Shown here piece by piece: positions 1 through 64,000 of a stretch of 64,000 nucleotides of DNA. The notes under the pieces were generated by a model. The model was not told the origin of the DNA. It was given only the letters and a program-made list of their open reading frames with translations, and made no database searches. Source of the stretch: Nocardiopsis coralli (GTDB lineage Bacteria; Actinomycetota; Actinomycetes; Streptosporangiales; Streptosporangiaceae); contig NZ_JADBGI010000028.1 in the NCBI RefSeq assembly GCF_014892575.1, forward strand, positions 1 through 64,000, in the 5' to 3' direction. The translations under genes and the position numbers were made by a program. Each line of letters starts with the position of its first letter. The first letter of the stretch is position 1.

Positions 1-56
1 TTCCCCTTTTTTTGTGCCCACACTTGTGAACATGTGAAAGATAGTCGGATGCAGAA

Positions 57-84
57 AAGGGGCCGCACCTCGGTGCGGCCCCTC
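57..84 (-). terminator. Terminator downstream of serB
   Basis: An 11-bp GC-rich stem (GGGGCCGCACC pairing with GGTGCGGCCCC) with a 2-nt loop lies just beyond the serB stop. In serB orientation it is followed shortly by an A/T-containing run. It fits a rho-independent terminator for the gene to its right. Confidence 0.75.
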
Positions 85-99
85 CATGGAAGAATGCGC

Positions 100-1323
100 T
101 CAGTCGTGCGAGCCGTCGTGCCGGTCGGCCTCGTCGATCTCCTCCCGGGTGACCCCGAGGATGTAGGCGATCGTGTCCAGGTACGGCACGTTCACTGCGG
201 CGTCGGCCTGCCGGCGCACGACCGGTTTGGCGTTGAAGGCGACACCCAGCCCTGCCGTTTGCAGCATGTCCAGGTCGTTGGCGCCGTCACCGACCGCCAC
301 GGTCTGGCTCAGCGGGACGCCGGCCTCTCCGGCGAACTGTTCCAGCGTGATGGCCTTGCCCTTGCGGTCGATGATCGGCCCCACCAGCTTCCCGGTGAGC
401 TTGCCGTCGACGATCTCGAGGGTGTTCGCGGCCGAGTAGTCCAGGCCCAACGACTCGACGAGTCCGTCGGTGATCTGGGTGAACCCGCCGCTGACGATGC
501 CGCACTCGTAACCGAGACGCTTGAGGGTGCGCACCAAGGTGCGGGCGCCGGGGGTCAGCTCGACCTCGTCCCGGACCCGGTCCAGAGCCGAGGCGTCGAC
601 ACCCTCCAACAGGGCGACCCGGCGGCGCAGGGACTCCTCGAAGTCCAGCTCGCCGCGCATCGCCTCCTCGGTGACCCGGGCGACCTCGTCGGCACAGCCG
701 GCATGGGCGGCGATGAGTTCGATGACCTCGCCCTGGATCAGGGTGGAGTCGACGTCCATGACGATGAGGTGCTTGGCGCGGCGGTGCAGGCCGCTCGCCT
801 GGACGGCGACGTCCACCCCCTGGGTGGAGCCCTCCACGGCGAGCTCGGCACGGAGCTGCTCGGTGTCCCCTCCGGAGATCTCCATCTCCACGGAGGTCAC
901 GGGGTAGGCGGAGAGCCGTTCGATACGGTCGATGTTGGCGCCGGAACGTGCGACGCAGGAGGTCAGGGCGCCCAGAGCGCCCGGTCGCAGAGGCGCGGCG
1001 AGCACGGTCACATGGAGCTGTTCGCCCCCTGTGCCCTTCACTCTGCCGTTGCCCTCCGCGTACTCGACCACCACCTCGAGGTCGATCGCGGTCTTGTCGA
1101 GGGCGGCGCGGACCTCCTCGAAGACCCGCTTGCGGCTGACCCCGGGTGCGACCCGCTCGTCCACGTCGATGACCGTGCCCAGGACCAGGCGTCCGGCGAG
1201 GACGACCTGCTCGAGGTCGACGACGGTCACGGGAAAGACGGAGAGGGTGCTCAACAGGCGTGCGCTGATGCCCGGGCGGTCGCGTCCGGTCACCGTCACC
1301 AACAACGTGGAATCATCATTCAT
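100..1323 (-). CDS. serB: Phosphoserine phosphatase SerB
   Basis: Predicted cytosolic HAD-superfamily phosphatase that makes L-serine from phosphoserine, the last step of the phosphorylated serine pathway. The N-terminal half has two ACT-like regulatory domains (TLLVTVTGRDRPG near the start, a second near residues 95-170). The HAD nucleophile motif DVDSTLIQGE sits near residue 190 and the acidic motif GDGANDLDML near residue 345. About 407 residues matches the long actinobacterial SerB with tandem ACT domains. I chose the ATG at 1323 because the first ACT strand begins directly after it; an in-frame GTG at 1335 would add four residues. No strong ribosome site precedes either start. The gene stands alone and ends at a clear hairpin. 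Confidence 0.93.
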   Translation of the reverse strand: MNDDSTLLVTVTGRDRPGISARLLSTLSVFPVTVVDLEQVVLAGRLVLGTVIDVDERVAPGVSRKRVFEEVRAALDKTAIDLEVVVEYAEGNGRVKGTGGEQLHVTVLAAPLRPGALGALTSCVARSGANIDRIERLSAYPVTSVEMEISGGDTEQLRAELAVEGSTQGVDVAVQASGLHRRAKHLIVMDVDSTLIQGEVIELIAAHAGCADEVARVTEEAMRGELDFEESLRRRVALLEGVDASALDRVRDEVELTPGARTLVRTLKRLGYECGIVSGGFTQITDGLVESLGLDYSAANTLEIVDGKLTGKLVGPIIDRKGKAITLEQFAGEAGVPLSQTVAVGDGANDLDMLQTAGLGVAFNAKPVVRRQADAAVNVPYLDTIAYILGVTREEIDEADRHDGSHD

Positions 1324-1424
1324 GGCGTCATCCACGGTACTCGGGCCGAAGGCGGTGACTGCGCGCAGGGAGCCCCTACGACCAGCGATGTCACTATGTG
1401 GACGGTCACTGGTCGGGGTCCGTA

Positions 1425-2078
1425 TCAGTCCTGCTTACGGCCCTTCTTGCGCTTTGGGCCCTTGGCCTTGACGTCGACACCGCCGAGCATGCAGGTCCCC
1501 GTCAGCCGGACGACGGGGGCGTTGGGGTCGACGATCTGGTCGGTCCCGTGCAGGTCGGTGCCGCCGAGGATCGCCGAGGTGTTGTTGATCACCCGGACCC
1601 CGTTGGGCACGGTGATGTCGACGCCGCCCATGATCACGGCGAGCTGGATGGTCACCTCGTGCTGGCTCAGCACCGCCTCGCGCAGGTCCAGTTCCACGCT
1701 CCCGCACAGCACCGACGCGTTGGTGCGGGGTTCGACCAGCCACCGGCCCTTGCGCTCGCACGAGCCGAAGACCGCGACGAGGTTCTCCGAGCCCTTGCTC
1801 TGCCCGGCGAGGTCGCGGGCCTCGCTCCCCAGGACCTCCATGCTGCTGGGCTCGGCGAAGGAGGAACGGTCCGGGGAAGAGAGGAAACCGGGCGCGCCCG
1901 CACCGGGCAGATCCTCGGTGATGGGGGCGAGCTCGCCGACGGTCTTGGCCTTGTAGAGGGTGTCGAGGCGCTCCTCGTGCTCGCTGGGGCTGAGCCTCCC
2001 CTCGGCCAGGGCCTCGCGCAGCCGTTCGGCGACCTGGTCACGGTCGGAGTCTGAGGCTCGAATGTGCTCGGGCTGCAT
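1425..2078 (-). CDS. DUF1707 / LiaF-like domain protein
   Basis: 217 residues. The N-terminal 55 residues are a classic DUF1707 domain (IRASDSDRDQVAERLREALAEG, then LSPSEHEERLDTLYKAKTVGEL in two parts), a short actinobacterial domain often fused to membrane or SHOCT-like modules. The C-terminal half (from about residue 110) resembles the beta-rich DUF2154/LiaF C-terminal region (GSCERKGRWLVEP, VIMGGVDITVPNG, GGTDLHG), linked in other proteins to cell-envelope stress sensing. No membrane helix or signal peptide is seen, so it is probably soluble. The ATG at 2078 is preceded by GAGGAG at a good distance. The exact role is not known. Confidence 0.8.
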   Translation of the reverse strand: MQPEHIRASDSDRDQVAERLREALAEGRLSPSEHEERLDTLYKAKTVGELAPITEDLPGAGAPGFLSSPDRSSFAEPSSMEVLGSEARDLAGQSKGSENLVAVFGSCERKGRWLVEPRTNASVLCGSVELDLREAVLSQHEVTIQLAVIMGGVDITVPNGVRVINNTSAILGGTDLHGTDQIVDPNAPVVRLTGTCMLGGVDVKAKGPKRKKGRKQD

Positions 2079-2260
2079 GATGGCGGGTCTCCTCTGGCTC
2101 CTGTCTGCGGGCAATGCCCTCTTCGGCCACGTCCCCAGTATCGTTCTTCCCGTCCTCCGGGCGGATCAGGTATCTCCCCTGGATCAACCCGGAGTCGGTG
2201 CCCCGCCTTCCCAGGGTCCCACCGGCATGGGCCCCGAGAAAGGGGCGCCGGGCGGCTCTG

Positions 2261-3034
2261 TCAGCCCGGGCGGCCCGGCTGCAGCACGGCTGCGTGCGCG
2301 GCGACCATGGCCCGGCGCACCGCGGCGTCCAGACGGCGCAGCGCCTCGACGCGTGTGTCGATCTGGTGGACGCTCAGCCCCCTCGCCCCGGTGGGGTCGG
2401 CCAGCTGCACGACCTTCGCCAGACGTTCGGCCTGTGTGGCGACGCGGTGGGCTCGCGGCGGGTACCCGTGCGCGAGGGGAGGGGCCTCCCGGGTTCCGAG
2501 GTCGCCGAGCTCCCGGTGCACGGACGGGGCGAACGAAGCGACGTCGTCGACCCCCTCGAGAGCCTCCGTGACCTGCACGAGCGTGAGCTTCATCTCGGTC
2601 TCGGCCTCGGGGAGCGAGGGGATCTGGGGGCGGGTGTCCTCCGCCCGATACGGGGTCCAGGAAACACCGACATAGGATGAACCACGCCGGTCGGCGGAGG
2701 GCACCAGGCCCACCTGCTGATCGGTGAGCTGCACCAGGACCCCCTCTCCGGCCTCGATGGCGGCCTGGTTGAGCTCCTTGGGTCCGACGAGGCCCAGGGG
2801 GTCACCCCAGGTGGGGAGCGCCAGGCGGAAGGCGGACAGGCCCAGGCCACGCAGCCGGATCAGGGCCGCTCGCAGCGGTACGTCGCTGTCGAACGGCAGA
2901 TCGCTTGCGGGTACTGTCCCGATCAGGTTGGGGCCACCGCGACGCTCGACCGCGTCGACGGCGTCGTCCAGCCCGACGTGTCCGGTGAGCCAGGCGTTGC
3001 CCCAGGCGACGAGCGGTGCGGACGTCAATTGCAT
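2261..3034 (-). CDS. Conserved hypothetical protein
   Basis: 257 residues, not assigned to a family I can name with confidence. It starts MQLTSAPLVAWGNAWLTGHV and has an internal helical region ending in a run of hydrophobic and arginine residues (RRLDAAVRRAMVAAHAAVL). It has no signal peptide and no membrane helix. Such proteins recur in actinomycetes beside transporter genes, and here it is divergent from the ABC ATPase with only 56 bp between them, so they may share a control region. I chose the ATG at 3034 because the nine residues upstream are non-conserved in character. Confidence 0.7.
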   Translation of the reverse strand: MQLTSAPLVAWGNAWLTGHVGLDDAVDAVERRGGPNLIGTVPASDLPFDSDVPLRAALIRLRGLGLSAFRLALPTWGDPLGLVGPKELNQAAIEAGEGVLVQLTDQQVGLVPSADRRGSSYVGVSWTPYRAEDTRPQIPSLPEAETEMKLTLVQVTEALEGVDDVASFAPSVHRELGDLGTREAPPLAHGYPPRAHRVATQAERLAKVVQLADPTGARGLSVHQIDTRVEALRRLDAAVRRAMVAAHAAVLQPGRPG

Positions 3035-3090
3035 TGCTTCAGGGTAGGGCGGCCCGTGCACCTGCGTGGGACGTGTCGTGAAGGAGGACT

Positions 3091-3876
3091 ATGGACGGGC
3101 GAGTACTCGGCCTGGACGGGGTCACGGTTCGGCGTGACAAGGCGGAGCTGCTCAGCGGCGTCGACTGGTCGGTCCGGGAGGGCGAGCGCTGGGTCGTGCT
3201 CGGCCCCAACGGTGCGGGCAAGACCACGCTGTTGAACGTGGCCCACACGCAGCTGCACCCCACCGAGGGCCGGGTGGAGGTGCTCGACGAACAGGTCGGC
3301 GAGGTCGACGTCTTCGAGCTTCGCTCCATGGTGGGTTACGCCGGTGCCGCGGTGGCAGCCAAGGTCGAGGAGGGCACGACCGCCCTGGACCTGGTCGTCA
3401 GCGCCGCCTACGGGTACGTGGGCCGGTTCCGCGAGGAGTACGCCGGCCCGGACCTGGGCCGTGCGCGGACGCTGCTCGGGCACTGGGGCGTGGGCAGCCT
3501 GGCCGAGCGCACCTTCCACACGCTGTCCGAGGGCGAGCGCAAGCGTGTGCTCATCGCCCGTGCGCTCATGGCCGACCCCGAGCTGCTGCTTCTGGACGAG
3601 CCGGCGGCCGGACTGGACCTGGGTGGGCGTGAGGACCTCGTGCGCCGCCTGGGCAAGCTGGCCCTGGACGAGGCCGCCCCCTCCCTCGTGGTCGTCTCCC
3701 ACCACGTCGAGGAGATCCCCGTCGGGTTCACGCACGCCCTGCTGCTGCGCGACGGCAGGACCGTCGCGGCCGGTCCGCTCGACGAGGTCATGACCCCCGA
3801 CCTGCTGTCGCAGACCTTCGGGCTCCCCCTCAAGGTCGAGCGCGACGGTGAGCGCTGGACCGCACGCGCGGCCTGA
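3091..3876 (+). CDS. ABC transporter ATP-binding protein
   Basis: 261-residue ATPase subunit of an ABC transporter. Walker A is GPNGAGKTT near residue 43, the signature is LSEGERKR near residue 145, Walker B is ELLLLDEPAAGLD near residue 168, and the H-loop histidine lies in VVVSHHVEEIP. The start is well supported by AAGGAGGACT just before the ATG. No permease or binding protein is adjacent, so the transported substrate cannot be inferred. The sequence style is that of the stand-alone iron/molybdate-like ATPases seen in many actinomycetes. A strong hairpin follows the stop, so the gene is probably monocistronic. Confidence 0.88.
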   Translation: MDGRVLGLDGVTVRRDKAELLSGVDWSVREGERWVVLGPNGAGKTTLLNVAHTQLHPTEGRVEVLDEQVGEVDVFELRSMVGYAGAAVAAKVEEGTTALDLVVSAAYGYVGRFREEYAGPDLGRARTLLGHWGVGSLAERTFHTLSEGERKRVLIARALMADPELLLLDEPAAGLDLGGREDLVRRLGKLALDEAAPSLVVVSHHVEEIPVGFTHALLLRDGRTVAAGPLDEVMTPDLLSQTFGLPLKVERDGERWTARAA

Positions 3877-3889
3877 CGACGAGACTCGG

Positions 3890-3920
3890 GGGCCGGGTGG
3901 GATCTGTTCCCGCCCGGCCC
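3890..3920 (+). terminator. Terminator after ABC ATPase gene
   Basis: A 12-bp GC stem (GGGCCGGGTGGG with CCCGCCCGGCCC, one mismatch region allowed) around a 7-nt loop begins 14 nt after the stop codon. A short TTCGTC follows rather than a long U tract, typical of high-GC terminators. Confidence 0.65.
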
Positions 3921-3937
3921 TTCGTCGATAGGGAACG

Positions 3938-3989
3938 GGACAATGTGGAGAATCTATTGTCCAAAACCGTAATTGTGGTCCATATATGG
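3938..3989. promoter_or_regulatory. Inverted repeats upstream of SPFH gene
   Basis: The 315-bp gap between 3877 and 4191 has no gene but holds an A+T-rich patch with two dyads. GGACAAT at 3938-3944 pairs perfectly with ATTGTCC at 3956-3962 across 11 nt, and CCATATATGG at 3980-3989 is a perfect 10-bp palindrome. They sit 200-250 bp before the SPFH start, so they may be operator sites for its promoter. The binding protein is unknown. Confidence 0.4.
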
Positions 3990-4191
3990 CTCACCGGTTC
4001 ATTCATGGGGTAGCGTCGACGATCGGTGAGCGGATCGCTCCATTCCGGCACGCCCGGTGAATCGCAGGGTCGGTGGGTCGGACATGCGGGCTCCGCACCC
4101 CCAGCACCGGACGCCCCCGTCAGGAGACCCTCGGAGCCGCCCAGATGTCGCCCTCGCCCCTCGACCCTCGGCACGTTCACGGGGGTTGCGC

Positions 4192-5118
4192 ATGACCTCG
4201 ATCATCATCGTTGCGCTTTTCGTAGCCGTCCTCCTGGTCATCTTCTGGCGCAGTGTGCGCATCGTGCCGCACTCGATGGAGGACGTGGTCGAGCGGTTCG
4301 GTAAGTTCCACCGCACCCTGAGTTCCGGTTTCAACGTCGTCATCCCCGGCGTCGACCACGTGCGCGAGCGCATCGACCGCAGGGTCCAGGTCGTGAGTTT
4401 TCCGCCGCAGTCGGCCATCACCGAGGACAACCTGTCCGTCGAGGTCGACTCCGCGGTCTACATCCGGGTCGTGGACGCCTACCGGGCCACCTACGAGGTC
4501 GCGAACTTCATCCAGGCGGTAGAGCAGCTCACTCTGGCGACGCTGCGCAACGTCATCGGTGGCATGAACCTGGAGGGCACGCTCACCTCCCGCGACCAGA
4601 TCAACCGCGAGCTCAAGTCCGTGCTGGACGAGGCCACCGCGAACTGGGGCATCGAGATCAGCCGTATCGAGCTCAAGGGCATCGAACCGCCCTCCTCCGT
4701 GCAGGAGGCGATGGAGATGCAGATGCGCGCCGACCGGGAGAAGCGTGCGCAGCTGCTCAGCGCCGAGGGTGAGAAGCAGTCGGCGGTCCTGCGCGCCGAG
4801 GGTGAACAGCAGTCCGCCGTGCTCAAGGCCCGCGGTGAGGCCGAGGCGATGGAGCTGACCGCGACCTCGGACGCGAAGGCGCAGACCACGCGGGCCCGCG
4901 GTGAGGCCGACGCCATCCACATGGTCTTCAAGGCGCTGCACACCAGCAAGGTCGACCCGGACGTGCTCGCCTACCACTACCTGCAGAAGCTTCCGGAGAT
5001 CGCGCAGGGCGACGCCAACAAGGTCTGGATCGTGCCCGCCGAGATGGGGCAGGCGCTGCAGGGTGTCGGCAGCGCGTTCGACCGGCTCAAGGACGAGGTC
5101 GTCAAGGTACCCGGCTGA
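4192..5118 (+). CDS. SPFH/stomatin-like (band 7) membrane protein
   Basis: 308 residues. A single N-terminal membrane helix (residues 3-19, TSIIIVALFVAVLLVIF) is followed by an SPFH domain (about residues 25-200, including FGKFHRTLSSGFNVVIPGVD) and an Ala/Glu-rich coiled coil (about 190-245) built from repeated RAEGE and ARGEAEA motifs. This is the architecture of stomatin/prohibitin-type scaffold proteins that oligomerise in membranes. The partner NfeD-like protein often found beside such genes is absent here. I chose the ATG at 4192 because it places the membrane helix at the very N terminus; the 45 upstream residues of the open frame look like non-coding translation. Confidence 0.88.
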   Translation: MTSIIIVALFVAVLLVIFWRSVRIVPHSMEDVVERFGKFHRTLSSGFNVVIPGVDHVRERIDRRVQVVSFPPQSAITEDNLSVEVDSAVYIRVVDAYRATYEVANFIQAVEQLTLATLRNVIGGMNLEGTLTSRDQINRELKSVLDEATANWGIEISRIELKGIEPPSSVQEAMEMQMRADREKRAQLLSAEGEKQSAVLRAEGEQQSAVLKARGEAEAMELTATSDAKAQTTRARGEADAIHMVFKALHTSKVDPDVLAYHYLQKLPEIAQGDANKVWIVPAEMGQALQGVGSAFDRLKDEVVKVPG

Positions 5119-5142
5119 CCCCAGGGCAGGCCCGCCCGAGTG

Positions 5143-5175
5143 CGCCCCCTCCCGTGCCGCTGCGGGGAGGGGGCG
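5143..5175 (+). terminator. Terminator after SPFH gene
   Basis: A GC-rich stem (CGCCCCCTCCCG with CGGGGAGGGGGCG, about 11 bp) with an 8-nt loop begins 24 nt after the stop, followed by TTCGCCGTTCC. It separates the SPFH gene from the TauE-like gene. Confidence 0.7.
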
Positions 5176-5293
5176 TTCGCCGTTCCGGGTGCTGTGTCCG
5201 GGTCACCCCGGTCCGATCGCCCCATGACCCGCTCTCGTAGTCTGTTGGCGCCCTCGGGGGTCGAGGGCTCAGCGCGTGGAAAGGCTGGGGCGC

Positions 5294-6052
5294 ATGGAAC
5301 TGTGGGAGGCGGCGCTGATCCTCCTGGCCGGTGTGGCCGCAGGGGGCATCAACGCGGTGGCCGGTTCCGGCACCCTGTTCACCTTCCCCGTGCTGCTGGC
5401 GCTCGGCTACCCGCCGGTGGTGGCGACGGTCTCCAACAGCATCGGCCTGGCGCCGGGGAGCTTCAGCGGCACGTGGGCCTACCGCCGGGAACTGGCCGGA
5501 CAACGGGCCCGGGCGCTGCGGCTCGGTGTGATGTCCTTCCTGGGAGCGGTGACCGGTGCGCTGCTGCTGATCTCGCTGCCCGCGGGTGTGTTCGAGTCCG
5601 TGGTGCCGTTCATGATCGGCCTGGCGTGTGTGCTGATCATCCTCCAGCCGCGCATCACCGCGTGGGTGCGTGCGCGCCGGCCCAGCCGCGAGGACGGGGG
5701 GCCGCTGCTGCCGCTGGGCGCCTACGGTGCGGGCACCTACGGGGGCTACTTCGCGGCGGCGCAGGGGATCATCCTCCTGAGCATGCTGGGCACGGCCATC
5801 GACGACGACCTGCAGCGCATCAACGCGCTGAAGAACTTCCTGACCACGATCGCCAACACCACCGCTGCGGCGTTCTACATCGTGCTCGCCTCCCCGGCGT
5901 GGCCGGTGGTCGGGCTCATCGCGCTCGGCGCGATCACCGGCGGGTACCTGGGGGCGCGGTTCGGGCGGAAGCTGAGCCCGACGGCGCTGCGGGTGTGTGT
6001 GGTGATCGTGGGTCTGGCGGCGGCCGTGCAGCTGCTCCTGGGCCGTGTCTGA
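5294..6052 (+). CDS. TauE/SafE-family anion exporter
   Basis: 252-residue integral membrane protein with about eight hydrophobic helices. The family signature near the N terminus is clear (AAGGINAVAGSGTLFTFPVL), and an internal repeat reappears near residue 145 (GAYGAGTYGGYFAAAQGI). TauE/SafE proteins move sulfite, sulfoacetate and related anions or act as general permeases; the substrate here is unknown. I chose the ATG at 5294; an in-frame GTG at 5276 would add six residues. It converges with the HD-domain gene, whose stop is only 6 nt away, and shows no sulfur genes nearby. Confidence 0.85.
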   Translation: MELWEAALILLAGVAAGGINAVAGSGTLFTFPVLLALGYPPVVATVSNSIGLAPGSFSGTWAYRRELAGQRARALRLGVMSFLGAVTGALLLISLPAGVFESVVPFMIGLACVLIILQPRITAWVRARRPSREDGGPLLPLGAYGAGTYGGYFAAAQGIILLSMLGTAIDDDLQRINALKNFLTTIANTTAAAFYIVLASPAWPVVGLIALGAITGGYLGARFGRKLSPTALRVCVVIVGLAAAVQLLLGRV

Positions 6053-6058
6053 GCCGGA

Positions 6059-6682
6059 TCAGGACGCGAAGTACCCGCGCCGGTCGGCGTCGTCGATGAG
6101 CGCGGTGGCGTATGCGCCCAGGGCGTCGGAGCCCTCGGCGATGAGCTTGACCTTCTCCATGATCTCGGCGCGGGTGACACCGAAGCGCGACCAGGTGCCG
6201 CCCTCGTTGTGCCAGTTGGCGAGCATGGGGTGCAGGCGGTCGATGGCCCGGGCGAAGCGGGCCTCGGAGGTCTGCCGCGCCTCGAACTCCTCCCAGACCT
6301 CGCGGGCGCGCTGGGCCTGGTCCTCCGGCAGCAGCGGGAAGATGCGGTCGGCGGCCTCGCGTTCGCGGGCGGCCTGGGTCTCGGCGTCGGCCCGGTCGAA
6401 GACGAAGGTGTCGCCGGCGTCGATCTCGACGATGTCGTGCAGGACGAGCATCTCGGTGACACGTTCGATGTCGGTGCCCGGGGGTGCGTACTCGGCGAAG
6501 GTGCGTGCGAACAGGGCCAGGTGCCAGGAGTGTTCGGCGGAGTTCTCGCGGCGGGATCCGTCCACCAGCAGGTTCCGGCGCAGGACACGCTTGAGCTTGT
6601 CCACCTCCAGGAGGAAGCGGAGTTGCGCGTTCATGCGTTCGTTGTCGACCCCGCTGGCAAAGACCGGTGCCGGTTCCGTCAC
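6059..6682 (-). CDS. HD-domain phosphohydrolase (YfbR-like)
   Basis: 207 residues. It belongs to the HD-domain hydrolases close to 5'-deoxynucleotidase YfbR and human HDDC2. The metal-binding residues are visible: His in ENSAEHSWHLALFA, the His-Asp pair in LVLHDIVEIDAGD, and the downstream Asp in ARAIDRLHPM. It probably hydrolyses nucleoside monophosphates. The start is set by the ribosome site: AGGAGGG lies 7 nt before a GTG at 6682, while the ATG at 6634 has no such site, so the protein probably carries 16 more residues than an ATG-only call would give. Confidence 0.85.
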   Translation of the reverse strand: MTEPAPVFASGVDNERMNAQLRFLLEVDKLKRVLRRNLLVDGSRRENSAEHSWHLALFARTFAEYAPPGTDIERVTEMLVLHDIVEIDAGDTFVFDRADAETQAAREREAADRIFPLLPEDQAQRAREVWEEFEARQTSEARFARAIDRLHPMLANWHNEGGTWSRFGVTRAEIMEKVKLIAEGSDALGAYATALIDDADRRGYFAS

Positions 6683-7103
6683 GTGGTTCGCCCTCCTGAG
6701 GGATGAGTCGGAACTGTCGGGTGAGGGCCGCTTCACGGCCGTCCCTGGATGATCCCATGGACCACGGACCGTCCTGGGCGCCGGAGTCCGCGGGGATCGG
6801 CACCGCGCGTGCAGGAGGGGTCGGGGGGTGCCGGCTGCGGGGCGCGGTGGCCCTGACGGTACCTCTCGTACGGACCGCTCGGGTGGTCTGCGGCCGGACC
6901 TGCGCCGAAGTGGTGGTGAACGCGCGGGCACCCGCGGTGGTGGAGCGGTCGGCGAGCTCCCCGCCGGGGTCGGGGGCGGAGGTCTCGGCTTGGGGTGGGG
7001 GCCGATCACGCGGCCGGGGTCGGGGGCCACGATGTGATACAGCGCATGTTCGGGTGGCTGGGGCAGGGTGCCGTCCACGGGGTGCCCGGTCGGGGTGATG
7101 CGG
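6683..7103. other. 421-bp gap without a recognisable gene
   Basis: This GC-rich stretch separates the HD-domain gene from the TetR gene. Open frames here are short and have arginine- or glycine-rich compositions typical of non-coding translation. I see no RNA gene, repeat or strong hairpin. It presumably carries the promoter of the HD-domain gene and the 3' region of the TetR gene. Confidence 0.5.
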
Positions 7104-7859
7104 TCACTGCGGCGCCGTGTCCGCGGCGGGTTCCGAGAACTGGCGCAGGTAGCTGCGGACCAGGCGCTTGGCCTCCAGGACGAGGAGGGCGTCGCCGTCG
7201 GGGTCGTTGCGGAAGGCGAGCTTGAGGACCGCGTCGGCGGCCTCGACGGAGACGTGCACGGCCCGGTCGAGCTCCTCGCCGTCCTCCAGTCCGTGGTGGG
7301 CGACGATGATCTGGCGCAGCCGCACCGAGATGACCCGGTTGTTGTCGGCCCCGCGGTCCAGGAGCTGGGGGTCGACCACGTCGCCGAAGTGGAGGCTGCG
7401 GAACCCGGTGACGGTGCGGTGCATGTCCACGTACTCGTCGACGATCGCGTCGACGACGGCGGTCCAGTCGGAGCGGTCGGCGCCGGCGAGGCGGTCGGTG
7501 ATGCGGGTGGCGAACTGGTCGAGGAAGCGCAGTCCCAGGGCCTGGGTGATGGCTTTCTTGTCCGGGAAGAACTGGTAGACCGAACCGATGGCCACGCCTG
7601 CGCGTTCGGCGATGCGTGTGGTGGACAGGTGGGCGTAACCGACTTCGTCGAGGAGTTCGGCGCAGCAGTCCAGCATGCGCTGTACCCGGAGCATGCTCCG
7701 CTGCTGCGCGGGCAGGCGTCGCAGGGGCGCCTGCGCGAAGCCGAGTTCGGCATGGGCGAGGCCGTCCTTGCCGCGGATGGGTCGCTTGCCGTGGCCCCGG
7801 GCGGAGGCGGTGGCGCGGTGGGGCCGCGGTGGTGTGGAGCTTCGGGAATTTGTCGTCAC
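7104..7859 (-). CDS. TetR-family transcriptional regulator
   Basis: 251 residues. The DNA-binding domain covers about residues 55-105, with the helix-turn-helix reading TTRIAERAGVAIGSVYQFFP. The C-terminal part is a typical all-helical ligand-binding domain. An unusually long basic N-terminal arm of about 50 residues (PRPHRATASARGHGKRPIRG) precedes the helix-turn-helix; a shorter start inside it is possible. The start at 7859 is a GTG with only a weak ribosome site. It is divergent from the aldehyde dehydrogenase gene across 321 bp carrying inverted repeats, so it may control that gene, itself, or both. The ligand is unknown. Confidence 0.85.
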   Translation of the reverse strand: MTTNSRSSTPPRPHRATASARGHGKRPIRGKDGLAHAELGFAQAPLRRLPAQQRSMLRVQRMLDCCAELLDEVGYAHLSTTRIAERAGVAIGSVYQFFPDKKAITQALGLRFLDQFATRITDRLAGADRSDWTAVVDAIVDEYVDMHRTVTGFRSLHFGDVVDPQLLDRGADNNRVISVRLRQIIVAHHGLEDGEELDRAVHVSVEAADAVLKLAFRNDPDGDALLVLEAKRLVRSYLRQFSEPAADTAPQ

Positions 7860-7875
7860 GAAACCTATGATGCCT

Positions 7876-8017
7876 TTCCGGAATCACCTGGTTCCGGGGA
7901 AATTTGAGTTTCGGTCCGAAGAATCGTCTGGAACCGCTCCCGGTGGGGGTGGTTCGGGTGTTCTCCGAGGTCGTCGGCGGGGTGCCGCTGTTCTGTTCCG
8001 CCGTGGCCACATGTGGC
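7876..8017. promoter_or_regulatory. Putative operator region, TetR/ALDH divergent gap
   Basis: Three dyads lie in the 321-bp gap. TTCCGGAA at 7876-7883 is a perfect palindrome; together with GGTTCCGG at 7890-7897 it forms an imperfect inverted repeat starting 17 bp from the TetR start. GCCACATGTGGC at 8006-8017 is a perfect 12-bp palindrome. The first pair is placed as expected for TetR autoregulation, the second for control of the aldehyde dehydrogenase gene. These roles are inferred. Confidence 0.4.
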
Positions 8018-8180
8018 AAATGTGACCGATGTCCATTTCTGTGGCGGAGGGGGACGTATGCGATCACGGACGTGCCCCATCGGCCCCGACCCGGCACCCC
8101 CGCCCCGGAGGGCGCACGTGACATGGTGGGAACGACGGTGCCCGACCCCGTGCCCGCACCCCTCCAGGAGGAACACAGCC

Positions 8181-9641
8181 ATGACGACCCCCCGCACCGA
8201 GACCTCACCGGAAGAGCTCGACACCACCGTCGAAGGGGCCGCCGCCGCTGCCCCGCTCCTGGCCGCCTTCGCCCCCCACGACCGGGCCCTGCTCCTGCGG
8301 ACCGTCGCCGAGGTGCTCGATGCCGGCGCGGACGAACTCGTGCCCCTCGCCATGGCCGAGGCCCACTACCCCGAAGCGCGCTGCCGCAGCGAACTCGCCC
8401 GCACGACCTTCCAGCTCCGGCTCTTCGCCGACGTCCTGGAGGAGGGCTCCTTCCTCGGCGCCTCCGTCGACCCCGCCGACCCCGAGTGGGGCACACCCCG
8501 GCCGGACCTGCGGCGCCTGCTGCTGCCCCTCGGCCCCGTCGCGGTCTTCGGCGCGAGCAACTTCCCGTTCGCCTTCTCCACCGCCGGCGGCGACACCGCC
8601 TCCGCCCTCGCGGCCGGGTGCCCCGTCGTGGTCAAGGCCCACCCAGGCCACCCCGAGCTCGCCCGCCGCACGGCGGACCTCGTCGCCGTCGCCCTCGCCG
8701 AGGCCGGGGCGCCCGACGGCACCTTTGCGCTCGTCGAGGGGGTCGATGCCGGGCGCCTCCTCGTCACCCACCCGCTCGTCCGCGCCGTCGGGTTCACCGG
8801 TTCCGTCTCCGGCGGCCGGGCTCTGCACGACCTCGCGGTGTCGCGCCCGGACCCGATCCCCTTCTACGGCGAGCTCGGCAGCATCAACCCCGTCTTCGTC
8901 ACCCGCGCCGCCGCGTCCGCGCGCGGGGCCGAGATCCTGTCCGGGTACGCCGAGTCGGCCACCCTCGGTTCCGGCCAGTTCTGCACCAAACCCGGCGTGC
9001 TCCTTCTGCCCGAGGAGACCGACCTCGCCGCGCTCACCGGCGACGTCGCCGAACGCGGCCCCGCGCCCCTGCTCAACGACCGGGTCGAACAGGGTTTCAC
9101 CGCCACCCTCGGGACCCTGGCCGAGCACCCCGCCACCGAGGTGCTCGTGCGCGGAGGCCCCGGCGACGACGGGTGGACACCGACCCTGCTGCGCACCGAC
9201 CTCGACTCCCTGATCCAGAACGCCGACGTCCTGTTGGAGGAGTGCTTCGGGCCGGCCACTCTTGTGGTCACCTACCAGGACGAACGCCGACTCCTGGAGG
9301 CGGGAGCTGTGCTGGGCGGCCAGCTCACCGTGACCGTGCACGGCGAGGAGACCGACCTCATCGCCCCGTCCCTGCTCTCCCTGGGCGCGTCGCTGGCCGG
9401 CCGGGTCATCTGGAACGGCTGGCCCACCGGGGTCGCCGTCACCCACGCCATGACCCACGGCGGCCCGTACCCCGCGACGACCGCGCCGACCCACACGTCG
9501 GTGGGCACCGCGGCGATCACGCGGTTCCTGCGCCCGGTCAGTTTCCAGTCCGTGCCGCAGTCCCTGCTGCCCCGGGCGCTGCGCGACGACAACCCGCTCG
9601 GTGTGCCCCGGCGGGTGAACGGGGTGCCCGAGCAGTCCTGA
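8181..9641 (+). CDS. NADP-dependent aldehyde dehydrogenase (KGSA dehydrogenase-like)
   Basis: 486 residues. It resembles the alpha-ketoglutaric semialdehyde (2,5-dioxovalerate) dehydrogenase branch: the cofactor region reads FGASNFPFAFSTAGGDTAS, followed by VVVKAHPGHP, the GFTGSVSGGRALHDLA segment, the general-base Glu in FYGELGSINPVF and the nucleophile Cys in GSGQFCTKPG. In this branch the enzyme oxidises an aldehyde from sugar-acid or hydroxyproline catabolism to 2-oxoglutarate. No such catabolic genes are adjacent, so the true substrate is open. AGGAGGAAC precedes the ATG at 8181. The adenosine deaminase gene follows 65 bp downstream on the same strand. Confidence 0.88.
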   Translation: MTTPRTETSPEELDTTVEGAAAAAPLLAAFAPHDRALLLRTVAEVLDAGADELVPLAMAEAHYPEARCRSELARTTFQLRLFADVLEEGSFLGASVDPADPEWGTPRPDLRRLLLPLGPVAVFGASNFPFAFSTAGGDTASALAAGCPVVVKAHPGHPELARRTADLVAVALAEAGAPDGTFALVEGVDAGRLLVTHPLVRAVGFTGSVSGGRALHDLAVSRPDPIPFYGELGSINPVFVTRAAASARGAEILSGYAESATLGSGQFCTKPGVLLLPEETDLAALTGDVAERGPAPLLNDRVEQGFTATLGTLAEHPATEVLVRGGPGDDGWTPTLLRTDLDSLIQNADVLLEECFGPATLVVTYQDERRLLEAGAVLGGQLTVTVHGEETDLIAPSLLSLGASLAGRVIWNGWPTGVAVTHAMTHGGPYPATTAPTHTSVGTAAITRFLRPVSFQSVPQSLLPRALRDDNPLGVPRRVNGVPEQS

Positions 9642-9706
9642 CGGGTCGTCGTCAGGCTGTCCCGCCACAGGTGGGGAGGGCCGTCCGCCGCGCGTACGCT
9701 CACGGC

Positions 9707-10756
9707 ATGGACTCCCTCCTCACACCGCCCGACGTCGACGCCCTCGTCCGCGACCTGCCCAAGGTGGAACTGCACGTCCACCTCGAGGGCTCGATGCCGC
9801 CCGAGACCTTCTTCGAGCTCGCCACGGCCCACGGCCTCACCGACGTGCCGAGCACGCTCGAAGACCTACTCGACTGGTACACCTTCAACGATTTCCCGCA
9901 CTTCGTCGACGTCTACCTCGCCTCGGTGCGCGCCCTGCGGGACGAGGACGACTTCGCGCTGCTGGCCTCGGCCGTGGCGCGCCGCCTCGCCGCGCACAAC
10001 GTCCGCTACGCCGAGATGCACGTCAGCCTCTACGCCCACCTCGTGCGCGGGGTCCCGGCAGAGACCGTGTTCAACGGGATCGAACGCGCCCGGGTCGAGG
10101 CCGAGCGCGAGCACGGGATCCAACTGCGGTGGATCCCCGACTTCCCCGCCGACTTCGGTGTCGAGGCCGCCGAACGTACCGTCGCCGCCACCCTCGAGCA
10201 CGGCCCGCCCAGTGTCGTCGGGTTCGGCGTCGGCGGGGTCGAGACACCCTTGGAGCAGTACGCCCACGTCTTCGACCGCGCCCGCTCCGCCGGGCTCGCC
10301 AGCCTGCCGCACGCCGGGGAACACGGCGGGCCCGTCCGTGTGCGCGAGGCGCTGGACGTCCTGGGCGCCGAACGCATCGGGCACGGCATCGACGCGTTGC
10401 GCGACCCCGACCTGGTCGCCCGCCTCGTCGACGAACAGATCCCCGTCGACGTGAGCCCGACCTCCAACGTGTGCACCCGCGCCGTCGACCGGATCGAGGA
10501 GCACCCGTTGCCGGCCATGCTCGACGCCGGGCTCCTGGTCACCCTCAACACCGACGACCCGCCCATGTTCGGCACCGACCTCACGCGTGAGTACCGCACC
10601 GCCCACGCCCTGGGGCTGCGCCCGGCCGACCTGGTCCGGCTCGCCGCGAACGGGGTGCACGCCTCCTACCTCGGGGCCGCCCGGCGCCGGGTCCTGCTCC
10701 GCGAGATCGACGGTGTGGCCCGCCGGCACGGTGTGGATCTGCCCGCGCTCGTCTGA
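9707..10756 (+). CDS. add: Adenosine deaminase
   Basis: 349 residues, amidohydrolase fold, predicted to deaminate adenosine (or adenine) to inosine (or hypoxanthine) in purine salvage. The metal ligands are seen in LHVHLEGSMP, the catalytic Glu and neighbours in LPHAGEHGGP, the His in RIGHGIDAL and the metal-binding Asp pair in TLNTDDPPMF. SPTSNVCT is also conserved. The substrate (adenosine versus adenine) cannot be settled by eye. The ATG at 9707 puts the metal motif about 25 residues in, as usual for the family. The permease gene follows 90 bp downstream, but no specific link is shown. Confidence 0.9.
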   Translation: MDSLLTPPDVDALVRDLPKVELHVHLEGSMPPETFFELATAHGLTDVPSTLEDLLDWYTFNDFPHFVDVYLASVRALRDEDDFALLASAVARRLAAHNVRYAEMHVSLYAHLVRGVPAETVFNGIERARVEAEREHGIQLRWIPDFPADFGVEAAERTVAATLEHGPPSVVGFGVGGVETPLEQYAHVFDRARSAGLASLPHAGEHGGPVRVREALDVLGAERIGHGIDALRDPDLVARLVDEQIPVDVSPTSNVCTRAVDRIEEHPLPAMLDAGLLVTLNTDDPPMFGTDLTREYRTAHALGLRPADLVRLAANGVHASYLGAARRRVLLREIDGVARRHGVDLPALV

Positions 10757-10846
10757 CCCCCCGGAGCCACGGCCGGGCGACACGCTTCCGCGCAGGTCGG
10801 CGGTGGCCCCGGGGCCACCCAGCAGACTTGGGGCGGGGGTGGGGAG

Positions 10847-12814
10847 ATGGCGGAACCGAACACCGGGGACACGGTCTGGGACGCGCCGAGGCAGGGCTCG
10901 TCCGGCCGGGGACGGCTGGGGCGGTGGCTCCTGCACCAGCGCGTCCAGGACCTGGGCGGGCCCGGGTCGCGCCCGCACACCGAGCGCCAGCACCCGTGGT
11001 GGAAGGTCATGTGCCTGACCGGCGTGGACTACTTCTCCACGCTCAGTTACCTGCCCGCCATCGCGATCCTGACCGCCGGCGCGCTCGCGCCCGTCGCGAC
11101 GCTGCTCATCGTCGTGCTCACGCTGTGCGGGATGCTGCCGATCTACCGCCGCGTCGCCGAACGGAGCCCGCACGGGCAGGGGTCGGTGGCGATGCTCGAA
11201 CACCTGCTCCCGGAGTGGCGCGGCAAGTTCCTCGTCCTGTGCCTGCTGGGGTTCGTGGCCACGTCGTGGATCGTCACCATCACCCTGTCGACCTCCGACG
11301 CCACCGCGCACCTGCTCGCCAACCCCTACACCCCGGGTGTGCTGGACGGGCAGGCCGTACCGGTGACACTCGTGCTGCTCGGGCTTCTGGGCGGGGTGTT
11401 CCTGGCCGGGTTCAAACAGGCGGTGCGCATAGCGATCCCGCTGGTCGTGCTGTTCCTGGCGCTGAACGCGGTCGTGGTCACGGCCGGGGTGTCCTACATC
11501 GCCGCGCACCCCGAGACCCTCGCCCAGTGGGAGGGATCCCTGTGGACCGGCGGGCCGTGGTCGGTCACCGTCACCGTGATGGTGGCGTTCCCGCTGCTGG
11601 TCCTGGGGTTGTCGGGGTTCGAGACCGGGGTCAGCATGATGCCGCTCGTGCGTTCGGAGGGCGCCACCCGCGAGGAACGCCTGCGCGCCCGCATCACCGC
11701 GACCCGGCGCCTGCTCACCACGGCCGCCGCGATCATGAGCGTGTACCTGCTCGCCACGACCCTGGTCACCGGTGTGCTCGTGCCCCGTTCGGCCGTGGAG
11801 GAGGGAGGGCCGGCCGCCGACCGCGCGTTGGCCTACCTGGCGCACGAACTCCTCGGCAACGGATTCGGCACCGCCTACGACGTCAGCACGATCCTCATCC
11901 TGTGGTTCGCGGGGGCGTCGGCGATGGCCGGTCTCATCAACATCGTGCCCCGCTACCTGCCCCGGTACGGGATGGCCCCCGCCTGGGGCGCCGCGGTGCG
12001 CCCGGTCGTTCTCGTCTACACGGCCCTGGCCATGGTCATCACGGTGCTGTTCGGCGCGAGCGTGAACGCGCAGTCGGGGGCCTACGCGACCGGGATCCTC
12101 GCGATGCTGGTCACCTCGGCCGTCGCGGTGACGCTCATCGTGCACCGGCAGCGCCGGAGGTGGGCCGCTGCAGGGTTCGGCCTGCTCACGGCGGTCTTCA
12201 CGTACGCCCTGCTCGACAACGTGGTCAACCGGCCCGACGGTCTGCTCATCGCCGTCGCGTTCGTGTTCTTCATCGTGCTGGTGTCGGTGGTCTCGCGGGC
12301 CCTGCGCACCACCGAGCTGCGCACCGACCGGGTGCGTCTTGACGCCGCGGCTCTGCGGTTCGTGCGGGAATCGGTCAGCCACGGCAAGCTCCACCTGTTC
12401 GCCAATCACCCCCGCACGGGTGAGGCGGACGAGTACAGCGACACCGAGGCCGAGCGGCTGCGCCTGGACCCACTGCCGCCGTCGGTGCCCCTGCTGTTCG
12501 CCGAGGTCCAGGTGCACCATCCCTCGGAGTTCGCCGAGACCCTGGAGGTACGCGGGGTCGACGTGCGCGGCCACCGGGTGCTGAGGGTGACCAGCCCGGC
12601 GGCGGCCAACGCGCTCGCGGCGGTCCTGCTGTGCCTGCGCGACGTCTCCGGGGCCGTCCCGCACTGTTACTTCGCCTGGTCGGAACTGCCGCCCGCCCGC
12701 GCCCTCTACCGGTACGCGGTGCTGGGCGAGGGCGAGACGGCCGCGTTCACCCGGGAGATCCTGCGGGAGGTCGAGCCCGACCCCGCCGCCCGCCCCGTCG
12801 TGCACGTGAGCTGA
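10847..12814 (+). CDS. APC-family amino acid permease with soluble C terminus
   Basis: 655 residues. About twelve membrane helices follow a hydrophilic N-terminal 50 residues, beginning with the [19 protein letters not shown] segment typical of large APC-superfamily permeases (KUP/APC-like). The last 150 residues are soluble and include a conserved-looking [22 protein letters not shown] stretch. The transported compound is unknown. The gene starts with an ATG after GGTGGGGAG and runs the same way as the deaminase. No regulator sits beside it. It is convergent with the CapA-like gene, with 23 bp between stops. Confidence 0.82.
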
Positions 12815-12837
12815 GTGGCGGGGCCGGTGCGCGGTGG

Positions 12838-13947
12838 TCAGGCCGGGGAATCGCTCAGGTCGAGGCCGCACTCCTGGCGCATGTCGACCCAGGCGGCGTG
12901 GGCGTCCTCGGCGTCCTGGCCCTCGTAGGGGACCGGAACCCCGTCCCGGATCTGTGCCGGCGCCCAGTCGGAGTCCGTGACCGAGCCGCCGTCGAAGGTC
13001 AGGGTGAGCACGCCGGTCTCGGCGGTCGGGCCGGAGAAGTTGTAGAAGACGAAGTTGCCCAGCCCGTAGTGCACGTAGGAGTCGCCGAGGAACCCGCCGG
13101 GGGAGAGCACGTGCGCGTGCCCGCCCACGACCGCGGCGGCCCCGGCCGCGGTCAGCTCCTCGGCCAGGTCCGGCGCGTGCGGCAGCGGGCAGTGGGCGCC
13201 CTCCAGTCCCCAGTGCAGGTACACGGCGACGTTGTCGTACTCCTGGGAGGCCTGCTCGACCGCGTCGACCAGGTGGTCCTTCATCTCGTTCTTCGTGGTG
13301 GCCAGGCCGGGGGAGTCGTCGCCGGCGGTCCACTCGGGGATCAGGTGTTCGTCGAGCACGTCGGTGGCGCCGAACACCGCGAGGCTCTGGCCGTTGACCT
13401 CGGCGGTGAAGGGTTCGTAGGCCTGGTCGGCGTCGCGCCCGGCACCGACCAGGTCCACCTCGGAGTCGTCACCGTGGTCGAGGGTGTCGAGGAGGCCGTC
13501 CTCCCCGTAGTCCATGCCGTGGTTGTTGGCGAGGGTGGCCGCGTCGATGCCCGCGTGTTCCAGGGCCTCCAGGGCGGTGGCGGGGGCGCGGAAGACGAAG
13601 TCCTTGCCTGCGACGGCGGTTCCGCCCTCGGTGACGGCGGTCTCGAGGTTGACCATGGACAGATCGGCGGCGGAGAGCTGTTCGGAGATCGGGTCGAGCG
13701 CCGTCTCGGGGTCGTCGAGCCGGGGGCGGAGCAGGCCCTCGAACATGACGTCGCCGCCGAAGGCGACGGTGACGGGGCCTTCGGCGGATCCCTCGTCGGC
13801 GACGGTCTCGTCGGGGGCGAGGGCGCCCTCGTCGACCTCGGCGGGATCGCCGGGGGAAGTACAGGCGGCGGTCAGAGACAGGGCCAGCAGGGCGGTGCCG
13901 GCCTGGAGGTTCGTGCGTGCGCGGGGGCGCGTGCCTTCGGGCAGCAT
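12838..13947 (-). CDS. CapA-family lipoprotein
   Basis: 369 residues. A lipoprotein signal (GTALLALSLTAAC, lipid-modified Cys near residue 28) is followed by an acidic linker and a CapA/PgsA-like metallophosphoesterase domain: AFGGDVMFEG, MVNLETAVTEGG, LANNHGMDYGEDG and VVGGHAHVLSPGG. Family members take part in poly-gamma-glutamate or capsule assembly, but many actinomycete copies have no known polymer. No pgsB or pgsC is nearby. The ATG at 13947 is chosen because it gives a proper lipoprotein signal peptide; the longer open frame upstream would bury it. Confidence 0.87.
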   Translation of the reverse strand: MLPEGTRPRARTNLQAGTALLALSLTAACTSPGDPAEVDEGALAPDETVADEGSAEGPVTVAFGGDVMFEGLLRPRLDDPETALDPISEQLSAADLSMVNLETAVTEGGTAVAGKDFVFRAPATALEALEHAGIDAATLANNHGMDYGEDGLLDTLDHGDDSEVDLVGAGRDADQAYEPFTAEVNGQSLAVFGATDVLDEHLIPEWTAGDDSPGLATTKNEMKDHLVDAVEQASQEYDNVAVYLHWGLEGAHCPLPHAPDLAEELTAAGAAAVVGGHAHVLSPGGFLGDSYVHYGLGNFVFYNFSGPTAETGVLTLTFDGGSVTDSDWAPAQIRDGVPVPYEGQDAEDAHAAWVDMRQECGLDLSDSPA

Positions 13948-14212
13948 GCGTGCTCCAGTTCGCCAGAGGATGCGGGTGCATCCCCTCGGTCGGATGCACG
14001 CCACGGCTCCGGGGTGGCTGTTGTGACCGGTTCCGGCCTCCGGTGCGGGCCCACCTGTCACGGAACGGTCAGGAGGTGCGTCCGGTCCGGGGTGCGGAGA
14101 ATGAACGACTTTGGTCGGTGGAGGGCGGGACGTTCGGCGGGGTCACTCCGCCGCTCCGTGGGGGTATCCCTGGATGACCAGCGCTCTTGTGTTCACAGGG
14201 GTCTGGTCGTGT

Positions 14213-14251
14213 GCCGCGGACGCCGGGTGGTGGGTGCCCGGCGTCCGCGGC
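14213..14251. other. Orphan perfect hairpin in 799-bp gene-free gap
   Basis: Between 13948 and 14746 I see no credible gene. In its middle GCCGCGGACGCCGGG (14213-14227) pairs perfectly with CCCGGCGTCCGCGGC (14237-14251) across a 9-nt loop. No U tract follows on either strand, and no gene ends nearby. It could end an unannotated transcript or be part of a small RNA. The gap also contains an A+T-rich patch near 14335-14450. Confidence 0.4.
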
Positions 14252-14481
14252 GCTCCGATGTCCGGCGCGACACGGGGCAGAATGGAACCTTCGTGCCTTT
14301 CCCGGCATTTCGTGTTGCAAGGGATGAGGCGCTGAAGGGCGCCCGAAAAAATGAACCGACTAAGCTCTTTAGTGTGTTCGTCGTTCTGGTTCACTCGCAT
14401 ATTTTTCTTCTTTTTCCATGACTCTCGGCTATGGATTATGTTCCCAGGGTTGCTTTGCATGCAGCCTTGAGCTGGCTATAT

Positions 14482-14545
14482 GACACAGTGCTGTTGGCCT
14501 GTGTCTGAGAGTATCTGCACGTGTGGCGCCCGTTTTCCGAAAACG
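14482..14545 (+). promoter_or_regulatory. Inverted repeats upstream of chaplin gene
   Basis: GACACAG at 14482-14488 pairs perfectly with CTGTGTC at 14499-14505. CGTTTTC and GAAAACG, separated by a single C, form a 15-bp dyad at 14531-14545. Both lie 200-265 bp before the chaplin start, in a region suited to a developmental promoter. Binding factors are unknown. Confidence 0.4.
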
Positions 14546-14746
14546 CTTGTGTGTCCCGTGTGGCTTGCTAACGTTTCGGTCCGTCGGCAGTTCGACACGG
14601 AATGCGACCCCCTCGTGGCCGCACCGGCGTCCCTGTCCGAAGCGGGTCACCCCGCCGTCCCGCCCCGCACGCGGTGACGGACCCGCCCCCGCCGCCCGAA
14701 CGGCCGGCGGCAGTCCCCTGCGTTCGTCCCTGCGAAAGGCAGCACC

Positions 14747-16198
14747 ATGCGCAATACGCTCCGTTACTCCTTCGCCACGGCGCTCACCGCCGGCCTGGTC
14801 GTGACACCCATCGCCGCCGCCTACGCCGACACCGTCACCGACGGATCCGGCGGGGTCGGCAGCGGCAACCAGATCAACGTTCCCGTCGACATCGAGGCCG
14901 ACCTGTGCGGCAACTCGCTCGCCGTGCTCGGGATCTCCCAGGCCGAGTGCACCAAGGTCTCCGAGGTGCTCTACGAGTCCAGCGGCCAGGCCGAGACCGA
15001 CGGCTCGGGCGGTGTGGCCAGCGGGAACCAGATCGTCATCCCCGTCGACGCCGCCATCGACGCCTGCGGCAACTCGGCCGCGGTCGGCGGTGTCTCCGAG
15101 GCCGACTGCGTCGAGGTCGTGGAGAAGCTCGAGGAGGAGGTCGGCGGCGAGGCCTCCGACACCCTGAGTACCGACGGTTCCGGCGGTGTGGCCAGCGGGA
15201 ACCAGATCGACGTCCCGGTCGACGCCGCCCTCGACATCTGCGGGAACTCCGTGGCCGTGCTCGGCGGGTCCAGCGCCAAGTGCACGACCGTCATCAACGT
15301 CATCCAGGCCTCCGACGCCAACTCCGCCGAGGGTGAGGGCGGCGGTGACGGGGGCACCTCCACCGACGGTTCCGGCGGTGTGGCCAGCGGGAACCAGATC
15401 GACGTCCCGGTCGACGCCGCCATCGACATCTGCGGGAACTCCGTGGCCGTGCTCGGCGGGTCCAGCGCCAAGTGCACGACCGTCATCAACGTCATCCAGG
15501 CCTCCGACGACAACTCCGCCGAGGGTGAGGGCGGCGGTGACGGGGGCACCTCCACCGACGGTTCCGGCGGTGTGGCCAGCGGGAACCAGATCGACGTCCC
15601 GGTCGACGCCGCCCTCGACATCTGCGGGAACTCCGTGGCCGTGCTCGGCGGGTCCAGCGCCAAGTGCACGACCGTCATCAACGTCATCCGGGCCTCCGAC
15701 GACAACTCCGCCGAGGGTGAGGGCGGCGGTGACGGGGGCACCTCCACCGACGGTTCCGGCGGTGTGGCCAGCGGGAACCAGGTCAACGTCCCGGTGAACG
15801 CGGCCCTCGACATTTGCGGCAACGCGGTCTCCGTGCTCGGCGTCGCCGAGGCGCAGTGCCTCGAGACCATCTCCGAGGAGGAGCCGCCCGAGGACGGCAA
15901 GGAAGAGGTGCCCGAGGACGACGGCCCGGGCGAGGTCCCCGAGGAGGACCCCGAGGAGCCCCCGCGTGAGGAGGAGCCGGGCGACGACGGCAAGGACGAG
16001 GACCCCGCCGACGACGGTGCGTCCGAGGCCCCGGCCGACGAGCAGAAGGCCCCCGAGGAGGCCGCCGCCGAGCTGCCCGTGACCGGTGGCGCCCTGACCG
16101 GCCTTGTGGCCGCCGGCCTCGCCGCGATCGGTGCCGGTGGCGCCGGTCTCTACTTCACCCGCAAGCGCAAGGCCGCCGCGGTGGGCGCCGAGGACTGA
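14747..16198 (+). CDS. Six-domain chaplin protein with LPXTG anchor
   Basis: 483 residues. A signal peptide (about residues 1-27, ending AAAYA) precedes six chaplin domains. Each has the pattern DGSGGVASGNQ, VPVDAA, then a CGNSVAVLG-type core and a second Cys about ten residues later. Domains 3-5 are nearly identical; domains 1, 2 and 6 differ. A Glu/Asp/Pro-rich spacer (about 375-440) leads to LPVTG (443-447), a membrane helix and a KRK tail, so sortase anchoring to the wall is expected. Chaplins are hydrophobic amyloid-forming proteins that coat aerial hyphae and spores in streptomycetes. Long chaplins there carry two domains and a sorting signal; six is more than those. GAAAGG precedes the ATG. 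Confidence 0.92.
   Translation: MRNTLRYSFATALTAGLVVTPIAAAYADTVTDGSGGVGSGNQINVPVDIEADLCGNSLAVLGISQAECTKVSEVLYESSGQAETDGSGGVASGNQIVIPVDAAIDACGNSAAVGGVSEADCVEVVEKLEEEVGGEASDTLSTDGSGGVASGNQIDVPVDAALDICGNSVAVLGGSSAKCTTVINVIQASDANSAEGEGGGDGGTSTDGSGGVASGNQIDVPVDAAIDICGNSVAVLGGSSAKCTTVINVIQASDDNSAEGEGGGDGGTSTDGSGGVASGNQIDVPVDAALDICGNSVAVLGGSSAKCTTVINVIRASDDNSAEGEGGGDGGTSTDGSGGVASGNQVNVPVNAALDICGNAVSVLGVAEAQCLETISEEEPPEDGKEEVPEDDGPGEVPEEDPEEPPREEEPGDDGKDEDPADDGASEAPADEQKAPEEAAAELPVTGGALTGLVAAGLAAIGAGGAGLYFTRKRKAAAVGAED
15170..15797. repeat. 192-bp tandem repeats within chaplin gene
   Basis: Units start at 15170, 15362, 15554 and 15746, a strict 192-bp (64-codon) period; the fourth is partial. Units one to three differ from one another at only about two or three bases each, including at synonymous sites, which points to recent duplication or gene conversion. 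Each unit encodes one chaplin domain plus a Gly/Glu/Asp linker. Confidence 0.95.
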
Positions 16199-16222
16199 TC
16201 GGGGAGCCCCGAAGAACAGCCC

Positions 16223-16249
16223 GCCTCCCCTCTTCCCCAGGGGAGGCGG
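16223..16249 (+). terminator. Terminator after chaplin gene
   Basis: GCCTCCCCT pairs with AGGGGAGGC around a short loop, 25 nt after the chaplin stop. It lies next to a second, larger palindrome. Confidence 0.65.
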
Positions 16250-16265
16250 CGCGATCCCCCGGACG

Positions 16266-16301
16266 GCGCGGGGTCACCGGAGCGCTCCGGTGACCCCGCG
16301 C
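16266..16301. terminator. Perfect 36-bp palindrome, likely second terminator
   Basis: Two 18-base arms (first arm GCGCGGGGTCACCGGAGC) are exact reverse complements with no spacer. In RNA it would form a hairpin of about 16 bp with a tetraloop. There is no U tract. With the preceding hairpin it forms a double stop between the chaplin and SURF1 genes. Confidence 0.6.
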
Positions 16302-16359
16302 ACGTGTGTCCGGCGGGGGCGGTGCGGACCGGCCGCGACCGTCTCCTAACCTCGAAGAC

Positions 16360-17226
16360 GTGCTCAAAGTCCTGTTCTCCTCACGCATGCTGGCCTTCCA
16401 CGCGCTGGTGATCCTGGCCGTGCCCAGCTTCATCTGGCTGGGTTTCTGGCAGCTCGACCGGTGGGAGACCCGCAGTGCGCAGGTGAACCTGCAGCAGGAC
16501 AACGTCGCCGCCGAGGCCGTCCCCGTCGAGGACCTCACCTCCGTGGGCACCGACGTCGCCTCCGACGACCGCTGGCGCACGGTCGAGGCCACCGGCACCT
16601 GGGACACCGACAACGAGGTGCTCCTGCGCAACCGCGACGGGTCGCAGGGTGTGGGCTTCCACGTCCTGACCCCGCTGGTCACCGACGAAGGGCCGGCCCT
16701 GTTGGTCAACCGCGGGTGGATCGAACGCGGTGAGGACGCCCACGACACCCCCGAACCGCCGGCCGTGCCCGACGGCGAGGTCACGGTCCAGGGCCGCCTG
16801 CACTACTCCGAGAACGAGGACAACACCGGCCTGTCGAACCGCGACGACCTGCCCGAGGGGCAGATCATGATCGTGGACGTCGACGAGCTGGACGAACGGC
16901 TGCCCTACGACGTGTACGGGGGTTACGCCGAGCTCACCGACCAGGACCCCGTCCCGGAACACCCGCCCGAGCGGGTCCCGCTGCACGAGGAGGACTCGGG
17001 GATGAGCGCCTCCTACGCCGTCCAGTGGTGGGTTTTCGCCGCCGTGGCCGTCGTCGGATGGATCGTGCTCATGCGGCGCGAGGTCCGTGACGCCCGCGAA
17101 CAGGAGGCCGCCGGCGGTGACGGGGGCGAACCCGGGCCCGGACCCGCGGACGGCACCGGCGGGCCCGACGACGGCCCTTCCGACAGCGGGGCGGACACAC
17201 CCCGCGCCCAGGCAACGGTGGAGTGA
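16360..17226 (+). CDS. SURF1-family cytochrome oxidase assembly protein
   Basis: 288 residues. It has the SURF1 pattern: an N-terminal membrane helix (HALVILAVPSFIWLGFWQLDRW), a soluble beta-rich middle with VLLRNRDGSQGVGFHVLTPL and a LLVNRGWIERG motif, and a second helix near residue 230 (VQWWVFAAVAVVGWIVLM). SURF1 helps assemble the heme a/CuB site of cytochrome aa3 oxidase in the membrane. No cox genes are adjacent. The C-terminal tail is long and rich in Gly, Asp and Pro. I chose the GTG at 16360, just ahead of the helix; the ATG at 16387 is an alternative. Confidence 0.86.
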   Translation: MLKVLFSSRMLAFHALVILAVPSFIWLGFWQLDRWETRSAQVNLQQDNVAAEAVPVEDLTSVGTDVASDDRWRTVEATGTWDTDNEVLLRNRDGSQGVGFHVLTPLVTDEGPALLVNRGWIERGEDAHDTPEPPAVPDGEVTVQGRLHYSENEDNTGLSNRDDLPEGQIMIVDVDELDERLPYDVYGGYAELTDQDPVPEHPPERVPLHEEDSGMSASYAVQWWVFAAVAVVGWIVLMRREVRDAREQEAAGGDGGEPGPGPADGTGGPDDGPSDSGADTPRAQATVE

Positions 17227-17263
17227 CACGGGCCCTCGCGCCCGTGGATTCGAAGGGGACAGC

Positions 17264-18097
17264 GTGCCCGAGGAGACCGACTACCCCGAATCCGGGCGTC
17301 CCGCGCGCCGTGGAGTGGGGCCGACCGAGAGCGCCCGCGCCGGACGCCACTGGTGGGACGGCGCCGCCGACGCCTACCAGGCCGAACACGGCCCCTTCCT
17401 CGGCGACGCCGACTTCGTGTGGGGTCCCGAGGGGCTGACCGAAGCAGAGGCGCGCCTGCTCGGCACCCCCTACACCCTGCGTGATGCGCGTGTACTCGAG
17501 ATCGGGTGCGGCGCCGGACAGTGCGGACGGTGGCTGCGAGCTCAGGGTGTGCGCCGTGTCGTGGGCTTCGACATCTCCCACCGCCAGCTGCTGCACTCCC
17601 GACGCATCGACGACGCCACCGGACACCAGCTGGCCTCAGTGCAGGCCGACGCGCAGTACCTGCCCTTCGCCGACGCCTCCTTCGACGTGGTCTTCTCGTC
17701 GTTCGGCGCGCTGCCGTTCGTCCCGTCGGCGGCGACCGCGATCGACGAGGCCGCGCGGGTCCTGCGCCCGGGTGGGCGGCTGGCGTTCTCGGTGACCCAC
17801 CCCGTGCGGTGGGCGTTCCCCGACGACCCGAGCGAGCGCGGGCTCACGCTGATCCAGTCCTACTTCGACCGGACCCCGTACGTGGAGGAGGACGACGCCG
17901 GGCGTGCGGTCTACGTCGAGCACCACCACACCGTCGGCGACTGGGTGCGGGCCGTCGCCGGCGCGGGGCTGGCGCTGGCCGACCTGGTCGAGCCCGAGTG
18001 GCCCGAGCACAACACGCAGGAGTGGGGCGGTTGGGGGCCGGTCCGGGGGAGCATGCTGCCCGGGACGGCGGTCTTCGTGGCCGACAAGCCCGCCTGA
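17264..18097 (+). CDS. SAM-dependent methyltransferase (class I)
   Basis: 277 residues. Motif I VLEIGCGAGQCGRWL near residue 80 binds S-adenosylmethionine; the acidic loop GFDISHRQLLHSRR and the DAQYLPFADASFDVVFSSFGALPF region follow (written here in part). This fits the UbiE/Methyltransf_11 type that acts on small molecules. The substrate is unknown. The GTG at 17264 is supported by AAGGGGAC upstream and gives a sensible N terminus (PEETDYPESG). It follows the SURF1 gene by 37 bp and precedes a GNAT gene, so co-transcription is possible but the functions do not obviously connect. Confidence 0.86.
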   Translation: MPEETDYPESGRPARRGVGPTESARAGRHWWDGAADAYQAEHGPFLGDADFVWGPEGLTEAEARLLGTPYTLRDARVLEIGCGAGQCGRWLRAQGVRRVVGFDISHRQLLHSRRIDDATGHQLASVQADAQYLPFADASFDVVFSSFGALPFVPSAATAIDEAARVLRPGGRLAFSVTHPVRWAFPDDPSERGLTLIQSYFDRTPYVEEDDAGRAVYVEHHHTVGDWVRAVAGAGLALADLVEPEWPEHNTQEWGGWGPVRGSMLPGTAVFVADKPA

Positions 18098-18164
18098 GAC
18101 CCGGTTTCTCTCGCCCGGGACGGGTAGGCCTGACGCGTCCTGTACCCCCCCGGAGGGAGCCCTC

Positions 18165-18614
18165 GTGTCCGACGTCCAGGTCCGTGCCGCCCGCCCCGAG
18201 GACCACGCCCGCATCGTCGCGGTCTGCGACGCCTGGTGGGGGCGCCCGGTGGCGCACATCCTGCCTCGGCTGTTCCTCGACCATTTCCACCGGACGAGTC
18301 TCGTGGCCGAGGGCGGGGACGCCCTCGCCGGCTTCCTGGTGGGGTTCCACTCGCCGTCCGAGCCCGCCACCGCGTACGTGCACTTCGCCGGTGTGGCTCC
18401 CGAGCACCGGCGTTCCGGTCTGGCCCGTGGTCTGTACCGTCGTTTTTTCGACGGGGCCCGGGCAGACGGCCGGACCCTCGTCCGGGCCGTCACCTCACCC
18501 GTGAACGAGGGGTCCATCGCCTTCCACCGTGGTATCGGGTTCACCGTGACCGGGCCGCACGCCGATCACGACGGCCCCGGCGTCGACCGCATGGTCTTCG
18601 AACGACCGCTGTGA
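18165..18614 (+). CDS. GNAT-family N-acetyltransferase
   Basis: 149 residues with a GNAT acetyltransferase fold. The acetyl-CoA loop is seen in VAPEHRRSGLARGLYRRFF (near residues 80-98), followed by SPVNEGSIAFHRGIGF, the usual motif near the C terminus. The substrate is unknown. The start is a GTG with GGAGGGAGC upstream. It lies 67 bp after the methyltransferase and 43 bp before the MDR oxidoreductase. Confidence 0.85.
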   Translation: MSDVQVRAARPEDHARIVAVCDAWWGRPVAHILPRLFLDHFHRTSLVAEGGDALAGFLVGFHSPSEPATAYVHFAGVAPEHRRSGLARGLYRRFFDGARADGRTLVRAVTSPVNEGSIAFHRGIGFTVTGPHADHDGPGVDRMVFERPL

Positions 18615-18657
18615 CCCGCATGGAATACGCGCTCCGAGGCGGCCGGTTGCCCCGGAC

Positions 18658-19590
18658 ATGAAGGCCGTAGGAATCACAGAAGCAGGAGACCCCGACGTCC
18701 TCCAGGTGCTGAACCTGCCCGAACCGCAGCCCGGGCCCGGGGAGGTACGCATCCGTGTGCGCGCGGCGGCGGTCAACCCGACCGACACCCTGTTGCGCTC
18801 CGGTGCGCGCGGCGCCCCCGACGGACCGGCCGTGCCGGGGATGGACGCCGCCGGAACCGTCGACCGGCTCGGGCCCGGCGTGGATACCGACCGCCTCGCC
18901 GTCGGGCAGGACGTCGTGGTGCTCGTCGTGCCCCGGGGCGCACACGGCGCCTACGCCGAGCAGATCGTGGTGCCCGCCGCCTCCGTCGTGCCCGCACCCG
19001 CGGGTGCGGAGCCCGCGGCCGCCGCGACCCTGCTCATGAACGCCATGACCGCACGCCTGGCCCTGGACGCGCTCGCGCTGTCGCCGGGAGACACCCTGGC
19101 CGTGACCGGTGCCGCCGGCGCGTTCGGCGGGTACGCGGTCCAGCTGGGCAAGGCGGACGGGCTCCGGGTGATCGCCGACGCCAAGGACTCGGACTCCGAC
19201 CTCGTACGCGGGCTCGGCGCCGACGACGTCGTCGAACGCGGGGAGGACGTCGCCGACCGCATCCGCGGGCTCGTCCCCGACGGGGTTCCCGGGCTCGCCG
19301 ACGGTGCGCTGCTCAACGACAAGGCGGTCCCCGCCGTGGCCGACGGCGGAGGGCTGGCGACCGTGCGCGGCTGGAACGGGCCCGCCGAACGCGGGGTGAC
19401 GGTGCACCCGGTGATGGTGCCGGACGGCGCCACCGACACCGCCGGGCTGGACCGGCTCGCCCGCCAGGCCGAGGAGGGCGTGCTGAGCCTGCGCGTGGCG
19501 CAGGTGCTGCCCGCGGACCGCGCGCCCGAGGCGCACCGCCTCCTGGAGGCCGGCGGTGTGCGCGGGCGCATCGTGCTCGACTTCGGCTGA
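18658..19590 (+). CDS. MDR-family NADP-dependent oxidoreductase (quinone reductase-like)
   Basis: 310 residues. It has the medium-chain dehydrogenase layout: an N-terminal GroES-like domain (MKAVGITEAGDPDVLQV, PGPGEVRIRVRAAAVNPTD) and a Rossmann domain with AVTGAAGAFGGYAVQLGK near residue 150. Zinc-binding cysteines are lacking, so it belongs with the zinc-free NADPH:quinone reductase or enoyl reductase group. Its substrate is not known. The ATG at 18658 begins with the standard MKAV start. It is convergent with the MerR gene, 38 bp away. Confidence 0.87.
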   Translation: MKAVGITEAGDPDVLQVLNLPEPQPGPGEVRIRVRAAAVNPTDTLLRSGARGAPDGPAVPGMDAAGTVDRLGPGVDTDRLAVGQDVVVLVVPRGAHGAYAEQIVVPAASVVPAPAGAEPAAAATLLMNAMTARLALDALALSPGDTLAVTGAAGAFGGYAVQLGKADGLRVIADAKDSDSDLVRGLGADDVVERGEDVADRIRGLVPDGVPGLADGALLNDKAVPAVADGGGLATVRGWNGPAERGVTVHPVMVPDGATDTAGLDRLARQAEEGVLSLRVAQVLPADRAPEAHRLLEAGGVRGRIVLDFG

Positions 19591-19628
19591 GTCCCGCGCC
19601 GACGTGTACGCGGCCCTGACCGCCCGGG

Positions 19629-20252
19629 TCAGGGCCGCTGCCGGTCCCGGGATGCGCTCGCCTGCGCAAGGCGCCGCAGAGAGGCCAACAGGCTGTCGCC
19701 CAGGACCGTCCCGACCACGGCTTTCTCGAGCAGTTCGTCGACGTCGGTGAGGCCCTCCACGTACTGCATGTCGGCCTGGGCCAGCTGTTCCGCGGCCTCG
19801 GCGTAGCTGTCGAGCCAGTCCCGGTCGAGCTCCATTCCGAGGCTCCGGAAGGTCGCCAGGATCTGTGCGAGGCGGTGGCGCATGGGGGAGTCCGGATAGA
19901 CGAACCAGCCCTGCTGCTCGGCCAGGGCGTCGGCGAGTTCCAGATCGCCCCCCTCGGGGCCCGCGGGCTCGCGGCCGCCCGAGTCGACCGTCATGAGTGT
20001 GCGCCCGAGCAGGTCGTGGTTGCTGACGCTGTTCCCGTCGATGCCCTCCAACAGGGACCGGGTGTCGGCGAGGGAGAGGCCGCCGACCTCGGTGAGTGCG
20101 CGGATGAGACGGAGCCGGCGTACGTGGCTCCCGTCGTAGCGCGCCTGGTTGGGGCTGGTGCGTTCGCCCCGGTGGAGCAGCCCTTCGCGCAGGTAGTACT
20201 TGATGCTCGGTACCGGACTTCCCGAGTGCTCGCTCAGTTCCGAGATGCGCAT
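19629..20252 (-). CDS. MerR-family transcriptional regulator
   Basis: 207 residues. The N-terminal winged helix-turn-helix is clear (MRISELSEHSGSPVPSIKYY, then LREGLLHRGERTSPNQARYD), followed by the MerR coiled-coil and a C-terminal domain of about 100 residues whose ligand is unknown. No metal-binding Cys pattern is seen. It is divergent from a membrane protein gene, with a striking concentric dyad of 43 bp between them, so it very likely controls that gene and itself. The N-terminal methionine starts the domain directly. Confidence 0.88.
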   Translation of the reverse strand: MRISELSEHSGSPVPSIKYYLREGLLHRGERTSPNQARYDGSHVRRLRLIRALTEVGGLSLADTRSLLEGIDGNSVSNHDLLGRTLMTVDSGGREPAGPEGGDLELADALAEQQGWFVYPDSPMRHRLAQILATFRSLGMELDRDWLDSYAEAAEQLAQADMQYVEGLTDVDELLEKAVVGTVLGDSLLASLRRLAQASASRDRQRP

Positions 20253-20298
20253 GAGGTTCCTCCGTCGGTTCCGGCCCCTTGTGGTTCACGCCTCAAAG

Positions 20299-20341
20299 AT
20301 GGATAGTGAAAGTATCGATAGTAGATACTCCGACTATCCAT
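20299..20341. promoter_or_regulatory. Concentric double palindrome, putative MerR operator
   Basis: Outer arms ATGGATAGT (20299-20307) and ACTATCCAT (20333-20341) are perfect reverse complements. Inner arms AGTATC (20311-20316) and GATACT (20324-20329) are too. Both pairs share the same centre at 20320. The inner arms resemble the 19-bp dyads bound by MerR regulators in long promoter spacers. It lies in the 102-bp gap between the divergent MerR and membrane protein genes. Confidence 0.65.
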
Positions 20342-20354
20342 AAGAGGTTCCTCC

Positions 20355-21371
20355 ATGGTAACGCTCCGGGAAATACGCTCCTGGCACCGCCCCCTGGTCG
20401 ACACCGCCCTGCTCTGCGTGGTCCTCCTCCTCGTCTCCGCCGTCGGGCTGGCTCTCGACCAGCGCCTGATCAACGGCGAAGCCGCGTGGGCCAAGCCCGC
20501 CAAGTTCGCACTGTCCATCACCGTCTACAACCTCACCCTCGCGTGGTTGCTGCACCTGTCGCACCGGTGGCGGCGCCTGGGGTGGTGGATGGGGACCGCC
20601 GTCGCCGTGGCCACCGCGGCCGAGATGGCCCTGATCATCACCCAGGTCGTGCGCGGGCGTATGAGCCACTTCAACAGCGAGACCGTGTTCGACGCGGCCG
20701 TGTACTCGGCCATGGGCACCATGATCGGCGGACTCTGGGTCGCCACCTTCGTGATCGCCGTCCTGCTCATGTTCCAGCGCCTGCGGGACCGCTCCACGAC
20801 CTGGGCGATCCGTATCGGTGTGTGGATCGCGCTCGCCGGCATGGCCGTGGGGCCGCTCATGACCGCGCCCACCCCTGCCCAACGAGAGGAACTCGTCGAC
20901 GGGGGCGGTGTCGACGTCCTGGGCGCGCACACCGTCGGGCTGCCCGACGGAGGCCCGGGCCTGCCCTTCGTCGGGTGGAGCACCGTCGCGGGGGACCTGC
21001 GGGTGGGGCACTTCGTGGGGATCCACGGGCTCCAGGCGATGATCCTGCTGGCGTTCCTGCTCGTCCTTCTCGCGTCGCGCGTGCCCCGACTGAGCGACGA
21101 GCGTGCCCGCACGCGTGTGGTCGCGGTCCTCGGCGCCGCCTACGCCCTGCTGACCGCGCTCACGGTCTGGCAGGCCCTGCGCGGGCAGTCGGTCGTGGCC
21201 CCCGACGCCCTCACGCTCGCCGCCCTCGTCGCGCTCGGCATGGCCACGGCCCTGGGGCTCGTGTGGGCCCTGCACGTATCATCCCGGCAAAGCGACGAGG
21301 AGGAAGCGTGCGGCTCAAGCTCGACCTACACGACATCTTCAACAAGGGCCGGAGCATCGACCAGGCCCTGA
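20355..21371 (+). CDS. Multi-pass membrane protein of unknown function
   Basis: 338 residues with about seven or eight hydrophobic helices (for example TALLCVVLLLVSAVGLALDQ near residue 18 and MILLAFLLVLLAS near residue 230). One feature of interest is the conserved-looking LINGEAAWAKPAKFALSITV segment after the first helix. I do not recognise a transporter signature. The last 21 codons overlap the following Smr gene in another frame, so the true 3' end is set only by the reading frame. Its position next to the MerR gene and its operator suggests inducible expression, for example in response to a small toxic compound. Confidence 0.75.
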   Translation: MVTLREIRSWHRPLVDTALLCVVLLLVSAVGLALDQRLINGEAAWAKPAKFALSITVYNLTLAWLLHLSHRWRRLGWWMGTAVAVATAAEMALIITQVVRGRMSHFNSETVFDAAVYSAMGTMIGGLWVATFVIAVLLMFQRLRDRSTTWAIRIGVWIALAGMAVGPLMTAPTPAQREELVDGGGVDVLGAHTVGLPDGGPGLPFVGWSTVAGDLRVGHFVGIHGLQAMILLAFLLVLLASRVPRLSDERARTRVVAVLGAAYALLTALTVWQALRGQSVVAPDALTLAALVALGMATALGLVWALHVSSRQSDEEEACGSSSTYTTSSTRAGASTRP

Positions 21372-21559
21372 ACGACATCATGGACGAGGCCGAGCAGAAG
21401 AAGGCCAAGACGGTCGAGATCATCCCCGGCAAGGGCTCCGGCCAGCTCAAGAAACGCGTGCTGCGCTTCCTCGACCGCAAGGACGTCAAGGCGCGCTACC
21501 ACCGGGTGGAGAAGGATTCCAAGAACTTCGGCCGGCTGTTCGTGCACTTCAAACACTGA
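21308..21559 (+). CDS. Small Smr-domain protein
   Basis: 83 residues, almost entirely a stand-alone Smr domain like the C-terminal part of MutS2. The N-terminal LKLDLHDIFNKGRSID carries the DLH motif, and EIIPGKGSGQLKKRV carries the substrate-loop glycine motif. Smr domains bind or nick nucleic acid, in MutS2 and in ribosome rescue. The GTG at 21308 has GAGGAGGAAGC upstream. It overlaps the end of the membrane protein gene by 64 nt in a different frame, suggesting translational coupling. Confidence 0.85.
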   Translation: MRLKLDLHDIFNKGRSIDQALNDIMDEAEQKKAKTVEIIPGKGSGQLKKRVLRFLDRKDVKARYHRVEKDSKNFGRLFVHFKH

Positions 21560-21573
21560 CCGGAGGCCCACCC

Positions 21574-22092
21574 GTGGGTGAGAGACAGAGCCGCCTGATC
21601 AGCGAACGCCTGGTCCTCGAGCCCTTGTCGGAGGCCCATGCCGACGCGGTGGTCGACCTGTTCGCCGATCCGGCCATGAGCCGCCTGTTGGGGGCCGACC
21701 TCTCGGACCCGGACCTCGCGCGCACGATGGTCGAGAACCGGCTGGCCTACGACGGCCCGCCGGAACTCGGGCACTGGGCCGTCCTGCTCGACCACGAGCT
21801 GGTCGGCCTCGCGCACCTTCGCCCCTCGGCCGAACTCCCGGGGGAACTGCCGGAGATCGGCTGGTACCTGGCCGCCCGCCACGGTGGAAGGGGGTTGGCG
21901 ACCGAGGCGGCCCGCGTCCTGCTCCGGCACGGACTCGACGACCTGGCCCTGCACTCGGTGTGGGCGCTGGTCCACGTCGACAACGCCCCGAGCCTCCGCC
22001 TGGCCCAGCGCCTCGGGTTCCTGCCCGTGGGCGAGGGCCACCACTACAACGGCCCCCACCGCGTCCACGTCGCGCTTCCGGGACCCCGGTGA
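21574..22092 (+). CDS. GNAT-family acetyltransferase (RimJ/RimL type)
   Basis: 172 residues. The layout SERLVLEPLSEAHADAVVDLF at the start and WYLAARHGGRGLATEAARVL in the middle is that of the RimJ/RimL-like branch (Acetyltransf_3) of GNATs, with VHVDNAPSLRLAQRLGF near the C terminus. Such enzymes acetylate protein N termini or small molecules; the target is unknown. The GTG start is preceded by CGGAGG. It follows the Smr gene by 14 bp, so these two are probably co-transcribed. Confidence 0.86.
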   Translation: MGERQSRLISERLVLEPLSEAHADAVVDLFADPAMSRLLGADLSDPDLARTMVENRLAYDGPPELGHWAVLLDHELVGLAHLRPSAELPGELPEIGWYLAARHGGRGLATEAARVLLRHGLDDLALHSVWALVHVDNAPSLRLAQRLGFLPVGEGHHYNGPHRVHVALPGPR

Positions 22093-22101
22093 AGGAGTGC
22101 G

Positions 22102-23559
22102 TCACAGAGCGACGACGGTCGAAGGGTCCTCCTCCCAGTTCGTGGGCTCGATGAAGTACACACGTCCGTCCTGCCACCACACCTGGTCGGCCTCGGGGCG
22201 CTCGATGTCCTTCATCTGCCGCGTAAGGGGCTCGGCCTCCCCCGTCCGTGCGTCCAGCACGTAGAACTGCCATTCGCGGGGACCGGTCAGGAACCTGCAC
22301 TTGTCGTCGGAGGGTCCTCCGCCCCGGATCACCAAGAGCTGTCCGTCCTGCACGGCGACGGCCGCATGGTCGTCACCGTCCCACGAGGTCTCCCAGAGCT
22401 CCCGCCCGTCGGACAGGTCGTGCGTGTGGACGGAGCCCCCGCAGGCGGTCCCCGCCCTCATGTGCACCCGGTCCTCGCCGAACAGCAACGGCGGCCCGTC
22501 ATGGATGTGGTCGCCCACATTGCCCCAGGTGTCCGCCCTCGACCAGGTCAGGCCCCCGCTCTCGTCGAAGACCAGGACCTGCTCCCAGTGGGGGTCGTCG
22601 AACCCGTCATCGGTGAGATCGGGGTCGTGGTCGCGTTCGGGCCCGCGCCTGTGTCCGAGGTCCAGGTGGACCATCACGGGATCCGCGTTCAGCAGTGTGG
22701 TCGAGGCCAGATCGCGGTCGATCTCGACGGGTCCGCGGTCGAAGGCGAAGGACGAGGTCTCCTCCCCGTCACCGGCATCGACCGTGTGCACCGAGATCTG
22801 ATCGCCGGCCCCGCAGTCCGCCGCCACCATCGTGTGTGTGCCGTCCTTGCCGAGGAGGTCGGTGGCGGGGCACGGGGTTCCGTCGACGGTGAACCCCTCG
22901 TGCGACCACGAACGCGAACCGCCGGAGAGGTCGAAGCCCTGCAGCTCACCGTCGACCCGCACCACGACCCCGCTCTCGTGCACGCTCACGTCGAGCTCCT
23001 CGAGGTAGCGCTCCTCGGGGTCCCCGTCCTCCAACAGCGGACCACTGCGCCAGAGTTCGGACCCCTCGTCGAGGTCGACCGCGAGCACGTCGTCGCACGA
23101 ACGCTCCGGGTCCTCCTCGGTCCGGCGCGGATCGGGGTCCACGTGTTCTCCGTCCAGGAGCACCACCCCGACCCCGTCGGAGGGTTCCTCGGCCATGCCG
23201 CACACCCGGGTGTCGGGTTCCAGAGTCCAGAGTTCCTCGCCGTCGTCGGTCGCGACCGCCGTGAGCCCGCCCTCGGAGATCTGCACGATCCGGTCATCGG
23301 ACCACCACCCGCCGACGTCCTCGCCCGGAAGCCCTTCCGCTGTCCATTCAGGGGATTGCGACACCTCGGGGAAGGGCACGATCCGGCCGCTCTGGACCAT
23401 GGCGAGGACGCTCAGGACCAGCGCGCCCACCACCGGGAGGGCAAGGCAACCGAGACTGCGGTAACGCCGCCGTGGGGAGCTCACGTCCGGGGATCCCGCC
23501 GGGCCGGGGCTCCGTCCGGGGTCCGGCTCAGGGTTCGGGGCGGTGTTGGGGAAGGTCAT
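22102..23559 (-). CDS. PQQ-like beta-propeller membrane protein
   Basis: 485 residues. A proline-rich cytosolic N terminus (about 35 residues) precedes one membrane helix (LALPVVGALVLSVLAMVQ, near residues 37-55). The rest is extracellular and looks like a PQQ-repeat/WD-type propeller, with recurring motifs such as GEELWTLEPDT, GSELWRSGPL and GRELWETSWDG, each a Trp-containing blade edge. Such proteins are usually binding or scaffold proteins, not quinoprotein enzymes. The ATG follows GGGGAGCAGC. The stop is 9 bp from the convergent GNAT stop. Confidence 0.82.
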   Translation of the reverse strand: MTFPNTAPNPEPDPGRSPGPAGSPDVSSPRRRYRSLGCLALPVVGALVLSVLAMVQSGRIVPFPEVSQSPEWTAEGLPGEDVGGWWSDDRIVQISEGGLTAVATDDGEELWTLEPDTRVCGMAEEPSDGVGVVLLDGEHVDPDPRRTEEDPERSCDDVLAVDLDEGSELWRSGPLLEDGDPEERYLEELDVSVHESGVVVRVDGELQGFDLSGGSRSWSHEGFTVDGTPCPATDLLGKDGTHTMVAADCGAGDQISVHTVDAGDGEETSSFAFDRGPVEIDRDLASTTLLNADPVMVHLDLGHRRGPERDHDPDLTDDGFDDPHWEQVLVFDESGGLTWSRADTWGNVGDHIHDGPPLLFGEDRVHMRAGTACGGSVHTHDLSDGRELWETSWDGDDHAAVAVQDGQLLVIRGGGPSDDKCRFLTGPREWQFYVLDARTGEAEPLTRQMKDIERPEADQVWWQDGRVYFIEPTNWEEDPSTVVAL

Positions 23560-23629
23560 GCTGCTCCCGGGGAACGGGTTCGGTACTGGTCCGTGCGACG
23601 CACCCCCGCCCGCCCCGGGTTCGCAACCG

Positions 23630-24571
23630 TCACACGCCGGTGATGCGGTTCTCCTCGGCGAACGCGGCCAGCTCGGCGCGGGTCGGCGCGGTCGCCGGGC
23701 CGCGCAGGGTCACCGCCCGCGCCGCCGCGGCGTTCGCGCGTCGGGCCGCCCCTTCCAGGTCCAGCCCCTCGGCGAGCGCGGCCAGCAGCGCTCCCACGTG
23801 GGAGTCCCCGGCCCCGTTCGTGTCCACGGCCGCCACCGGGACCCCCGGGACCCGCACCGGCTCCCGGTCGGCGACGGCCACCACACAACCGTCCACGCCG
23901 TCGCGCACCACCGCGGCCCCGCCCGGCCGCACCCGGGACGCAAGGTCCGCGGCCGCCCGCTCCGGCCCCGCGCCCCCGGTGAGCGCCGCCGCCTCGGTCG
24001 CGTTGGGGCTGAACACGTCCACGCGCTCCATCACCTTCGCCAGCAGCTCCGGATCGATCGCGCCGACCACCGGGGCGGGGTCCAGCGCCACCCGCACCTG
24101 CGGGTCCAGCCCGACGATCCACGCCGCCAGGTCCTCCGCGCGCGGTCCCGGGAGCAGCGAGTACCCGACCGCGTAGACCGTGTCACCGGGTCCGGGATCG
24201 AGGGAACGCAGCGCCGTGGCGGGCAGCTCGCTCTCCGCACCCAGGCTGGTGACGAAGGTGCGTTCGGCACCGGAGTCCACGAGCGCCACGCAGAACCCGG
24301 TGTCGGAACCCGGGAGTGGGTCGTGCACGGCCTCCACACCTTCCGCCCGCAGCGCCGCCCGGGCCAGCTCCCCGTTGGGCCCGGTGCCGTGCGCCCCTCC
24401 GTAGACCACGGGCATCCCGGCGCGGGCGGCCGCGGCCATCACGTTGAACCCGCCCCCGGGCAGCGCGACGGCACTGTCGGCGAGGGTGTCCCCGCCGGGC
24501 TCGGGAAGACGGTCGACGGTCATGACCAGGTCGATGATGACCGGACTCACATGGATCAGGCGGCCGTTCAC
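23630..24571 (-). CDS. PfkB-family carbohydrate kinase
   Basis: 313 residues. The ribokinase-like fold is shown by PGGGFNVMAAAARAG near residue 30 (sugar-binding Gly motif) and DTNGAGDSHVGALLAALAEG near residue 255 (anion hole and catalytic Asp in the GAGD motif). It phosphorylates a sugar or nucleoside; ribokinase, fructokinase and adenosine kinase are all possible. The start is a GTG at 24571 with GAGGAGGGC upstream. The PQQ-like gene follows 70 bp downstream on the same strand. No sugar transporter is adjacent. Confidence 0.86.
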   Translation of the reverse strand: MNGRLIHVSPVIIDLVMTVDRLPEPGGDTLADSAVALPGGGFNVMAAAARAGMPVVYGGAHGTGPNGELARAALRAEGVEAVHDPLPGSDTGFCVALVDSGAERTFVTSLGAESELPATALRSLDPGPGDTVYAVGYSLLPGPRAEDLAAWIVGLDPQVRVALDPAPVVGAIDPELLAKVMERVDVFSPNATEAAALTGGAGPERAAADLASRVRPGGAAVVRDGVDGCVVAVADREPVRVPGVPVAAVDTNGAGDSHVGALLAALAEGLDLEGAARRANAAAARAVTLRGPATAPTRAELAAFAEENRITGV

Positions 24572-24746
24572 GCACGCCCTCCTCTCGTTCGGGACACCCC
24601 CAGCATCCCGCTCTCGAGCCGCCCCCGCCACGCGCAGGCAATGGTCGGCAAGACCGAGTTGTGCGAGTTTTTGCCGTGGGGAACCCCTGAACGGTGGTGC
24701 TCCGGGTCAGACTCGTTCCAGGGCGCAAGCAGCGAGAGGGGATGGC

Positions 24747-25541
24747 ATGATCACGACCGATTTCAGGCCGGGGACGCCCTGCTGGCTGGAGCTGAACACA
24801 CCCGACGTGGCGGCCACGGCCGACTTCTACCACCGGGTGTTCGGGTGGACCCTGCACGAGATCGGGTTCGATGCCGGGGGGTATCAGTTCCTGCGCCGGG
24901 GGGACAGCGCCGCAGCGGCGATCGGCCCCCTGGAGCACGAGGAACAGCGCCCCGCGTGGACCCTCATCTTCGCCGTCGGCGACATCGAGGACGCCATCGA
25001 CGAGACCGAGAACCGTGGCGGTTCGGTCTACGTGGAGCCCTTCGCGGTGCCTCCGGTGGGCCGTATGGCGATCCTCATGGATTCCCTGGGCGGGGTGTTC
25101 GGCGTCTGGCAGAGCCAGGAGTTCGGCGGGTTCGAGGTGGTCAACGAGCCGGACAGCTTCGGCTGGGCCGAGCTGTGGACACCCGATGCCGCGGCCTCCA
25201 GGTCCTTCTACAGCGGGGTCTTCGGCTGGCAGTACGAGATCCTCGACCAGGGTGAGAACGGCGAGTACGCGGTGGCCCGCAACACCGGTGCCCCGCTCGA
25301 GGAGTCGCACGGCGGGATCATGGAACTCGGACGCGAGTACCTGGCCGACACCGAGGGCGCGCCCGACTGGCACCCGGTGTTCATGGTCGCCGACTGCGAC
25401 GCGAGTGCCCGCCTGGTGCGGGACAGCGGCGGGAAGATCTACATGGGGCCGGTCGACATCCCGCAGGCGGGGAGGATGGCGGTTTGTGCCGACCTGGTCG
25501 GCGCCGAGTTCGCCCTGCTCACGCCTTCGCCGGCCGGCTGA
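24747..25541 (+). CDS. VOC-family protein with two glyoxalase-like domains
   Basis: 264 residues made of two vicinal-oxygen-chelate domains. The first begins TPCWLELNTPDVAATADFYH and the second FGWAELWTPDAAASRSFYSG, each followed by a FGW motif. Two fused VOC modules form one active-site barrel in glyoxalase-like and bleomycin/fosfomycin resistance-type proteins. In actinomycetes this two-domain type is usually of unknown function (often called 27 kDa antigen Cfp30B-like). The ATG at 24747 has GAGAGGGGATGGC upstream. It ends just before a clear terminator. Confidence 0.87.
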   Translation: MITTDFRPGTPCWLELNTPDVAATADFYHRVFGWTLHEIGFDAGGYQFLRRGDSAAAAIGPLEHEEQRPAWTLIFAVGDIEDAIDETENRGGSVYVEPFAVPPVGRMAILMDSLGGVFGVWQSQEFGGFEVVNEPDSFGWAELWTPDAAASRSFYSGVFGWQYEILDQGENGEYAVARNTGAPLEESHGGIMELGREYLADTEGAPDWHPVFMVADCDASARLVRDSGGKIYMGPVDIPQAGRMAVCADLVGAEFALLTPSPAG

Positions 25542-25556
25542 CCCTCTCCCTGCGCG

Positions 25557-25593
25557 CCCCTCCGCCCCGATCTCCTGGGGGCGGAGGGGTTTT
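25557..25593 (+). terminator. Terminator with T-run after VOC gene
   Basis: CCCCTCCGCCCC pairs with GGGGCGGAGGGG across a 9-nt loop and is followed directly by TTTT, one of the few classical U-tract terminators in the window. Confidence 0.9.
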
Positions 25594-25672
25594 GCGTGCG
25601 CGGGGCCCGGCGCGGGGGCCGGTCATGGGGTTGGGATACTGGGCGTCGCTCCAGCGACCCCGGGAGGACACC

Positions 25673-26743
25673 GTGGACACGGCCGTGCGCACCGTCGACG
25701 TCGCCGTCATCGGCGGCGGCCCGGCAGGCCTGGCGGTCGGGTACTACCTCCGGAAGGCGGAGGCGGACTGCGTCATCCTCGACGGGCAAGGCGCCCCGGG
25801 CGGGTTCTGGAACGGTTCCTGGAACGAGTACTGGGACTCCCTGCGGTTGCTCTCCTCGGCCGAGCACAGCTCCCTCCCGGGATGGCCGATGCCGGAGGAG
25901 CCGGGGCAGGAACGCCCGTCGGCACAGCACGTCGCCGACTACCTGGCCGAGTACGAGCGCCGCCACGACCTGCCCGTGCACCGTCCGGTGACCGTGAGCG
26001 AGGTGCGCCGTGCCGGCGGGGCGCTCGAGGTGGTCGGCTCCACGGGGACGTGGAGGGCCCGGCACGTGGTCAGCGCGACCGGGACCTGGCGGCGTCCCCA
26101 CACCCCCGACCACCCCGGCCGGGAGCTCTTCGAGGGCAGGCAACTGCACACCGTGGACTACCGCCGTCCGGAGGAGTTCGCCGGCCGGCACGTGGTGGTC
26201 GTGGGCAGCGGCAACTCCGCGGCGCAGCTCCTGGCCGAGCTCTCGGAGGTCGCGCACACCACGTGGGTCACCCGGCGCCCTCCGCGGTTCATGACCGGCG
26301 ACGTGTACGGCCGTGTGCTGTGTGACACGGCCACCCGGCGCGCCCAGGGCGGGACGACACACGGGAGCGCCGGTTCCCTGGACGACATCGTCATGGTTCC
26401 GAGCGTGCGCCGGGCGCGGGACCGGGGCGTGCTCGAGGCGCGGCCGATGTTCGAGCGGCTCACCCGGACCGGGATCGCCTGGGCGGACGGCACCGAGCAG
26501 TCGGCCGACGCGGTCCTGTGGTGCACGGGGTTCCGCCCGGCACTGGACCACCTGGCCCCGCTGGAGCCGTTCGACGCCGACGGCCGGATCCCCGTCGACG
26601 GGAACCGCTGCCTCCGCGAGCCGTACCTGCACCTGCTCGGCTACGGCGGTTGGACCGGGGCCGCCTCGGACACGCTGCTCGGCGCGGGGCACACCGCCGA
26701 GGCCGCCGTCGACCGGATCGTCGAGGACCTGAGCGCGGGTTGA
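25673..26743 (+). CDS. FAD-dependent oxidoreductase (CzcO/flavin monooxygenase-like)
   Basis: 356 residues. The FAD-binding GxGxxG is AVIGGGPAGLAVGYYL near residue 13, and the NADPH-binding motif is VVVVGSGNSAAQLLAEL near residue 180. A flavin-containing monooxygenase-like WNGSWNEYWDSLRLLSS segment lies between them. This is the YhhW/CzcO/ArsO branch of flavin monooxygenases. Whether it oxidises arsenic compounds, sulfides or another substrate is unknown. The GTG at 25673 with GGGAGGAC upstream is preferred; an ATG at 25625 would add 16 residues. Confidence 0.86.
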   Translation: MDTAVRTVDVAVIGGGPAGLAVGYYLRKAEADCVILDGQGAPGGFWNGSWNEYWDSLRLLSSAEHSSLPGWPMPEEPGQERPSAQHVADYLAEYERRHDLPVHRPVTVSEVRRAGGALEVVGSTGTWRARHVVSATGTWRRPHTPDHPGRELFEGRQLHTVDYRRPEEFAGRHVVVVGSGNSAAQLLAELSEVAHTTWVTRRPPRFMTGDVYGRVLCDTATRRAQGGTTHGSAGSLDDIVMVPSVRRARDRGVLEARPMFERLTRTGIAWADGTEQSADAVLWCTGFRPALDHLAPLEPFDADGRIPVDGNRCLREPYLHLLGYGGWTGAASDTLLGAGHTAEAAVDRIVEDLSAG

Positions 26744-26773
26744 GGCCTTGTGCCGGGCCGCGGACACGACCGG

Positions 26774-26821
26774 TGGCAAAAAGAAACCTGGGGTCTCCCG
26801 CAGTGCGGGAGACCCCAGGTT
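26774..26821 (-). terminator. Terminator downstream of tRNA-Ser
   Basis: A perfect stem of about 17 bp (26785-26802 with 26804-26821) is followed, in minus-strand orientation, by a TCTTTTTG run. It lies 8 bp past the tRNA 3' end and is a strong rho-independent terminator for the tRNA transcript. Confidence 0.92.
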
Positions 26822-26828
26822 CGGAGCG

Positions 26829-26915
26829 CGGAGGATATGGGATTTGAACCCATGAGGGGGTTGCCCCCCAACCGCATTAGCAGTGCGGCGCCCTAGGCCT
26901 CTAGGCGAATCCTCC
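26829..26915 (-). tRNA. tRNA-Ser (GCU anticodon)
   Basis: The minus strand folds into a class II tRNA. The 7-bp acceptor stem pairs GGAGGAT with ATCCTCC, the anticodon stem pairs CCGCA with TGCGG around a loop CTGCTAA, and the long variable arm contains GGGGGG/CCCCC typical of serine tRNA. The T arm contains GGTTCAAATCC. The anticodon GCU reads AGC/AGU serine codons. The discriminator base is G and CCA is not encoded. Confidence 0.95.
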
Positions 26916-27062
26916 TGGCTGCGCTCAGCCTACAGGGCGCCGAGGGGGCGCGCAAAACGGTTGCCCTGGTCGGGGCGGTCCTGTGGTGCGGGTCACGAGT
27001 CATGGGTTGCCTCCGATGCCCGTCACGCGGCTTTGTGTCCGTTGTGCCCAGAAAGGACTCAT

Positions 27063-27131
27063 GGCCAAGAATGGGAGTTAATTCCACTCTGTGGCCCTTT
27101 AAGATCTGTGTTTGAAAATCCTCCATGGAGG
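27063..27131 (+). promoter_or_regulatory. Dyads upstream of giant DUF11 surface protein gene
   Basis: The 330-bp gap from 26916 to 27245 has no gene but contains an A+T-rich patch with two dyads. GGCCA (27063-27067) and TGGCC (27092-27096) flank the concentric GGA/TCC pair around TTAA, centred at 27079/27080. CCTCCATGGAGG at 27120-27131 is a perfect 12-bp palindrome. They lie 115-185 bp ahead of the chosen start. A regulatory role is inferred. Confidence 0.35.
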
Positions 27132-27245
27132 TGCAAAGAAAGAACATTTCGGCTGGTCAAAGCGTTTCTTGCTGCGTTGGGTGTCCGAGTATTCCTCTGG
27201 GCTGATCCGGCCCTTGTGGTCGGCGATCGAGGGATCGGGGGAAAA

Positions 27246-30200
27246 GTGCGGCAAGAGAGTCTTCAGCGCTCGAAGAGGGGGCGCCGTCCGCGTGTGTTCA
27301 TGGGTGGGGCCTTCGCCTGGCTTGCGATGTTTCTACTGCTCATGGGGTTGGCGCCGCCTGGTGCGGGCGCGGAGCCGGAGCGGGTGGCGCAGCAGCAGGC
27401 CATCCCCGACGAGGGCGGGAATCGACCCGGTGCGTCCGAAATGTGCAACGGGTACAATTTCATCGCGGCGTCCCGAAACTATGCGACGCCCCCGACGGAG
27501 ATCTACCGTTCCGACCCCCTCACCGGTGCTCTCCAAAAACTCGGGGCCGAGGGTGATCAGATCGCCGAGGGCGCGAACGGGCTCGCTTTCAGCAACCTCG
27601 ACGGATTCCTCTATGCCTTCGACATGGAGGGTCCGGAGGGGCAGCGCTTGCTGAAGATCTCTCCGGCCGACGGTTCGGTGGTCGAGCGGTTCGATCTGGA
27701 CCTCTCGGACGAATCGATCGTCGACGCGACCGCCACACTCGACGGGACCGCGCTCATCACCCTCTCCAACGGTGGCCAGTACTGGCGCGTGGTCAACATC
27801 GACCCCGGAGCCGGCCCGGTCGGCGAGATCCTGGAGGAGTACGAGCGTCCCGAGGTCGGCGTGGTCTGGGACATCGGGCTCAACCCCGCGGACGGGCTGG
27901 TCTACACGGTCGGTGACGGCCACCTCAGGCAGTGGGACCCCGACAACGGGTTCCAGCTGCTCGACGAGGTCCCCGTGGACAACCCGAACTCCGCGCGCGG
28001 TGTCACCTTCGACGAGGTCGGCCACATGTTCGTGTGGAGCGACGGCCAGCCGAAACAGACGTACATGTTCGACCTCACCGAGGGGGACCTCGACACCCCG
28101 CCGGTGGCGCTGGCGCAGCAGGGATCGATCGAAATCGGCACCAACTACGCCCGTGAGGTCGATGCCGCGGGCTGCCTCATGTACGGGTCCTTCGGCGACG
28201 CACCCGACGAGAACCACGGCACGCTCCTGGCGTCCGACGGCGCGCAACACACCGGTGGCGGGGCCGTCCCCGACCCGGACGCCCCGCGGGACCTGGCCCT
28301 GGGCGATCGCATCAACTACACCGAGGACGCCGTGTACAACGACGGCCTCCCCCTCAACGGCCACAACAACCCCGGGCACGACGCGATCGACGCCATGCCG
28401 AACATCGCCCGTACCGCCGACTCCTACGAGGTGGACCTCAGGGTCACCAACAACACGGGGGAGGCGGCCACCCTGGCCGGGTGGATCGACTTCAACGGGA
28501 ACGGCACGTTCGACGAGGACGAACGCACCTACGTCACCGTCCCACCGGGCGCCGGGTCGGCGACCCTGAGATGGGAAGACATCGGAACCGTGGCCGAGGG
28601 CGAGCTCTTCGCACGCTTCCGCCTGTACCCGGGCGACGTGGACCCCGGGGACCTGAGTCCCACGGGCACGGTCGTCGGCGGTGAGGTCGAGGACTGGGTG
28701 GTCCGCGGCGGAGCCGACCCCGAGACGTGGGTGCACAAGAGCGCCGACACCGACGAGGCCGTGGTCGACCAGCGGGTCGCGTACACGGTCGCCGTCACCA
28801 ACGGCAGCTCCGGCCCCCAGACCCCGGACGTCAGCGACGACATCTCGGGTGTGCTCGACGACGCGGACCTCGACGAGGGGAGCCTGCGGGCCGAGATCGA
28901 CGGCAGGGAAGTGAGCCCTCCGCGGTTCGACCCCGGATCAGCCACGTTGATCTGGTCGGGGAGCGGTGACGAGAGACTGGAACCCGGCCAGACCCTGACC
29001 ATCACCTACGAGGTCACCGTGCGGGGCGAGCCGTACGACGCCCGGGACTTCGAGATGCTCAACACGGTCACCGTGCCTGGTACCAACTGCCCGTCCGGAG
29101 CGGTCGACCCCGCGTGCACGGCCCGTGTCGACATCCAGCAGGCCGACGTCGACGTGCGCAAGGCCGTCACCGGTTCACCGGCCGAGGTCGTCGCGGGTGA
29201 GCCGTTCTCCTGGACCACCGAGGTGACCAACCTGGGTGCCGACACGGCCGTGAACACCGTCGTGACCGACACCGTGCCCGACGGCGTGGACATCGAGGAC
29301 GCCTACTACGAGACCCCGGGCGGTGCCAGGTACTGGTGTGACATCTCGGGTCAGGACGTCACCTGCGACCTCGGGGACATGCCGGCGGGAGACGTGTACA
29401 CCCTCACCATCGAGGCGAGGGTCGCGCCGGACTCCACGGGCGAGATCCCCGAGAACACCGTCCGCGCTACGACCGACTCCGTCGACCTGGACCCGGAGAA
29501 CGACGAGGACACCTCCGACCCGGTGCCGATCACCCAGAACGCTGACATGTGGGTGGAGAAACACGTGGTGTCGGGGGTCGTGCACCCCGGTGACCAGGTC
29601 GAGTGGGAAGCCACCGTCCGCAACGACGGGCCCTCCACCGCGACCGGCGTCGTACTCACCGACACCGTTCCGGACGGAGCCGAGAACGTCTCCGTGGCCG
29701 ACGACGGCGGGATGAACTGCGAGGTGTCCGGCCAGGAGGTGCGGTGCGAGGCCGACCGGCTCGAACCGGGGGAGTCCCTCACCGTGCGGATCATCGCCGA
29801 TGTGGTTTCCGGTACGGCCGGCATCGACGGGAACCCGGTTCAGGTCGAGAGCGAGACCCCGGACGGCAACCCTGACAACAACGAGGACACCAGCGAACCG
29901 ATCGTGGTGGACCCCGCGGCCGACGTGTCCGTGACCAAGCAGGCCATGGACGACACACCTGTCGCCGGCGGACCGGTCTCCTGGACGCTCGACATCGCCA
30001 ACGACGGGCCTTCCGCGGCCGAGAACGTCGTGGTCACCGACCCCGTCCCGGACGGTGTGACCGACGTGGCCACCGACGACCCCCGGTGCAGTGTCTCGGG
30101 CGGCACGGTCACCTGTCACCTCGGCACGATGGCCGAGGGCGAGAGCGTGCAGATCACACTGTCCGGAACCCTGTCGCCGGACGCACAGGAGCTGCCGGGC

Positions 30201-32807
30201 AACGAGGTCTCGGCCGGCTCCGACACCCATGACCCTGACGAGGAGAACAACACCGACGGGACCGACCCGGTCCCGGCCGACACCAGCGCCGACGTCTCCA
30301 CCACCAAGCGGGCGGTCAACGAGTCCGTCGACGCCGGAGACGAGGTCAGCTGGGAGGTCGTCGTCGACAACGCCGGCCCGTCCGTGGCCCGGGACGTCAC
30401 TCTCGAGGACACCGTCCACGACTCGGTGACGGGTCTGTCCGCGGAGACCACCGCCGGTTCCTGCGACGTCTCCGGTCAGGAGGTCTCCTGCAGCCTGGGC
30501 GACCTCGGGGTCGGTGAGCCGGTCACGGTCACCATCACCGGGACCCTGGACGGCGAGGCCACCGAACTGCCGGAGAACACCGCCAGGGCGGACAGCGGGA
30601 CCGACGACCCGGATCCTGACAACAACGAGAGCACCTCGCCGCCGATCGAGGTCGGCACGTCCGCCGACGTCGAGGTCACCAAGGAGCTGCTGACCGACCG
30701 GGTCGTTCCGGGTGAGCAGGTCCAGTGGCAGGTCGTGGTCGGCAACAACGGCCCGTCCACGGCGATGGGGGTCGAGGTAGCCGACACCCTGCCCGCCGGC
30801 CTCACCGGCACCACCGCCGAGATCGAGGGCGGCACGGGCGACGAGTGCCTGGTCAGCGGGGAACGGGTCGAGTGCGCGCTCGGCAACCTGGCCTCCGGCG
30901 CGACCGTGACCATCACACTCACCGGAACCCTGTCGCCCGAGGCCCGTGTGCTCGGCGAGAACACCGTCGAGGCCGGTTCGTCGACCCCGGACCCGGAACC
31001 CGACAACAACACCGACACCACGGAGGAGACCGAGGTCCATCCGACGACCGACCTGGCCGTCACCAAGGAAGGGCCGGCCACCGCCACACCGGGCGGTCAG
31101 GTCCAGTGGAACGTCGTGGTCAGCAACAACGGACCGTCCGACGCCACCGGCGTGACGCTCATCGACACCGTCCCCGACGGGGTCACAGGCGTCAGTGCCA
31201 CCTTCGGTGAGGAGACCGCCGAGTGCGCGGTCTCGGGCCAGGAGGTCACCTGCGACATCGGTGAGCTCGCTGCGGGCACGGGGACCCCGGTGACCATCAC
31301 CGGAACCCTGGCCCCGGACGCGACCGTCCTGCCGGCCAATACGGCCGACGTTGTCGGTGACGACGAGGACCCGGACGAGGACAACAACACCGACACCTCC
31401 GAGGAGGTCCCGGCCGAGCTGTCCGCCGACCTGGCCGTCGACAAGACCCTGACCACCGACCCGGTCCAGGCCGGCGAGGAGGTCGCCTGGGAGGTCACGG
31501 TCACCAACAACGGACCGTCCGACGCGGCCGGCACGGTCGTGAACGACGTCGTCCCGGACGGGGTCACGGGGGTCAGCGCGTCGTTCGGCGACCCCGCGGA
31601 GGAATGCACGGTCGGCACCCGGCACGTGCAGTGTGACCTGGGCACCCTGGCCGGCGGGGAGACGGTCACCATCACACTGACCGGCACTCTGGACGCGCAG
31701 GCCACCGAACTCGGTTCGAACGTCGCCCGGGTGGGCTCCGAGGTCCCCGACCCGAACCCGGACGACAACGAGGTCACCACCGACCCGGTGGCCCTTGACC
31801 CCGTCGCCGATCTGTCGGTGCAGAAGGACCTGCTGACAGACCCGGTCGTGGCCGGTCAGGATGTGAGCTGGCAGGTCACCGTGGCCAACGCGGGCCCGTC
31901 GGAGGCCACCGGCGTGACCGTCACCGACACCCTGCCCGAGGAGGTCTCCGGGGCCTTGGTCACGTCCTCGTTGGGCGACTGCGAGGTGGACGGACGCGAG
32001 GTCACCTGCACGGTCGACACGATCCCGGCCGGGGGCTCGGTCGCGGTGTGGATCACTGCGCTGGTCGACCCGGACGCGACCGGGATCGGTGCCAACACCG
32101 CTCGGGTGGAGTCCGAGGTCACGGACCCGAACCCGGACGACAACGAGGTCACCACCGACCCCGAACCGGCCGTACCGGTGGCCGACGTCGGTGTCATCAA
32201 GGCGGTGACCACCGACCCGGTCGTGGCCGGTGAGGAGGCCTCCTTCAGGGTCCTGGTCACCAACTACGGCGTGTCCACGGCACGGGGTGTGAGCCTGGGC
32301 GACGCCGTGCCATCGGGCCTGAGCGACATCGAGGTCTCCGACCACGACGGCTGGGACTGTTCGGTCAGCGGCAACGACGTCTCCTGCACGGCCGACACGC
32401 TGGAGGTCATGGGCACGCTCGGGGTCACGATCACCGGCCGCCTGGCCGGCGACGCGACGGAGCTGCCGGCGAACACGGCACTCGTCTCCACCGAGTCCGA
32501 GGACCCGCACCCGGAGAACGACCGGAACACCACCGACCCGGTCCCGGTCGGGCCGGACCCGTCGCCGAGCCCGACGCCCACGCCCACGCCCACGCCGACT
32601 CCGACACCGTCGCCCACCGGACCCACGGGGAGCCCCGAGCCGGGGCCGGACGAGCCGACCGCGCCGCACGCCGACGGCGATCTGCCACGCACCGGCATGC
32701 TGCTCGTGCCGTTGGTCGGGGTCGGTGCGGTCCTCGTGGCCGCGGGTACCGCCCTGTACCTCGGGGTGGGACGCCGCCGCAGCAGCAGGGGGACGTCGAT
32801 GGACTGA
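27246..32807 (+). CDS. Giant LPXTG-anchored surface protein with DUF11 repeats
   Basis: About 1853 residues. A basic n-region (KRGRRPR) and hydrophobic core (AFAWLAMFLLLMGLAPPG) form a signal peptide. Residues about 55-340 look like a DUF6923-type beta-propeller, about 345-485 a GEVED domain (GWIDFNGNGTFDEDERTYV; GGEVEDWVV), then about ten DUF11 repeats of 125-135 residues, each starting ADxxVTK...V.AGE.VxW and ending in DNNED/DPNPDDNE. A Pro/Thr/Ser linker leads to LPRTG (1813-1817), a membrane helix and RRR. DUF11 modules build long stalks on cell walls, often adhesins. I chose the GTG at 27246 because it gives a complete signal peptide with GGGGG upstream; the ATG at 27300 is possible. Confidence 0.88.
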   Translation: MRQESLQRSKRGRRPRVFMGGAFAWLAMFLLLMGLAPPGAGAEPERVAQQQAIPDEGGNRPGASEMCNGYNFIAASRNYATPPTEIYRSDPLTGALQKLGAEGDQIAEGANGLAFSNLDGFLYAFDMEGPEGQRLLKISPADGSVVERFDLDLSDESIVDATATLDGTALITLSNGGQYWRVVNIDPGAGPVGEILEEYERPEVGVVWDIGLNPADGLVYTVGDGHLRQWDPDNGFQLLDEVPVDNPNSARGVTFDEVGHMFVWSDGQPKQTYMFDLTEGDLDTPPVALAQQGSIEIGTNYAREVDAAGCLMYGSFGDAPDENHGTLLASDGAQHTGGGAVPDPDAPRDLALGDRINYTEDAVYNDGLPLNGHNNPGHDAIDAMPNIARTADSYEVDLRVTNNTGEAATLAGWIDFNGNGTFDEDERTYVTVPPGAGSATLRWEDIGTVAEGELFARFRLYPGDVDPGDLSPTGTVVGGEVEDWVVRGGADPETWVHKSADTDEAVVDQRVAYTVAVTNGSSGPQTPDVSDDISGVLDDADLDEGSLRAEIDGREVSPPRFDPGSATLIWSGSGDERLEPGQTLTITYEVTVRGEPYDARDFEMLNTVTVPGTNCPSGAVDPACTARVDIQQADVDVRKAVTGSPAEVVAGEPFSWTTEVTNLGADTAVNTVVTDTVPDGVDIEDAYYETPGGARYWCDISGQDVTCDLGDMPAGDVYTLTIEARVAPDSTGEIPENTVRATTDSVDLDPENDEDTSDPVPITQNADMWVEKHVVSGVVHPGDQVEWEATVRNDGPSTATGVVLTDTVPDGAENVSVADDGGMNCEVSGQEVRCEADRLEPGESLTVRIIADVVSGTAGIDGNPVQVESETPDGNPDNNEDTSEPIVVDPAADVSVTKQAMDDTPVAGGPVSWTLDIANDGPSAAENVVVTDPVPDGVTDVATDDPRCSVSGGTVTCHLGTMAEGESVQITLSGTLSPDAQELPGNEVSAGSDTHDPDEENNTDGTDPVPADTSADVSTTKRAVNESVDAGDEVSWEVVVDNAGPSVARDVTLEDTVHDSVTGLSAETTAGSCDVSGQEVSCSLGDLGVGEPVTVTITGTLDGEATELPENTARADSGTDDPDPDNNESTSPPIEVGTSADVEVTKELLTDRVVPGEQVQWQVVVGNNGPSTAMGVEVADTLPAGLTGTTAEIEGGTGDECLVSGERVECALGNLASGATVTITLTGTLSPEARVLGENTVEAGSSTPDPEPDNNTDTTEETEVHPTTDLAVTKEGPATATPGGQVQWNVVVSNNGPSDATGVTLIDTVPDGVTGVSATFGEETAECAVSGQEVTCDIGELAAGTGTPVTITGTLAPDATVLPANTADVVGDDEDPDEDNNTDTSEEVPAELSADLAVDKTLTTDPVQAGEEVAWEVTVTNNGPSDAAGTVVNDVVPDGVTGVSASFGDPAEECTVGTRHVQCDLGTLAGGETVTITLTGTLDAQATELGSNVARVGSEVPDPNPDDNEVTTDPVALDPVADLSVQKDLLTDPVVAGQDVSWQVTVANAGPSEATGVTVTDTLPEEVSGALVTSSLGDCEVDGREVTCTVDTIPAGGSVAVWITALVDPDATGIGANTARVESEVTDPNPDDNEVTTDPEPAVPVADVGVIKAVTTDPVVAGEEASFRVLVTNYGVSTARGVSLGDAVPSGLSDIEVSDHDGWDCSVSGNDVSCTADTLEVMGTLGVTITGRLAGDATELPANTALVSTESEDPHPENDRNTTDPVPVGPDPSPSPTPTPTPTPTPTPSPTGPTGSPEPGPDEPTAPHADGDLPRTGMLLVPLVGVGAVLVAAGTALYLGVGRRRSSRGTSMD

Positions 32808-32830
32808 TCCGCGGGTGATCGCGTGAGAGA

Positions 32831-32861
32831 AGGGGAGGGGCCCGGACCGGGTCCCTCCCCT
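32831..32861 (+). terminator. Terminator after DUF11 protein gene
   Basis: AGGGGAGGG pairs with CCCTCCCCT, extended by an inner CCCGG/CCGGG stem, between the convergent DUF11 and sigma factor genes. It may stop transcripts from both sides. Confidence 0.7.
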
Positions 32862-32890
32862 CCTGTGTGCGGCGGCCCCGCGAGGGACGC

Positions 32891-33418
32891 TCAGACGGTC
32901 GTGCGCTCGATGATGAGGTCGGCGTCGTGGCGCAGTTTCTCGGTGGCGCGGGAGAGTGTGCTCTTGACCGTCCCGAGCGTGACACCGAGGCGTTCGGCGA
33001 TCTGGGCCTCGGTGAGGTCGTCGTAGTAGCGCAGCACCACGGTGGCGCGCTGCCGGTCGGGGAGGCGTTCGACGGCGCGTGCCACGACGTCCGCGAGGTC
33101 GCTGCGCCAGGTGGGGTCGTCCACACGCTGCTCGGGGATCTCGTCGGTGGGGTAGACGTCGAGCCGGCTCCGGCGCCACTCGGAGATCTGGGTGTTGACC
33201 ATCGCCCGCCGCACGTAGCCGTCCAGGGCACGGGGGTTGGTGATGCGGTCCCAGGAGAGGAAGGTCTTGACCAACGCCGCCTGCAGCAGATCCTCGGCGT
33301 CGGCATGGCTGTTGGTGAGGTTTCGGGCCATGCGCAGAAGTGCGGGTCCGCGCTCCGCGACGTATCCGCTGAAGTCGTCGAACCTGGGGCTCTGGGCGGT
33401 ACCCGCCACGGCGCTCAC
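32891..33418 (-). CDS. SigE-family ECF RNA polymerase sigma factor
   Basis: 175 residues. Region 2 covers about residues 10-80 (FSGYVAERGPALLRMARNLT; DAEDLLQAALVKTFLSWDRI), region 4 about residues 110-165 (RLPDRQRATVVLRYYDDLTE; GVTLGTVKSTLSRATEKL). It matches the SigE-like subgroup of actinomycete ECF sigma factors, which often lack a classic neighbouring anti-sigma gene. None is seen here. The GTG at 33418 has GGAGAGGG upstream, and the longer open frame upstream looks non-coding. It is convergent with the DUF11 gene; whether it controls surface genes nearby is not shown. Confidence 0.88.
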   Translation of the reverse strand: MSAVAGTAQSPRFDDFSGYVAERGPALLRMARNLTNSHADAEDLLQAALVKTFLSWDRITNPRALDGYVRRAMVNTQISEWRRSRLDVYPTDEIPEQRVDDPTWRSDLADVVARAVERLPDRQRATVVLRYYDDLTEAQIAERLGVTLGTVKSTLSRATEKLRHDADLIIERTTV

Positions 33419-33659
33419 CGACCCTCTCCGTGACGTGATGTTCCTTCTGTCCCGTTTCCTCCCCTCACTGTCACACAGCGTGAGCAAACGCTCGGGTATG
33501 TGGACTCCATGTGATCGCAAACGGCCGTCCGTGCAGGCCACGCCGTCGGCACGGCATCGACACGAACCGGTGCGTACCGGCGTGTAACCGGAGCTCGGAG
33601 GGCCACGTCGGCAGAATGGGCACTGAGGACGAGTCGGGTTACAGGGGGGCGCAAGCGAC

Positions 33660-34631
33660 ATGTCAGTGACGACCGAGAGCGGAGCGGACCGGGCGCGGTT
33701 CACGGCCGCGGTGCTCGGGCCCGACACGGCACCCGTGCCCACGCCGCTCGGGACCCGTGTGGCACGCGGTGTGGTGGTCGGCGTGACCTCCTACATGCTG
33801 TGCCTGGCCACCGAACGCGGCGAGGAACGGTTCCTGTTCGAACGCATCACCACGTTCTGGCGGGGCGGCGAGGTCGGGCCCGAGGACCTGAGGGTGGGCG
33901 ACGACGCCGTGGTGCGCTGTTCCCACGACGGGCGCCTGGTGGCCGAGCGGGTCTGGGCACAGATCGCCCGGGCCGCCGGCGTGATCGTGTCCCGTCAGGG
34001 GGAGGCGGTCGAGATCGACCCCGGGCACGGGAAACCGCGCAGGAACGTGGTCCTGCCCTACCGCACCTCCGGACGCATCTCCGTCCGGCACCCGCGGCTG
34101 GAACCCGGCTACGTGTTCGACGCCGTCGGGGTATGGCGCGACGGCGAAATCTGGGCGGCCCGGCCCGCCACCACCCAGCCGCCGTATCCGCTGCGCTCCA
34201 CACCGCGCCGACCTCCGGTGCGCACCCACACGGACACACTCAACGGCATCGCGACCTGGTACGACCCGTCGTGGGGCCGTGCCACGCACCTCGACCCGCG
34301 GGCCCTGGCCACCGGCGCGGCCTACCCCGTGCTGGACCGGGACAGCCACGCCGCGGGCTGCGACGCACGCACGTCGTGTGTGCCGCTGCCCCAGTTGTCG
34401 GTGGGTGCACGCATGACTCTGCGCAACGACTGCACCCGTGAGGCGGGTGTGCTGGAGGTGCTCGGCTGCGCCGCGGCCGACAGCTGGCTGTGCGACCTGT
34501 GCCCCACGTGCGGCGGCCAGGGCGCCGGGCGCGTCGCCTCCCTCACTCTGGCTTCCTTCGTCGCCCTCGGCGGGCGTCCGGAGGAAGGGTGCTTCAACGC
34601 CACCGTGACCGTAGCGAGCGGGGAGGGATGA
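33660..34631 (+). CDS. Cys-rich protein, possible double-psi barrel domain
   Basis: 323 residues, not firmly recognised. Residues about 195-305 contain GIATWYDPSWGRATHLDP and SVGARMTLRNDC, which recall the double-psi beta-barrel of RlpA-like proteins, and a set of cysteines (CDARTSC, CTREAG, LCDLCPTCGG, CFN) that would form disulfides or bind metal. The N-terminal half (about 1-170) is a different, beta-rich region. No signal peptide or membrane helix is seen, so how it reaches an oxidising space is unclear. Its stop overlaps the start of the next gene by 4 nt (ATGA), so the two form a translationally coupled pair. Confidence 0.7.
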   Translation: MSVTTESGADRARFTAAVLGPDTAPVPTPLGTRVARGVVVGVTSYMLCLATERGEERFLFERITTFWRGGEVGPEDLRVGDDAVVRCSHDGRLVAERVWAQIARAAGVIVSRQGEAVEIDPGHGKPRRNVVLPYRTSGRISVRHPRLEPGYVFDAVGVWRDGEIWAARPATTQPPYPLRSTPRRPPVRTHTDTLNGIATWYDPSWGRATHLDPRALATGAAYPVLDRDSHAAGCDARTSCVPLPQLSVGARMTLRNDCTREAGVLEVLGCAAADSWLCDLCPTCGGQGAGRVASLTLASFVALGGRPEEGCFNATVTVASGEG

Positions 34632-35626
34632 GCATGCCCGCCGAGCTGATCCAGATCATCGAGGCCGCCAGGGAGGTCCAGCTGCCGCTCCTGGCGGTGC
34701 TGCTGTTCCTCGGGGCCGCCGCCAAACTCGTGCCGGGGAGCGCCGGGGGCGGACTCGGCGTCCTGGTGCCCCAGAGGCTCAGGACCCCGGCCACCGCCGC
34801 CGTCGGCCTGCTGGAAGCGGCGCTCGCGGTGGGCCTCGTCGTGTACAGCGGTGTGCTGGGTGAGACGGCCCGGGCCCTGACCGTGGCCATGTTCGCCGCG
34901 TCGGTGGCGGTGCTCCTGCTCGTGCGCCGCCGTGACCCGGAGGCCGGGTGCGGGTGTTTCGGAGGGCTCAGCCGTGAGCCCGTCGGGTGGCGCACCCTCA
35001 CCCGGGCGGGCCTGCTCGCCGCGGCCGCAGCGGCCACGTTCGGCCTGGCCCCCACCGGGTGGGAGGTGGCCGCCTCGTTCACCTGGACCCACGCCGCCGT
35101 CCTGGGCGTGGAATTCCTCGTGCTCGCCGCGCTCAGCCCCGAGCTGCGCGCCCTGGCCGCCCGGTACCTGCGCAGGGAACCGTGCGAGCTGCGCCGCCAC
35201 CCGGTCCGCCGGGCGCGGCGCCGCCTGTTCCGGAGCCAGGTGTGGCGCACCAACCGGCACGTGCTGCTGAACGAGGGTCCGGAGGATCAGTGGCGGCACG
35301 GCTGCTGGAGGTTCATGCGCTACGACGGCATGCGGTACGGGCGCAGGGTCGACGTCGTCTTCGCGGTCCGCTCGGGCGGAAAGCGACGCACCGCCGTGCG
35401 CGCCGCCGTCGTCGACCGTGAGAGCCAGGACGTGGTGGCCACCTACGGGGCCGTCTCGACCCGGCCGCTGCCCGGCCCGCCCCGCAAGCTCCCGGCCCCG
35501 CGCCGTGCAGCACGGGAGGAGTCCGTGCTCCGCGACGACGCCAAGGCCGAGCGCACGCTGCACGAGGCCGTGGAGAACCGGTCCGGCGAGCCCTGGAAGG
35601 ACCTGGACACGGGCCGGCCGGTCTGA
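34628..35626 (+). CDS. MauE/DoxX-like redox membrane protein
   Basis: 332 residues. The N-terminal 170 residues have about four or five membrane helices (LPLLAVLLFLGAAAKLVPGS near residue 20) and a CGCFGGL motif near residue 110, the pattern of MauE/DoxX proteins that pass electrons for disulfide formation or reduction. The C-terminal 160 residues are soluble, rich in Arg, Ala and Glu, and unfamiliar. The start codon is in an ATGA overlap with the Cys-rich gene, so this membrane protein may handle the thiols of that protein. A second ATG two codons later is possible. Confidence 0.72.
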   Translation: MSMPAELIQIIEAAREVQLPLLAVLLFLGAAAKLVPGSAGGGLGVLVPQRLRTPATAAVGLLEAALAVGLVVYSGVLGETARALTVAMFAASVAVLLLVRRRDPEAGCGCFGGLSREPVGWRTLTRAGLLAAAAAATFGLAPTGWEVAASFTWTHAAVLGVEFLVLAALSPELRALAARYLRREPCELRRHPVRRARRRLFRSQVWRTNRHVLLNEGPEDQWRHGCWRFMRYDGMRYGRRVDVVFAVRSGGKRRTAVRAAVVDRESQDVVATYGAVSTRPLPGPPRKLPAPRRAAREESVLRDDAKAERTLHEAVENRSGEPWKDLDTGRPV

Positions 35627-35648
35627 ACACGGGGGAGGGCGCACCCCG

Positions 35649-36407
35649 CTAGAGGGTCTGGTTCTGCCGCTCGACGGCGGCCTCGGTGAAGCCGACCAGC
35701 ATCTCCTCGTAATCGGCGAGGTCGCCCTCCCCCATCACGGTGGTCGTGCCCAGCACGTCGCCGTTGCGGTACAGCAGGCTGAGCATGGTGCTCGCCTGGC
35801 CCTCGGACTCGACCTCGATGGTGTGGGCGCGCGACTCGTCCCCCAGGTCCTGCACGTCGAGGTCGCCGATGTTGTAGTCGGAGCTCGTGCCGTCCTCGTA
35901 CGTGGCGGTGTACTGCCCGCACTCCGCCGGGGGCTCCTCCGCGAGCGCGTCCGAGGCCTCCTCCGGGCCCATCTGGACCAGCATGCTGGAGACGGCGCCC
36001 TCCTCCCACTCGTAGTTGGCCACGGACGTCGGGGCCTCCTGGACCGTGTCGAGACCGGACCAGCGGTTGGTGGCGTCGACGCACTCGGGTTTGTCGAGTT
36101 CGGTGGCGTCGCGGATCTCCGCGCTGTACTGGACGGTGCTCAGTTCGGAGTAGGTCCCGGCCTCACCCCCGTCGGCCACCTGGGTGACGTCCTGGAACTG
36201 CAGGAGCTGGGCCTCGTGCAGCTCCTCGGCCGAACCCTGTTCCTCGGCACCCCCGCCGCCGCACGCGGCCAGTCCCAGGGCCAGGGCCGCGGCGGCCGTC
36301 GCGTGTACACCCCGCGGCCGGTGGGCGGATGACCGGATGTCTGGACGGTGTCCCTTGTGACCAGTGTCGACCTGGTGGGAGTGTGGGGGACGATGACCTG
36401 AACGCAT
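35649..36407 (-). CDS. Secreted lipoprotein of unknown function
   Basis: 252 residues. A basic N-terminal region leads to a hydrophobic segment ending in GLAACGGGG (lipid-modified Cys near residue 48). The mature domain is acidic and includes paired Cys (KPECVDAT, PAECGQY). The fold is like the PknH-type sensor or LppX-like domains found in other actinomycete lipoproteins, but the match is weak. The ATG at 36407 is supported by GAGGAGATAACACC; the longer open frame is less likely. Confidence 0.72.
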   Translation of the reverse strand: MRSGHRPPHSHQVDTGHKGHRPDIRSSAHRPRGVHATAAAALALGLAACGGGGAEEQGSAEELHEAQLLQFQDVTQVADGGEAGTYSELSTVQYSAEIRDATELDKPECVDATNRWSGLDTVQEAPTSVANYEWEEGAVSSMLVQMGPEEASDALAEEPPAECGQYTATYEDGTSSDYNIGDLDVQDLGDESRAHTIEVESEGQASTMLSLLYRNGDVLGTTTVMGEGDLADYEEMLVGFTEAAVERQNQTL

Positions 36408-36511
36408 GGTGTTATCTCCTCGTTTGTGCAATATTGCCGCTGGGAGCGGTGACCGACCCCAGTCGCTCAGCGTGATTCGGGGTTAGCACAAAGTATTGAG
36501 GAAGGACGAAG

Positions 36512-37591
36512 GTGTCGGAGTCGAAACCGCCATATCTGCGGTCCGTACTGGAGAGCATCCCGGCCTACAAGCCCGGGAAGAAGGTCGTCGGCCCCGACGG
36601 GCGCTCGATCAAACTGTCCTCCAACGAGAGCCCCTACGGCCCGCTCCCGTCGGTGCGCGAGGCCATCACGCGCGCCACCGCCGAGCTCAACCGGTACCCC
36701 GACCCCGGGGCGGCCGAGCTCACCGCCGCCCTGGCCGACCGCCTTGACGTGCCCGAGGAACACCTCGCGCTCGGTGCCGGATCGGTCGGCCTGCTGCAGC
36801 AGCTCCTCGAGGCCGTCGGCGAACCCGGCGCCGAGCTCGTCTACGCGTGGCGCTCCTTCGAGGCCTACCCGCTGCTCGCCGAGCTCTCGGGCGTGACCTC
36901 CGTGCGGGTGCCGCTGCGCGACGAGACCCACGACCTCGACGCCATGGCCGAGGCGATCACCGACCGGACCCGCATGGTCCTGCTCTGCAACCCGAACAAC
37001 CCCACCGGCACCACCGTGGGCGCGGACGAACTCGCGGCCTTCCTCGACCGCGTGCCCGACCACGTGCTCGTCGTCCTGGACGAGGCCTACCGCGAGTACG
37101 TGCGCGACGCCTCCGTGCCCGACGGGCTCGACCTCTACCGCGACCGGCCCAACGTGGCGGTCCTGCGCACTTTCTCCAAGGCCTACGGCCTGGCCGCGGT
37201 CCGCCTGGGCTTCCTCGTCGCGCACCCGCAGGTCGCCGCAGCCGTCGGCAAGACCCTGGTGCCGTTCGCGGTCAACCACCTCGCCCAGGCCGCCGGCGTG
37301 GCCTCCCTCGCCGCCGAGGACGAACTCCTGGAGCGGGTCGCCGCCACCGTCAAGGAGCGCACGCGCGTGCGCGACGCCCTCCTCGACGCCGGATGGACCG
37401 TGCCCCCGACCGAGGCCAACTTCGTCTGGCTGCGCCTGGGGGACGACACCCTCGACTTCGCCGCCGCGTGCGCCGAGGCCGGTGTCTCCGTGCGCCCCTT
37501 CGACGGCGAGGGTGCCCGGGTCAGCATCGGCACGCCCGAGGAGAACGACGTCCTGCTGTCCGTGGCCACCCAGTACCCGAAGCGGCGCTGA
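36512..37591 (+). CDS. hisC: Histidinol-phosphate/aromatic aminotransferase
   Basis: 359 residues, a class II-type PLP aminotransferase. The pyridine-binding segment is [10 protein letters not shown] near residue 155, [11 protein letters not shown] follows, and the Schiff-base Lys lies in [13 protein letters not shown] near residue 220. The start [12 protein letters not shown] is typical of the HisC/Pat group that acts on histidinol phosphate or, in the second actinobacterial copy, on phenylalanine and other aromatic acids. No his genes are nearby, so the aromatic (Pat) role is a fair guess. The start is a GTG at 36512 after GAAGGACGAAG. It converges on the regulator gene through a bidirectional terminator. 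Confidence 0.87.
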
Positions 37592-37620
37592 GACCCGGCA
37601 CGCAGAGACGCCCGAACATG

Positions 37621-37659
37621 ACGGAGGGGGTGCCCCCGCTTGGGAGGCACCCCCTCCGT
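37621..37659. terminator. Bidirectional terminator
   Basis: ACGGAGGGGGTGCC (37621-37634) pairs perfectly with GGCACCCCCTCCGT (37646-37659). It sits between the convergent hisC and regulator genes and can stop both. Confidence 0.85.
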
Positions 37660-37679
37660 GTGTGTCCGGGAGCGGCCGG

Positions 37680-38999
37680 CTACTTGCCCGCCGCGTCCTT
37701 GTCGAGCTTCTCGACGATGAGCCGGTACAGCTGGCGCGGACGCCCCGGCTGCAACGTGCGGTTGGGCGGCAGGGGCCAGGCCAGGCCCTCCTCCACCAGG
37801 GTGCGCAGCAGGCGCCGTGCGGTGCGAGAGGTGACCCCGAGCATCCGCCCGGCGTTCTCGGCGTCCACGACGAGCGGACCGTCCTCCTCGGAGATCTTCT
37901 CCGACAACCGCATCAGGGTCTCGCGGCCCTTGGTGCGCAGCGGCTCGGAGGACTGCCGTGCGGGCGCGCGCTGGGCCGGGACCAGGGAACGACCCTCGCG
38001 GTCCACCGCGAAGCTCTGACGCGACGCCTGAGCGCGGTTCAGGGCGGCCCGCGCGTGGGTCTCGGCGTCCTGGGTGGTACGGCCCATGCCGATACCGACC
38101 TCGATCGCGATACCCAACTCGGCCTTGATGCGTTCGACGAACGGCGGCTGGCGGAAACCCTCGGTCGCCGTCACCAACGACCCGCGGGTCGCCGTGATCA
38201 TGAACGAGTGGTCGTCCAGCCGGTGGGCGGTCGCGTTGATGCGGTGCGCCTCCTGCAGCAGCAGGCGGTGCAGTGACAGGCGCAGCTCCTCGCGCCAGTA
38301 ACGCGGGGTCGAACGCCGGGAGGAGTCGCGCAGTGTGGGCACGTCGACCACGACCACCCCGAGCTGGGCCTCCTCAAGGCGGTGGTGCGCCCCCAACAGG
38401 CCGGCGGTCTGCAGGGCGCTGCGCACACCGGCGTTGGTCGGACGCAGGCGGATCACCGGGACACCGATGGCCTCAAGGCGCTCGGCGACCCCGCGCACGC
38501 ACGTGATCGCCATCTTCGTGGCCTTGCGGCGCCACAGCCCCTCGTGGAACGAGGTCAGCTGCGCGGTGTTGGTGAGCTCCTCGTGCACGTGGATGCCGTC
38601 GACGGGCAGGTCGACCTCGGAGTAGGCCTCGACCACGTCCGCGCGCCCGAGCACGTCGAGGCTGGCTCTGGTGGGGTCGAAGCGGTCGTCCAGGGTCGCT
38701 CGGAGCAGGGCCTCGTGCAGGCTCGCACCGCCGAGCGGCACGAAGGTCGCCGGCATCGTCAGGACGCCGGCCTTCCGTGCGAACTCGTACGGCACCGGGC
38801 TGGCGAACAGGTACGCGTCGATCGCCGAACCCAGCCTGACGACCTTGTCCGTCGCCTCTTGCTCATCTCGGTACGCGGCGGCGATGAGTCTGGCGTTGAG
38901 GGGCCCAGTGGACCCCGGACCCATGAGCATGACGCGCTCGACCACCTCATGGGGTCCTATGACGCCGATCGTCAAATCGCCAGTACGCTGGGCACTCAC
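37680..38999 (-). CDS. Regulator with GGDEF-like region and C-terminal HTH
   Basis: 439 residues, probably a transcriptional regulator. The N-terminal 190 residues (TIGVIGPHEVVERVML) look like a periplasmic-binding or PrpR-like sensor fold. Residues about 215-330 resemble a degenerate GGDEF/cyclase-type domain (HRLDDHSFMITATRGSL and GIAIEVGIGMGRTTQDAETHARAAL, the latter like the EAL/GGDEF C-terminal helix region). The C-terminal 70 residues are a winged-helix region (MLGVTSRTARRLLRTLVEEG) with a LARP-like PGRPRQLYRL tail. I do not know the ligand. The GTG at 38999 has GGGGAGC upstream. Its target genes are not evident. Confidence 0.72.
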   Translation of the reverse strand: MSAQRTGDLTIGVIGPHEVVERVMLMGPGSTGPLNARLIAAAYRDEQEATDKVVRLGSAIDAYLFASPVPYEFARKAGVLTMPATFVPLGGASLHEALLRATLDDRFDPTRASLDVLGRADVVEAYSEVDLPVDGIHVHEELTNTAQLTSFHEGLWRRKATKMAITCVRGVAERLEAIGVPVIRLRPTNAGVRSALQTAGLLGAHHRLEEAQLGVVVVDVPTLRDSSRRSTPRYWREELRLSLHRLLLQEAHRINATAHRLDDHSFMITATRGSLVTATEGFRQPPFVERIKAELGIAIEVGIGMGRTTQDAETHARAALNRAQASRQSFAVDREGRSLVPAQRAPARQSSEPLRTKGRETLMRLSEKISEEDGPLVVDAENAGRMLGVTSRTARRLLRTLVEEGLAWPLPPNRTLQPGRPRQLYRLIVEKLDKDAAGK

Positions 39000-39142
39000 C
39001 TCGGGCTGCTCCCCGCTACCATTCCACGCTCTTCACTATGTGCGCCCACTGGTTTTCCCGACCCGATCTCTGTCACGGCATGATTGCCGAGATCGTACCC
39101 ATTGTGCGGGGCCCAGGAAGATCGTTTTCCACAACAACGCCG

Positions 39143-39177
39143 AAAGCCCGGGTGGGAGGGGACCTCCCACCCCGGCT
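39143..39177 (-). terminator. Terminator after murA
   Basis: A 14-bp GC stem around GGGACC pairs GCCCGGGTGGGAGG with CCTCCCACCCCGGC (one mismatch) and, in minus orientation, is followed by TTTCGGCGTTG. It lies 18 bp past the murA stop. Confidence 0.8.
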
Positions 39178-39194
39178 TGATCTGCGTTTACGGC

Positions 39195-40490
39195 CTAGGA
39201 GAAGTTCACGCGCTCCACGTCCGCTCCGAGAGCGGCCAGGCGTGTCGCGAACTGGGCATGGCCGCGGTCCACCAGGTAACCGGGCGCCACGATTGTCTCA
39301 CCTTCGGCGACCAGTCCGGCGAGGACCAGAGCAGCACCGGTACGGAGGTCGTGTGCGATGACCTCGGCGCCGCGCAGCTCGGTCGAACCGTGCACGATCG
39401 CGCGGGTGCCCTCGACCTCGATCTTCGCGCCCATCTTGTTGAGCTCGTCGGCCAGGGCGAACCGGCCGTCGTAGATCGCCTCGTGGATGTAGCTCTCGCC
39501 CTCGGCCAGCGTGGCCAGCGCCATCAGCGGCGACTGGAGGTCCGTGGCGAAGCCGGGGAACGGCGACGTGACGGCGTTGATCGGACGCAGCGGCACGGAC
39601 GGGTCGCGCTGTACGTGCAGGACCGCGCCCTCCTGGGAGAAGCCCACACCCATCTGCTCGAGTTTCCAGCGGGCCACACCCAGGTGGTCCAGGTGGGCGC
39701 CGACCAGGCTGACCTCGCCACCGGTGGCGGCGACGGTCATGGCGAACACACCGGCGTCGATGCGGTCGGACATGATGGTGTGCTCGACGGCGGTGAGCTC
39801 GTCGACACCCTCGACCGTGATGAGGCCGGTGCCGCCGCCGCTGATCTTCGCGCCCATGGCGGTCAGGAAGTCGATGACGTCGAGGACCTCGGGCTCCAGG
39901 GCCGCGTGCTCGATGACCGTGGTGCCCGGCGCGAGCACAGCGGCCATGAGGAGGTTCTCGGTGCCGGTGTGCGACGGGGTGTCGAGGTACAGACGACCGC
40001 CGCGGAGGTTGGAGGCCTCCACGTTGATGTGGTTGCGCTCGGCGTCCTCGGTCACCTCGGCGCCCAGACGGGCGAAACCGCGGTAGTGGAAGTCCAGGTT
40101 GCGGCTGCCGAGGTTGCAGCCGCCCACACCCTCGATACGGGCCGAGCCGGTGCGGTGCATCAGCGCGGGGACGAAGAGGACGGAGCCTCGGAACTTGGCC
40201 GCGATGTCCGCCGGAAGGACAGCGCGCTCGGGGTCGTTGAGCTGCGACGCGTCGATGACGACGGTGCGCTCCTCCTCGTGGAAGGCCACCTTGGCGCCAA
40301 CGTGCTCAGCGAGCTCCAGTGCGCGGTAGACGTCCTCGATGACGGGGACGTTCCGCAGCACGGTGCGACCCTTGGCCGCGAGGAGCGCGGCTCCGATCAT
40401 CGGCAGGACGGCGTTCTTCGCGCCTTGGATGAACGCTGTTCCGCTGAGGGGGCGCCCGCCGCGGACGCGGTAACGAACCTCCTGGCCCAT
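39195..40490 (-). CDS. murA: UDP-GlcNAc enolpyruvyl transferase MurA
   Basis: 431 residues. The EPSP-synthase fold is clear. The start GQEVRYRVRGGRPLSGTAFI leads to IQGAKNAVLPMIGAALL, the loop with the catalytic Cys is IEGVGGCNLGSRNLDF near residue 115, and FATDLQSPLMALATLAEG and DLRTGAALVLAGL follow. It makes UDP-GlcNAc-enolpyruvate, the first committed step of peptidoglycan synthesis, in the cytosol. Actinomycetes often have a second MurA homologue; this one may be either copy. The second ATG (40490) is chosen because AAGGAG lies 9 nt before it; the upstream ATG at 40496 would leave only 3 nt. Confidence 0.88.
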   Translation of the reverse strand: MGQEVRYRVRGGRPLSGTAFIQGAKNAVLPMIGAALLAAKGRTVLRNVPVIEDVYRALELAEHVGAKVAFHEEERTVVIDASQLNDPERAVLPADIAAKFRGSVLFVPALMHRTGSARIEGVGGCNLGSRNLDFHYRGFARLGAEVTEDAERNHINVEASNLRGGRLYLDTPSHTGTENLLMAAVLAPGTTVIEHAALEPEVLDVIDFLTAMGAKISGGGTGLITVEGVDELTAVEHTIMSDRIDAGVFAMTVAATGGEVSLVGAHLDHLGVARWKLEQMGVGFSQEGAVLHVQRDPSVPLRPINAVTSPFPGFATDLQSPLMALATLAEGESYIHEAIYDGRFALADELNKMGAKIEVEGTRAIVHGSTELRGAEVIAHDLRTGAALVLAGLVAEGETIVAPGYLVDRGHAQFATRLAALGADVERVNFS

Positions 40491-40865
40491 GCTCATGTGC
40501 TCCTTCGTCAGGCAGATGTGGTGAAAGGTCCACCCTCGTCGGGTTTCGCCTATGTGAGGTGAGACGCGGGTTTCCCCTGGAACGTTGCGACCATCTTGCG
40601 CGTGACCTGCGCGGCCAGTGAGCCGGTGACTCGCGATGACCCTATAGCAACGGTTCGCGTGTGACAGACCCAGAACGTGGTATACCCGCGGATCGCGGAT
40701 GGAGTCCCGGCAAACGGCCAAAGTGGTATTCGTCCGACGGGAAAGACCAGGGATGCCGAACGCGTGGCTACCGACCGGGGGTCGGCGCGCACGACGCACA
40801 CCACCATACGTGGTCTCGAAAGTGAAACGGCGCCCCCGTGTGCTGAATCACCGCACCAAGGGGAC
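40491..40865. other. 375-bp gap between murA and purC
   Basis: No gene is apparent. On the minus strand a TATAGG element within a GCTATAGGGTC context near 40645 could be a murA promoter -10 box, but its -35 partner is unclear. I see no strong hairpin after purC. Confidence 0.4.
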
Positions 40866-41771
40866 TCACAGAGAGGGTTCGCCGCCGGTCAACCGCCGAT
40901 GGATCTCGGTGTAACGGCTCAGGGTGCGCTCCACCACGTCGTCGGGCAGCGCGGGCGGCGGGGTCTCCGAGGCGCGGTCCCACCCCGAGGCGTCCGAGGT
41001 GAGCCAGTCGCGCAGCACCTGCTTGTCGAACGAGGGCTGCGGCTTGCCCGGGACCCACTCGTCGGCCGGCCAGTAGCGCGAGGAGTCGGGGGTCAGGACC
41101 TCGTCGCCCAGCACCAGGGAACCGTCCCGGTCGCGGCCGAACTCGAACTTGGTGTCGGCCAGGATCACCCCGCGCTCCGCGGCGATCTCGCGGCCCCGCT
41201 CGTACAGGCGCAGCGTGATGTCGCGCAGCTCCGAGGCCAGGGCCGTTCCGTGCACGGACGCGACGGCGTCGAAGGAGACGTTCTCGTCGTGCTCGCCCAC
41301 CTCGGCCTTGACCGCGGGCGTGAAGACCGGCTCGGGCAGCAGGGACCCGTCGGTGAGCCCGTCCGGGAGCGGGACCCCGCACACCGTGCCGTCGTTGCGG
41401 TACTCGGCGAGGCCGGAACCGGCCAGGTGCCCGCGGGCCACACACTCGACCGGCACCATCTCCAGCGGTCTGCACACCAGGGTGCGGCCCGCCCAGTCGG
41501 CGGGCGCGCCCTCGGGCGGGACGTCGGAGACCACGTGGTTCGGCACCAGGTCGCCCAGGCGCTCGAACCACCACAGCGACAGCTGCGTCAGGATGCGGCC
41601 CTTGCCGGGGATCTCGGTGGGCAGCACCCAGTCGTAGGCCGAGATGCGGTCACTGGCCACCATCACCAGGAGCCCGTCGGCGGTGGAGTAGAGGTCGCGC
41701 ACCTTGCCGGTGTGCAGATGTGTGAGGCCCTCGACCCGGACGGGCTCCGGTCTGACCACGAAACCGCTCAT
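40866..41771 (-). CDS. purC: SAICAR synthetase PurC
   Basis: 301 residues, ATP-dependent ligase of purine synthesis that joins CAIR and aspartate to make SAICAR. Family features are the N-terminal LTHLHTGKVRDLYSTADGLL with its GKVRDLY motif near residue 20, the WFERLGDLVPNHVVS segment, the VECVARGHLAGSGLAEY motif and the metal/aspartate region EFGRDRDGSLVLGDEVLTPD. Length fits the bacterial long form. The ATG at 41771 follows the purD stop by 8 nt, so it is last in a purA-purD-purC operon. Confidence 0.93.
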   Translation of the reverse strand: MSGFVVRPEPVRVEGLTHLHTGKVRDLYSTADGLLVMVASDRISAYDWVLPTEIPGKGRILTQLSLWWFERLGDLVPNHVVSDVPPEGAPADWAGRTLVCRPLEMVPVECVARGHLAGSGLAEYRNDGTVCGVPLPDGLTDGSLLPEPVFTPAVKAEVGEHDENVSFDAVASVHGTALASELRDITLRLYERGREIAAERGVILADTKFEFGRDRDGSLVLGDEVLTPDSSRYWPADEWVPGKPQPSFDKQVLRDWLTSDASGWDRASETPPPALPDDVVERTLSRYTEIHRRLTGGEPSL

Positions 41772-41779
41772 GGTGCCCT

Positions 41780-43039
41780 TCAGTCCTGCAGCTCTGCGGC
41801 GGCGCGTTCGGCGATGTCGGTGCGGTGGAACGACCCGCGCAGCTCGATGCGCGAGGCCGCCTCGTAGGCGCGGTCGCGGGCCTGGCGCAGGTCGGCACCG
41901 GTGCCCACCACGTTCAGGACGCGGCCGCCGTTGGCCTTCACCCCGCCGTCGGGCGCCCAGGCCGTGCCGGCGTGCAGCACGTAGGCGCCCTCGAGCGCGT
42001 TGGCGGCGTCCAGGCCGTGCACGAGGTCGCCCTTGACCGGGTCGCCCGGGTAGTTCTCGGCGGCGACCACCACGGTCACGGCCGCACCCGGCTTCCAGTT
42101 GAGCGAACCGATCGCGCCCAGCCCGGCGGTGTCGGTGGCCTGCAGGACGGCGCCGACCGGCGTGGACAGGCGGTCCAGGATCACCTGTGTCTCAGGGTCG
42201 CCGAAGCGTGCGTTGAACTCGACCACACGCGGGCCCTTGGACGTCAGGGCCAGGCCCACGTACAGCAGGCCCTGGTAGCGGGCGCCGCGCCGGTTCATCT
42301 CCACGAGCGTGGGGCGCACGACCGATCCCATCACCTCGTCGGTGAGGCCGGGCGGGGCCCACGGCACCGGGGCGTAGGCGCCCATGCCGCCGGTGTTGGG
42401 GCCCAGGTCGCCGTCGTGGGCGCGCTTGAAGTCCTGGGCCGGCAGCAGCGGGAGCGCGTGCTTGCCGTCGCTCAGCACGAACAGCGACACCTCCGGGCCG
42501 TCGAGGAACTCCTCCACGACCACCCGGCCGCCGCACTCGCGCGCGTGGCGTTCGGCGGCCGCGCGGTCCTCGGTGACCACGACACCCTTGCCCGCGGCCA
42601 GGCCGTCGTCCTTGACGACGTAGGGCGGGCCGAAGGCGTCGAGGGCCTCGGCGACCTGGCCGGCGTTCCGGCACACCCGCGCCTTGGCGGTGGGCACGCC
42701 CGCGGCCTCCATGACCTCCTTGGCGAAGGCCTTGGAACCCTCCAGGCGTGCGGCGTCGCGGTCGGGGCCGAACACCGGGATGCCCCGGTCGCGCAGGGCG
42801 TCGGCCACCCCCGCCACCAGCGGCGCCTCCGGGCCGATGACGACCAGCTCGGCGCGGATGCGCGCGGCCAGTTCGGTCACCGCGAGGCCGTCGGTCACGT
42901 TGATGACGTGGTTCTCGGCCAGTTCGGAGATGCCCGGGTTGCCGGGGGCACTGTGCAGGTCGGTGATGCCCGGGTCCAGGGACAGGGCTCGGACGAGTGC
43001 GTGCTCGCGGCCTCCGCCGCCGAGAACGAGGGCTTTCAC
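41780..43039 (-). CDS. purD: Phosphoribosylamine-glycine ligase PurD
   Basis: 419 residues, an ATP-grasp ligase making glycinamide ribonucleotide. The N-terminal VLGGGGREHALVRAL is the GARS Rossmann-like start, GPEAPLVAGVADALRDRG follows near residue 75, the ATP-grasp region includes YVVKDDGLAAGKGVVV, and VVEEFLDGPEVSLF is near residue 190. GGMGAYAPVPW and EFNARFGDPETQV complete the family pattern. The start is a GTG at 43039, just before the conserved KALVLGGGG; the open frame upstream is not conserved. It lies 55 bp after purA and 8 bp before purC. Confidence 0.94.
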   Translation of the reverse strand: MKALVLGGGGREHALVRALSLDPGITDLHSAPGNPGISELAENHVINVTDGLAVTELAARIRAELVVIGPEAPLVAGVADALRDRGIPVFGPDRDAARLEGSKAFAKEVMEAAGVPTAKARVCRNAGQVAEALDAFGPPYVVKDDGLAAGKGVVVTEDRAAAERHARECGGRVVVEEFLDGPEVSLFVLSDGKHALPLLPAQDFKRAHDGDLGPNTGGMGAYAPVPWAPPGLTDEVMGSVVRPTLVEMNRRGARYQGLLYVGLALTSKGPRVVEFNARFGDPETQVILDRLSTPVGAVLQATDTAGLGAIGSLNWKPGAAVTVVVAAENYPGDPVKGDLVHGLDAANALEGAYVLHAGTAWAPDGGVKANGGRVLNVVGTGADLRQARDRAYEAASRIELRGSFHRTDIAERAAAELQD

Positions 43040-43094
43040 TACAGGGGGCCTCTTCGTGCTGGAGGGACTGGTGCGGACTGGGGACGGTCCGGGC

Positions 43095-44558
<1,464 letters not shown>

Positions 44559-44573
44559 TCACGCGGTGCGGTC

Positions 44574-44990
44574 TCAGGCGTTGAGGGCCTTGTCGGCCTC
44601 GGCGCTGGACTCGCGCAGGAACGTGGAGCAGCGCTCGGCCTCGGCGGTGTCCCCGATCCGCTCGGAGGCCTGGGCGAGGGCGTGCAGGGCGCGCAGGAAA
44701 CCGCGGTTGGGCTCGTGGTCCCACGGGATCGGACCGTGGCCCTTCCATCCCGACCCGCGCAGCTGGTCGAGCCCGCGGTGGTAACCGGTGCGTGCGTAGG
44801 CGTAGGCGGTGACCGGCTGGTTGTCGGCCAGGGCGAGCTCGGCCAGGCGGGCCCACGCGGCCGAGTAGGAGGGGAAGCGGCCGGCGACCGGCGTCGGGTC
44901 GTCGGCGGCCTCGAGGGCCTCGCGCGCCTCCGCGTTGTCGGGCAGGCGCGTCTCGGGCGGCTCGTTGAGCAGGTTCTGGTGCAGGTTCAT
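44574..44990 (-). CDS. DUF3151 domain protein
   Basis: 138 residues, almost entirely a DUF3151 domain: MNLHQNLLNEPPETRLPDN, SAAWARLAELALADNQPVTA and the conserved LDQLRGSGWKGHGPIPWDHE, then a TPR-like tail (FLRALHALAQASERIGDTAE). This family is common in actinobacteria, often beside fba or purA genes, and its job is not known. It lies between fba (upstream) and purA (downstream) on the same strand. The ATG at 44990 is chosen over one three codons earlier because GGAAGGC is well placed. Confidence 0.88.
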   Translation of the reverse strand: MNLHQNLLNEPPETRLPDNAEAREALEAADDPTPVAGRFPSYSAAWARLAELALADNQPVTAYAYARTGYHRGLDQLRGSGWKGHGPIPWDHEPNRGFLRALHALAQASERIGDTAEAERCSTFLRESSAEADKALNA

Positions 44991-45029
44991 GCCTTCCATC
45001 CTGCCACCGGGCCGGAACCGCACACGCGG

Positions 45030-45060
45030 ACGCCCGGCGGCCGGGGCGGCCGCCGGGCGT
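45030..45060 (-). terminator. Terminator after fba gene
   Basis: ACGCCCGGCGGCC pairs perfectly with GGCCGCCGGGCGT around a 5-nt loop, 26 bp past the fba stop. No U tract follows, so read-through into the DUF3151 gene is possible. Confidence 0.7.
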
Positions 45061-45086
45061 CGGGGGACACGTTCGTCCGGGTCGGT

Positions 45087-46109
45087 CTAGCGCAGCTTGG
45101 TGCCGGCCGACTTGAGGTGCTGGGCGGCCTCGACGACGCGGGCGGCCATGCCGGCCTCGGCGACCTTGCCGTAGGCGCGGGGGTCGTAGGCCTTCTTGTT
45201 GCCGATCTCGCCGTCGATCTTCAGCACGCCGTCGTAGTTCTTCATGATGTGGTCGACGACCGGACGCGTGTAGGCGTACTGGGTGTCGGTGTCGACGTTC
45301 ATCTTCACGACGCCGTAGTCGATCGCCTCGTGGATCTCCTCCATGGTGGAGCCGGAGCCGCCGTGGAAGACGAAGTCGAACGCCTTGGCCTTGCCGTACT
45401 TCTCGGCGACGGCGTCCTGGGCGTTCTTGAGGACCTCGGGGCGCAGCTTCACGAAGCCGGGCTTGTAGGAGCCGTGCACGTTCCCGAAGGTCAGTGCGGT
45501 CATGTAGTAGCCCTTCTCGCCCAGGCCGAGCACCTCGGCGGTGCGCAGGGCGTCCTGGGGCGTGGTGTAGAGCTTCTCGTTGATCTCGCCGACGATGCCG
45601 TCCTCCTCGCCGCCGACCACGCCGACCTCGATCTCGAGGATCGTGTTGGCGGCCTTGGACGCTGCCAGGAGCTCCTCGGCGATCTGCAGGTTCTCCTCGA
45701 GCTCCACGGCCGAGCCGTCCCACATGTGGGACTGGAACAGCGGCTCCTGGCCCTTGGCGACGCGCTCCTTGGAGATGTCGAGCAGGGGGCGCACGAACCC
45801 GTCGAGCTTGTCCTTGGGGCAGTGGTCGGTGTGCAGGGCGACGTTGACCGAGTACTTCTCGGCGGCCACTCGGGCGAACTCGGCGAAGGCGACGGAGCCC
45901 GTCACCATGTCCTTGACGGAGGCGCCGGACAGGAACTCCGCGCCGCCGGTCGAGATCTGGATGATGCCGTCGCTCTCGGCCTCCGCGAAGCCGCGCAGGG
46001 CGGCGTGCAGCGTCTGGCTGGAGGTCACGTTGATCGCCGGGTAGGCGAAACCCTCGGTCTTGGCACGCTGGAGCATCTCGGCGTAGACGTCGGGGCTGGC
46101 GATGGGCAT
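45087..46109 (-). CDS. fbaA: Class II fructose-bisphosphate aldolase
   Basis: 340 residues, zinc-dependent aldolase of glycolysis and gluconeogenesis. The zinc-binding His region is VALHTDHCPKDKLDGFV near residue 92, the VVGGEEDGIVGEINE loop lies near residue 165, FVFHGGSGSTMEEIHEAI near residue 250 binds the phosphate, and NVDTDTQYAYTRPV is also conserved. Length and motifs match class IIA (FbaA) enzymes. The ATG is preceded by GGGAGGCAAAGTC. A promoter and the A+T-rich start of another gene lie in the 249 bp on its 5' side. Confidence 0.94.
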   Translation of the reverse strand: MPIASPDVYAEMLQRAKTEGFAYPAINVTSSQTLHAALRGFAEAESDGIIQISTGGAEFLSGASVKDMVTGSVAFAEFARVAAEKYSVNVALHTDHCPKDKLDGFVRPLLDISKERVAKGQEPLFQSHMWDGSAVELEENLQIAEELLAASKAANTILEIEVGVVGGEEDGIVGEINEKLYTTPQDALRTAEVLGLGEKGYYMTALTFGNVHGSYKPGFVKLRPEVLKNAQDAVAEKYGKAKAFDFVFHGGSGSTMEEIHEAIDYGVVKMNVDTDTQYAYTRPVVDHIMKNYDGVLKIDGEIGNKKAYDPRAYGKVAEAGMAARVVEAAQHLKSAGTKLR

Positions 46110-46358
46110 GACTTTGCCTCCCTGGGTTCGGCGGTGTCGTCCAAGTATCGCGAATCCCCGGAGCCGTTGAAAAGGTCTAGACCAAAGTGCCCGGCCTTGT
46201 CGGGTTCACGTGAGCTGCGGGGTGTCCGTTCCCTGCGGTTCTTCCGGGGGAGACAGGGGGCGGGATGATCTGTGAAGATGTGACCGAATTGTGTGATCGG
46301 TGGGGCTACTGGTCGACTGCTGTCGCTTTTTGCCGTGATACACGCTACATTCGACGCC

Positions 46359-46784
46359 GTGGGAAGGCATAGGAACGATCCTCGAGGCGTTGGTCAGGTG
46401 ATGGCCATCGTTGTGGCCGTCGTGCTTTTGGTCGGCATGGTCGGCTTGGGCGTGTTCTTCTTCTACCGGTCACTGCCGTCGACAGACACCAGTGTCAACG
46501 CCAACGCCTCCGAGGCATCCGTCGAGGAAGAACGGCCCGACAACCTGGGCGCTCTGTACATCCAGGTCACCGGGGAGTCCAGCAACGTCCACGTCCGGGA
46601 GCCCGGCGGCGACGTCCTCCTCGACTACGAACTCAGACAGGGCCAGTCGGTGAACTACACGACCGCCGACGGCGGGCTCGAGGTCACCGTCGAGGACCCG
46701 ACCGCGGTGGAGGTCTTCGTCAACGGCGAGGAGCGCGACATCTCCGACCGCGACCCGGAGTTCAGCTTCAGCATCGACGGCTGA
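46359..46784 (+). CDS. Single-pass membrane protein of unknown function
   Basis: 141 residues. After a basic N terminus (GRHRNDPRGVGQV) comes one helix (AIVVAVVLLVGMVGLGVFFFY, in parts) and an acidic extracellular domain of about 100 residues (LGALYIQVTGESSNVHVREP) that looks beta-rich. No family is recognised. The GTG at 46359 is a guess: the ATG at 46401 would begin at the helix itself. A TACATT element ends 7 nt before the GTG, which would suit a leaderless transcript starting at the codon. Confidence 0.65.
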   Translation: MGRHRNDPRGVGQVMAIVVAVVLLVGMVGLGVFFFYRSLPSTDTSVNANASEASVEEERPDNLGALYIQVTGESSNVHVREPGGDVLLDYELRQGQSVNYTTADGGLEVTVEDPTAVEVFVNGEERDISDRDPEFSFSIDG

Positions 46785-46821
46785 CCCCGGGCCACGGCAC
46801 ACCCCCGGGACGGGACGCCCC

Positions 46822-47355
46822 TCAGACGTCCAGGTCGGAGACCCCGTAGACCGACCGGTACTCCAGCCCCTGCGAGGCGACCGCCTCACGCGCGCCCCGG
46901 TCCAGGATCAGCGCCACGGCGACGACCTCGGCACCCTCCTCGCGCAGCGCCTCGACGGCGGTCATCACCGAACCGCCCGTCGTCGAGGTGTCCTCCAGCG
47001 CCAGGACCCTGCGGCCCCGCACGTCCGGACCCTCGATGCGCCGCTGCAGCCCGTGCGCCTTGCCGGATTTGCGCACCACGAAGGCGTCCAGCTTCCGGCC
47101 GCGGGCGTGCGCCGCGTGCACCATCGCCGTGGCCACCGGGTCGGCGCCCAGCGTGAGACCGCCGACCGCGTCGAACTCCAGGTCGGCGACGTTGTCCAGC
47201 ATCACCGAACCCACCAGGGGCGCCGATTCCCCGTCCAGGGTCACCCGGCGCAGGTCCACGTAGTAGTCGGCCTCCTGGCCCGAGGACAGGGTCACCTTTC
47301 CGCGGACGACCGCCTTATCGTTGATCTGACGCAGGAGTTCATCACGTTCGCTCAT
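46822..47355 (-). CDS. pyrE: Orotate phosphoribosyltransferase PyrE
   Basis: 177 residues, makes OMP from orotate and PRPP in pyrimidine synthesis. The PRPP-binding motif is VLALEDTSTTGGSVMTA near residue 115, preceded by VVRKSGKAHG (catalytic Lys loop). The start SERDELLRQINDKAVVRG is the usual N-terminal helix. Length fits the short actinobacterial PyrE. The ATG at 47355 is chosen because it starts the conserved helix; the open frame continues upstream without signals. It is divergent from cutA, with 66 bp between. Confidence 0.93.
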   Translation of the reverse strand: MSERDELLRQINDKAVVRGKVTLSSGQEADYYVDLRRVTLDGESAPLVGSVMLDNVADLEFDAVGGLTLGADPVATAMVHAAHARGRKLDAFVVRKSGKAHGLQRRIEGPDVRGRRVLALEDTSTTGGSVMTAVEALREEGAEVVAVALILDRGAREAVASQGLEYRSVYGVSDLDV

Positions 47356-47421
47356 GATGAGTGAGCCTAGAACACCGAGATCCCGGAACGACGCCGGGAT
47401 CCCAGGTCGTGAGGGGTGACC

Positions 47422-47781
47422 ATGACGAAGTCCGGCGAGACCGTCCGCGCCGACGGCACCGTGCGGGTCGAGACCACCGTCGACACCGAGGACGGAGCCC
47501 AACGCGTCGCCAGGGCGGTGATCGAGCACCAGGTCGCCGCGTGTGCCCAGGTCAGCGGCCCCATCACCAGCTTCTACCGCTGGGAGGGCGAGGTGCAGAA
47601 CGACCCCGAGTGGATCGTGGTGATCAAGACCACCGCCGACCGCCTGGAGACGCTCACGGCCCGCATCCTCGACGTGCATCCCTACGACGTCCCCGAGATC
47701 GTCGCGGTCCCCGTCGTCGGCGGCAACCCCGCCTACCTCGACTGGGTGCGCGAGGAGACCCGGGCGGGCGGCACGGCGTGA
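47422..47781 (+). CDS. cutA: Divalent-ion tolerance protein CutA
   Basis: 119 residues. It matches CutA1: VETTVDTEDGAQRVARAVIE, then AACAQVSGPITSFYRWEGEV and VVIKTTADRLETLTARI, and the C-terminal DVPEIVAVPVVGGNPAYLDWV. CutA is a small trimeric PII-like protein linked to metal tolerance, though its direct role is debated. The ATG at 47422 has GAGGGGTGACC upstream; a GTG two codons earlier is in frame. Its stop overlaps the next start (GTGA). Confidence 0.92.
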   Translation: MTKSGETVRADGTVRVETTVDTEDGAQRVARAVIEHQVAACAQVSGPITSFYRWEGEVQNDPEWIVVIKTTADRLETLTARILDVHPYDVPEIVAVPVVGGNPAYLDWVREETRAGGTA

Positions 47782-48362
47782 TCGCTGTCTGCCTCCCCCC
47801 GCCCCTGGGCACCCCCGGGCGCCTGGCCGAGCTCGCGCCCGAGCTGGCCGAACGCGGCCTCGACCCGGCCGTGGTCGAGGTGGCCGACGACGACCGTGCC
47901 CCCTACGCCGCGCGATACGTCGCCCGCGCCAGCCTGGAGACCGGCCGGGCCGTGCCCGCCGGCGACCCCCGCGCACCGCTCGCCCTCGTCGCGGAGGGCG
48001 GCGCCGGCCCCCTGCTCGGCGCCGTGGGCGCGGCCCAACGCGCCGCACACCGCCCGGTGTACGCCTACGTGTTGGTCGACGCGTGGCTGCCGCAACCGGG
48101 CAGCCCCACCCGCGCCGACATCGCCGCCCGCCAGAGCCCCGAGGGCGCGGCACCCGAGTTGCCGGACGCCCCCGACGGGTACCTCACCGAGCACCTGCCG
48201 ACCGTCGCCGACTGGCCCGACGCGCCCTGCGGCTACCTGTGCGTGGACCCGGCCTTCGCGCACGTGGCCAAGCTCGCCGGGATGCGCGGGTGGACCGTGC
48301 GCGAGGCGCGCCCCGAGCACGCCGGCGCGGCCCTCGCCGAGCTGATCCACGCCCTGCGCTGA
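47778..48362 (+). CDS. Conserved hypothetical protein coupled to cutA
   Basis: 194 residues, no family I can name. It begins GTGATCGC inside the cutA stop (GTGA overlap), so the two are translationally coupled. The sequence is alternating alpha/beta: a possible nucleotide- or substrate-binding start (IAVCLPPPLG), the EGGAGPLLGAVGAAQ segment near residue 75 and YVLVDAWLPQPGSPTRADIA near residue 95, which recalls alpha/beta-hydrolase-like proteins. A serine nucleophile motif is not evident. Because it is fixed to cutA, it may act on the same process. Confidence 0.68.
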   Translation: MIAVCLPPPLGTPGRLAELAPELAERGLDPAVVEVADDDRAPYAARYVARASLETGRAVPAGDPRAPLALVAEGGAGPLLGAVGAAQRAAHRPVYAYVLVDAWLPQPGSPTRADIAARQSPEGAAPELPDAPDGYLTEHLPTVADWPDAPCGYLCVDPAFAHVAKLAGMRGWTVREARPEHAGAALAELIHALR

Positions 48363-48388
48363 CGTGGTGGAACGCAACCAGAAGAAGG

Positions 48389-48425
48389 GGGGACGCGCCG
48401 GCCTCCCCATTGCCGGCGCGTCCCC
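48389..48425 (+). terminator. Terminator after cutA operon
   Basis: GGGGACGCGCCGGC (48389-48402) pairs perfectly with GCCGGCGCGTCCCC (48412-48425) around a 9-nt loop. It begins 26 bp past the stop of the gene coupled to cutA. Confidence 0.85.
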
Positions 48426-48611
48426 GGGCGCCCCGGGGCGCCCCTCTCCGGAGGGCTCACGGGCCGCCCCCGACGGGGCCAGAGGGCCCGGAGTCGCGCT
48501 CCGGCGGGGCCGGCCCCCGTTCCTCTCCCCTCACGGGAACGGCGGCCGGCTCGACCGTCCGGTGCGGGGTCCCGCTCCCCTCGTTGCGGGCCCGCGCGCC
48601 GCACCGGACGG
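48426..48611. terminator. Clustered hairpins between convergent genes
   Basis: GGGCGCCCC|GGGGCGCCC at 48426-48443 is an exact palindrome directly after the previous hairpin. Farther on, CCGTCCGGTGCGG (48555-48567) pairs with CCGCACCGGACGG (48599-48611), 10 bp past the GGDEF-like gene stop, the expected spot for its terminator. The 259-bp gap has no gene. Confidence 0.7.
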
Positions 48612-48621
48612 CGCTTGTGGG

Positions 48622-49347
48622 TCAGGTGCCTGCCAGGATGTCGAGCAGGGTCACCGCCTCCCGGTGTGTGGCGGGCAGGGACACTTCGCACACCGACGCG
48701 CCCGCGTCGCGGCACGGCCCGGAACGCAGGGCCGACACCTCCGCGGCCGTCGTCGGGGCTGCGGGTACCAGGGCGGCGACGCGGCCGCGCGAGAGCACGC
48801 ACACCGATTCGCCGCGGGTGAAGAAGCGGCCGAGCTCGTGCCCCAGCACGATCAGCCGCGCGGCGCGCCGCCACGGGTCCAGGCCGGCGGCGAGCGAGAC
48901 CACGAGCAGGCGGTGGCGCGCGGCCGCGGGCTCGGCCTCCTCGGGGCAGCGGTAGAGCTCGGCCAACCGGGTGCGCAGGTAGGCGGCGTTGGCCAGGCCG
49001 GTGAGCGGGTCCTGGCACGTGTCGGCTCCGCGGCCCGCGTCGGTCCACCCCTCGGCCAGGGCACGGAGGAGTTCCAGGGGTGGTGTTTCCCACCCGGCCA
49101 CGTCCGTGAAGGCGGCCAGGTCGATCATGCTCTGCCCCACACCGATGCCGCCGCGGGCCCGGGCGGCCCCGAGGCGGGTGCACGGTCCGGTCAGGTCCCG
49201 GCCGTCGTCGTGCGCGGCGCACACCGCGTCCACGGCTGGGGTCCACCAGTCCTCCGGCGGGTCCCAGCCCCGCGCGCGGCTTCGGCGCCCCCACGGAGCG
49301 CGCAGATCCAGGGCACGGGTCCCGGTGTCCACGTCTGTCTCGCCCAC
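48622..49347 (-). CDS. Degenerate GGDEF-domain protein
   Basis: 241 residues. The segment CQDPLTGLANAAYLRTRLAE near residue 110 is the start signature of GGDEF (diguanylate cyclase) domains. The GGDEF/GGEEF loop itself is missing: the matching region reads SVCVLSRGRVAALVP, so cyclase activity is very unlikely. It may bind nucleotide or act as a scaffold. No signal peptide or membrane helix is seen. I chose the GTG at 49347 because GGGGGAACTGAC lies just before it; GTG codons at 49404 and 49374 are alternatives. It is divergent from the sigma-factor fusion gene and could share its control region. Confidence 0.72.
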   Translation of the reverse strand: MGETDVDTGTRALDLRAPWGRRSRARGWDPPEDWWTPAVDAVCAAHDDGRDLTGPCTRLGAARARGGIGVGQSMIDLAAFTDVAGWETPPLELLRALAEGWTDAGRGADTCQDPLTGLANAAYLRTRLAELYRCPEEAEPAAARHRLLVVSLAAGLDPWRRAARLIVLGHELGRFFTRGESVCVLSRGRVAALVPAAPTTAAEVSALRSGPCRDAGASVCEVSLPATHREAVTLLDILAGT

Positions 49348-49543
49348 GTCAGTTCCCCCAGGTCGTTCGGTCACCTCGACGGCCCCGTCGAGGCCCTCCG
49401 TCACACGACTTACGGAGATCGGTGGCGGCTATGACGCGGATGCGGGATATTTTTCCGAGTAAGTTGTGCACGGGCTCCCTCGCCCTGTGCCGACCGCCCG
49501 TCTCCCGGTCTGCGGAGGGCTCCCCCCGAAGAAAGGACGTTGG

Positions 49544-52507
49544 GTGACCGACGCCCGAGGCAACGACACAGAGACACTCGTCGGTGACGCTGAGCTGATC
49601 GCTCAGGTACGCGACGGGGACACCGGGGCCTACGCGGTTCTGTACGAACGGCACTCGGCCGCCGGGCGCGGACTGGCACGGCAGCTCCTGCGGGGCGACG
49701 CCGAGGTCGACGACGCCGTGGCCGAGGCCTTCACACGTGTGCTCAGCGTGATCCAGCGCGGCGGCGGCCCCACCGATGCGTTCCGCCCCTACCTGCTCAC
49801 CGCCGTGCGCAACGCGGCCCACGACCGCGGCCGCGGCGACAAGCGGCAGGTGGCAACCGAGGACATGGAGAGCGTCGCCCCGGGTCAGCCCTTCGTGGAC
49901 CCGGCGCTGGAGGGCCTGGAACGCTCCCTCATCGCGCGTGCGTTCCTGTCGCTGCCCGAACGCTGGCAGGCGGTGCTGTGGCACACCGAGATCGAGGGCG
50001 CCAAGCCGGCGGAGGTCGGCCCGCTGCTCGGGATGAAGGCCAACAGTGTCGCCGCGCTCGCCTACCGTGCCCGCGAAGGGCTGCGCCAGGCCTACCTCCA
50101 GATGCACCTGGCCGGCGGCGCGGCACCCCAGGCGTGCCGTCCCACCATCGACCTGCTCGGTGCGTACGTGCGCGGAGGCCTGGCCAAGCGGGAGAGCGGC
50201 CGGGTCGACACCCACATGGACGGTTGCGGGCACTGCCGCGAGGTCTACGCCGAGCTCATGGACGTCAACGTCGGGCTGCGCGGGATCGTGCTGCCCCTGT
50301 TCGCCGGGTCCGGGGCCGCCGGCTACTTGGCGGCCGGTCCGGGCGCGGTCGGCGGCGCGGGCTGGAACCGCATGTCCAAGGGACAGCAGCAGGCCTCGGC
50401 CGGGGGAGTGGCGGCCGCCGCCGTCGCGGCCGCGGTCGCCCTGGCCCTGGTCAGCGCCGACGAACCGGTCACCCAGGACACACCCTCTGCCGCGGCGCCC
50501 GAGGCCCCGCCCGCCGAGGAGGACCCGCCGGCGCCGGACAGCCCCGACGACCCCGATGCCCCTGAGGACCCCGACGATCCCGACGACCCGGACAGCCCGG
50601 ACGCCCCGGACGCCCCGGACGCCCCGCCGGAGGACGACGACGAGGAGCCCGCCCCGGACGACCCCGCGGCCCCCGACGACCCGGACACCCCCGACGACCC
50701 GGAGGAGGAGCCCGAGCCGCAGGAGGCGGTTCTGCCCGCCGACGTCCCCGAGGAGGACATCCCCGTCGACGACGAGTTCCCGGCCTTCGCCGCCGGGGTC
50801 GACCCCGTGGGCTCCCTGCTCCAGGGCTCCGACGGGATCATGGTCCTGGACGTGCGCAACATCGGTCAGGCCACCGCCGACGACGTGATCGCCGACTTCA
50901 CGCTCCCGCCCGGCGTGACCCTGGTGGAGGCCGGCGGCGCGGGCAGCGCCCTCCCGGCCTCGTCGGGCACGGGCGACTGGAGCTGCTCGTCCGGGGGCGG
51001 CGGCGAGGGCACGTGTGTGCTGTCCGGGCTCGGCGAGGGGGAGAACGCCACCCAGTTCCTGGACGTGCGTGTGGACCAGGGCGCGCAGACCGACGTTCCC
51101 GGCTCGGTCACCGTCAGCTCGGGTGAGGTGAGTACGACCGTCGACGGTGAACGCGGTGTGGCCACCGAGGGTGTGGCCGCGCGGTACGCCGCCGCCGGAC
51201 AGGTCAGCTCCGATGCTGTGGGCAACACCCTCATGACCTGCGTGGAACCGGAGAAGCCCGAGAAGCCCGAGCCCTGGTGGCCGTGGCCGCTGCACGGGTG
51301 GAGCCACCCCGGCGTCCCGGAGGGGCCCGACGCCCCGGAAGCCCCCGAGGACACCGAGCCCCCGGCCGAGGACACCGAACCCCTGCCCGAGGACACCGGG
51401 GACCTCAGCCGGGCCCCCGCCGACCCCGGCGACGGGGAACAGGGCACGGACCCGGAACAGGACCCCGGCGCCGGCCTGCCCGGGCTCCCGGACACACCCG
51501 AGACGCCCGAGCTCCCCGGCCTGCCCGACCCCGGTGACGGATCCGGCCCCGAGGAACCCGACCCCGGCGACCCCGACGCGCCCGACGGCGAACCGCCCGC
51601 GGAGACCCCCGATGCGCCCGACGCCCCGGAGGCCCCTGAAGCGCCCGAAACACCGGAGGCCCCTGAAGAGGACGCCGACCCGGACACCGGTCACCCCGGC
51701 CCCTGCGCCGAGGCCCGCGAACGCGGCGGCGAACACCGCGACAACGACCACTTCGAGATGGAGCCGCTCGACCGCGACCACGACCCCACCACGCAGGCGT
51801 CCAGCTCCGCGCAGTGGGAGATGCCCGAGGGCGGTTCCGTGCTCTGGGCCGGGCTCTACTTCTCCGGCGCCGGAGAGCCGTCGGCCCCCACCGCCCGGGT
51901 CAAGGGCCCCGGCATGGCCTCGTACACGACGGTCCCGGCGGCCGAGCACGACACCGCCGAGCTCCCCGGGTACGGCGCCTACCAGGCCTTCGCGGACGTC
52001 ACCCCGATGGTCGCCGAGCACGGCGCGGGGGAGTGGTGGGTCGCCGACGTCCCGCACCTGGAGGGCACCGGGGTGCACGCGGGGTGGAGCCTGGTCGTGG
52101 TGCTCGAGGACCCCACGGTGGACGTGCACAGCCAGACTATGGTCATGGACGACACCGTGACCGTCTTCCAGGGGGCCTCCGACGCCCACTTCCCGGTGTC
52201 CGGACTGCTGCCGGGCTCGGTTCCGGGCGACCTGAACGCGGTGGCCTGGGAGGGTGACGCGGATCTGGGCGGGGACCAGGTCACCGCCGGCGGCACACCG
52301 TTGGCCCCGACCGACGGCCACCACGGCAGCGCGCAGAACGCCTTCGTCTCGTCGTCGCGTGGTGCGGTCGGCGACCCCTTCACCTTCGGGACGGACGTGG
52401 TGCGATTCGACCCCGTGGTCGGGCGGGATACGGATATCCGAATCCGGTCGGATCAGGACGCGGTCCTGGTGGGCGCGATCGCCCTGGACGCCCCCATGCG
52501 CCGCTGA
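49544..52507 (+). CDS. ECF sigma factor fused to anti-sigma, membrane and sensor region
   Basis: 987 residues in one frame. Residues about 15-95 are sigma region 2 (DAELIAQVRDGDTGAYAVLY; EVDDAVAEAFTRVLSVIQRG) and about 125-190 region 4 (LPERWQAVLWHTEIEGAKPA; GMKANSVAALAYRAREGLRQ). Next comes a zinc-finger anti-sigma-like motif, H224-x3-C228-x2-C231, then a helix near 287-304. The remainder is probably outside the cell: an Asp/Glu/Pro-rich stalk (305-430), a DUF11-like domain (about 435-575), a second acidic Pro stretch (about 600-745) and a beta-rich domain (about 760-987) like those of actinomycete surface proteins (VLWAGLYFSGAG; HAGWSLVVVLEDP). A membrane-tethered sigma factor is implied. 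GAAAGGACG lies before the GTG. Confidence 0.88.
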   Translation: MTDARGNDTETLVGDAELIAQVRDGDTGAYAVLYERHSAAGRGLARQLLRGDAEVDDAVAEAFTRVLSVIQRGGGPTDAFRPYLLTAVRNAAHDRGRGDKRQVATEDMESVAPGQPFVDPALEGLERSLIARAFLSLPERWQAVLWHTEIEGAKPAEVGPLLGMKANSVAALAYRAREGLRQAYLQMHLAGGAAPQACRPTIDLLGAYVRGGLAKRESGRVDTHMDGCGHCREVYAELMDVNVGLRGIVLPLFAGSGAAGYLAAGPGAVGGAGWNRMSKGQQQASAGGVAAAAVAAAVALALVSADEPVTQDTPSAAAPEAPPAEEDPPAPDSPDDPDAPEDPDDPDDPDSPDAPDAPDAPPEDDDEEPAPDDPAAPDDPDTPDDPEEEPEPQEAVLPADVPEEDIPVDDEFPAFAAGVDPVGSLLQGSDGIMVLDVRNIGQATADDVIADFTLPPGVTLVEAGGAGSALPASSGTGDWSCSSGGGGEGTCVLSGLGEGENATQFLDVRVDQGAQTDVPGSVTVSSGEVSTTVDGERGVATEGVAARYAAAGQVSSDAVGNTLMTCVEPEKPEKPEPWWPWPLHGWSHPGVPEGPDAPEAPEDTEPPAEDTEPLPEDTGDLSRAPADPGDGEQGTDPEQDPGAGLPGLPDTPETPELPGLPDPGDGSGPEEPDPGDPDAPDGEPPAETPDAPDAPEAPEAPETPEAPEEDADPDTGHPGPCAEARERGGEHRDNDHFEMEPLDRDHDPTTQASSSAQWEMPEGGSVLWAGLYFSGAGEPSAPTARVKGPGMASYTTVPAAEHDTAELPGYGAYQAFADVTPMVAEHGAGEWWVADVPHLEGTGVHAGWSLVVVLEDPTVDVHSQTMVMDDTVTVFQGASDAHFPVSGLLPGSVPGDLNAVAWEGDADLGGDQVTAGGTPLAPTDGHHGSAQNAFVSSSRGAVGDPFTFGTDVVRFDPVVGRDTDIRIRSDQDAVLVGAIALDAPMRR

Positions 52508-52701
52508 TCCGGGGGCCGAGGTCAGGGGCGGGTTCCGACCGGGGCCCGCCCGCTCGCAGCACACCCCCGAAAGGCAATCCGAGGGTAGTCGGACCGTAAC
52601 TGTGTGTATTAAGAAGCGGCACGCAAAAGCATACAGAGTTGGCTAGGCTGAGCCCCGGTCATGGAGATGACCCCTCAGACGAAAGGGAAGGGGGCGGTGT
52701 C

Positions 52702-54465
52702 GTGGACCGCTGCGCGTTGTTCGTCGACGCGGGATACCTTCTCGCGGACGGCGCGATGGCCGTGCACGGAACCCGGAACCGGGGCTCCGTATCCTGGGAC
52801 TACGCCGGACTCGTCCAGTTCCTCAACGAGGTGGCCCGCGACCGTACCGGTCTGCCGCTGCTGCGTTGTTACTGGTACGAGGCGGTCGCCGATGAGCGGC
52901 GGTCCCAGGAACAGGACGGCATCGCGGACATCCCCGGTATCAAGTTCCGGGGAGCCAGGATCAGACCCGGGCGCCGTGAGGGCGTGGAGAGTTACGTCCA
53001 GCGCGACCTGACCACCCTCGCCAGGACCGGGGTCCTGTGCGACGCCGTACTGGTCAGCGGGGACGAGGACATGTCCTCCGTGGTCGCCGACGTCCAGGAC
53101 ATGGGTGTCCGTGTCACCGTCGTGCACATCTCCGTGGAGGGGAACTGGACCATCTCCCGAGCCCTGCGCCGGGAGTGCGACGACCTCATCGAGATCGGCG
53201 CGGGCCACCTCCGCCCGCACGTCGAGCTCCTCGACGGCGGTGCCGCGTCCCAGGAAGAGGCGGCCAAGACCACCGACGCCTTCTCCACCGGCCGCCGCGC
53301 CGCACCCGAGACCCCCCACCAGGTCGCCGGCGCCTCCGCCGGTGAGCGGGTCGACCCGGCCACGCCCTCCACAGGCGGGCTCGAGGCCATGTTCGCCGGC
53401 ACCGGCGGGACCCCTGCCCCCCAGGGCAGCGCGATGGACCAGCTGCGTGCCATGCGCCGCTCCATCGCCGAGCAGCGCGGCGGTGACCACCTCGCCGGGC
53501 CTGCCGAGGGCCGGCCCTCGGGCGGGATCGACGCCAACGGGTTCCCCTCCGGCCGGCAGATGCCGGTCGCCGGGACGGGTGCCTACCCCGGTGCCTCTCA
53601 CCCCGACGCGGGCCGCCCCCAGCAGCCCCCGCAGCACCAGGGTCCGCCTCAGCACCAGGCACCCCCACAGCAGCAGGGGCCTCCGCAGCACCAGATGCAG
53701 CAGGCTCCCCCCGGGCACCCCGCTCCGCCGGGACAGGCACCGGCCGGTGCGCAGCCCGGCTACGGCTCCACCGGCGGGCAGCCCTCGATGCAGGGCATCG
53801 ACCCCAACGGCTACGGTGCCCCCGGGCGCCCGCCCCACGGTCGTCCGATGACCGGGCCGCAGCCGCCCTATCAGCAGGGCACGGGGCCCCAGCCCTCGTT
53901 CGCCGCCGGGACCGGCCCCCAGCCGTCCTTCGCGGGTGAGGCACAGGCCGGGCACGCGCCACCGCCCAGAGACTCCCCACCGCCACCGCAGGATCCGCGG
54001 TTCGGTACCGGGGAGAACCCCGGATACGGGGGTGCGGCCGACCCAAACCCTACCTATGGGACCAGTACGGCAACTGAGGCCGCCCACGGCGGCGGGCCCA
54101 CCCCACCGCACGGGGTGAGGCCACCGACTGGTCCCGAACACGACGCCGGTTTCGGCCCGCCCGTTCACCAGGAATCCGGGTCCGCTCCGGGATATCCCCA
54201 ACACGGGAGGGCCGCCGCGCATACCGTTGAGGATGCGGTGCACGTCGCGCACGAAGAAGGAAGCGGCTTCGCGGAGTCGATCGCGCGCGAGGCGCCCGCC
54301 CTGTGGGTCGAGGCCGTCCTCGCCCGCAGGCCCCGGATGCCCTCCGACCTGGAGGCACGTCTGCTCCAGGGGTCAGCACTGCCGGTCGACCACCTGTTGC
54401 GCGACGAGGTCCGGGAAGGACTGCGTCAGGGGTTCTGGCAGGCGCTGGAGCGTGCCAGGCCCTGA
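52702..54465 (+). CDS. NYN-domain nuclease-like protein with disordered linker
   Basis: 587 residues. The N-terminal 165 residues are a NYN (PIN-like, Limkain/YacP type) nuclease domain: RCALFVDAGYLLADG holds the first acidic residue and AVLVSGDEDMSSVVADVQDM the GDED motif. About residues 170-500 are low-complexity, rich in Pro, Gln and Gly (QHQAPPQQQGPPQHQ), probably disordered. The C-terminal 75 residues (FAESIAREAPALWVEAVLAR) form a helical domain I do not recognise. NYN proteins cut RNA, often in tRNA or stress pathways. The GTG at 52702 has AGGGGG upstream. A TPR-like gene follows by 38 bp. Confidence 0.83.
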   Translation: MDRCALFVDAGYLLADGAMAVHGTRNRGSVSWDYAGLVQFLNEVARDRTGLPLLRCYWYEAVADERRSQEQDGIADIPGIKFRGARIRPGRREGVESYVQRDLTTLARTGVLCDAVLVSGDEDMSSVVADVQDMGVRVTVVHISVEGNWTISRALRRECDDLIEIGAGHLRPHVELLDGGAASQEEAAKTTDAFSTGRRAAPETPHQVAGASAGERVDPATPSTGGLEAMFAGTGGTPAPQGSAMDQLRAMRRSIAEQRGGDHLAGPAEGRPSGGIDANGFPSGRQMPVAGTGAYPGASHPDAGRPQQPPQHQGPPQHQAPPQQQGPPQHQMQQAPPGHPAPPGQAPAGAQPGYGSTGGQPSMQGIDPNGYGAPGRPPHGRPMTGPQPPYQQGTGPQPSFAAGTGPQPSFAGEAQAGHAPPPRDSPPPPQDPRFGTGENPGYGGAADPNPTYGTSTATEAAHGGGPTPPHGVRPPTGPEHDAGFGPPVHQESGSAPGYPQHGRAAAHTVEDAVHVAHEEGSGFAESIAREAPALWVEAVLARRPRMPSDLEARLLQGSALPVDHLLRDEVREGLRQGFWQALERARP

Positions 54466-54503
54466 CCCCGGTGTGTGTGGAGTGCGAGGAGGGCATGGGG
54501 GCG

Positions 54504-55043
54504 ATGCGCGTGACCCACGTGACGACGGCCGAACTCGACCGTTTGGAGTTCGACGCCGTTCGGTCCGGTGAGCACGGCAGGGTCGCCGCGCAACTGCACG
54601 ACCTGGCCAACCGCGCCGATGCCGGAAGCGAGATCACCCGCGCCGAACTCTTCGTGCGCGCCGGTGAGCAGTGGGAGATCGCCCAGGAGTACGAGCGCGC
54701 CTGCGCGGCCTACCAGCGCGCCATCGACGACGGCGGGCGCACCGTCATCGACCCGCGGGCCCTGTGCGCCGGGGCCCTCCTGCAGATGGATGAGACCGAG
54801 CGCGCCCACGCCCACCTGCAGCGACTGGAGAAGGACGTCCTCGACGGTCTGCCCACCTACCTGCACATCGCCGAGGTGCTGTACGCCCACGGCGACCTCG
54901 AGGGCGCCGAGTGGTGGGCCACATCCGGCGCGCGCAGCCGCCACCGCGGCGGGGACGACCTGTTCGAGGAACTGCTGCGCATCAGGTTCCGGATCCGTTC
55001 CGATCTGGGGCTGGACGAGGACGATCTCGACCGCTCGATCTGA
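54504..55043 (+). CDS. TPR-like helical protein
   Basis: 179 residues, fully alpha-helical by composition, with TPR-like units (AELFVRAGEQWEIAQEYERA; GDLEGAEWWATSGARSRHRG). It has no signal peptide or catalytic motif and may be a partner of the NYN protein just upstream. I chose the ATG at 54504, about 10 nt after AGGAGGG; ATG at 54495 is too close and a GTG upstream is possible. It is followed by 206 bp without a gene and then the cobalamin riboswitch. Confidence 0.72.
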   Translation: MRVTHVTTAELDRLEFDAVRSGEHGRVAAQLHDLANRADAGSEITRAELFVRAGEQWEIAQEYERACAAYQRAIDDGGRTVIDPRALCAGALLQMDETERAHAHLQRLEKDVLDGLPTYLHIAEVLYAHGDLEGAEWWATSGARSRHRGGDDLFEELLRIRFRIRSDLGLDEDDLDRSI

Positions 55044-55287
55044 GTGCCGCGGCCGCTCGTTGCGCGGCCGGACCCGGACACCGTGCTCTCCCGGCCGCCG
55101 CACGCCGGTGCGGGTGCGCCGATCGGGTGCGCCCGGTCTGATTGAATGGGGCGCCCTTCCCCGCAGGCCTGCGCCCCTGTTTCCCCTTGCCCGGAACCCG
55201 GTGTGTGAGATGTGCCGGGCGGATCGGTGACACGCGATCATCTTGCGGTGTTTCAAGCTCCCCTCCCCCAGATGTAGTATCTGACCC

Positions 55288-55456
55288 GCCGATGGTTCAC
55301 CCCGAGTGGGTGAGGCAAGAGGGAACCCGGTGAGAGTCCGGGACTGCCCCGCAGCGGTGAACGGGAACGAAGGCCGTCATAGGCACTGGGTCCGCACGGA
55401 CCCGGGAAGCGACGGTTGTGTAGGACGCCCGTGAGTCCGAAGACCTGCCACCGGTG
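55288..55456 (+). ncRNA. Cobalamin (B12) riboswitch
   Basis: The leader holds the conserved blocks: GATGGTTCACCCC at the 5' side, GGGAACCCGGTGAGAGTCCG, GGACTGCCCCGCAGCGGTGA, a GGGTCCGCACGGACCC hairpin and, near the 3' end, GAGTCCGAAGACCTGCC (B12 box). About 166 nt of further leader separate it from nrdA. A TAGTAT element at 55275-55280 may be the -10 box. In streptomycetes a B12 riboswitch represses the class I nrdAB operon so that the B12-dependent class II enzyme is used instead (established); the same logic probably applies here. Confidence 0.95.
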
Positions 55457-55622
55457 CACGCGTTCGACGCGTGCGACGCTGGGGGCTTCGAGGGCGAGCT
55501 CACCGCGACCACACCGGTCCCCACGACCGCTGCGCCCCGGGCGCACGAGGTCCCGCCGGTGTGTGCGCGCTTTCTCCTCGTCGGTCCCCGCAGGGACACC
55601 GATACGAGGTTGGAGCCGCTCT

Positions 55623-58172
55623 ATGACCCTTGACGTCCAGGCCGCGCCCGAGGCCGCCGGGACCGCCGCGCCCCCCGCGGCCGTCGACCGGATCGAGAGC
55701 GTCGTGGCCGAGGCCTGTGCGCGGTTGGCGGGGGCCTCCGCCGACCGGGTGCTCGCCGAGGCCCGCCGCGGCTTCTTCCCGGGCATCTCCGACGACGAGG
55801 TCGAGCTCGCGCTGGTCATGGCGGCCCGCAGCTTCGTCGAGGCCGACCCCGACTACTCCTTCGTCGCGGCACGCCTGCTGCTGGACAAGCTCCGCCGCGA
55901 GGCCCTGACCCATGTCGCCGGCGCCCCCGACGCCGCCGGCCAGAGCGAGATGGCCGTGCGGTACCAGGGTTACCTCGCCGCGTACGTGCGCAAGGGCATC
56001 GCGCTGGGCCAGCTCGACCCGGAGCTCGCCCGTTTCGACCTCGACCGCCTCGGCGCCGCCCTGCACGCCGACCGCGACGAGCAGTTCACCTTCCTCGGCC
56101 TGCAGACCCTGTACGACCGGTACTTCCTGCACGACGACGGTGTGCGCTACGAGCTCCCGCAGGCCTTCTTCATGCGGGTCGCGATGGGGCTGGCCCTCAA
56201 CGAGGACGACCGCGACGCGCGTGCGATCGAGTTCTACGAGCTGCTGTCCTCGTTCGATTTCATGGCCTCCACCCCGACCCTGTTCAACTCCGGGACCTCG
56301 CGCGCCCAGCTGTCGTCGTGCTTCCTCACCACGGTCGGCGACGACCTGGGCGACATCTTCCACGGCATCAGCAACAACGCGAAGCTGTCGAAGTACTCGG
56401 GCGGGCTCGGCAACGACTGGACCCCGGTGCGCGGCCTCGGTTCGCACATCCGCGGCACCAACGGCAAGAGCCAGGGTGTGGTGCCCTTCCTCAAGATCGC
56501 CAACGACACCGCCGTCGCCGTCAACCAGGGCGGCAAGCGCAAGGGTGCGGTGTGCGCGTACCTGGAGACGTGGCACATCGACGTCGAGGAGTTCCTCGAC
56601 CTGCGCAAGAACACCGGTGACGACCGGCGCCGCACGCACGACATGAACACCGCGAACTGGGTTCCGGACCTGTTCATGCGCCGTGTCGAGGAGGGCGGCG
56701 AGTGGACCCTGTTCTCCCCGGACGAGGTCCCCGAGCTGCACGACACCTACGGCCCCGCCTTCACCGAGGCCTACGAGCGCTACGAGGCCGAGGCCGACGC
56801 CGGGCGGCTCCGCGTCTTCAAGCGGGTGCCGGCCGTGGACCTGTGGCGGCGCATGCTCACCATGCTGTTCGAGACCGGCCACCCGTGGATCACGTTCAAG
56901 GACCCCTCGAACCTGCGCTCGCCCCAGCAGCACGCGGGCGTGGTGCACTCCTCCAACCTGTGCACCGAGATCACGCTGAACACCAGCGCCGACGAGGTCG
57001 CGGTCTGCAACCTGGGCTCGGTCAACCTCGCCCAGCACGTGGGCCCCGACGGCATCGACCGCGAGCGCCTGCGCCGGACCGTGCGCACCGCCGTGCGGAT
57101 GCTCGACAACGTCATCGACGTGAACTTCTACACGATCCCCGAGGCCGAGCGCGCGAACATGCGCCACCGCCCGGTCGGGCTGGGGCTCATGGGGTTCCAG
57201 GACGCGCTGTTCCGCCTGCGCCTGCCGTTCTCCTCCGAGGGCGCCGTGGACTTCGCCGACGAGAGCATGGAGCTCATCAGCTACCACGCGATCGAGGCCT
57301 CCTCCGAGCTGGCCGGTGAGCGCGGCTCCTACGAGAGCTTCGACGGGTCGCTGTGGAGCAAGGGTGTGCTGCCCATCGACTCCCTGGAACTGCTGGACGA
57401 GGCGCGCGGCGGCGCCCTCGAGGTCGACCGCGGCACGACCCTGGACTGGGACACGCTGCGCGAGCAGGTGCGCGAGCGCGGCATGCGCAACTCCAACGTC
57501 ATGGCGATCGCCCCGACCGCGACCATCGCCAACATCACCGGCGTCAGCCAGTCGATCGAGCCCGTCTACCGGAACCTGTTCGTGAAGTCGAACATGTCCG
57601 GCGACTTCACGGTCGTCAACGAGTACCTGGTGCGCGACCTGCGCGACCGCGGCCTCTGGGACGAGGAGATGGTCTCCGCGCTGAAGCTGCACGACGGCAG
57701 CCTCGGCGAGATCGACCGTGTGCCCGAGGACCTCAAGGCCCTGTACGCGACCGCCTTCGAGGTCGACCCGACCTGGATGGTGGACGCCGCCGCCCGCCGC
57801 CAGAAGTGGATCGACCAGGCCCAGTCGCTGAACCTGTACATGGCCGGTCCGAGCGGCCGCAAGCTCGACAACCTGTACCGCCGTGCCTGGCGTTCGGGGC
57901 TCAAGACCACGTACTACCTGCGTTCGCAGAGCGCCACCCACGTGGAGAAGAGCACCATCAAGGGCACCGACGGCCGCCTCAACGCGGTCTCGGCCACCCC
58001 CGAGCCCGCCGCTGCACCCGCGGCCGCGCCGTCGCCGGGCCCGTCCCCTGCGCCCTCCCCGTCCCCGAGCCCGTCGCCGCGGCCCGCCCCGGCTCCGGCC
58101 GAGGACGAGTTCGACGTCGACGAGGACCAGGCCTGCGCGATCGACGACCCCGAGTGCGAGGCCTGCCAGTGA
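55623..58172 (+). CDS. nrdA: Class I ribonucleotide reductase large subunit NrdA
   Basis: 849 residues, reduces ribonucleotides to deoxyribonucleotides with NrdB. The active-site cysteines are seen as C233 (SSCFLTT), C447 (NLCTEITLN) and C462 ([13 protein letters not shown]). Further hallmarks are [19 protein letters not shown] and [19 protein letters not shown]. The C-terminal redox tail is ECEACQ after a Pro/Ser-rich linker. No N-terminal ATP-cone is seen: only about 50 variable residues precede the conserved [17 protein letters not shown]. This shortened N terminus recalls streptomycete NrdA, so activity control by dATP may be absent. GGTTGGAG precedes the ATG. B12-riboswitch control is expected. 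Confidence 0.95.
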
Positions 58173-58230
58173 CGGCCGGTCCGTCGCACGCGAGCCCGCA
58201 GACCCCACGCAAGGATCGGAACACCACCTC

Positions 58231-59307
58231 ATGAGTACAACGAACACGGTCGACGCCGGCACCGGCCTCGGTGAGATCGAGAGCGGCGCCGAGCGCGTCG
58301 ACGTCGGCGACAAGGCGATGATCAATGCCCGCGCGGACGTCAACCAGCTCCTCCCGCTCAAGTACACGTGGGCGTGGGACAAGTACCTGGCCGGGTGCAA
58401 CAACCACTGGATGCCGACCGAGGTCGCCATGCAGGCCGACATCGCGCTGTGGCGGTCCGCGGACGGGCTCACCGAGGACGAGCGCCTCATGCTCAAGCGC
58501 AACCTGGGTTTCTTCGCCACCGCGGAGTCCCTGGTCGCCAACAACATCGTCCTCGCGGTCTACCGGCAGCTCACCAACCCCGAGTGCCGCCAGTACCTGC
58601 TGCGGCAGGCGTTCGAGGAGGCCGTGCACACGCACACCTTCCAGTACATCTGCGAGAGCCTCGGCCTGGACGAGGGCGAGCTCTTCAACATGTACCGCGA
58701 GGTCCCCTCGATCACGGCCAAGGACTCCTGGGCGCTGAAGTACACGCAGAACCTGGAGGACCCCGAGTTCTCCACGGGCACGCCCGAGGCCGACCAGGCG
58801 TTCCTGCGCGACCTCATCGCGTTCTACGTGATCTTCGAGGGCATGTGGTTCTACACCGGGTTCGCGCAGATCCTGTCGCTGGGCCGCCGCAACAAGATGG
58901 TGGGCATCGCCGAGCAGTACCAGTACATCCTGCGCGACGAGTCGATCCACCTGAACTTCGGCATCGACGTGATCAACCAGATCAAGATCGAGAACCCGCA
59001 CCTGTGGGGCGAGGAGTTCCAGGCCGAGGTCCGCCAGATGCTGATCGAGGCCTGCGAGCTGGAGATCGCCTACGGCCGCGAGACCATGCCGCGCGGCATC
59101 CTCGGGCTCAACTCCGAGCTGTGCGAGACCTACATGCGCTTCATCACCGACCGCCGGGCCGAGCAGATCGGCCTGGCCCCGATCTTCGGGCAGACGGAGA
59201 ACCCGTTCCCGTGGATGTCGGAGGTCATGGACCTGCAGAAGGAGAAGAACTTCTTCGAGACCCGCGTGATCGAGTACCAGACCGGTGGCGGCCTGGACTG
59301 GGACTAG
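58231..59307 (+). CDS. nrdB: Ribonucleotide reductase small subunit NrdB, class Ic signature
   Basis: 358 residues, carries the dimetal cofactor for NrdA. Likely ligands are E99 ([12 protein letters not shown]), E130 and H133 ([13 protein letters not shown]), E203 (IFEGMWF), E237 and H240 ([10 protein letters not shown]). The residue at the class Ia radical-Tyr position is F137, with Y139 two further on, and the first ligand is Glu rather than Asp. Both are known marks of class Ic (Chlamydia-type, Mn/Fe) R2 proteins. It follows nrdA by 58 bp. No nrdS-like regulator gene follows it, unlike streptomycete nrdABS operons. Confidence 0.94.
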
Positions 59308-59338
59308 GTCACGCGAGGGAGCCTGCGTAGGGCTTCGA

Positions 59339-59384
59339 GGGGCGTCGAGGACCGGTTCTCCCCGGAACGGTCCCCGGCGCCCCT
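59339..59384 (+). terminator. Terminator after nrdB
   Basis: An imperfect stem (GGGGCG...GGACCGGTTC with GGAACGGTCC...CGCCCC) begins 31 nt after the stop and is followed by TTCGTCG. It lies between the convergent nrdB and TCAD1 genes. Confidence 0.6.
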
Positions 59385-59415
59385 TCGTCGTGTCCGGGGT
59401 CGGGCCGGGGCGGGC

Positions 59416-59742
59416 TCAGCTCCCCGACCAGGTGAGGGTGACCTTGAAGGTCGCCTCGCCGTTGCCCTTGATGATCACGGCGTCGGCCTCGGCGCTCACG
59501 CTGAGCCCGAACTCCACCTCCGCTCCGGAGGGCCCGCCGGGGATCTCGGAGAAGCCGTTGATCTGCTCGGAAACGGCCTCGGCGACCTTGCGAATTCGTA
59601 GGAGGACGTCGTCGAGGTGCTTTTGCCCGGTGGCGTCACCGGGCTGTTTTCCCACGTTGTGCGCCCCTTGCCTGCGCGGTTGTGCGGGTTCGATCTTGAC
59701 GGTGGTTCCGTCGTCGGTGACGAAGTCGATCGCATTGTTCAC
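59416..59742 (-). CDS. TCAD1 (trypsin-co-occurring domain) protein
   Basis: 108 residues. The end VEFGLSVSAEADAVIIKGN plus the closing ATFKVTLTWS fits the CU044_2847/TCAD1 family, small domains found with trypsin-like proteases or STAND ATPases in actinobacterial conflict-type loci. No protease is encoded in the window. The start is a GTG with AGAGGTG upstream. It is divergent from the DUF397 gene and runs the same way as the NB-ARC gene. Confidence 0.72.
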   Translation of the reverse strand: MNNAIDFVTDDGTTVKIEPAQPRRQGAHNVGKQPGDATGQKHLDDVLLRIRKVAEAVSEQINGFSEIPGGPSGAEVEFGLSVSAEADAVIIKGNGEATFKVTLTWSGS

Positions 59743-59769
59743 CGGAGCACCTCTGGTGTGGTTTTATCG

Positions 59770-59789
59770 CGGACTTCCGTAATTGTCCG
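59770..59789. promoter_or_regulatory. Dyad in TCAD1/DUF397 divergent gap
   Basis: CGGAC (59770-59774) and GTCCG (59785-59789) form a perfect 5-bp inverted repeat across 10 nt in the 106-bp gap. A TAAAAT box (59799-59804) could be a -10 element for the DUF397 gene. Functional evidence is absent. Confidence 0.3.
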
Positions 59790-59848
59790 GTTGGAACGTA
59801 AAATGGTGGGATGTGCCGTCAAGCGTCGGTCGTCGCTCAGAGGAGAAC

Positions 59849-60145
59849 GTGGGTCAACTGGACATGGCAACGCTGGAGGGCGAGACGTTGAACTGGGCCG
59901 ACGGACGCCGGGCGGACACCTGGCGCAAGTCCCGCCGCTCGAACGACCAGGGTGCGTGCTGCGAGGCACGCCTCGGTCGCGGTACGACATACGTCCGGGA
60001 CTCCCAGCATCCCGCCGGTACGGAGCTGGGGTTCCCGGTCGGGGAGTGGGCCCGGCTGCTGGCGGCCGTGCCCCTCCCGGGTCACCAGGAGATCGGTAGG
60101 AAGTCCGCGTCGAGCCGGACGACCCCGTCCATGCCCCGCACGTAG
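59849..60145 (+). CDS. DUF397 domain protein
   Basis: 98 residues. The DUF397 pattern is clear: TWRKSRRSNDQGACCEARLG then TTYVRDSQHPAGTELGFPVG and the closing EWARLLAAV. DUF397 proteins in actinomycetes usually sit beside an XRE-type regulator (as in the WhiJ/BldB-type pairs) and act with it as a control module. No such regulator is adjacent. The GTG at 59849 is supported by AGAGGAGAAC. The 3' end overlaps the NB-ARC gene on the other strand by 64 bp, and the last 23 residues are not DUF397-like. Confidence 0.85.
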   Translation: MGQLDMATLEGETLNWADGRRADTWRKSRRSNDQGACCEARLGRGTTYVRDSQHPAGTELGFPVGEWARLLAAVPLPGHQEIGRKSASSRTTPSMPRT

Positions 60146-63100
60146 CGGTGGTCGGGGCCGTACCCGGCCACGAACTCGCTCCGCAGCTGCGCCCACTCCT
60201 CCCCGACGTCCGCGCCGAGGGCGCGGCGACTGATGAGCTTGTTGCGCCGGGCGATGAGGGTGAACAGGTGGTCGGGGCCCAGGCCGGCCTCGCAGGTGTC
60301 CAGGGCCTTGGTGTCCTGCTCCAGGGCCTCCTGGAGCCGGCCCAGGGCGTACAGGTCGTTGCCCAGGTTGATCTCCACGGGCGCCAGCGGCCCCGGTTCC
60401 GACGGGAGCAACCGGGCGAGGTTGTCCAGGGCGATCCGGTCCAGCTCCAGCGCATCGTCGAACCGACCGACCCCGCGCAGCACGATCGCGGCGTTGACCC
60501 GGGTGATCCACGGGGCGAAGTGGTGCTGCGCGTAGTGGTTGTCCACGGTGTGCAGGAGCCGCTCGGCGAGCAGCTCGGCCCGCTCGTGGTTCTTGGTGAA
60601 GGCCAGGCTCACCGCGTGGATGTTGTAGACGAACACCTCGGTGCGGTTGCGCAGCTGGTCGCGCAGGTAGTGTGCGTCGGCGACCCCCTGGGAGAGTTCC
60701 AGCGCCAGCTCGTGGTTGCCCATCCGCCGGGTCAGGAGCGACTGGAACAGGGGGATGTCCACCGCGTGCGAGCTGTCCGCGGCCTCCTCCGATTCGAAGC
60801 GGTGCAGGCAGTCCTCCAGCATCGTGGCCGCCTCGTCCATCCGGCCCAGGCCCAGCAGATCGATGGCCAGGGCCTGCTGTGAACGCAGGGTCGGGATGCC
60901 GTTGGCACCGAACATGTGGCGGCGCCGGCGCACGTTGGCCTCGTCGATCTCCAGGGCCTCGGCGAACCGGAAGAGCACGCGCTGTGCCACGGCGACGTCG
61001 TGTGCGGCCACCAGGGCGTTCTCGTCCTCCTCGGTGTAGAGCTCGACCACCCGCTCGCGGATGGCGTGGAACTCCTCCATCGCGTGCTCGAACTCGCCCA
61101 GGTGGCCCATGGCGATGGCGCGGGCGCGGCGGGCGCTCAGGACCTCGTCGCTGTCCTCGCCGTCGAGCTCCCGGCGCTCGGAGAAGATCCGGTCGGCCTC
61201 CTCCAGGGCGAGGGAGTACTCCCCCTGCAGGCGCAGGGTGGTGTTGCGCAGCAGTTCCATCTCGAAGCGCTGTGCCGGGTCGTCGTACCAGGAGCTGATC
61301 GCCGAGTCGATCAGCCTCTGGCCCATGATCGGGTTGTTGGTCTCCAACAGGTACACCGAGATGTTGCGCACCAGGTTGCGGACCTGCACGTCACGGCTGC
61401 GCCAGGCCTGCGATTCGACGGCGTGGGCGTAGTAGATCTGGTACTCGGGCCAGTTCTGCGGGTTCTCCGGGCCCAGCGGGTCGCTCTGGGCGAGCAGCCG
61501 GTGGGCGAGGTCGCGCAGGCGCACGCGCTCGTCCTCGGCCAGCTTGTTCCGCACGACCGCCTGGAAGCTCCCGTGGAACTGGAAGGTGTAGTTGCGGCGG
61601 TCGAGGTCGACGAGGCTGTGGCGGCTCATGTACCGCAGCACCTTGTTCAGGGTCCGGTCGTCGCCGAGGATCTGCGACAGTGCCCGGTTGTCGCTGATCC
61701 CGCGGGCGCGGTGGAACAGCGTGCGCTTGAGCGGGCGCGGCGCGAAGAACGAGCACAGCTGGATGAACTCCCGCACGAGCTGCTTGAGCTCCCGGTCGCG
61801 TTCGTTGCCGCGGCTCAGGTTCTCCAACTGCACGTTCCAGGCGGCGGCGAGGGGCTTGCCGCCGTGCATGCCCTCACCGAACTCGCTCACCTCGTCCACG
61901 AGCGCGTCGAAACCGTGCTCGAGCTGCTCGAGGAACTCCTCCGGGCTGATGAGGGAGTCGCGCAGGTAGGCGCCCATCTGTGCCAGGGCCAGGGGGAAGT
62001 ACTCGAGCTTCTCGGCGATGCGCAGGGTGAGGACGTCGTCCTCCAGGCCCTGGGGGCAGACCCGGCGCAGCAGCGTGGCGCTCTCCTCCGGGGTGAGCGC
62101 CAGCACGGTCTGGCCGTCGCTGTGGCCCTCGTTCGTCCAGCTCTGCTCCCTGGAGGTGATGAGGATGTCGCCGCCGCGCCCGGTGGGCAGCCCCTGTTGG
62201 CGCAGGAGTTTGAGGTCCTCGACGTCGTCGAAGATCAGGAGCCAGTAGCCGACGTCGTCCCGGAACTGCAGGGCCTCGTGGACCCGCTCGACGGTGCGCT
62301 CGTAGTTGCCGAGGTCGCCCGGTATGCCGAGGAAGCGCGCCAGGTTCAGGTAGGCCTGCTGCACGTCGGCGTCGTTGTTGGCGGAGAACCACCAGATGAG
62401 GTCGTACTCGTCGCGGTGCTGGTGGGCGTACTGGATCGCGATCTGGGTCTTGCCGATACCGCCGCCGCCGGTGAGCAGGTAGAGCCCGTTGTAGACCTCG
62501 GGGGAGTCGAACGAGGACCGGATGTGCTCCAGGTATCCGGTGCGGCCGGTGAAGTGCCGGTTGTGCTGAGGGAGGCCGCGCAGTTGGGCGGAGCTGCGGC
62601 GGCGCCTGCGGCTGAAGCCTCCGGTCCGGCTGATGGGCTCCGAGCCGGCGGACTCCGTGTCGAGGGGGTCGGTGGTGCTCACGTCGGGGGTCTGCTCCTC
62701 TCGGGGGGACGGTGGTCCCTCGGGCTGTGGTTCGCGTGCTGCGCCGGGCGGGGCGGCACGGGGCATGGGCGGGTCGATCCCGAGGGCGTCCTCGATCCGG
62801 GTGGCGAAACGGCGGTACTCGCCGGGCATCTGGCGAAGTGCGGGCAGGACCGCCCGGGCCAGGCCCTCCTCGCGCTCGGGTAGGTCGATCCTGGGGGGCG
62901 CACCGGTCTCCAGGCGCGACAGCCACTCGTAGACCTGCGCGGCCTCCTCGAACTCGACGCCGAGGGCGAAGAAGACCGACCGCATCGTGCTGAGGTCGCC
63001 GAGCCGGCCGAGGAGCTGTTGGCGCAGCCCCGGCAGGAACTCCAGGGCCGCGGCGGCGGGGTCGTGCAGGTCGCCGGCGGGGCGCGTTGGGTCCAGGAGA

Positions 63101-63915
63101 CCGCTGCCCAGCACCTCGGCGATCTCGGTGCGCCGGGTGCGCTCCTCGCCGGGGTCGCGGGGGATGCCCTGGTGGAGCATGTGGGCCACCGGCAGGTTGA
63201 CGGGGGCCTGCGCGAGGCGTTGGGCGAGCATGCGCGCGCCCAACGAGGCGTGGGTGAGGAAGTGCGCGACGGGGTCGGGCACGAGGGTCGGGTCGTCGCT
63301 GCGGCTGCCGTCCACGGGCAGTGCCCACACGTCGGCCTCCCAGCCGGCGGCGGGGGAGGGCAGCAGGTGGTCCTCCTGCGGGTTCTCGGGCGACAGGACC
63401 GGAAGGGCGGTGGACCCCTCGGGCAGGACGGCGTCGTCGTCGGGGTGCGCGGGGGACCAGGCGGCCGGGTCGTTGGTGCGTGCCCCGGTCAGCCGCATGG
63501 GGAAGGGGTGGACCGGGCCGCGGTGCCAGGTGGAGCGGTCGAGCAGGTGCACGACGTGCAGGGGCAGGCGGGTGTTGAGCTCCGCGAGCCAGGAACGGAA
63601 GTGGGGCTGGCGCCAACCGCGGTCCTGCGCGTCGGTGATCACGAGCCCGGCGGTGGCCCCTGCGGGCAGGGGTGCGTCCAGGGGCCAGGGGCGGACGGCC
63701 CCGACGTCGCCGTCACCGTGCGCGCGGCCCAGGGGCGTGGGGGCGAAGGTGCGTACCGCGGTTCCGGCGTCCCGTGCCTCGCGCAGCAGCTCAGCGACCT
63801 CGTCCTCGTGCACACACATCAGGGGTGAGGTGTCGAGGAGGATCACCAGGTGTGAGGGGTCGCTGGTGAGGCTGCTGAGGGTGAAAGCGGGAATGTGCGT
63901 GTTCTGGGGTGTCAT
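60082..63915 (-). CDS. SAV_2336-like/NB-ARC/TPR STAND protein
   Basis: 1277 residues. The N-terminal 150 residues (LVILLDTSPLMCVHEDEVAE; GLVITDAQDRGWRQPHFRSW) resemble the vWA-like SAV_2336 domain. An acidic and Pro-rich linker leads to an NB-ARC ATPase: P-loop LLTGGGGIGKTQIAIQYAHQ near residue 485, Walker B LLIFDDV near 556 and the SREQSW sensor region. Residues about 870-1240 are TPR-type repeats (RRRRHMFGANGIPTLRSQQA; LGNDLYALGRLQEALEQDTK). STAND ATPases of this layout act in signalling, development or defence; the nearest named type is the FxSxx-COOH system TPR protein, but no FxSxx precursor or radical-SAM gene is here. The start codon lies 85 bp from the window edge. Confidence 0.85.
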   Translation of the reverse strand: MTPQNTHIPAFTLSSLTSDPSHLVILLDTSPLMCVHEDEVAELLREARDAGTAVRTFAPTPLGRAHGDGDVGAVRPWPLDAPLPAGATAGLVITDAQDRGWRQPHFRSWLAELNTRLPLHVVHLLDRSTWHRGPVHPFPMRLTGARTNDPAAWSPAHPDDDAVLPEGSTALPVLSPENPQEDHLLPSPAAGWEADVWALPVDGSRSDDPTLVPDPVAHFLTHASLGARMLAQRLAQAPVNLPVAHMLHQGIPRDPGEERTRRTEIAEVLGSGLLDPTRPAGDLHDPAAAALEFLPGLRQQLLGRLGDLSTMRSVFFALGVEFEEAAQVYEWLSRLETGAPPRIDLPEREEGLARAVLPALRQMPGEYRRFATRIEDALGIDPPMPRAAPPGAAREPQPEGPPSPREEQTPDVSTTDPLDTESAGSEPISRTGGFSRRRRRSSAQLRGLPQHNRHFTGRTGYLEHIRSSFDSPEVYNGLYLLTGGGGIGKTQIAIQYAHQHRDEYDLIWWFSANNDADVQQAYLNLARFLGIPGDLGNYERTVERVHEALQFRDDVGYWLLIFDDVEDLKLLRQQGLPTGRGGDILITSREQSWTNEGHSDGQTVLALTPEESATLLRRVCPQGLEDDVLTLRIAEKLEYFPLALAQMGAYLRDSLISPEEFLEQLEHGFDALVDEVSEFGEGMHGGKPLAAAWNVQLENLSRGNERDRELKQLVREFIQLCSFFAPRPLKRTLFHRARGISDNRALSQILGDDRTLNKVLRYMSRHSLVDLDRRNYTFQFHGSFQAVVRNKLAEDERVRLRDLAHRLLAQSDPLGPENPQNWPEYQIYYAHAVESQAWRSRDVQVRNLVRNISVYLLETNNPIMGQRLIDSAISSWYDDPAQRFEMELLRNTTLRLQGEYSLALEEADRIFSERRELDGEDSDEVLSARRARAIAMGHLGEFEHAMEEFHAIRERVVELYTEEDENALVAAHDVAVAQRVLFRFAEALEIDEANVRRRRHMFGANGIPTLRSQQALAIDLLGLGRMDEAATMLEDCLHRFESEEAADSSHAVDIPLFQSLLTRRMGNHELALELSQGVADAHYLRDQLRNRTEVFVYNIHAVSLAFTKNHERAELLAERLLHTVDNHYAQHHFAPWITRVNAAIVLRGVGRFDDALELDRIALDNLARLLPSEPGPLAPVEINLGNDLYALGRLQEALEQDTKALDTCEAGLGPDHLFTLIARRNKLISRRALGADVGEEWAQLRSEFVAGYGPDHRYVRGMDGVVRLDADFLPISW

Positions 63916-64000
63916 GTCGTATTTTGCCCCCGTCGTTCCTTTTCAAGGGCTCCTGGAAATCGGTACCCCGTCCTCGGACTTTCCGACGCACGAGTCTGCC

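What the first reader, a model, noticed from the sequence alone, without database searches (positions are those of the whole stretch)
49544..52507. One-protein transmembrane sigma factor: ECF sigma, zinc-finger anti-sigma, membrane helix and adhesin-like ectodomain
A single uninterrupted frame joins sigma regions 2 and 4, an H-x3-C-x2-C zinc motif, one hydrophobic helix and about 680 residues of extracellular-looking sequence with a DUF11-like and a surface-protein-like domain. This implies a sigma factor tethered to the membrane and released by a signal sensed outside, for instance by proteolysis. Fused anti-sigma ECF groups exist in actinobacteria (for example ECF52/ECF53, recalled from memory), so the principle is known; the ectodomain and its ligand are not. 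The adhesin-like ectodomain beside a genome segment rich in surface proteins suggests it senses the cell surface or substrate contact.
Basis: partly seen in the sequence, partly recalled or inferred. Interest (0 to 1): 0.75.

Follow-up and report, generated by a model that had tools for sequence, protein, structure and literature searches.

The report
Membrane-tethered sigma factor with adhesin-like sensor
A single protein joins a gene-switching sigma factor, its own zinc-finger inhibitor, a membrane anchor and an adhesin-like outer sensor; this layout is already known in actinobacteria (ECF52-type), but the sensor type and an almost inseparable partner gene that looks like a dead GGDEF enzyme appear to be new.

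Summary
One conserved frame (49544-52507, 987 aa) encodes ECF sigma regions 2 and 4, a zf-HC2 domain (C198, H224, C228, C231), one hydrophobic helix, an acidic Pro-rich linker, an Ig-like DUF11 domain and a DUF3344-like C-terminal domain. It is full-length in at least 21 related genomes, with dN/dS below 1 in every well-aligned segment.

The principle is published: ECF48/52/53 proteins carry a fused zinc-finger anti-sigma and a membrane helix, and SCO4117 (ECF52) has been studied. Here SCO4117's NPCBM sensor is replaced by DUF11 plus DUF3344-like domains. Relatives carry NPCBM, ricin or Ig domains instead, so the sensor is swapped while the core is kept.

The less expected result is next door. 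The divergent gene encodes a degenerate GGDEF-like protein without the GGDEF motif. In 46 of 47 genomes carrying it (297 sampled), it lies within 431 bp of a sigma/anti-sigma gene: 27 divergent, 19 co-directional. A 42-bp intergenic element is conserved in the family; its core recurs upstream of a whiB-like gene next to the sigma gene in another family.

Most likely mechanism: an envelope signal triggers proteolytic release of the sigma factor, with the pseudo-GGDEF protein as cytoplasmic co-regulator. Release and partner role are inferred.

The parts
49544..52507 (+). Fused ECF sigma / zinc anti-sigma / TM / adhesin-like ectodomain protein, 987 aa
49640..49846 (+). Sigma-70 region 2 (aa 33-101)
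   Evidence: Pfam; model of aa 1-312 matches E. coli sigmaE region 2, VIA Z 14.5, rmsd 1.4, 90 aligned
49928..50077 (+). Sigma-70 region 4 (aa 129-178)
   Evidence: Pfam below cut-off; TIGR02937 above cut-off spans 30-183
50135..50239 (+). zf-HC2 anti-sigma domain (aa 198-232; C198, H224, C228, C231)
   Evidence: helices 196-209, 215-227, 229-254 in the model
50396..50452 (+). Single predicted transmembrane helix (aa 285-303)
   Evidence: hydropathy; helix 279-304 in the model, low confidence there
50456..50764 (+). Acidic Pro-rich linker 1 (aa 305-407)
50765..51253 (+). DUF11 / Ig-like domain (aa 408-570), C481 and C491 invariant
51254..51688 (+). Acidic Pro-rich linker 2, an insertion between invariant C566 and C721 (6-7 aa in Streptosporangiaceae/Actinomadura)
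51689..52504 (+). C-terminal DUF3344-like domain (aa 716-987)
   Evidence: aligns to L042, a DUF3344 protein above Pfam cut-off; homologues L083 and one more match DUF3344 weakly
48622..49404 (-). Divergent degenerate-GGDEF protein (conserved start near 49347); conserved partner gene
49412..49453 (.). 42-bp conserved intergenic element (promoter-like or operator), single copy in the genome

Best explanation
It is an ECF52/53-type one-protein sigma switch. The N-terminal ECF sigma factor is held inactive in cis by the zinc-finger anti-sigma domain on the same chain and is tethered to the membrane by one helix. Outside, a flexible acidic Pro-rich stalk carries a disulfide-stapled DUF11/DUF3344-like sensor of the kind found in cell-surface adhesins. 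An envelope or surface event sensed by that ectodomain leads to cleavage (site-1, then an M50 site-2 protease) and release of the sigma domain, which activates a small regulon. The adjacent degenerate-GGDEF protein works in the same switch, most likely as a cytoplasmic protein that binds the sigma or zinc-finger domain. Shown: the domain layout, its conservation, the sensor swapping, the partner linkage and the shared DNA element. Inferred: topology, inhibition in cis, cleavage, regulon, the partner's biochemical role and the signal.
For: Domains and sigma fold. Zinc ligands invariant across 35 sequences from several actinobacterial orders. Whole frame under purifying selection. Ectodomain exchanged between NPCBM, ricin, Ig+ricin and DUF11+DUF3344-like while the sigma/zinc core is kept. 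Ig-like DUF11 fold like integrin and adhesin/pilin domains, Z 10-12, rmsd 2.3-3.7, 95-127 aligned. Four invariant cysteines. Partner gene within 431 bp in 46 of 47 genomes, in two orientations. Conserved element with its core repeated before a whiB-like gene. M50 proteases present in the genome. Published model for SCO4117 (PMC5826349, PMC8999054) and a GGDEF domain that binds a sigma factor (PMC13232838).
Against: No experiment. Topology rests on hydropathy and charge only. M50 proteases occur in all 14 control genomes, so their presence is weak support. No intramolecular sigma/anti-sigma contact was measured, and pTM of the N-terminal model is only 0.45. The gene is lost or reduced to remnants in some genomes of the genus (G002, G019, G027). 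The SCO4117 sigma-only mutant did not behave as a simple always-on allele. A ligand is unknown.
Confidence: 0.62

Rival explanations
1. The sigma factor stays tethered and is switched by a conformational signal through the helix (or by zinc/thiol oxidation of the anti-sigma domain), without proteolysis; it would transcribe at the membrane.
For: Zinc anti-sigma domains can be redox-sensitive (general knowledge). Pinto and Mascher, as quoted in PMC5826349, proposed either a proteolytic cascade or conformational change.
Against: Published proposals for ECF48/52/53 favour proteolysis, by analogy with IutY. A long flexible Pro-rich linker is poorly suited to transmit a conformational signal.
Confidence: 0.2
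2. The pseudo-GGDEF protein is a structural or metabolic neighbour retained by shared promoter DNA, not a component of the switch.
For: The two genes share an intergenic region and a conserved element, so separation could be selected against for expression reasons alone.
Against: In family f21 the arrangement changes to same-strand with the partner upstream, yet adjacency is kept in 19 of 19 genomes. Other neighbours (purA, FBA, pyrE, NYN) are not kept across orders, the partner is.
Confidence: 0.25
3. The ectodomain is mainly an adhesin or structural surface protein, and the sigma part reports its successful export or assembly rather than an external ligand.
For: DUF11/DUF3344 occur in fibrillar adhesins (PMC9210967); disulfide-stapled, long stalk.
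Against: No LPXTG motif or other wall anchor at its C terminus; relatives use sugar-binding NPCBM and ricin domains in the same place, which suggests sensing.
Confidence: 0.15

Closest known systems
SCO4117 of Streptomyces coelicolor (ECF52)
   Same: ECF sigma + zf-HC2 + one TM + Pro-rich stalk + extracytoplasmic domain on one chain; a probable SCO4117 ortholog by architecture and its TetR/AtrA-like neighbour (L037) is about 40% identical in the sigma/zinc part
   Different: NPCBM sensor instead of DUF11+DUF3344-like; no pseudo-GGDEF neighbour found at L037; lies beside a TetR/AtrA-like gene; ectodomain much shorter
ECF53 and ECF48 groups
   Same: Fused zinc anti-sigma and membrane helix predicted to be released by proteolysis (PMC8999054)
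   Different: Group models were not available; assignment could not be tested
IutY of Pseudomonas putida (ECF243)
   Same: Sigma and anti-sigma on one chain, activated by regulated proteolysis
   Different: Gram-negative cell-surface signalling for siderophores; no zinc finger or adhesin ectodomain described in the passage read
RmdB-sigmaWhiG-RsiG of Streptomyces venezuelae
   Same: A GGDEF domain binds a sigma factor and displaces its anti-sigma (PMC13232838)
   Different: RmdB has an active EAL phosphodiesterase; our partner is a small protein without the GGDEF motif; sigmaWhiG is not a membrane ECF
DUF11/DUF3344 fibrillar adhesins
   Same: Same ectodomain families (PMC9210967)
   Different: Here they are joined to a sigma factor rather than to a cell-wall anchor

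Membership tests
ECF52 (as described for SCO4117) | ECF sigma domain (TIGR02937) with regions 2 and 4 | tested here: met
ECF52 (as described for SCO4117) | Fused zinc finger (PF13490) | tested here: met
   E 1.1e-7 above cut-off, ligands invariant
ECF52 (as described for SCO4117) | Transmembrane region after the zinc finger | tested here: met
   hydropathy only, aa 285-303
ECF52 (as described for SCO4117) | Proline-rich C-terminal extension | tested here: met
   28% Pro in both linkers
ECF52 (as described for SCO4117) | Carbohydrate-binding (NPCBM) domain | tested here: not met
   no NPCBM match in P0001; DUF11 and DUF3344-like instead; the same search finds NPCBM in L037
ECF52 / ECF53 / ECF48 | Assignment by the ECF group models | not testable with these tools
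   models not held; tree puts all fused proteins together apart from two ordinary ECFs, but leaves the order among them open
ECF52 / ECF53 / ECF48 | Activation by regulated proteolysis | not testable with these tools
   needs an experiment; M50 proteases present
DUF3344 (PF11824), C-terminal domain | Match above the gathering score | tested here: not met
   no hit for P0001; link is through L042 (above cut-off) and L083 (below cut-off)
DUF11 (PF01345) | Match above the gathering score | tested here: not met
   18.6-19.8 bits against 24.6; fold agrees with Ig-like adhesin and integrin domains
Diguanylate cyclase / GGDEF (partner gene) | Active-site GG(D/E)EF motif | tested here: not met
   position reads e.g. 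GRGRV or GPSVA; motif absent in all 12 homologues
Diguanylate cyclase / GGDEF (partner gene) | Homology to GGDEF domains | tested here: met
   all four PDB matches are GGDEF proteins, best E 0.0036; weak, and no Pfam hit

The most novel reading that the evidence does not exclude
A widespread actinobacterial two-gene module in which a catalytically dead GGDEF protein is the dedicated cytoplasmic co-regulator of a membrane-tethered sigma factor, so that an external contact or ligand signal (through interchangeable ectodomains) and an internal nucleotide or protein signal (through the pseudo-GGDEF) meet on one sigma factor, possibly feeding a WhiB-like regulator.
Probability: 0.3. Interest if true: 0.78.

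Novelty: new variant of a known kind. Interest (0 to 1): 0.56.

Why it matters
Membrane-tethered sigma factors are a direct route from cell surface to genome, yet SCO4117 is the only member of the actinobacterial class I found studied, and its signal and partners are unknown. The conserved pseudo-GGDEF partner gives a concrete candidate for a missing cytoplasmic component, and the interchangeable ectodomains offer natural swaps for finding the signal. The conserved DNA element gives a testable promoter for a class whose promoter consensus is disputed (PMC5826349).

Tried and rejected
No Rfam family in the region. Sigma-70 promoter scan found nothing. A genome-wide search for the loose core GACG-N17-TGACGCG gave 5 hits against 4 in the reversed control, so no regulon can be read from it. 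Strict searches find the element only once in the window's genome, and most 2-3-mismatch hits in 20 genomes look like chance. The direction of the element (-35/-10) was not settled: it reads toward the partner gene in both arrangements and toward the whiB-like gene, but no hexamers were assigned. Independent co-loss of sigma and partner could not be used as evidence: in G027 one deletion appears to have removed parts of both. The main ECF classification paper is not held.

Full report
What is there. The frame 49544-52507 (GTG start, + strand) encodes 987 residues without interruption. It holds sigma-70 region 2 (aa 33-101), region 4 (129-178), a zf-HC2 domain (198-232) and a weak DUF11 match (434-526). 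The general ECF model TIGR02937 is above its cut-off. The best hydrophobic segment is aa 285-303, followed by a stretch that is 28% proline with a net charge of -47. An AlphaFold model of aa 1-312, made with 34 relatives, gives the sigma fold (best match E. coli sigmaE region 2, Z 14.5, rmsd 1.4, 90 residues) and the three helices expected of a zinc anti-sigma domain; the relative placement of the parts is not reliable (pTM 0.45). The N-in, C-out topology follows from hydropathy and charge only.

It is a real, selected gene. In 60 related genomes the protein is found full-length and open in at least 21, at 61-80% identity. Conservation starts at the 49544 start. Pairwise dN/dS is 0.03-0.12 in the sigma part, 0.12-0.27 in the zinc domain, 0.34-0.52 in DUF11 and 0.21-0.37 in the C-terminal domain; the two Pro-rich linkers reach up to about 0.7, and the 21-residue TM segment of one pair could not be scored because dS is saturated. 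Two draft genomes show frame changes in Ala- or Pro/Asp-rich stretches. Some genomes of the genus lack the gene or hold remnants (G002, G019, G027), so it is dispensable in some lineages. The nearest named relatives are Nocardiopsis and Streptomonospora; the host is therefore most likely a Nocardiopsis (inference).

The ectodomain. Model of aa 408-987: the first domain is an Ig-like beta sandwich resembling integrin leg domains, the CLIPPER domain of a fibrillar adhesin and the pilin EbpB (Z about 10-12). The C-terminal domain has no direct Pfam match, but it aligns (E 1.9e-16) to a secreted-looking protein in another genome (L042) that is a DUF3344 member above the cut-off, and two homologues of the ectodomain match DUF3344 weakly. 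DUF11 is a known stalk domain, and DUF3344 overlaps a cluster of predicted fibrillar adhesins of ambiguous function (PMC9210967). Four cysteines are invariant in 21 sequences: C481, C491, C566 and C721. Between the last two lie 6-7 residues in Streptosporangiaceae and Actinomadura, but 13-162 residues, mostly acidic and Pro-rich, in Nocardiopsaceae. The second linker is thus an insertion between two probably disulfide-bonded cysteines (bond inferred), and the model leaves it disordered.

The sensor is exchanged, the core is kept. The same sigma/zinc core carries NPCBM in L037, Ig plus ricin lectin in L036, a similar layout in family f21, ricin lectin in L040, L041 and L043, and DUF11 or NEW3-like domains elsewhere (the L041 and f21 readings are from sequence likeness, the others from Pfam). 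L037 lies next to a TetR/AtrA-like gene and has the SCO4117 architecture, so it is most likely the SCO4117 ortholog. All fused proteins group apart from two ordinary ECF factors of the same genome, but the branching order among the fused proteins is unresolved and several branches are long.

The partner gene. The divergent gene (48622-49404, -) has no Pfam match, but a profile of 12 homologues hits only GGDEF proteins in the PDB (best E 0.0036), over the DPLTGL...YLRTRL segment and the active-site region, where the GG(D/E)EF motif is absent in all. In a sample of 297 genomes of the class, 47 carry it at E <= 1e-8, and 46 of these have a sigma/zinc gene within 431 bp: 27 divergent and 19 on the same strand with the partner upstream, the latter all in family f21. 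Other neighbours (purA, FBA, pyrE, NYN) are not kept beyond Streptosporangiales, while the partner is kept in Pseudonocardiales, Cellulosimicrobium and Nocardioides. Streptomyces-like genomes of family f20 have the sigma protein but no partner at this threshold. I found no report of this pair in the papers searched, which is a limited library.

The DNA element. Between the two genes a 42-bp block (49412-49453) is nearly invariant in Nocardiopsaceae and occurs once in the genome. Across families the core (A)CG-N17-TGACGCG recurs at this place. In two genomes of family f21 the 26-27-bp core of the element (read on the opposite strand) lies upstream of a whiB-family gene directly downstream of the sigma gene, matching 23 of 23 specified positions. 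In the arrangements examined it reads toward the partner or toward that whiB-like gene, as a promoter would. Which protein reads it is not shown.

Mechanism. By the published model for this class, the zinc domain holds the sigma factor in cis, a signal on the ectodomain triggers regulated proteolysis and the sigma domain is freed (PMC8999054; PMC5826349). The genome has M50 proteases, as do all control genomes. SCO4117 is needed for timely development and for expression of chaplin, rodlin and other genes (PMC5826349). For the partner, the nearest precedent is RmdB, whose GGDEF domain binds sigmaWhiG and displaces the anti-sigma RsiG (PMC13232838). A dead GGDEF protein that binds the sigma or zinc domain would fit, but this is inference.

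Verdict. It is not filed as a member of ECF52, because the carbohydrate-binding domain given for ECF52 in the SCO4117 paper was tested and is absent; it works like an ECF52. The ectodomain is a new variant, and the strongest new lead is the conserved pseudo-GGDEF partner.

Noticed in passing
window 26883-32807 (+): A 1974-aa LPXTG surface protein with nine DUF11 domains, about 17 kb from the sigma gene.
   Followed up: partly
window 14747-16198 (+): A six-repeat chaplin with an LPXTG motif; chaplin genes are SCO4117-dependent in S. coelicolor.
   Followed up: no
window 32891-33742 (-): A second, ordinary ECF sigma factor in the same window.
   Followed up: no
L180:5555-5830 (+), L179: whiB-family gene directly downstream of the fused sigma gene in family f21, with the same upstream element core as the window.
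   Followed up: partly
L046:6340-7473: In genome G027 a deletion seems to have joined a piece of the partner gene to remnants of the ectodomain; G002 and G019 keep only about the last 50-60 codons.
   Followed up: partly
L106:3567-8792, L121: Cellulosimicrobium versions reach over 1740 aa with a DUF11 domain; the rest is unassigned.
   Followed up: no
L042:5783-6961 (+): Stand-alone secreted-looking DUF3344 protein in a genome rich in fused sigma proteins; could be a partner or ligand of such ectodomains.
   Followed up: no
window 46293-46784 (+): Small one-TM protein with a RodZ C-terminal domain, kept near this locus in Streptosporangiales.
   Followed up: no
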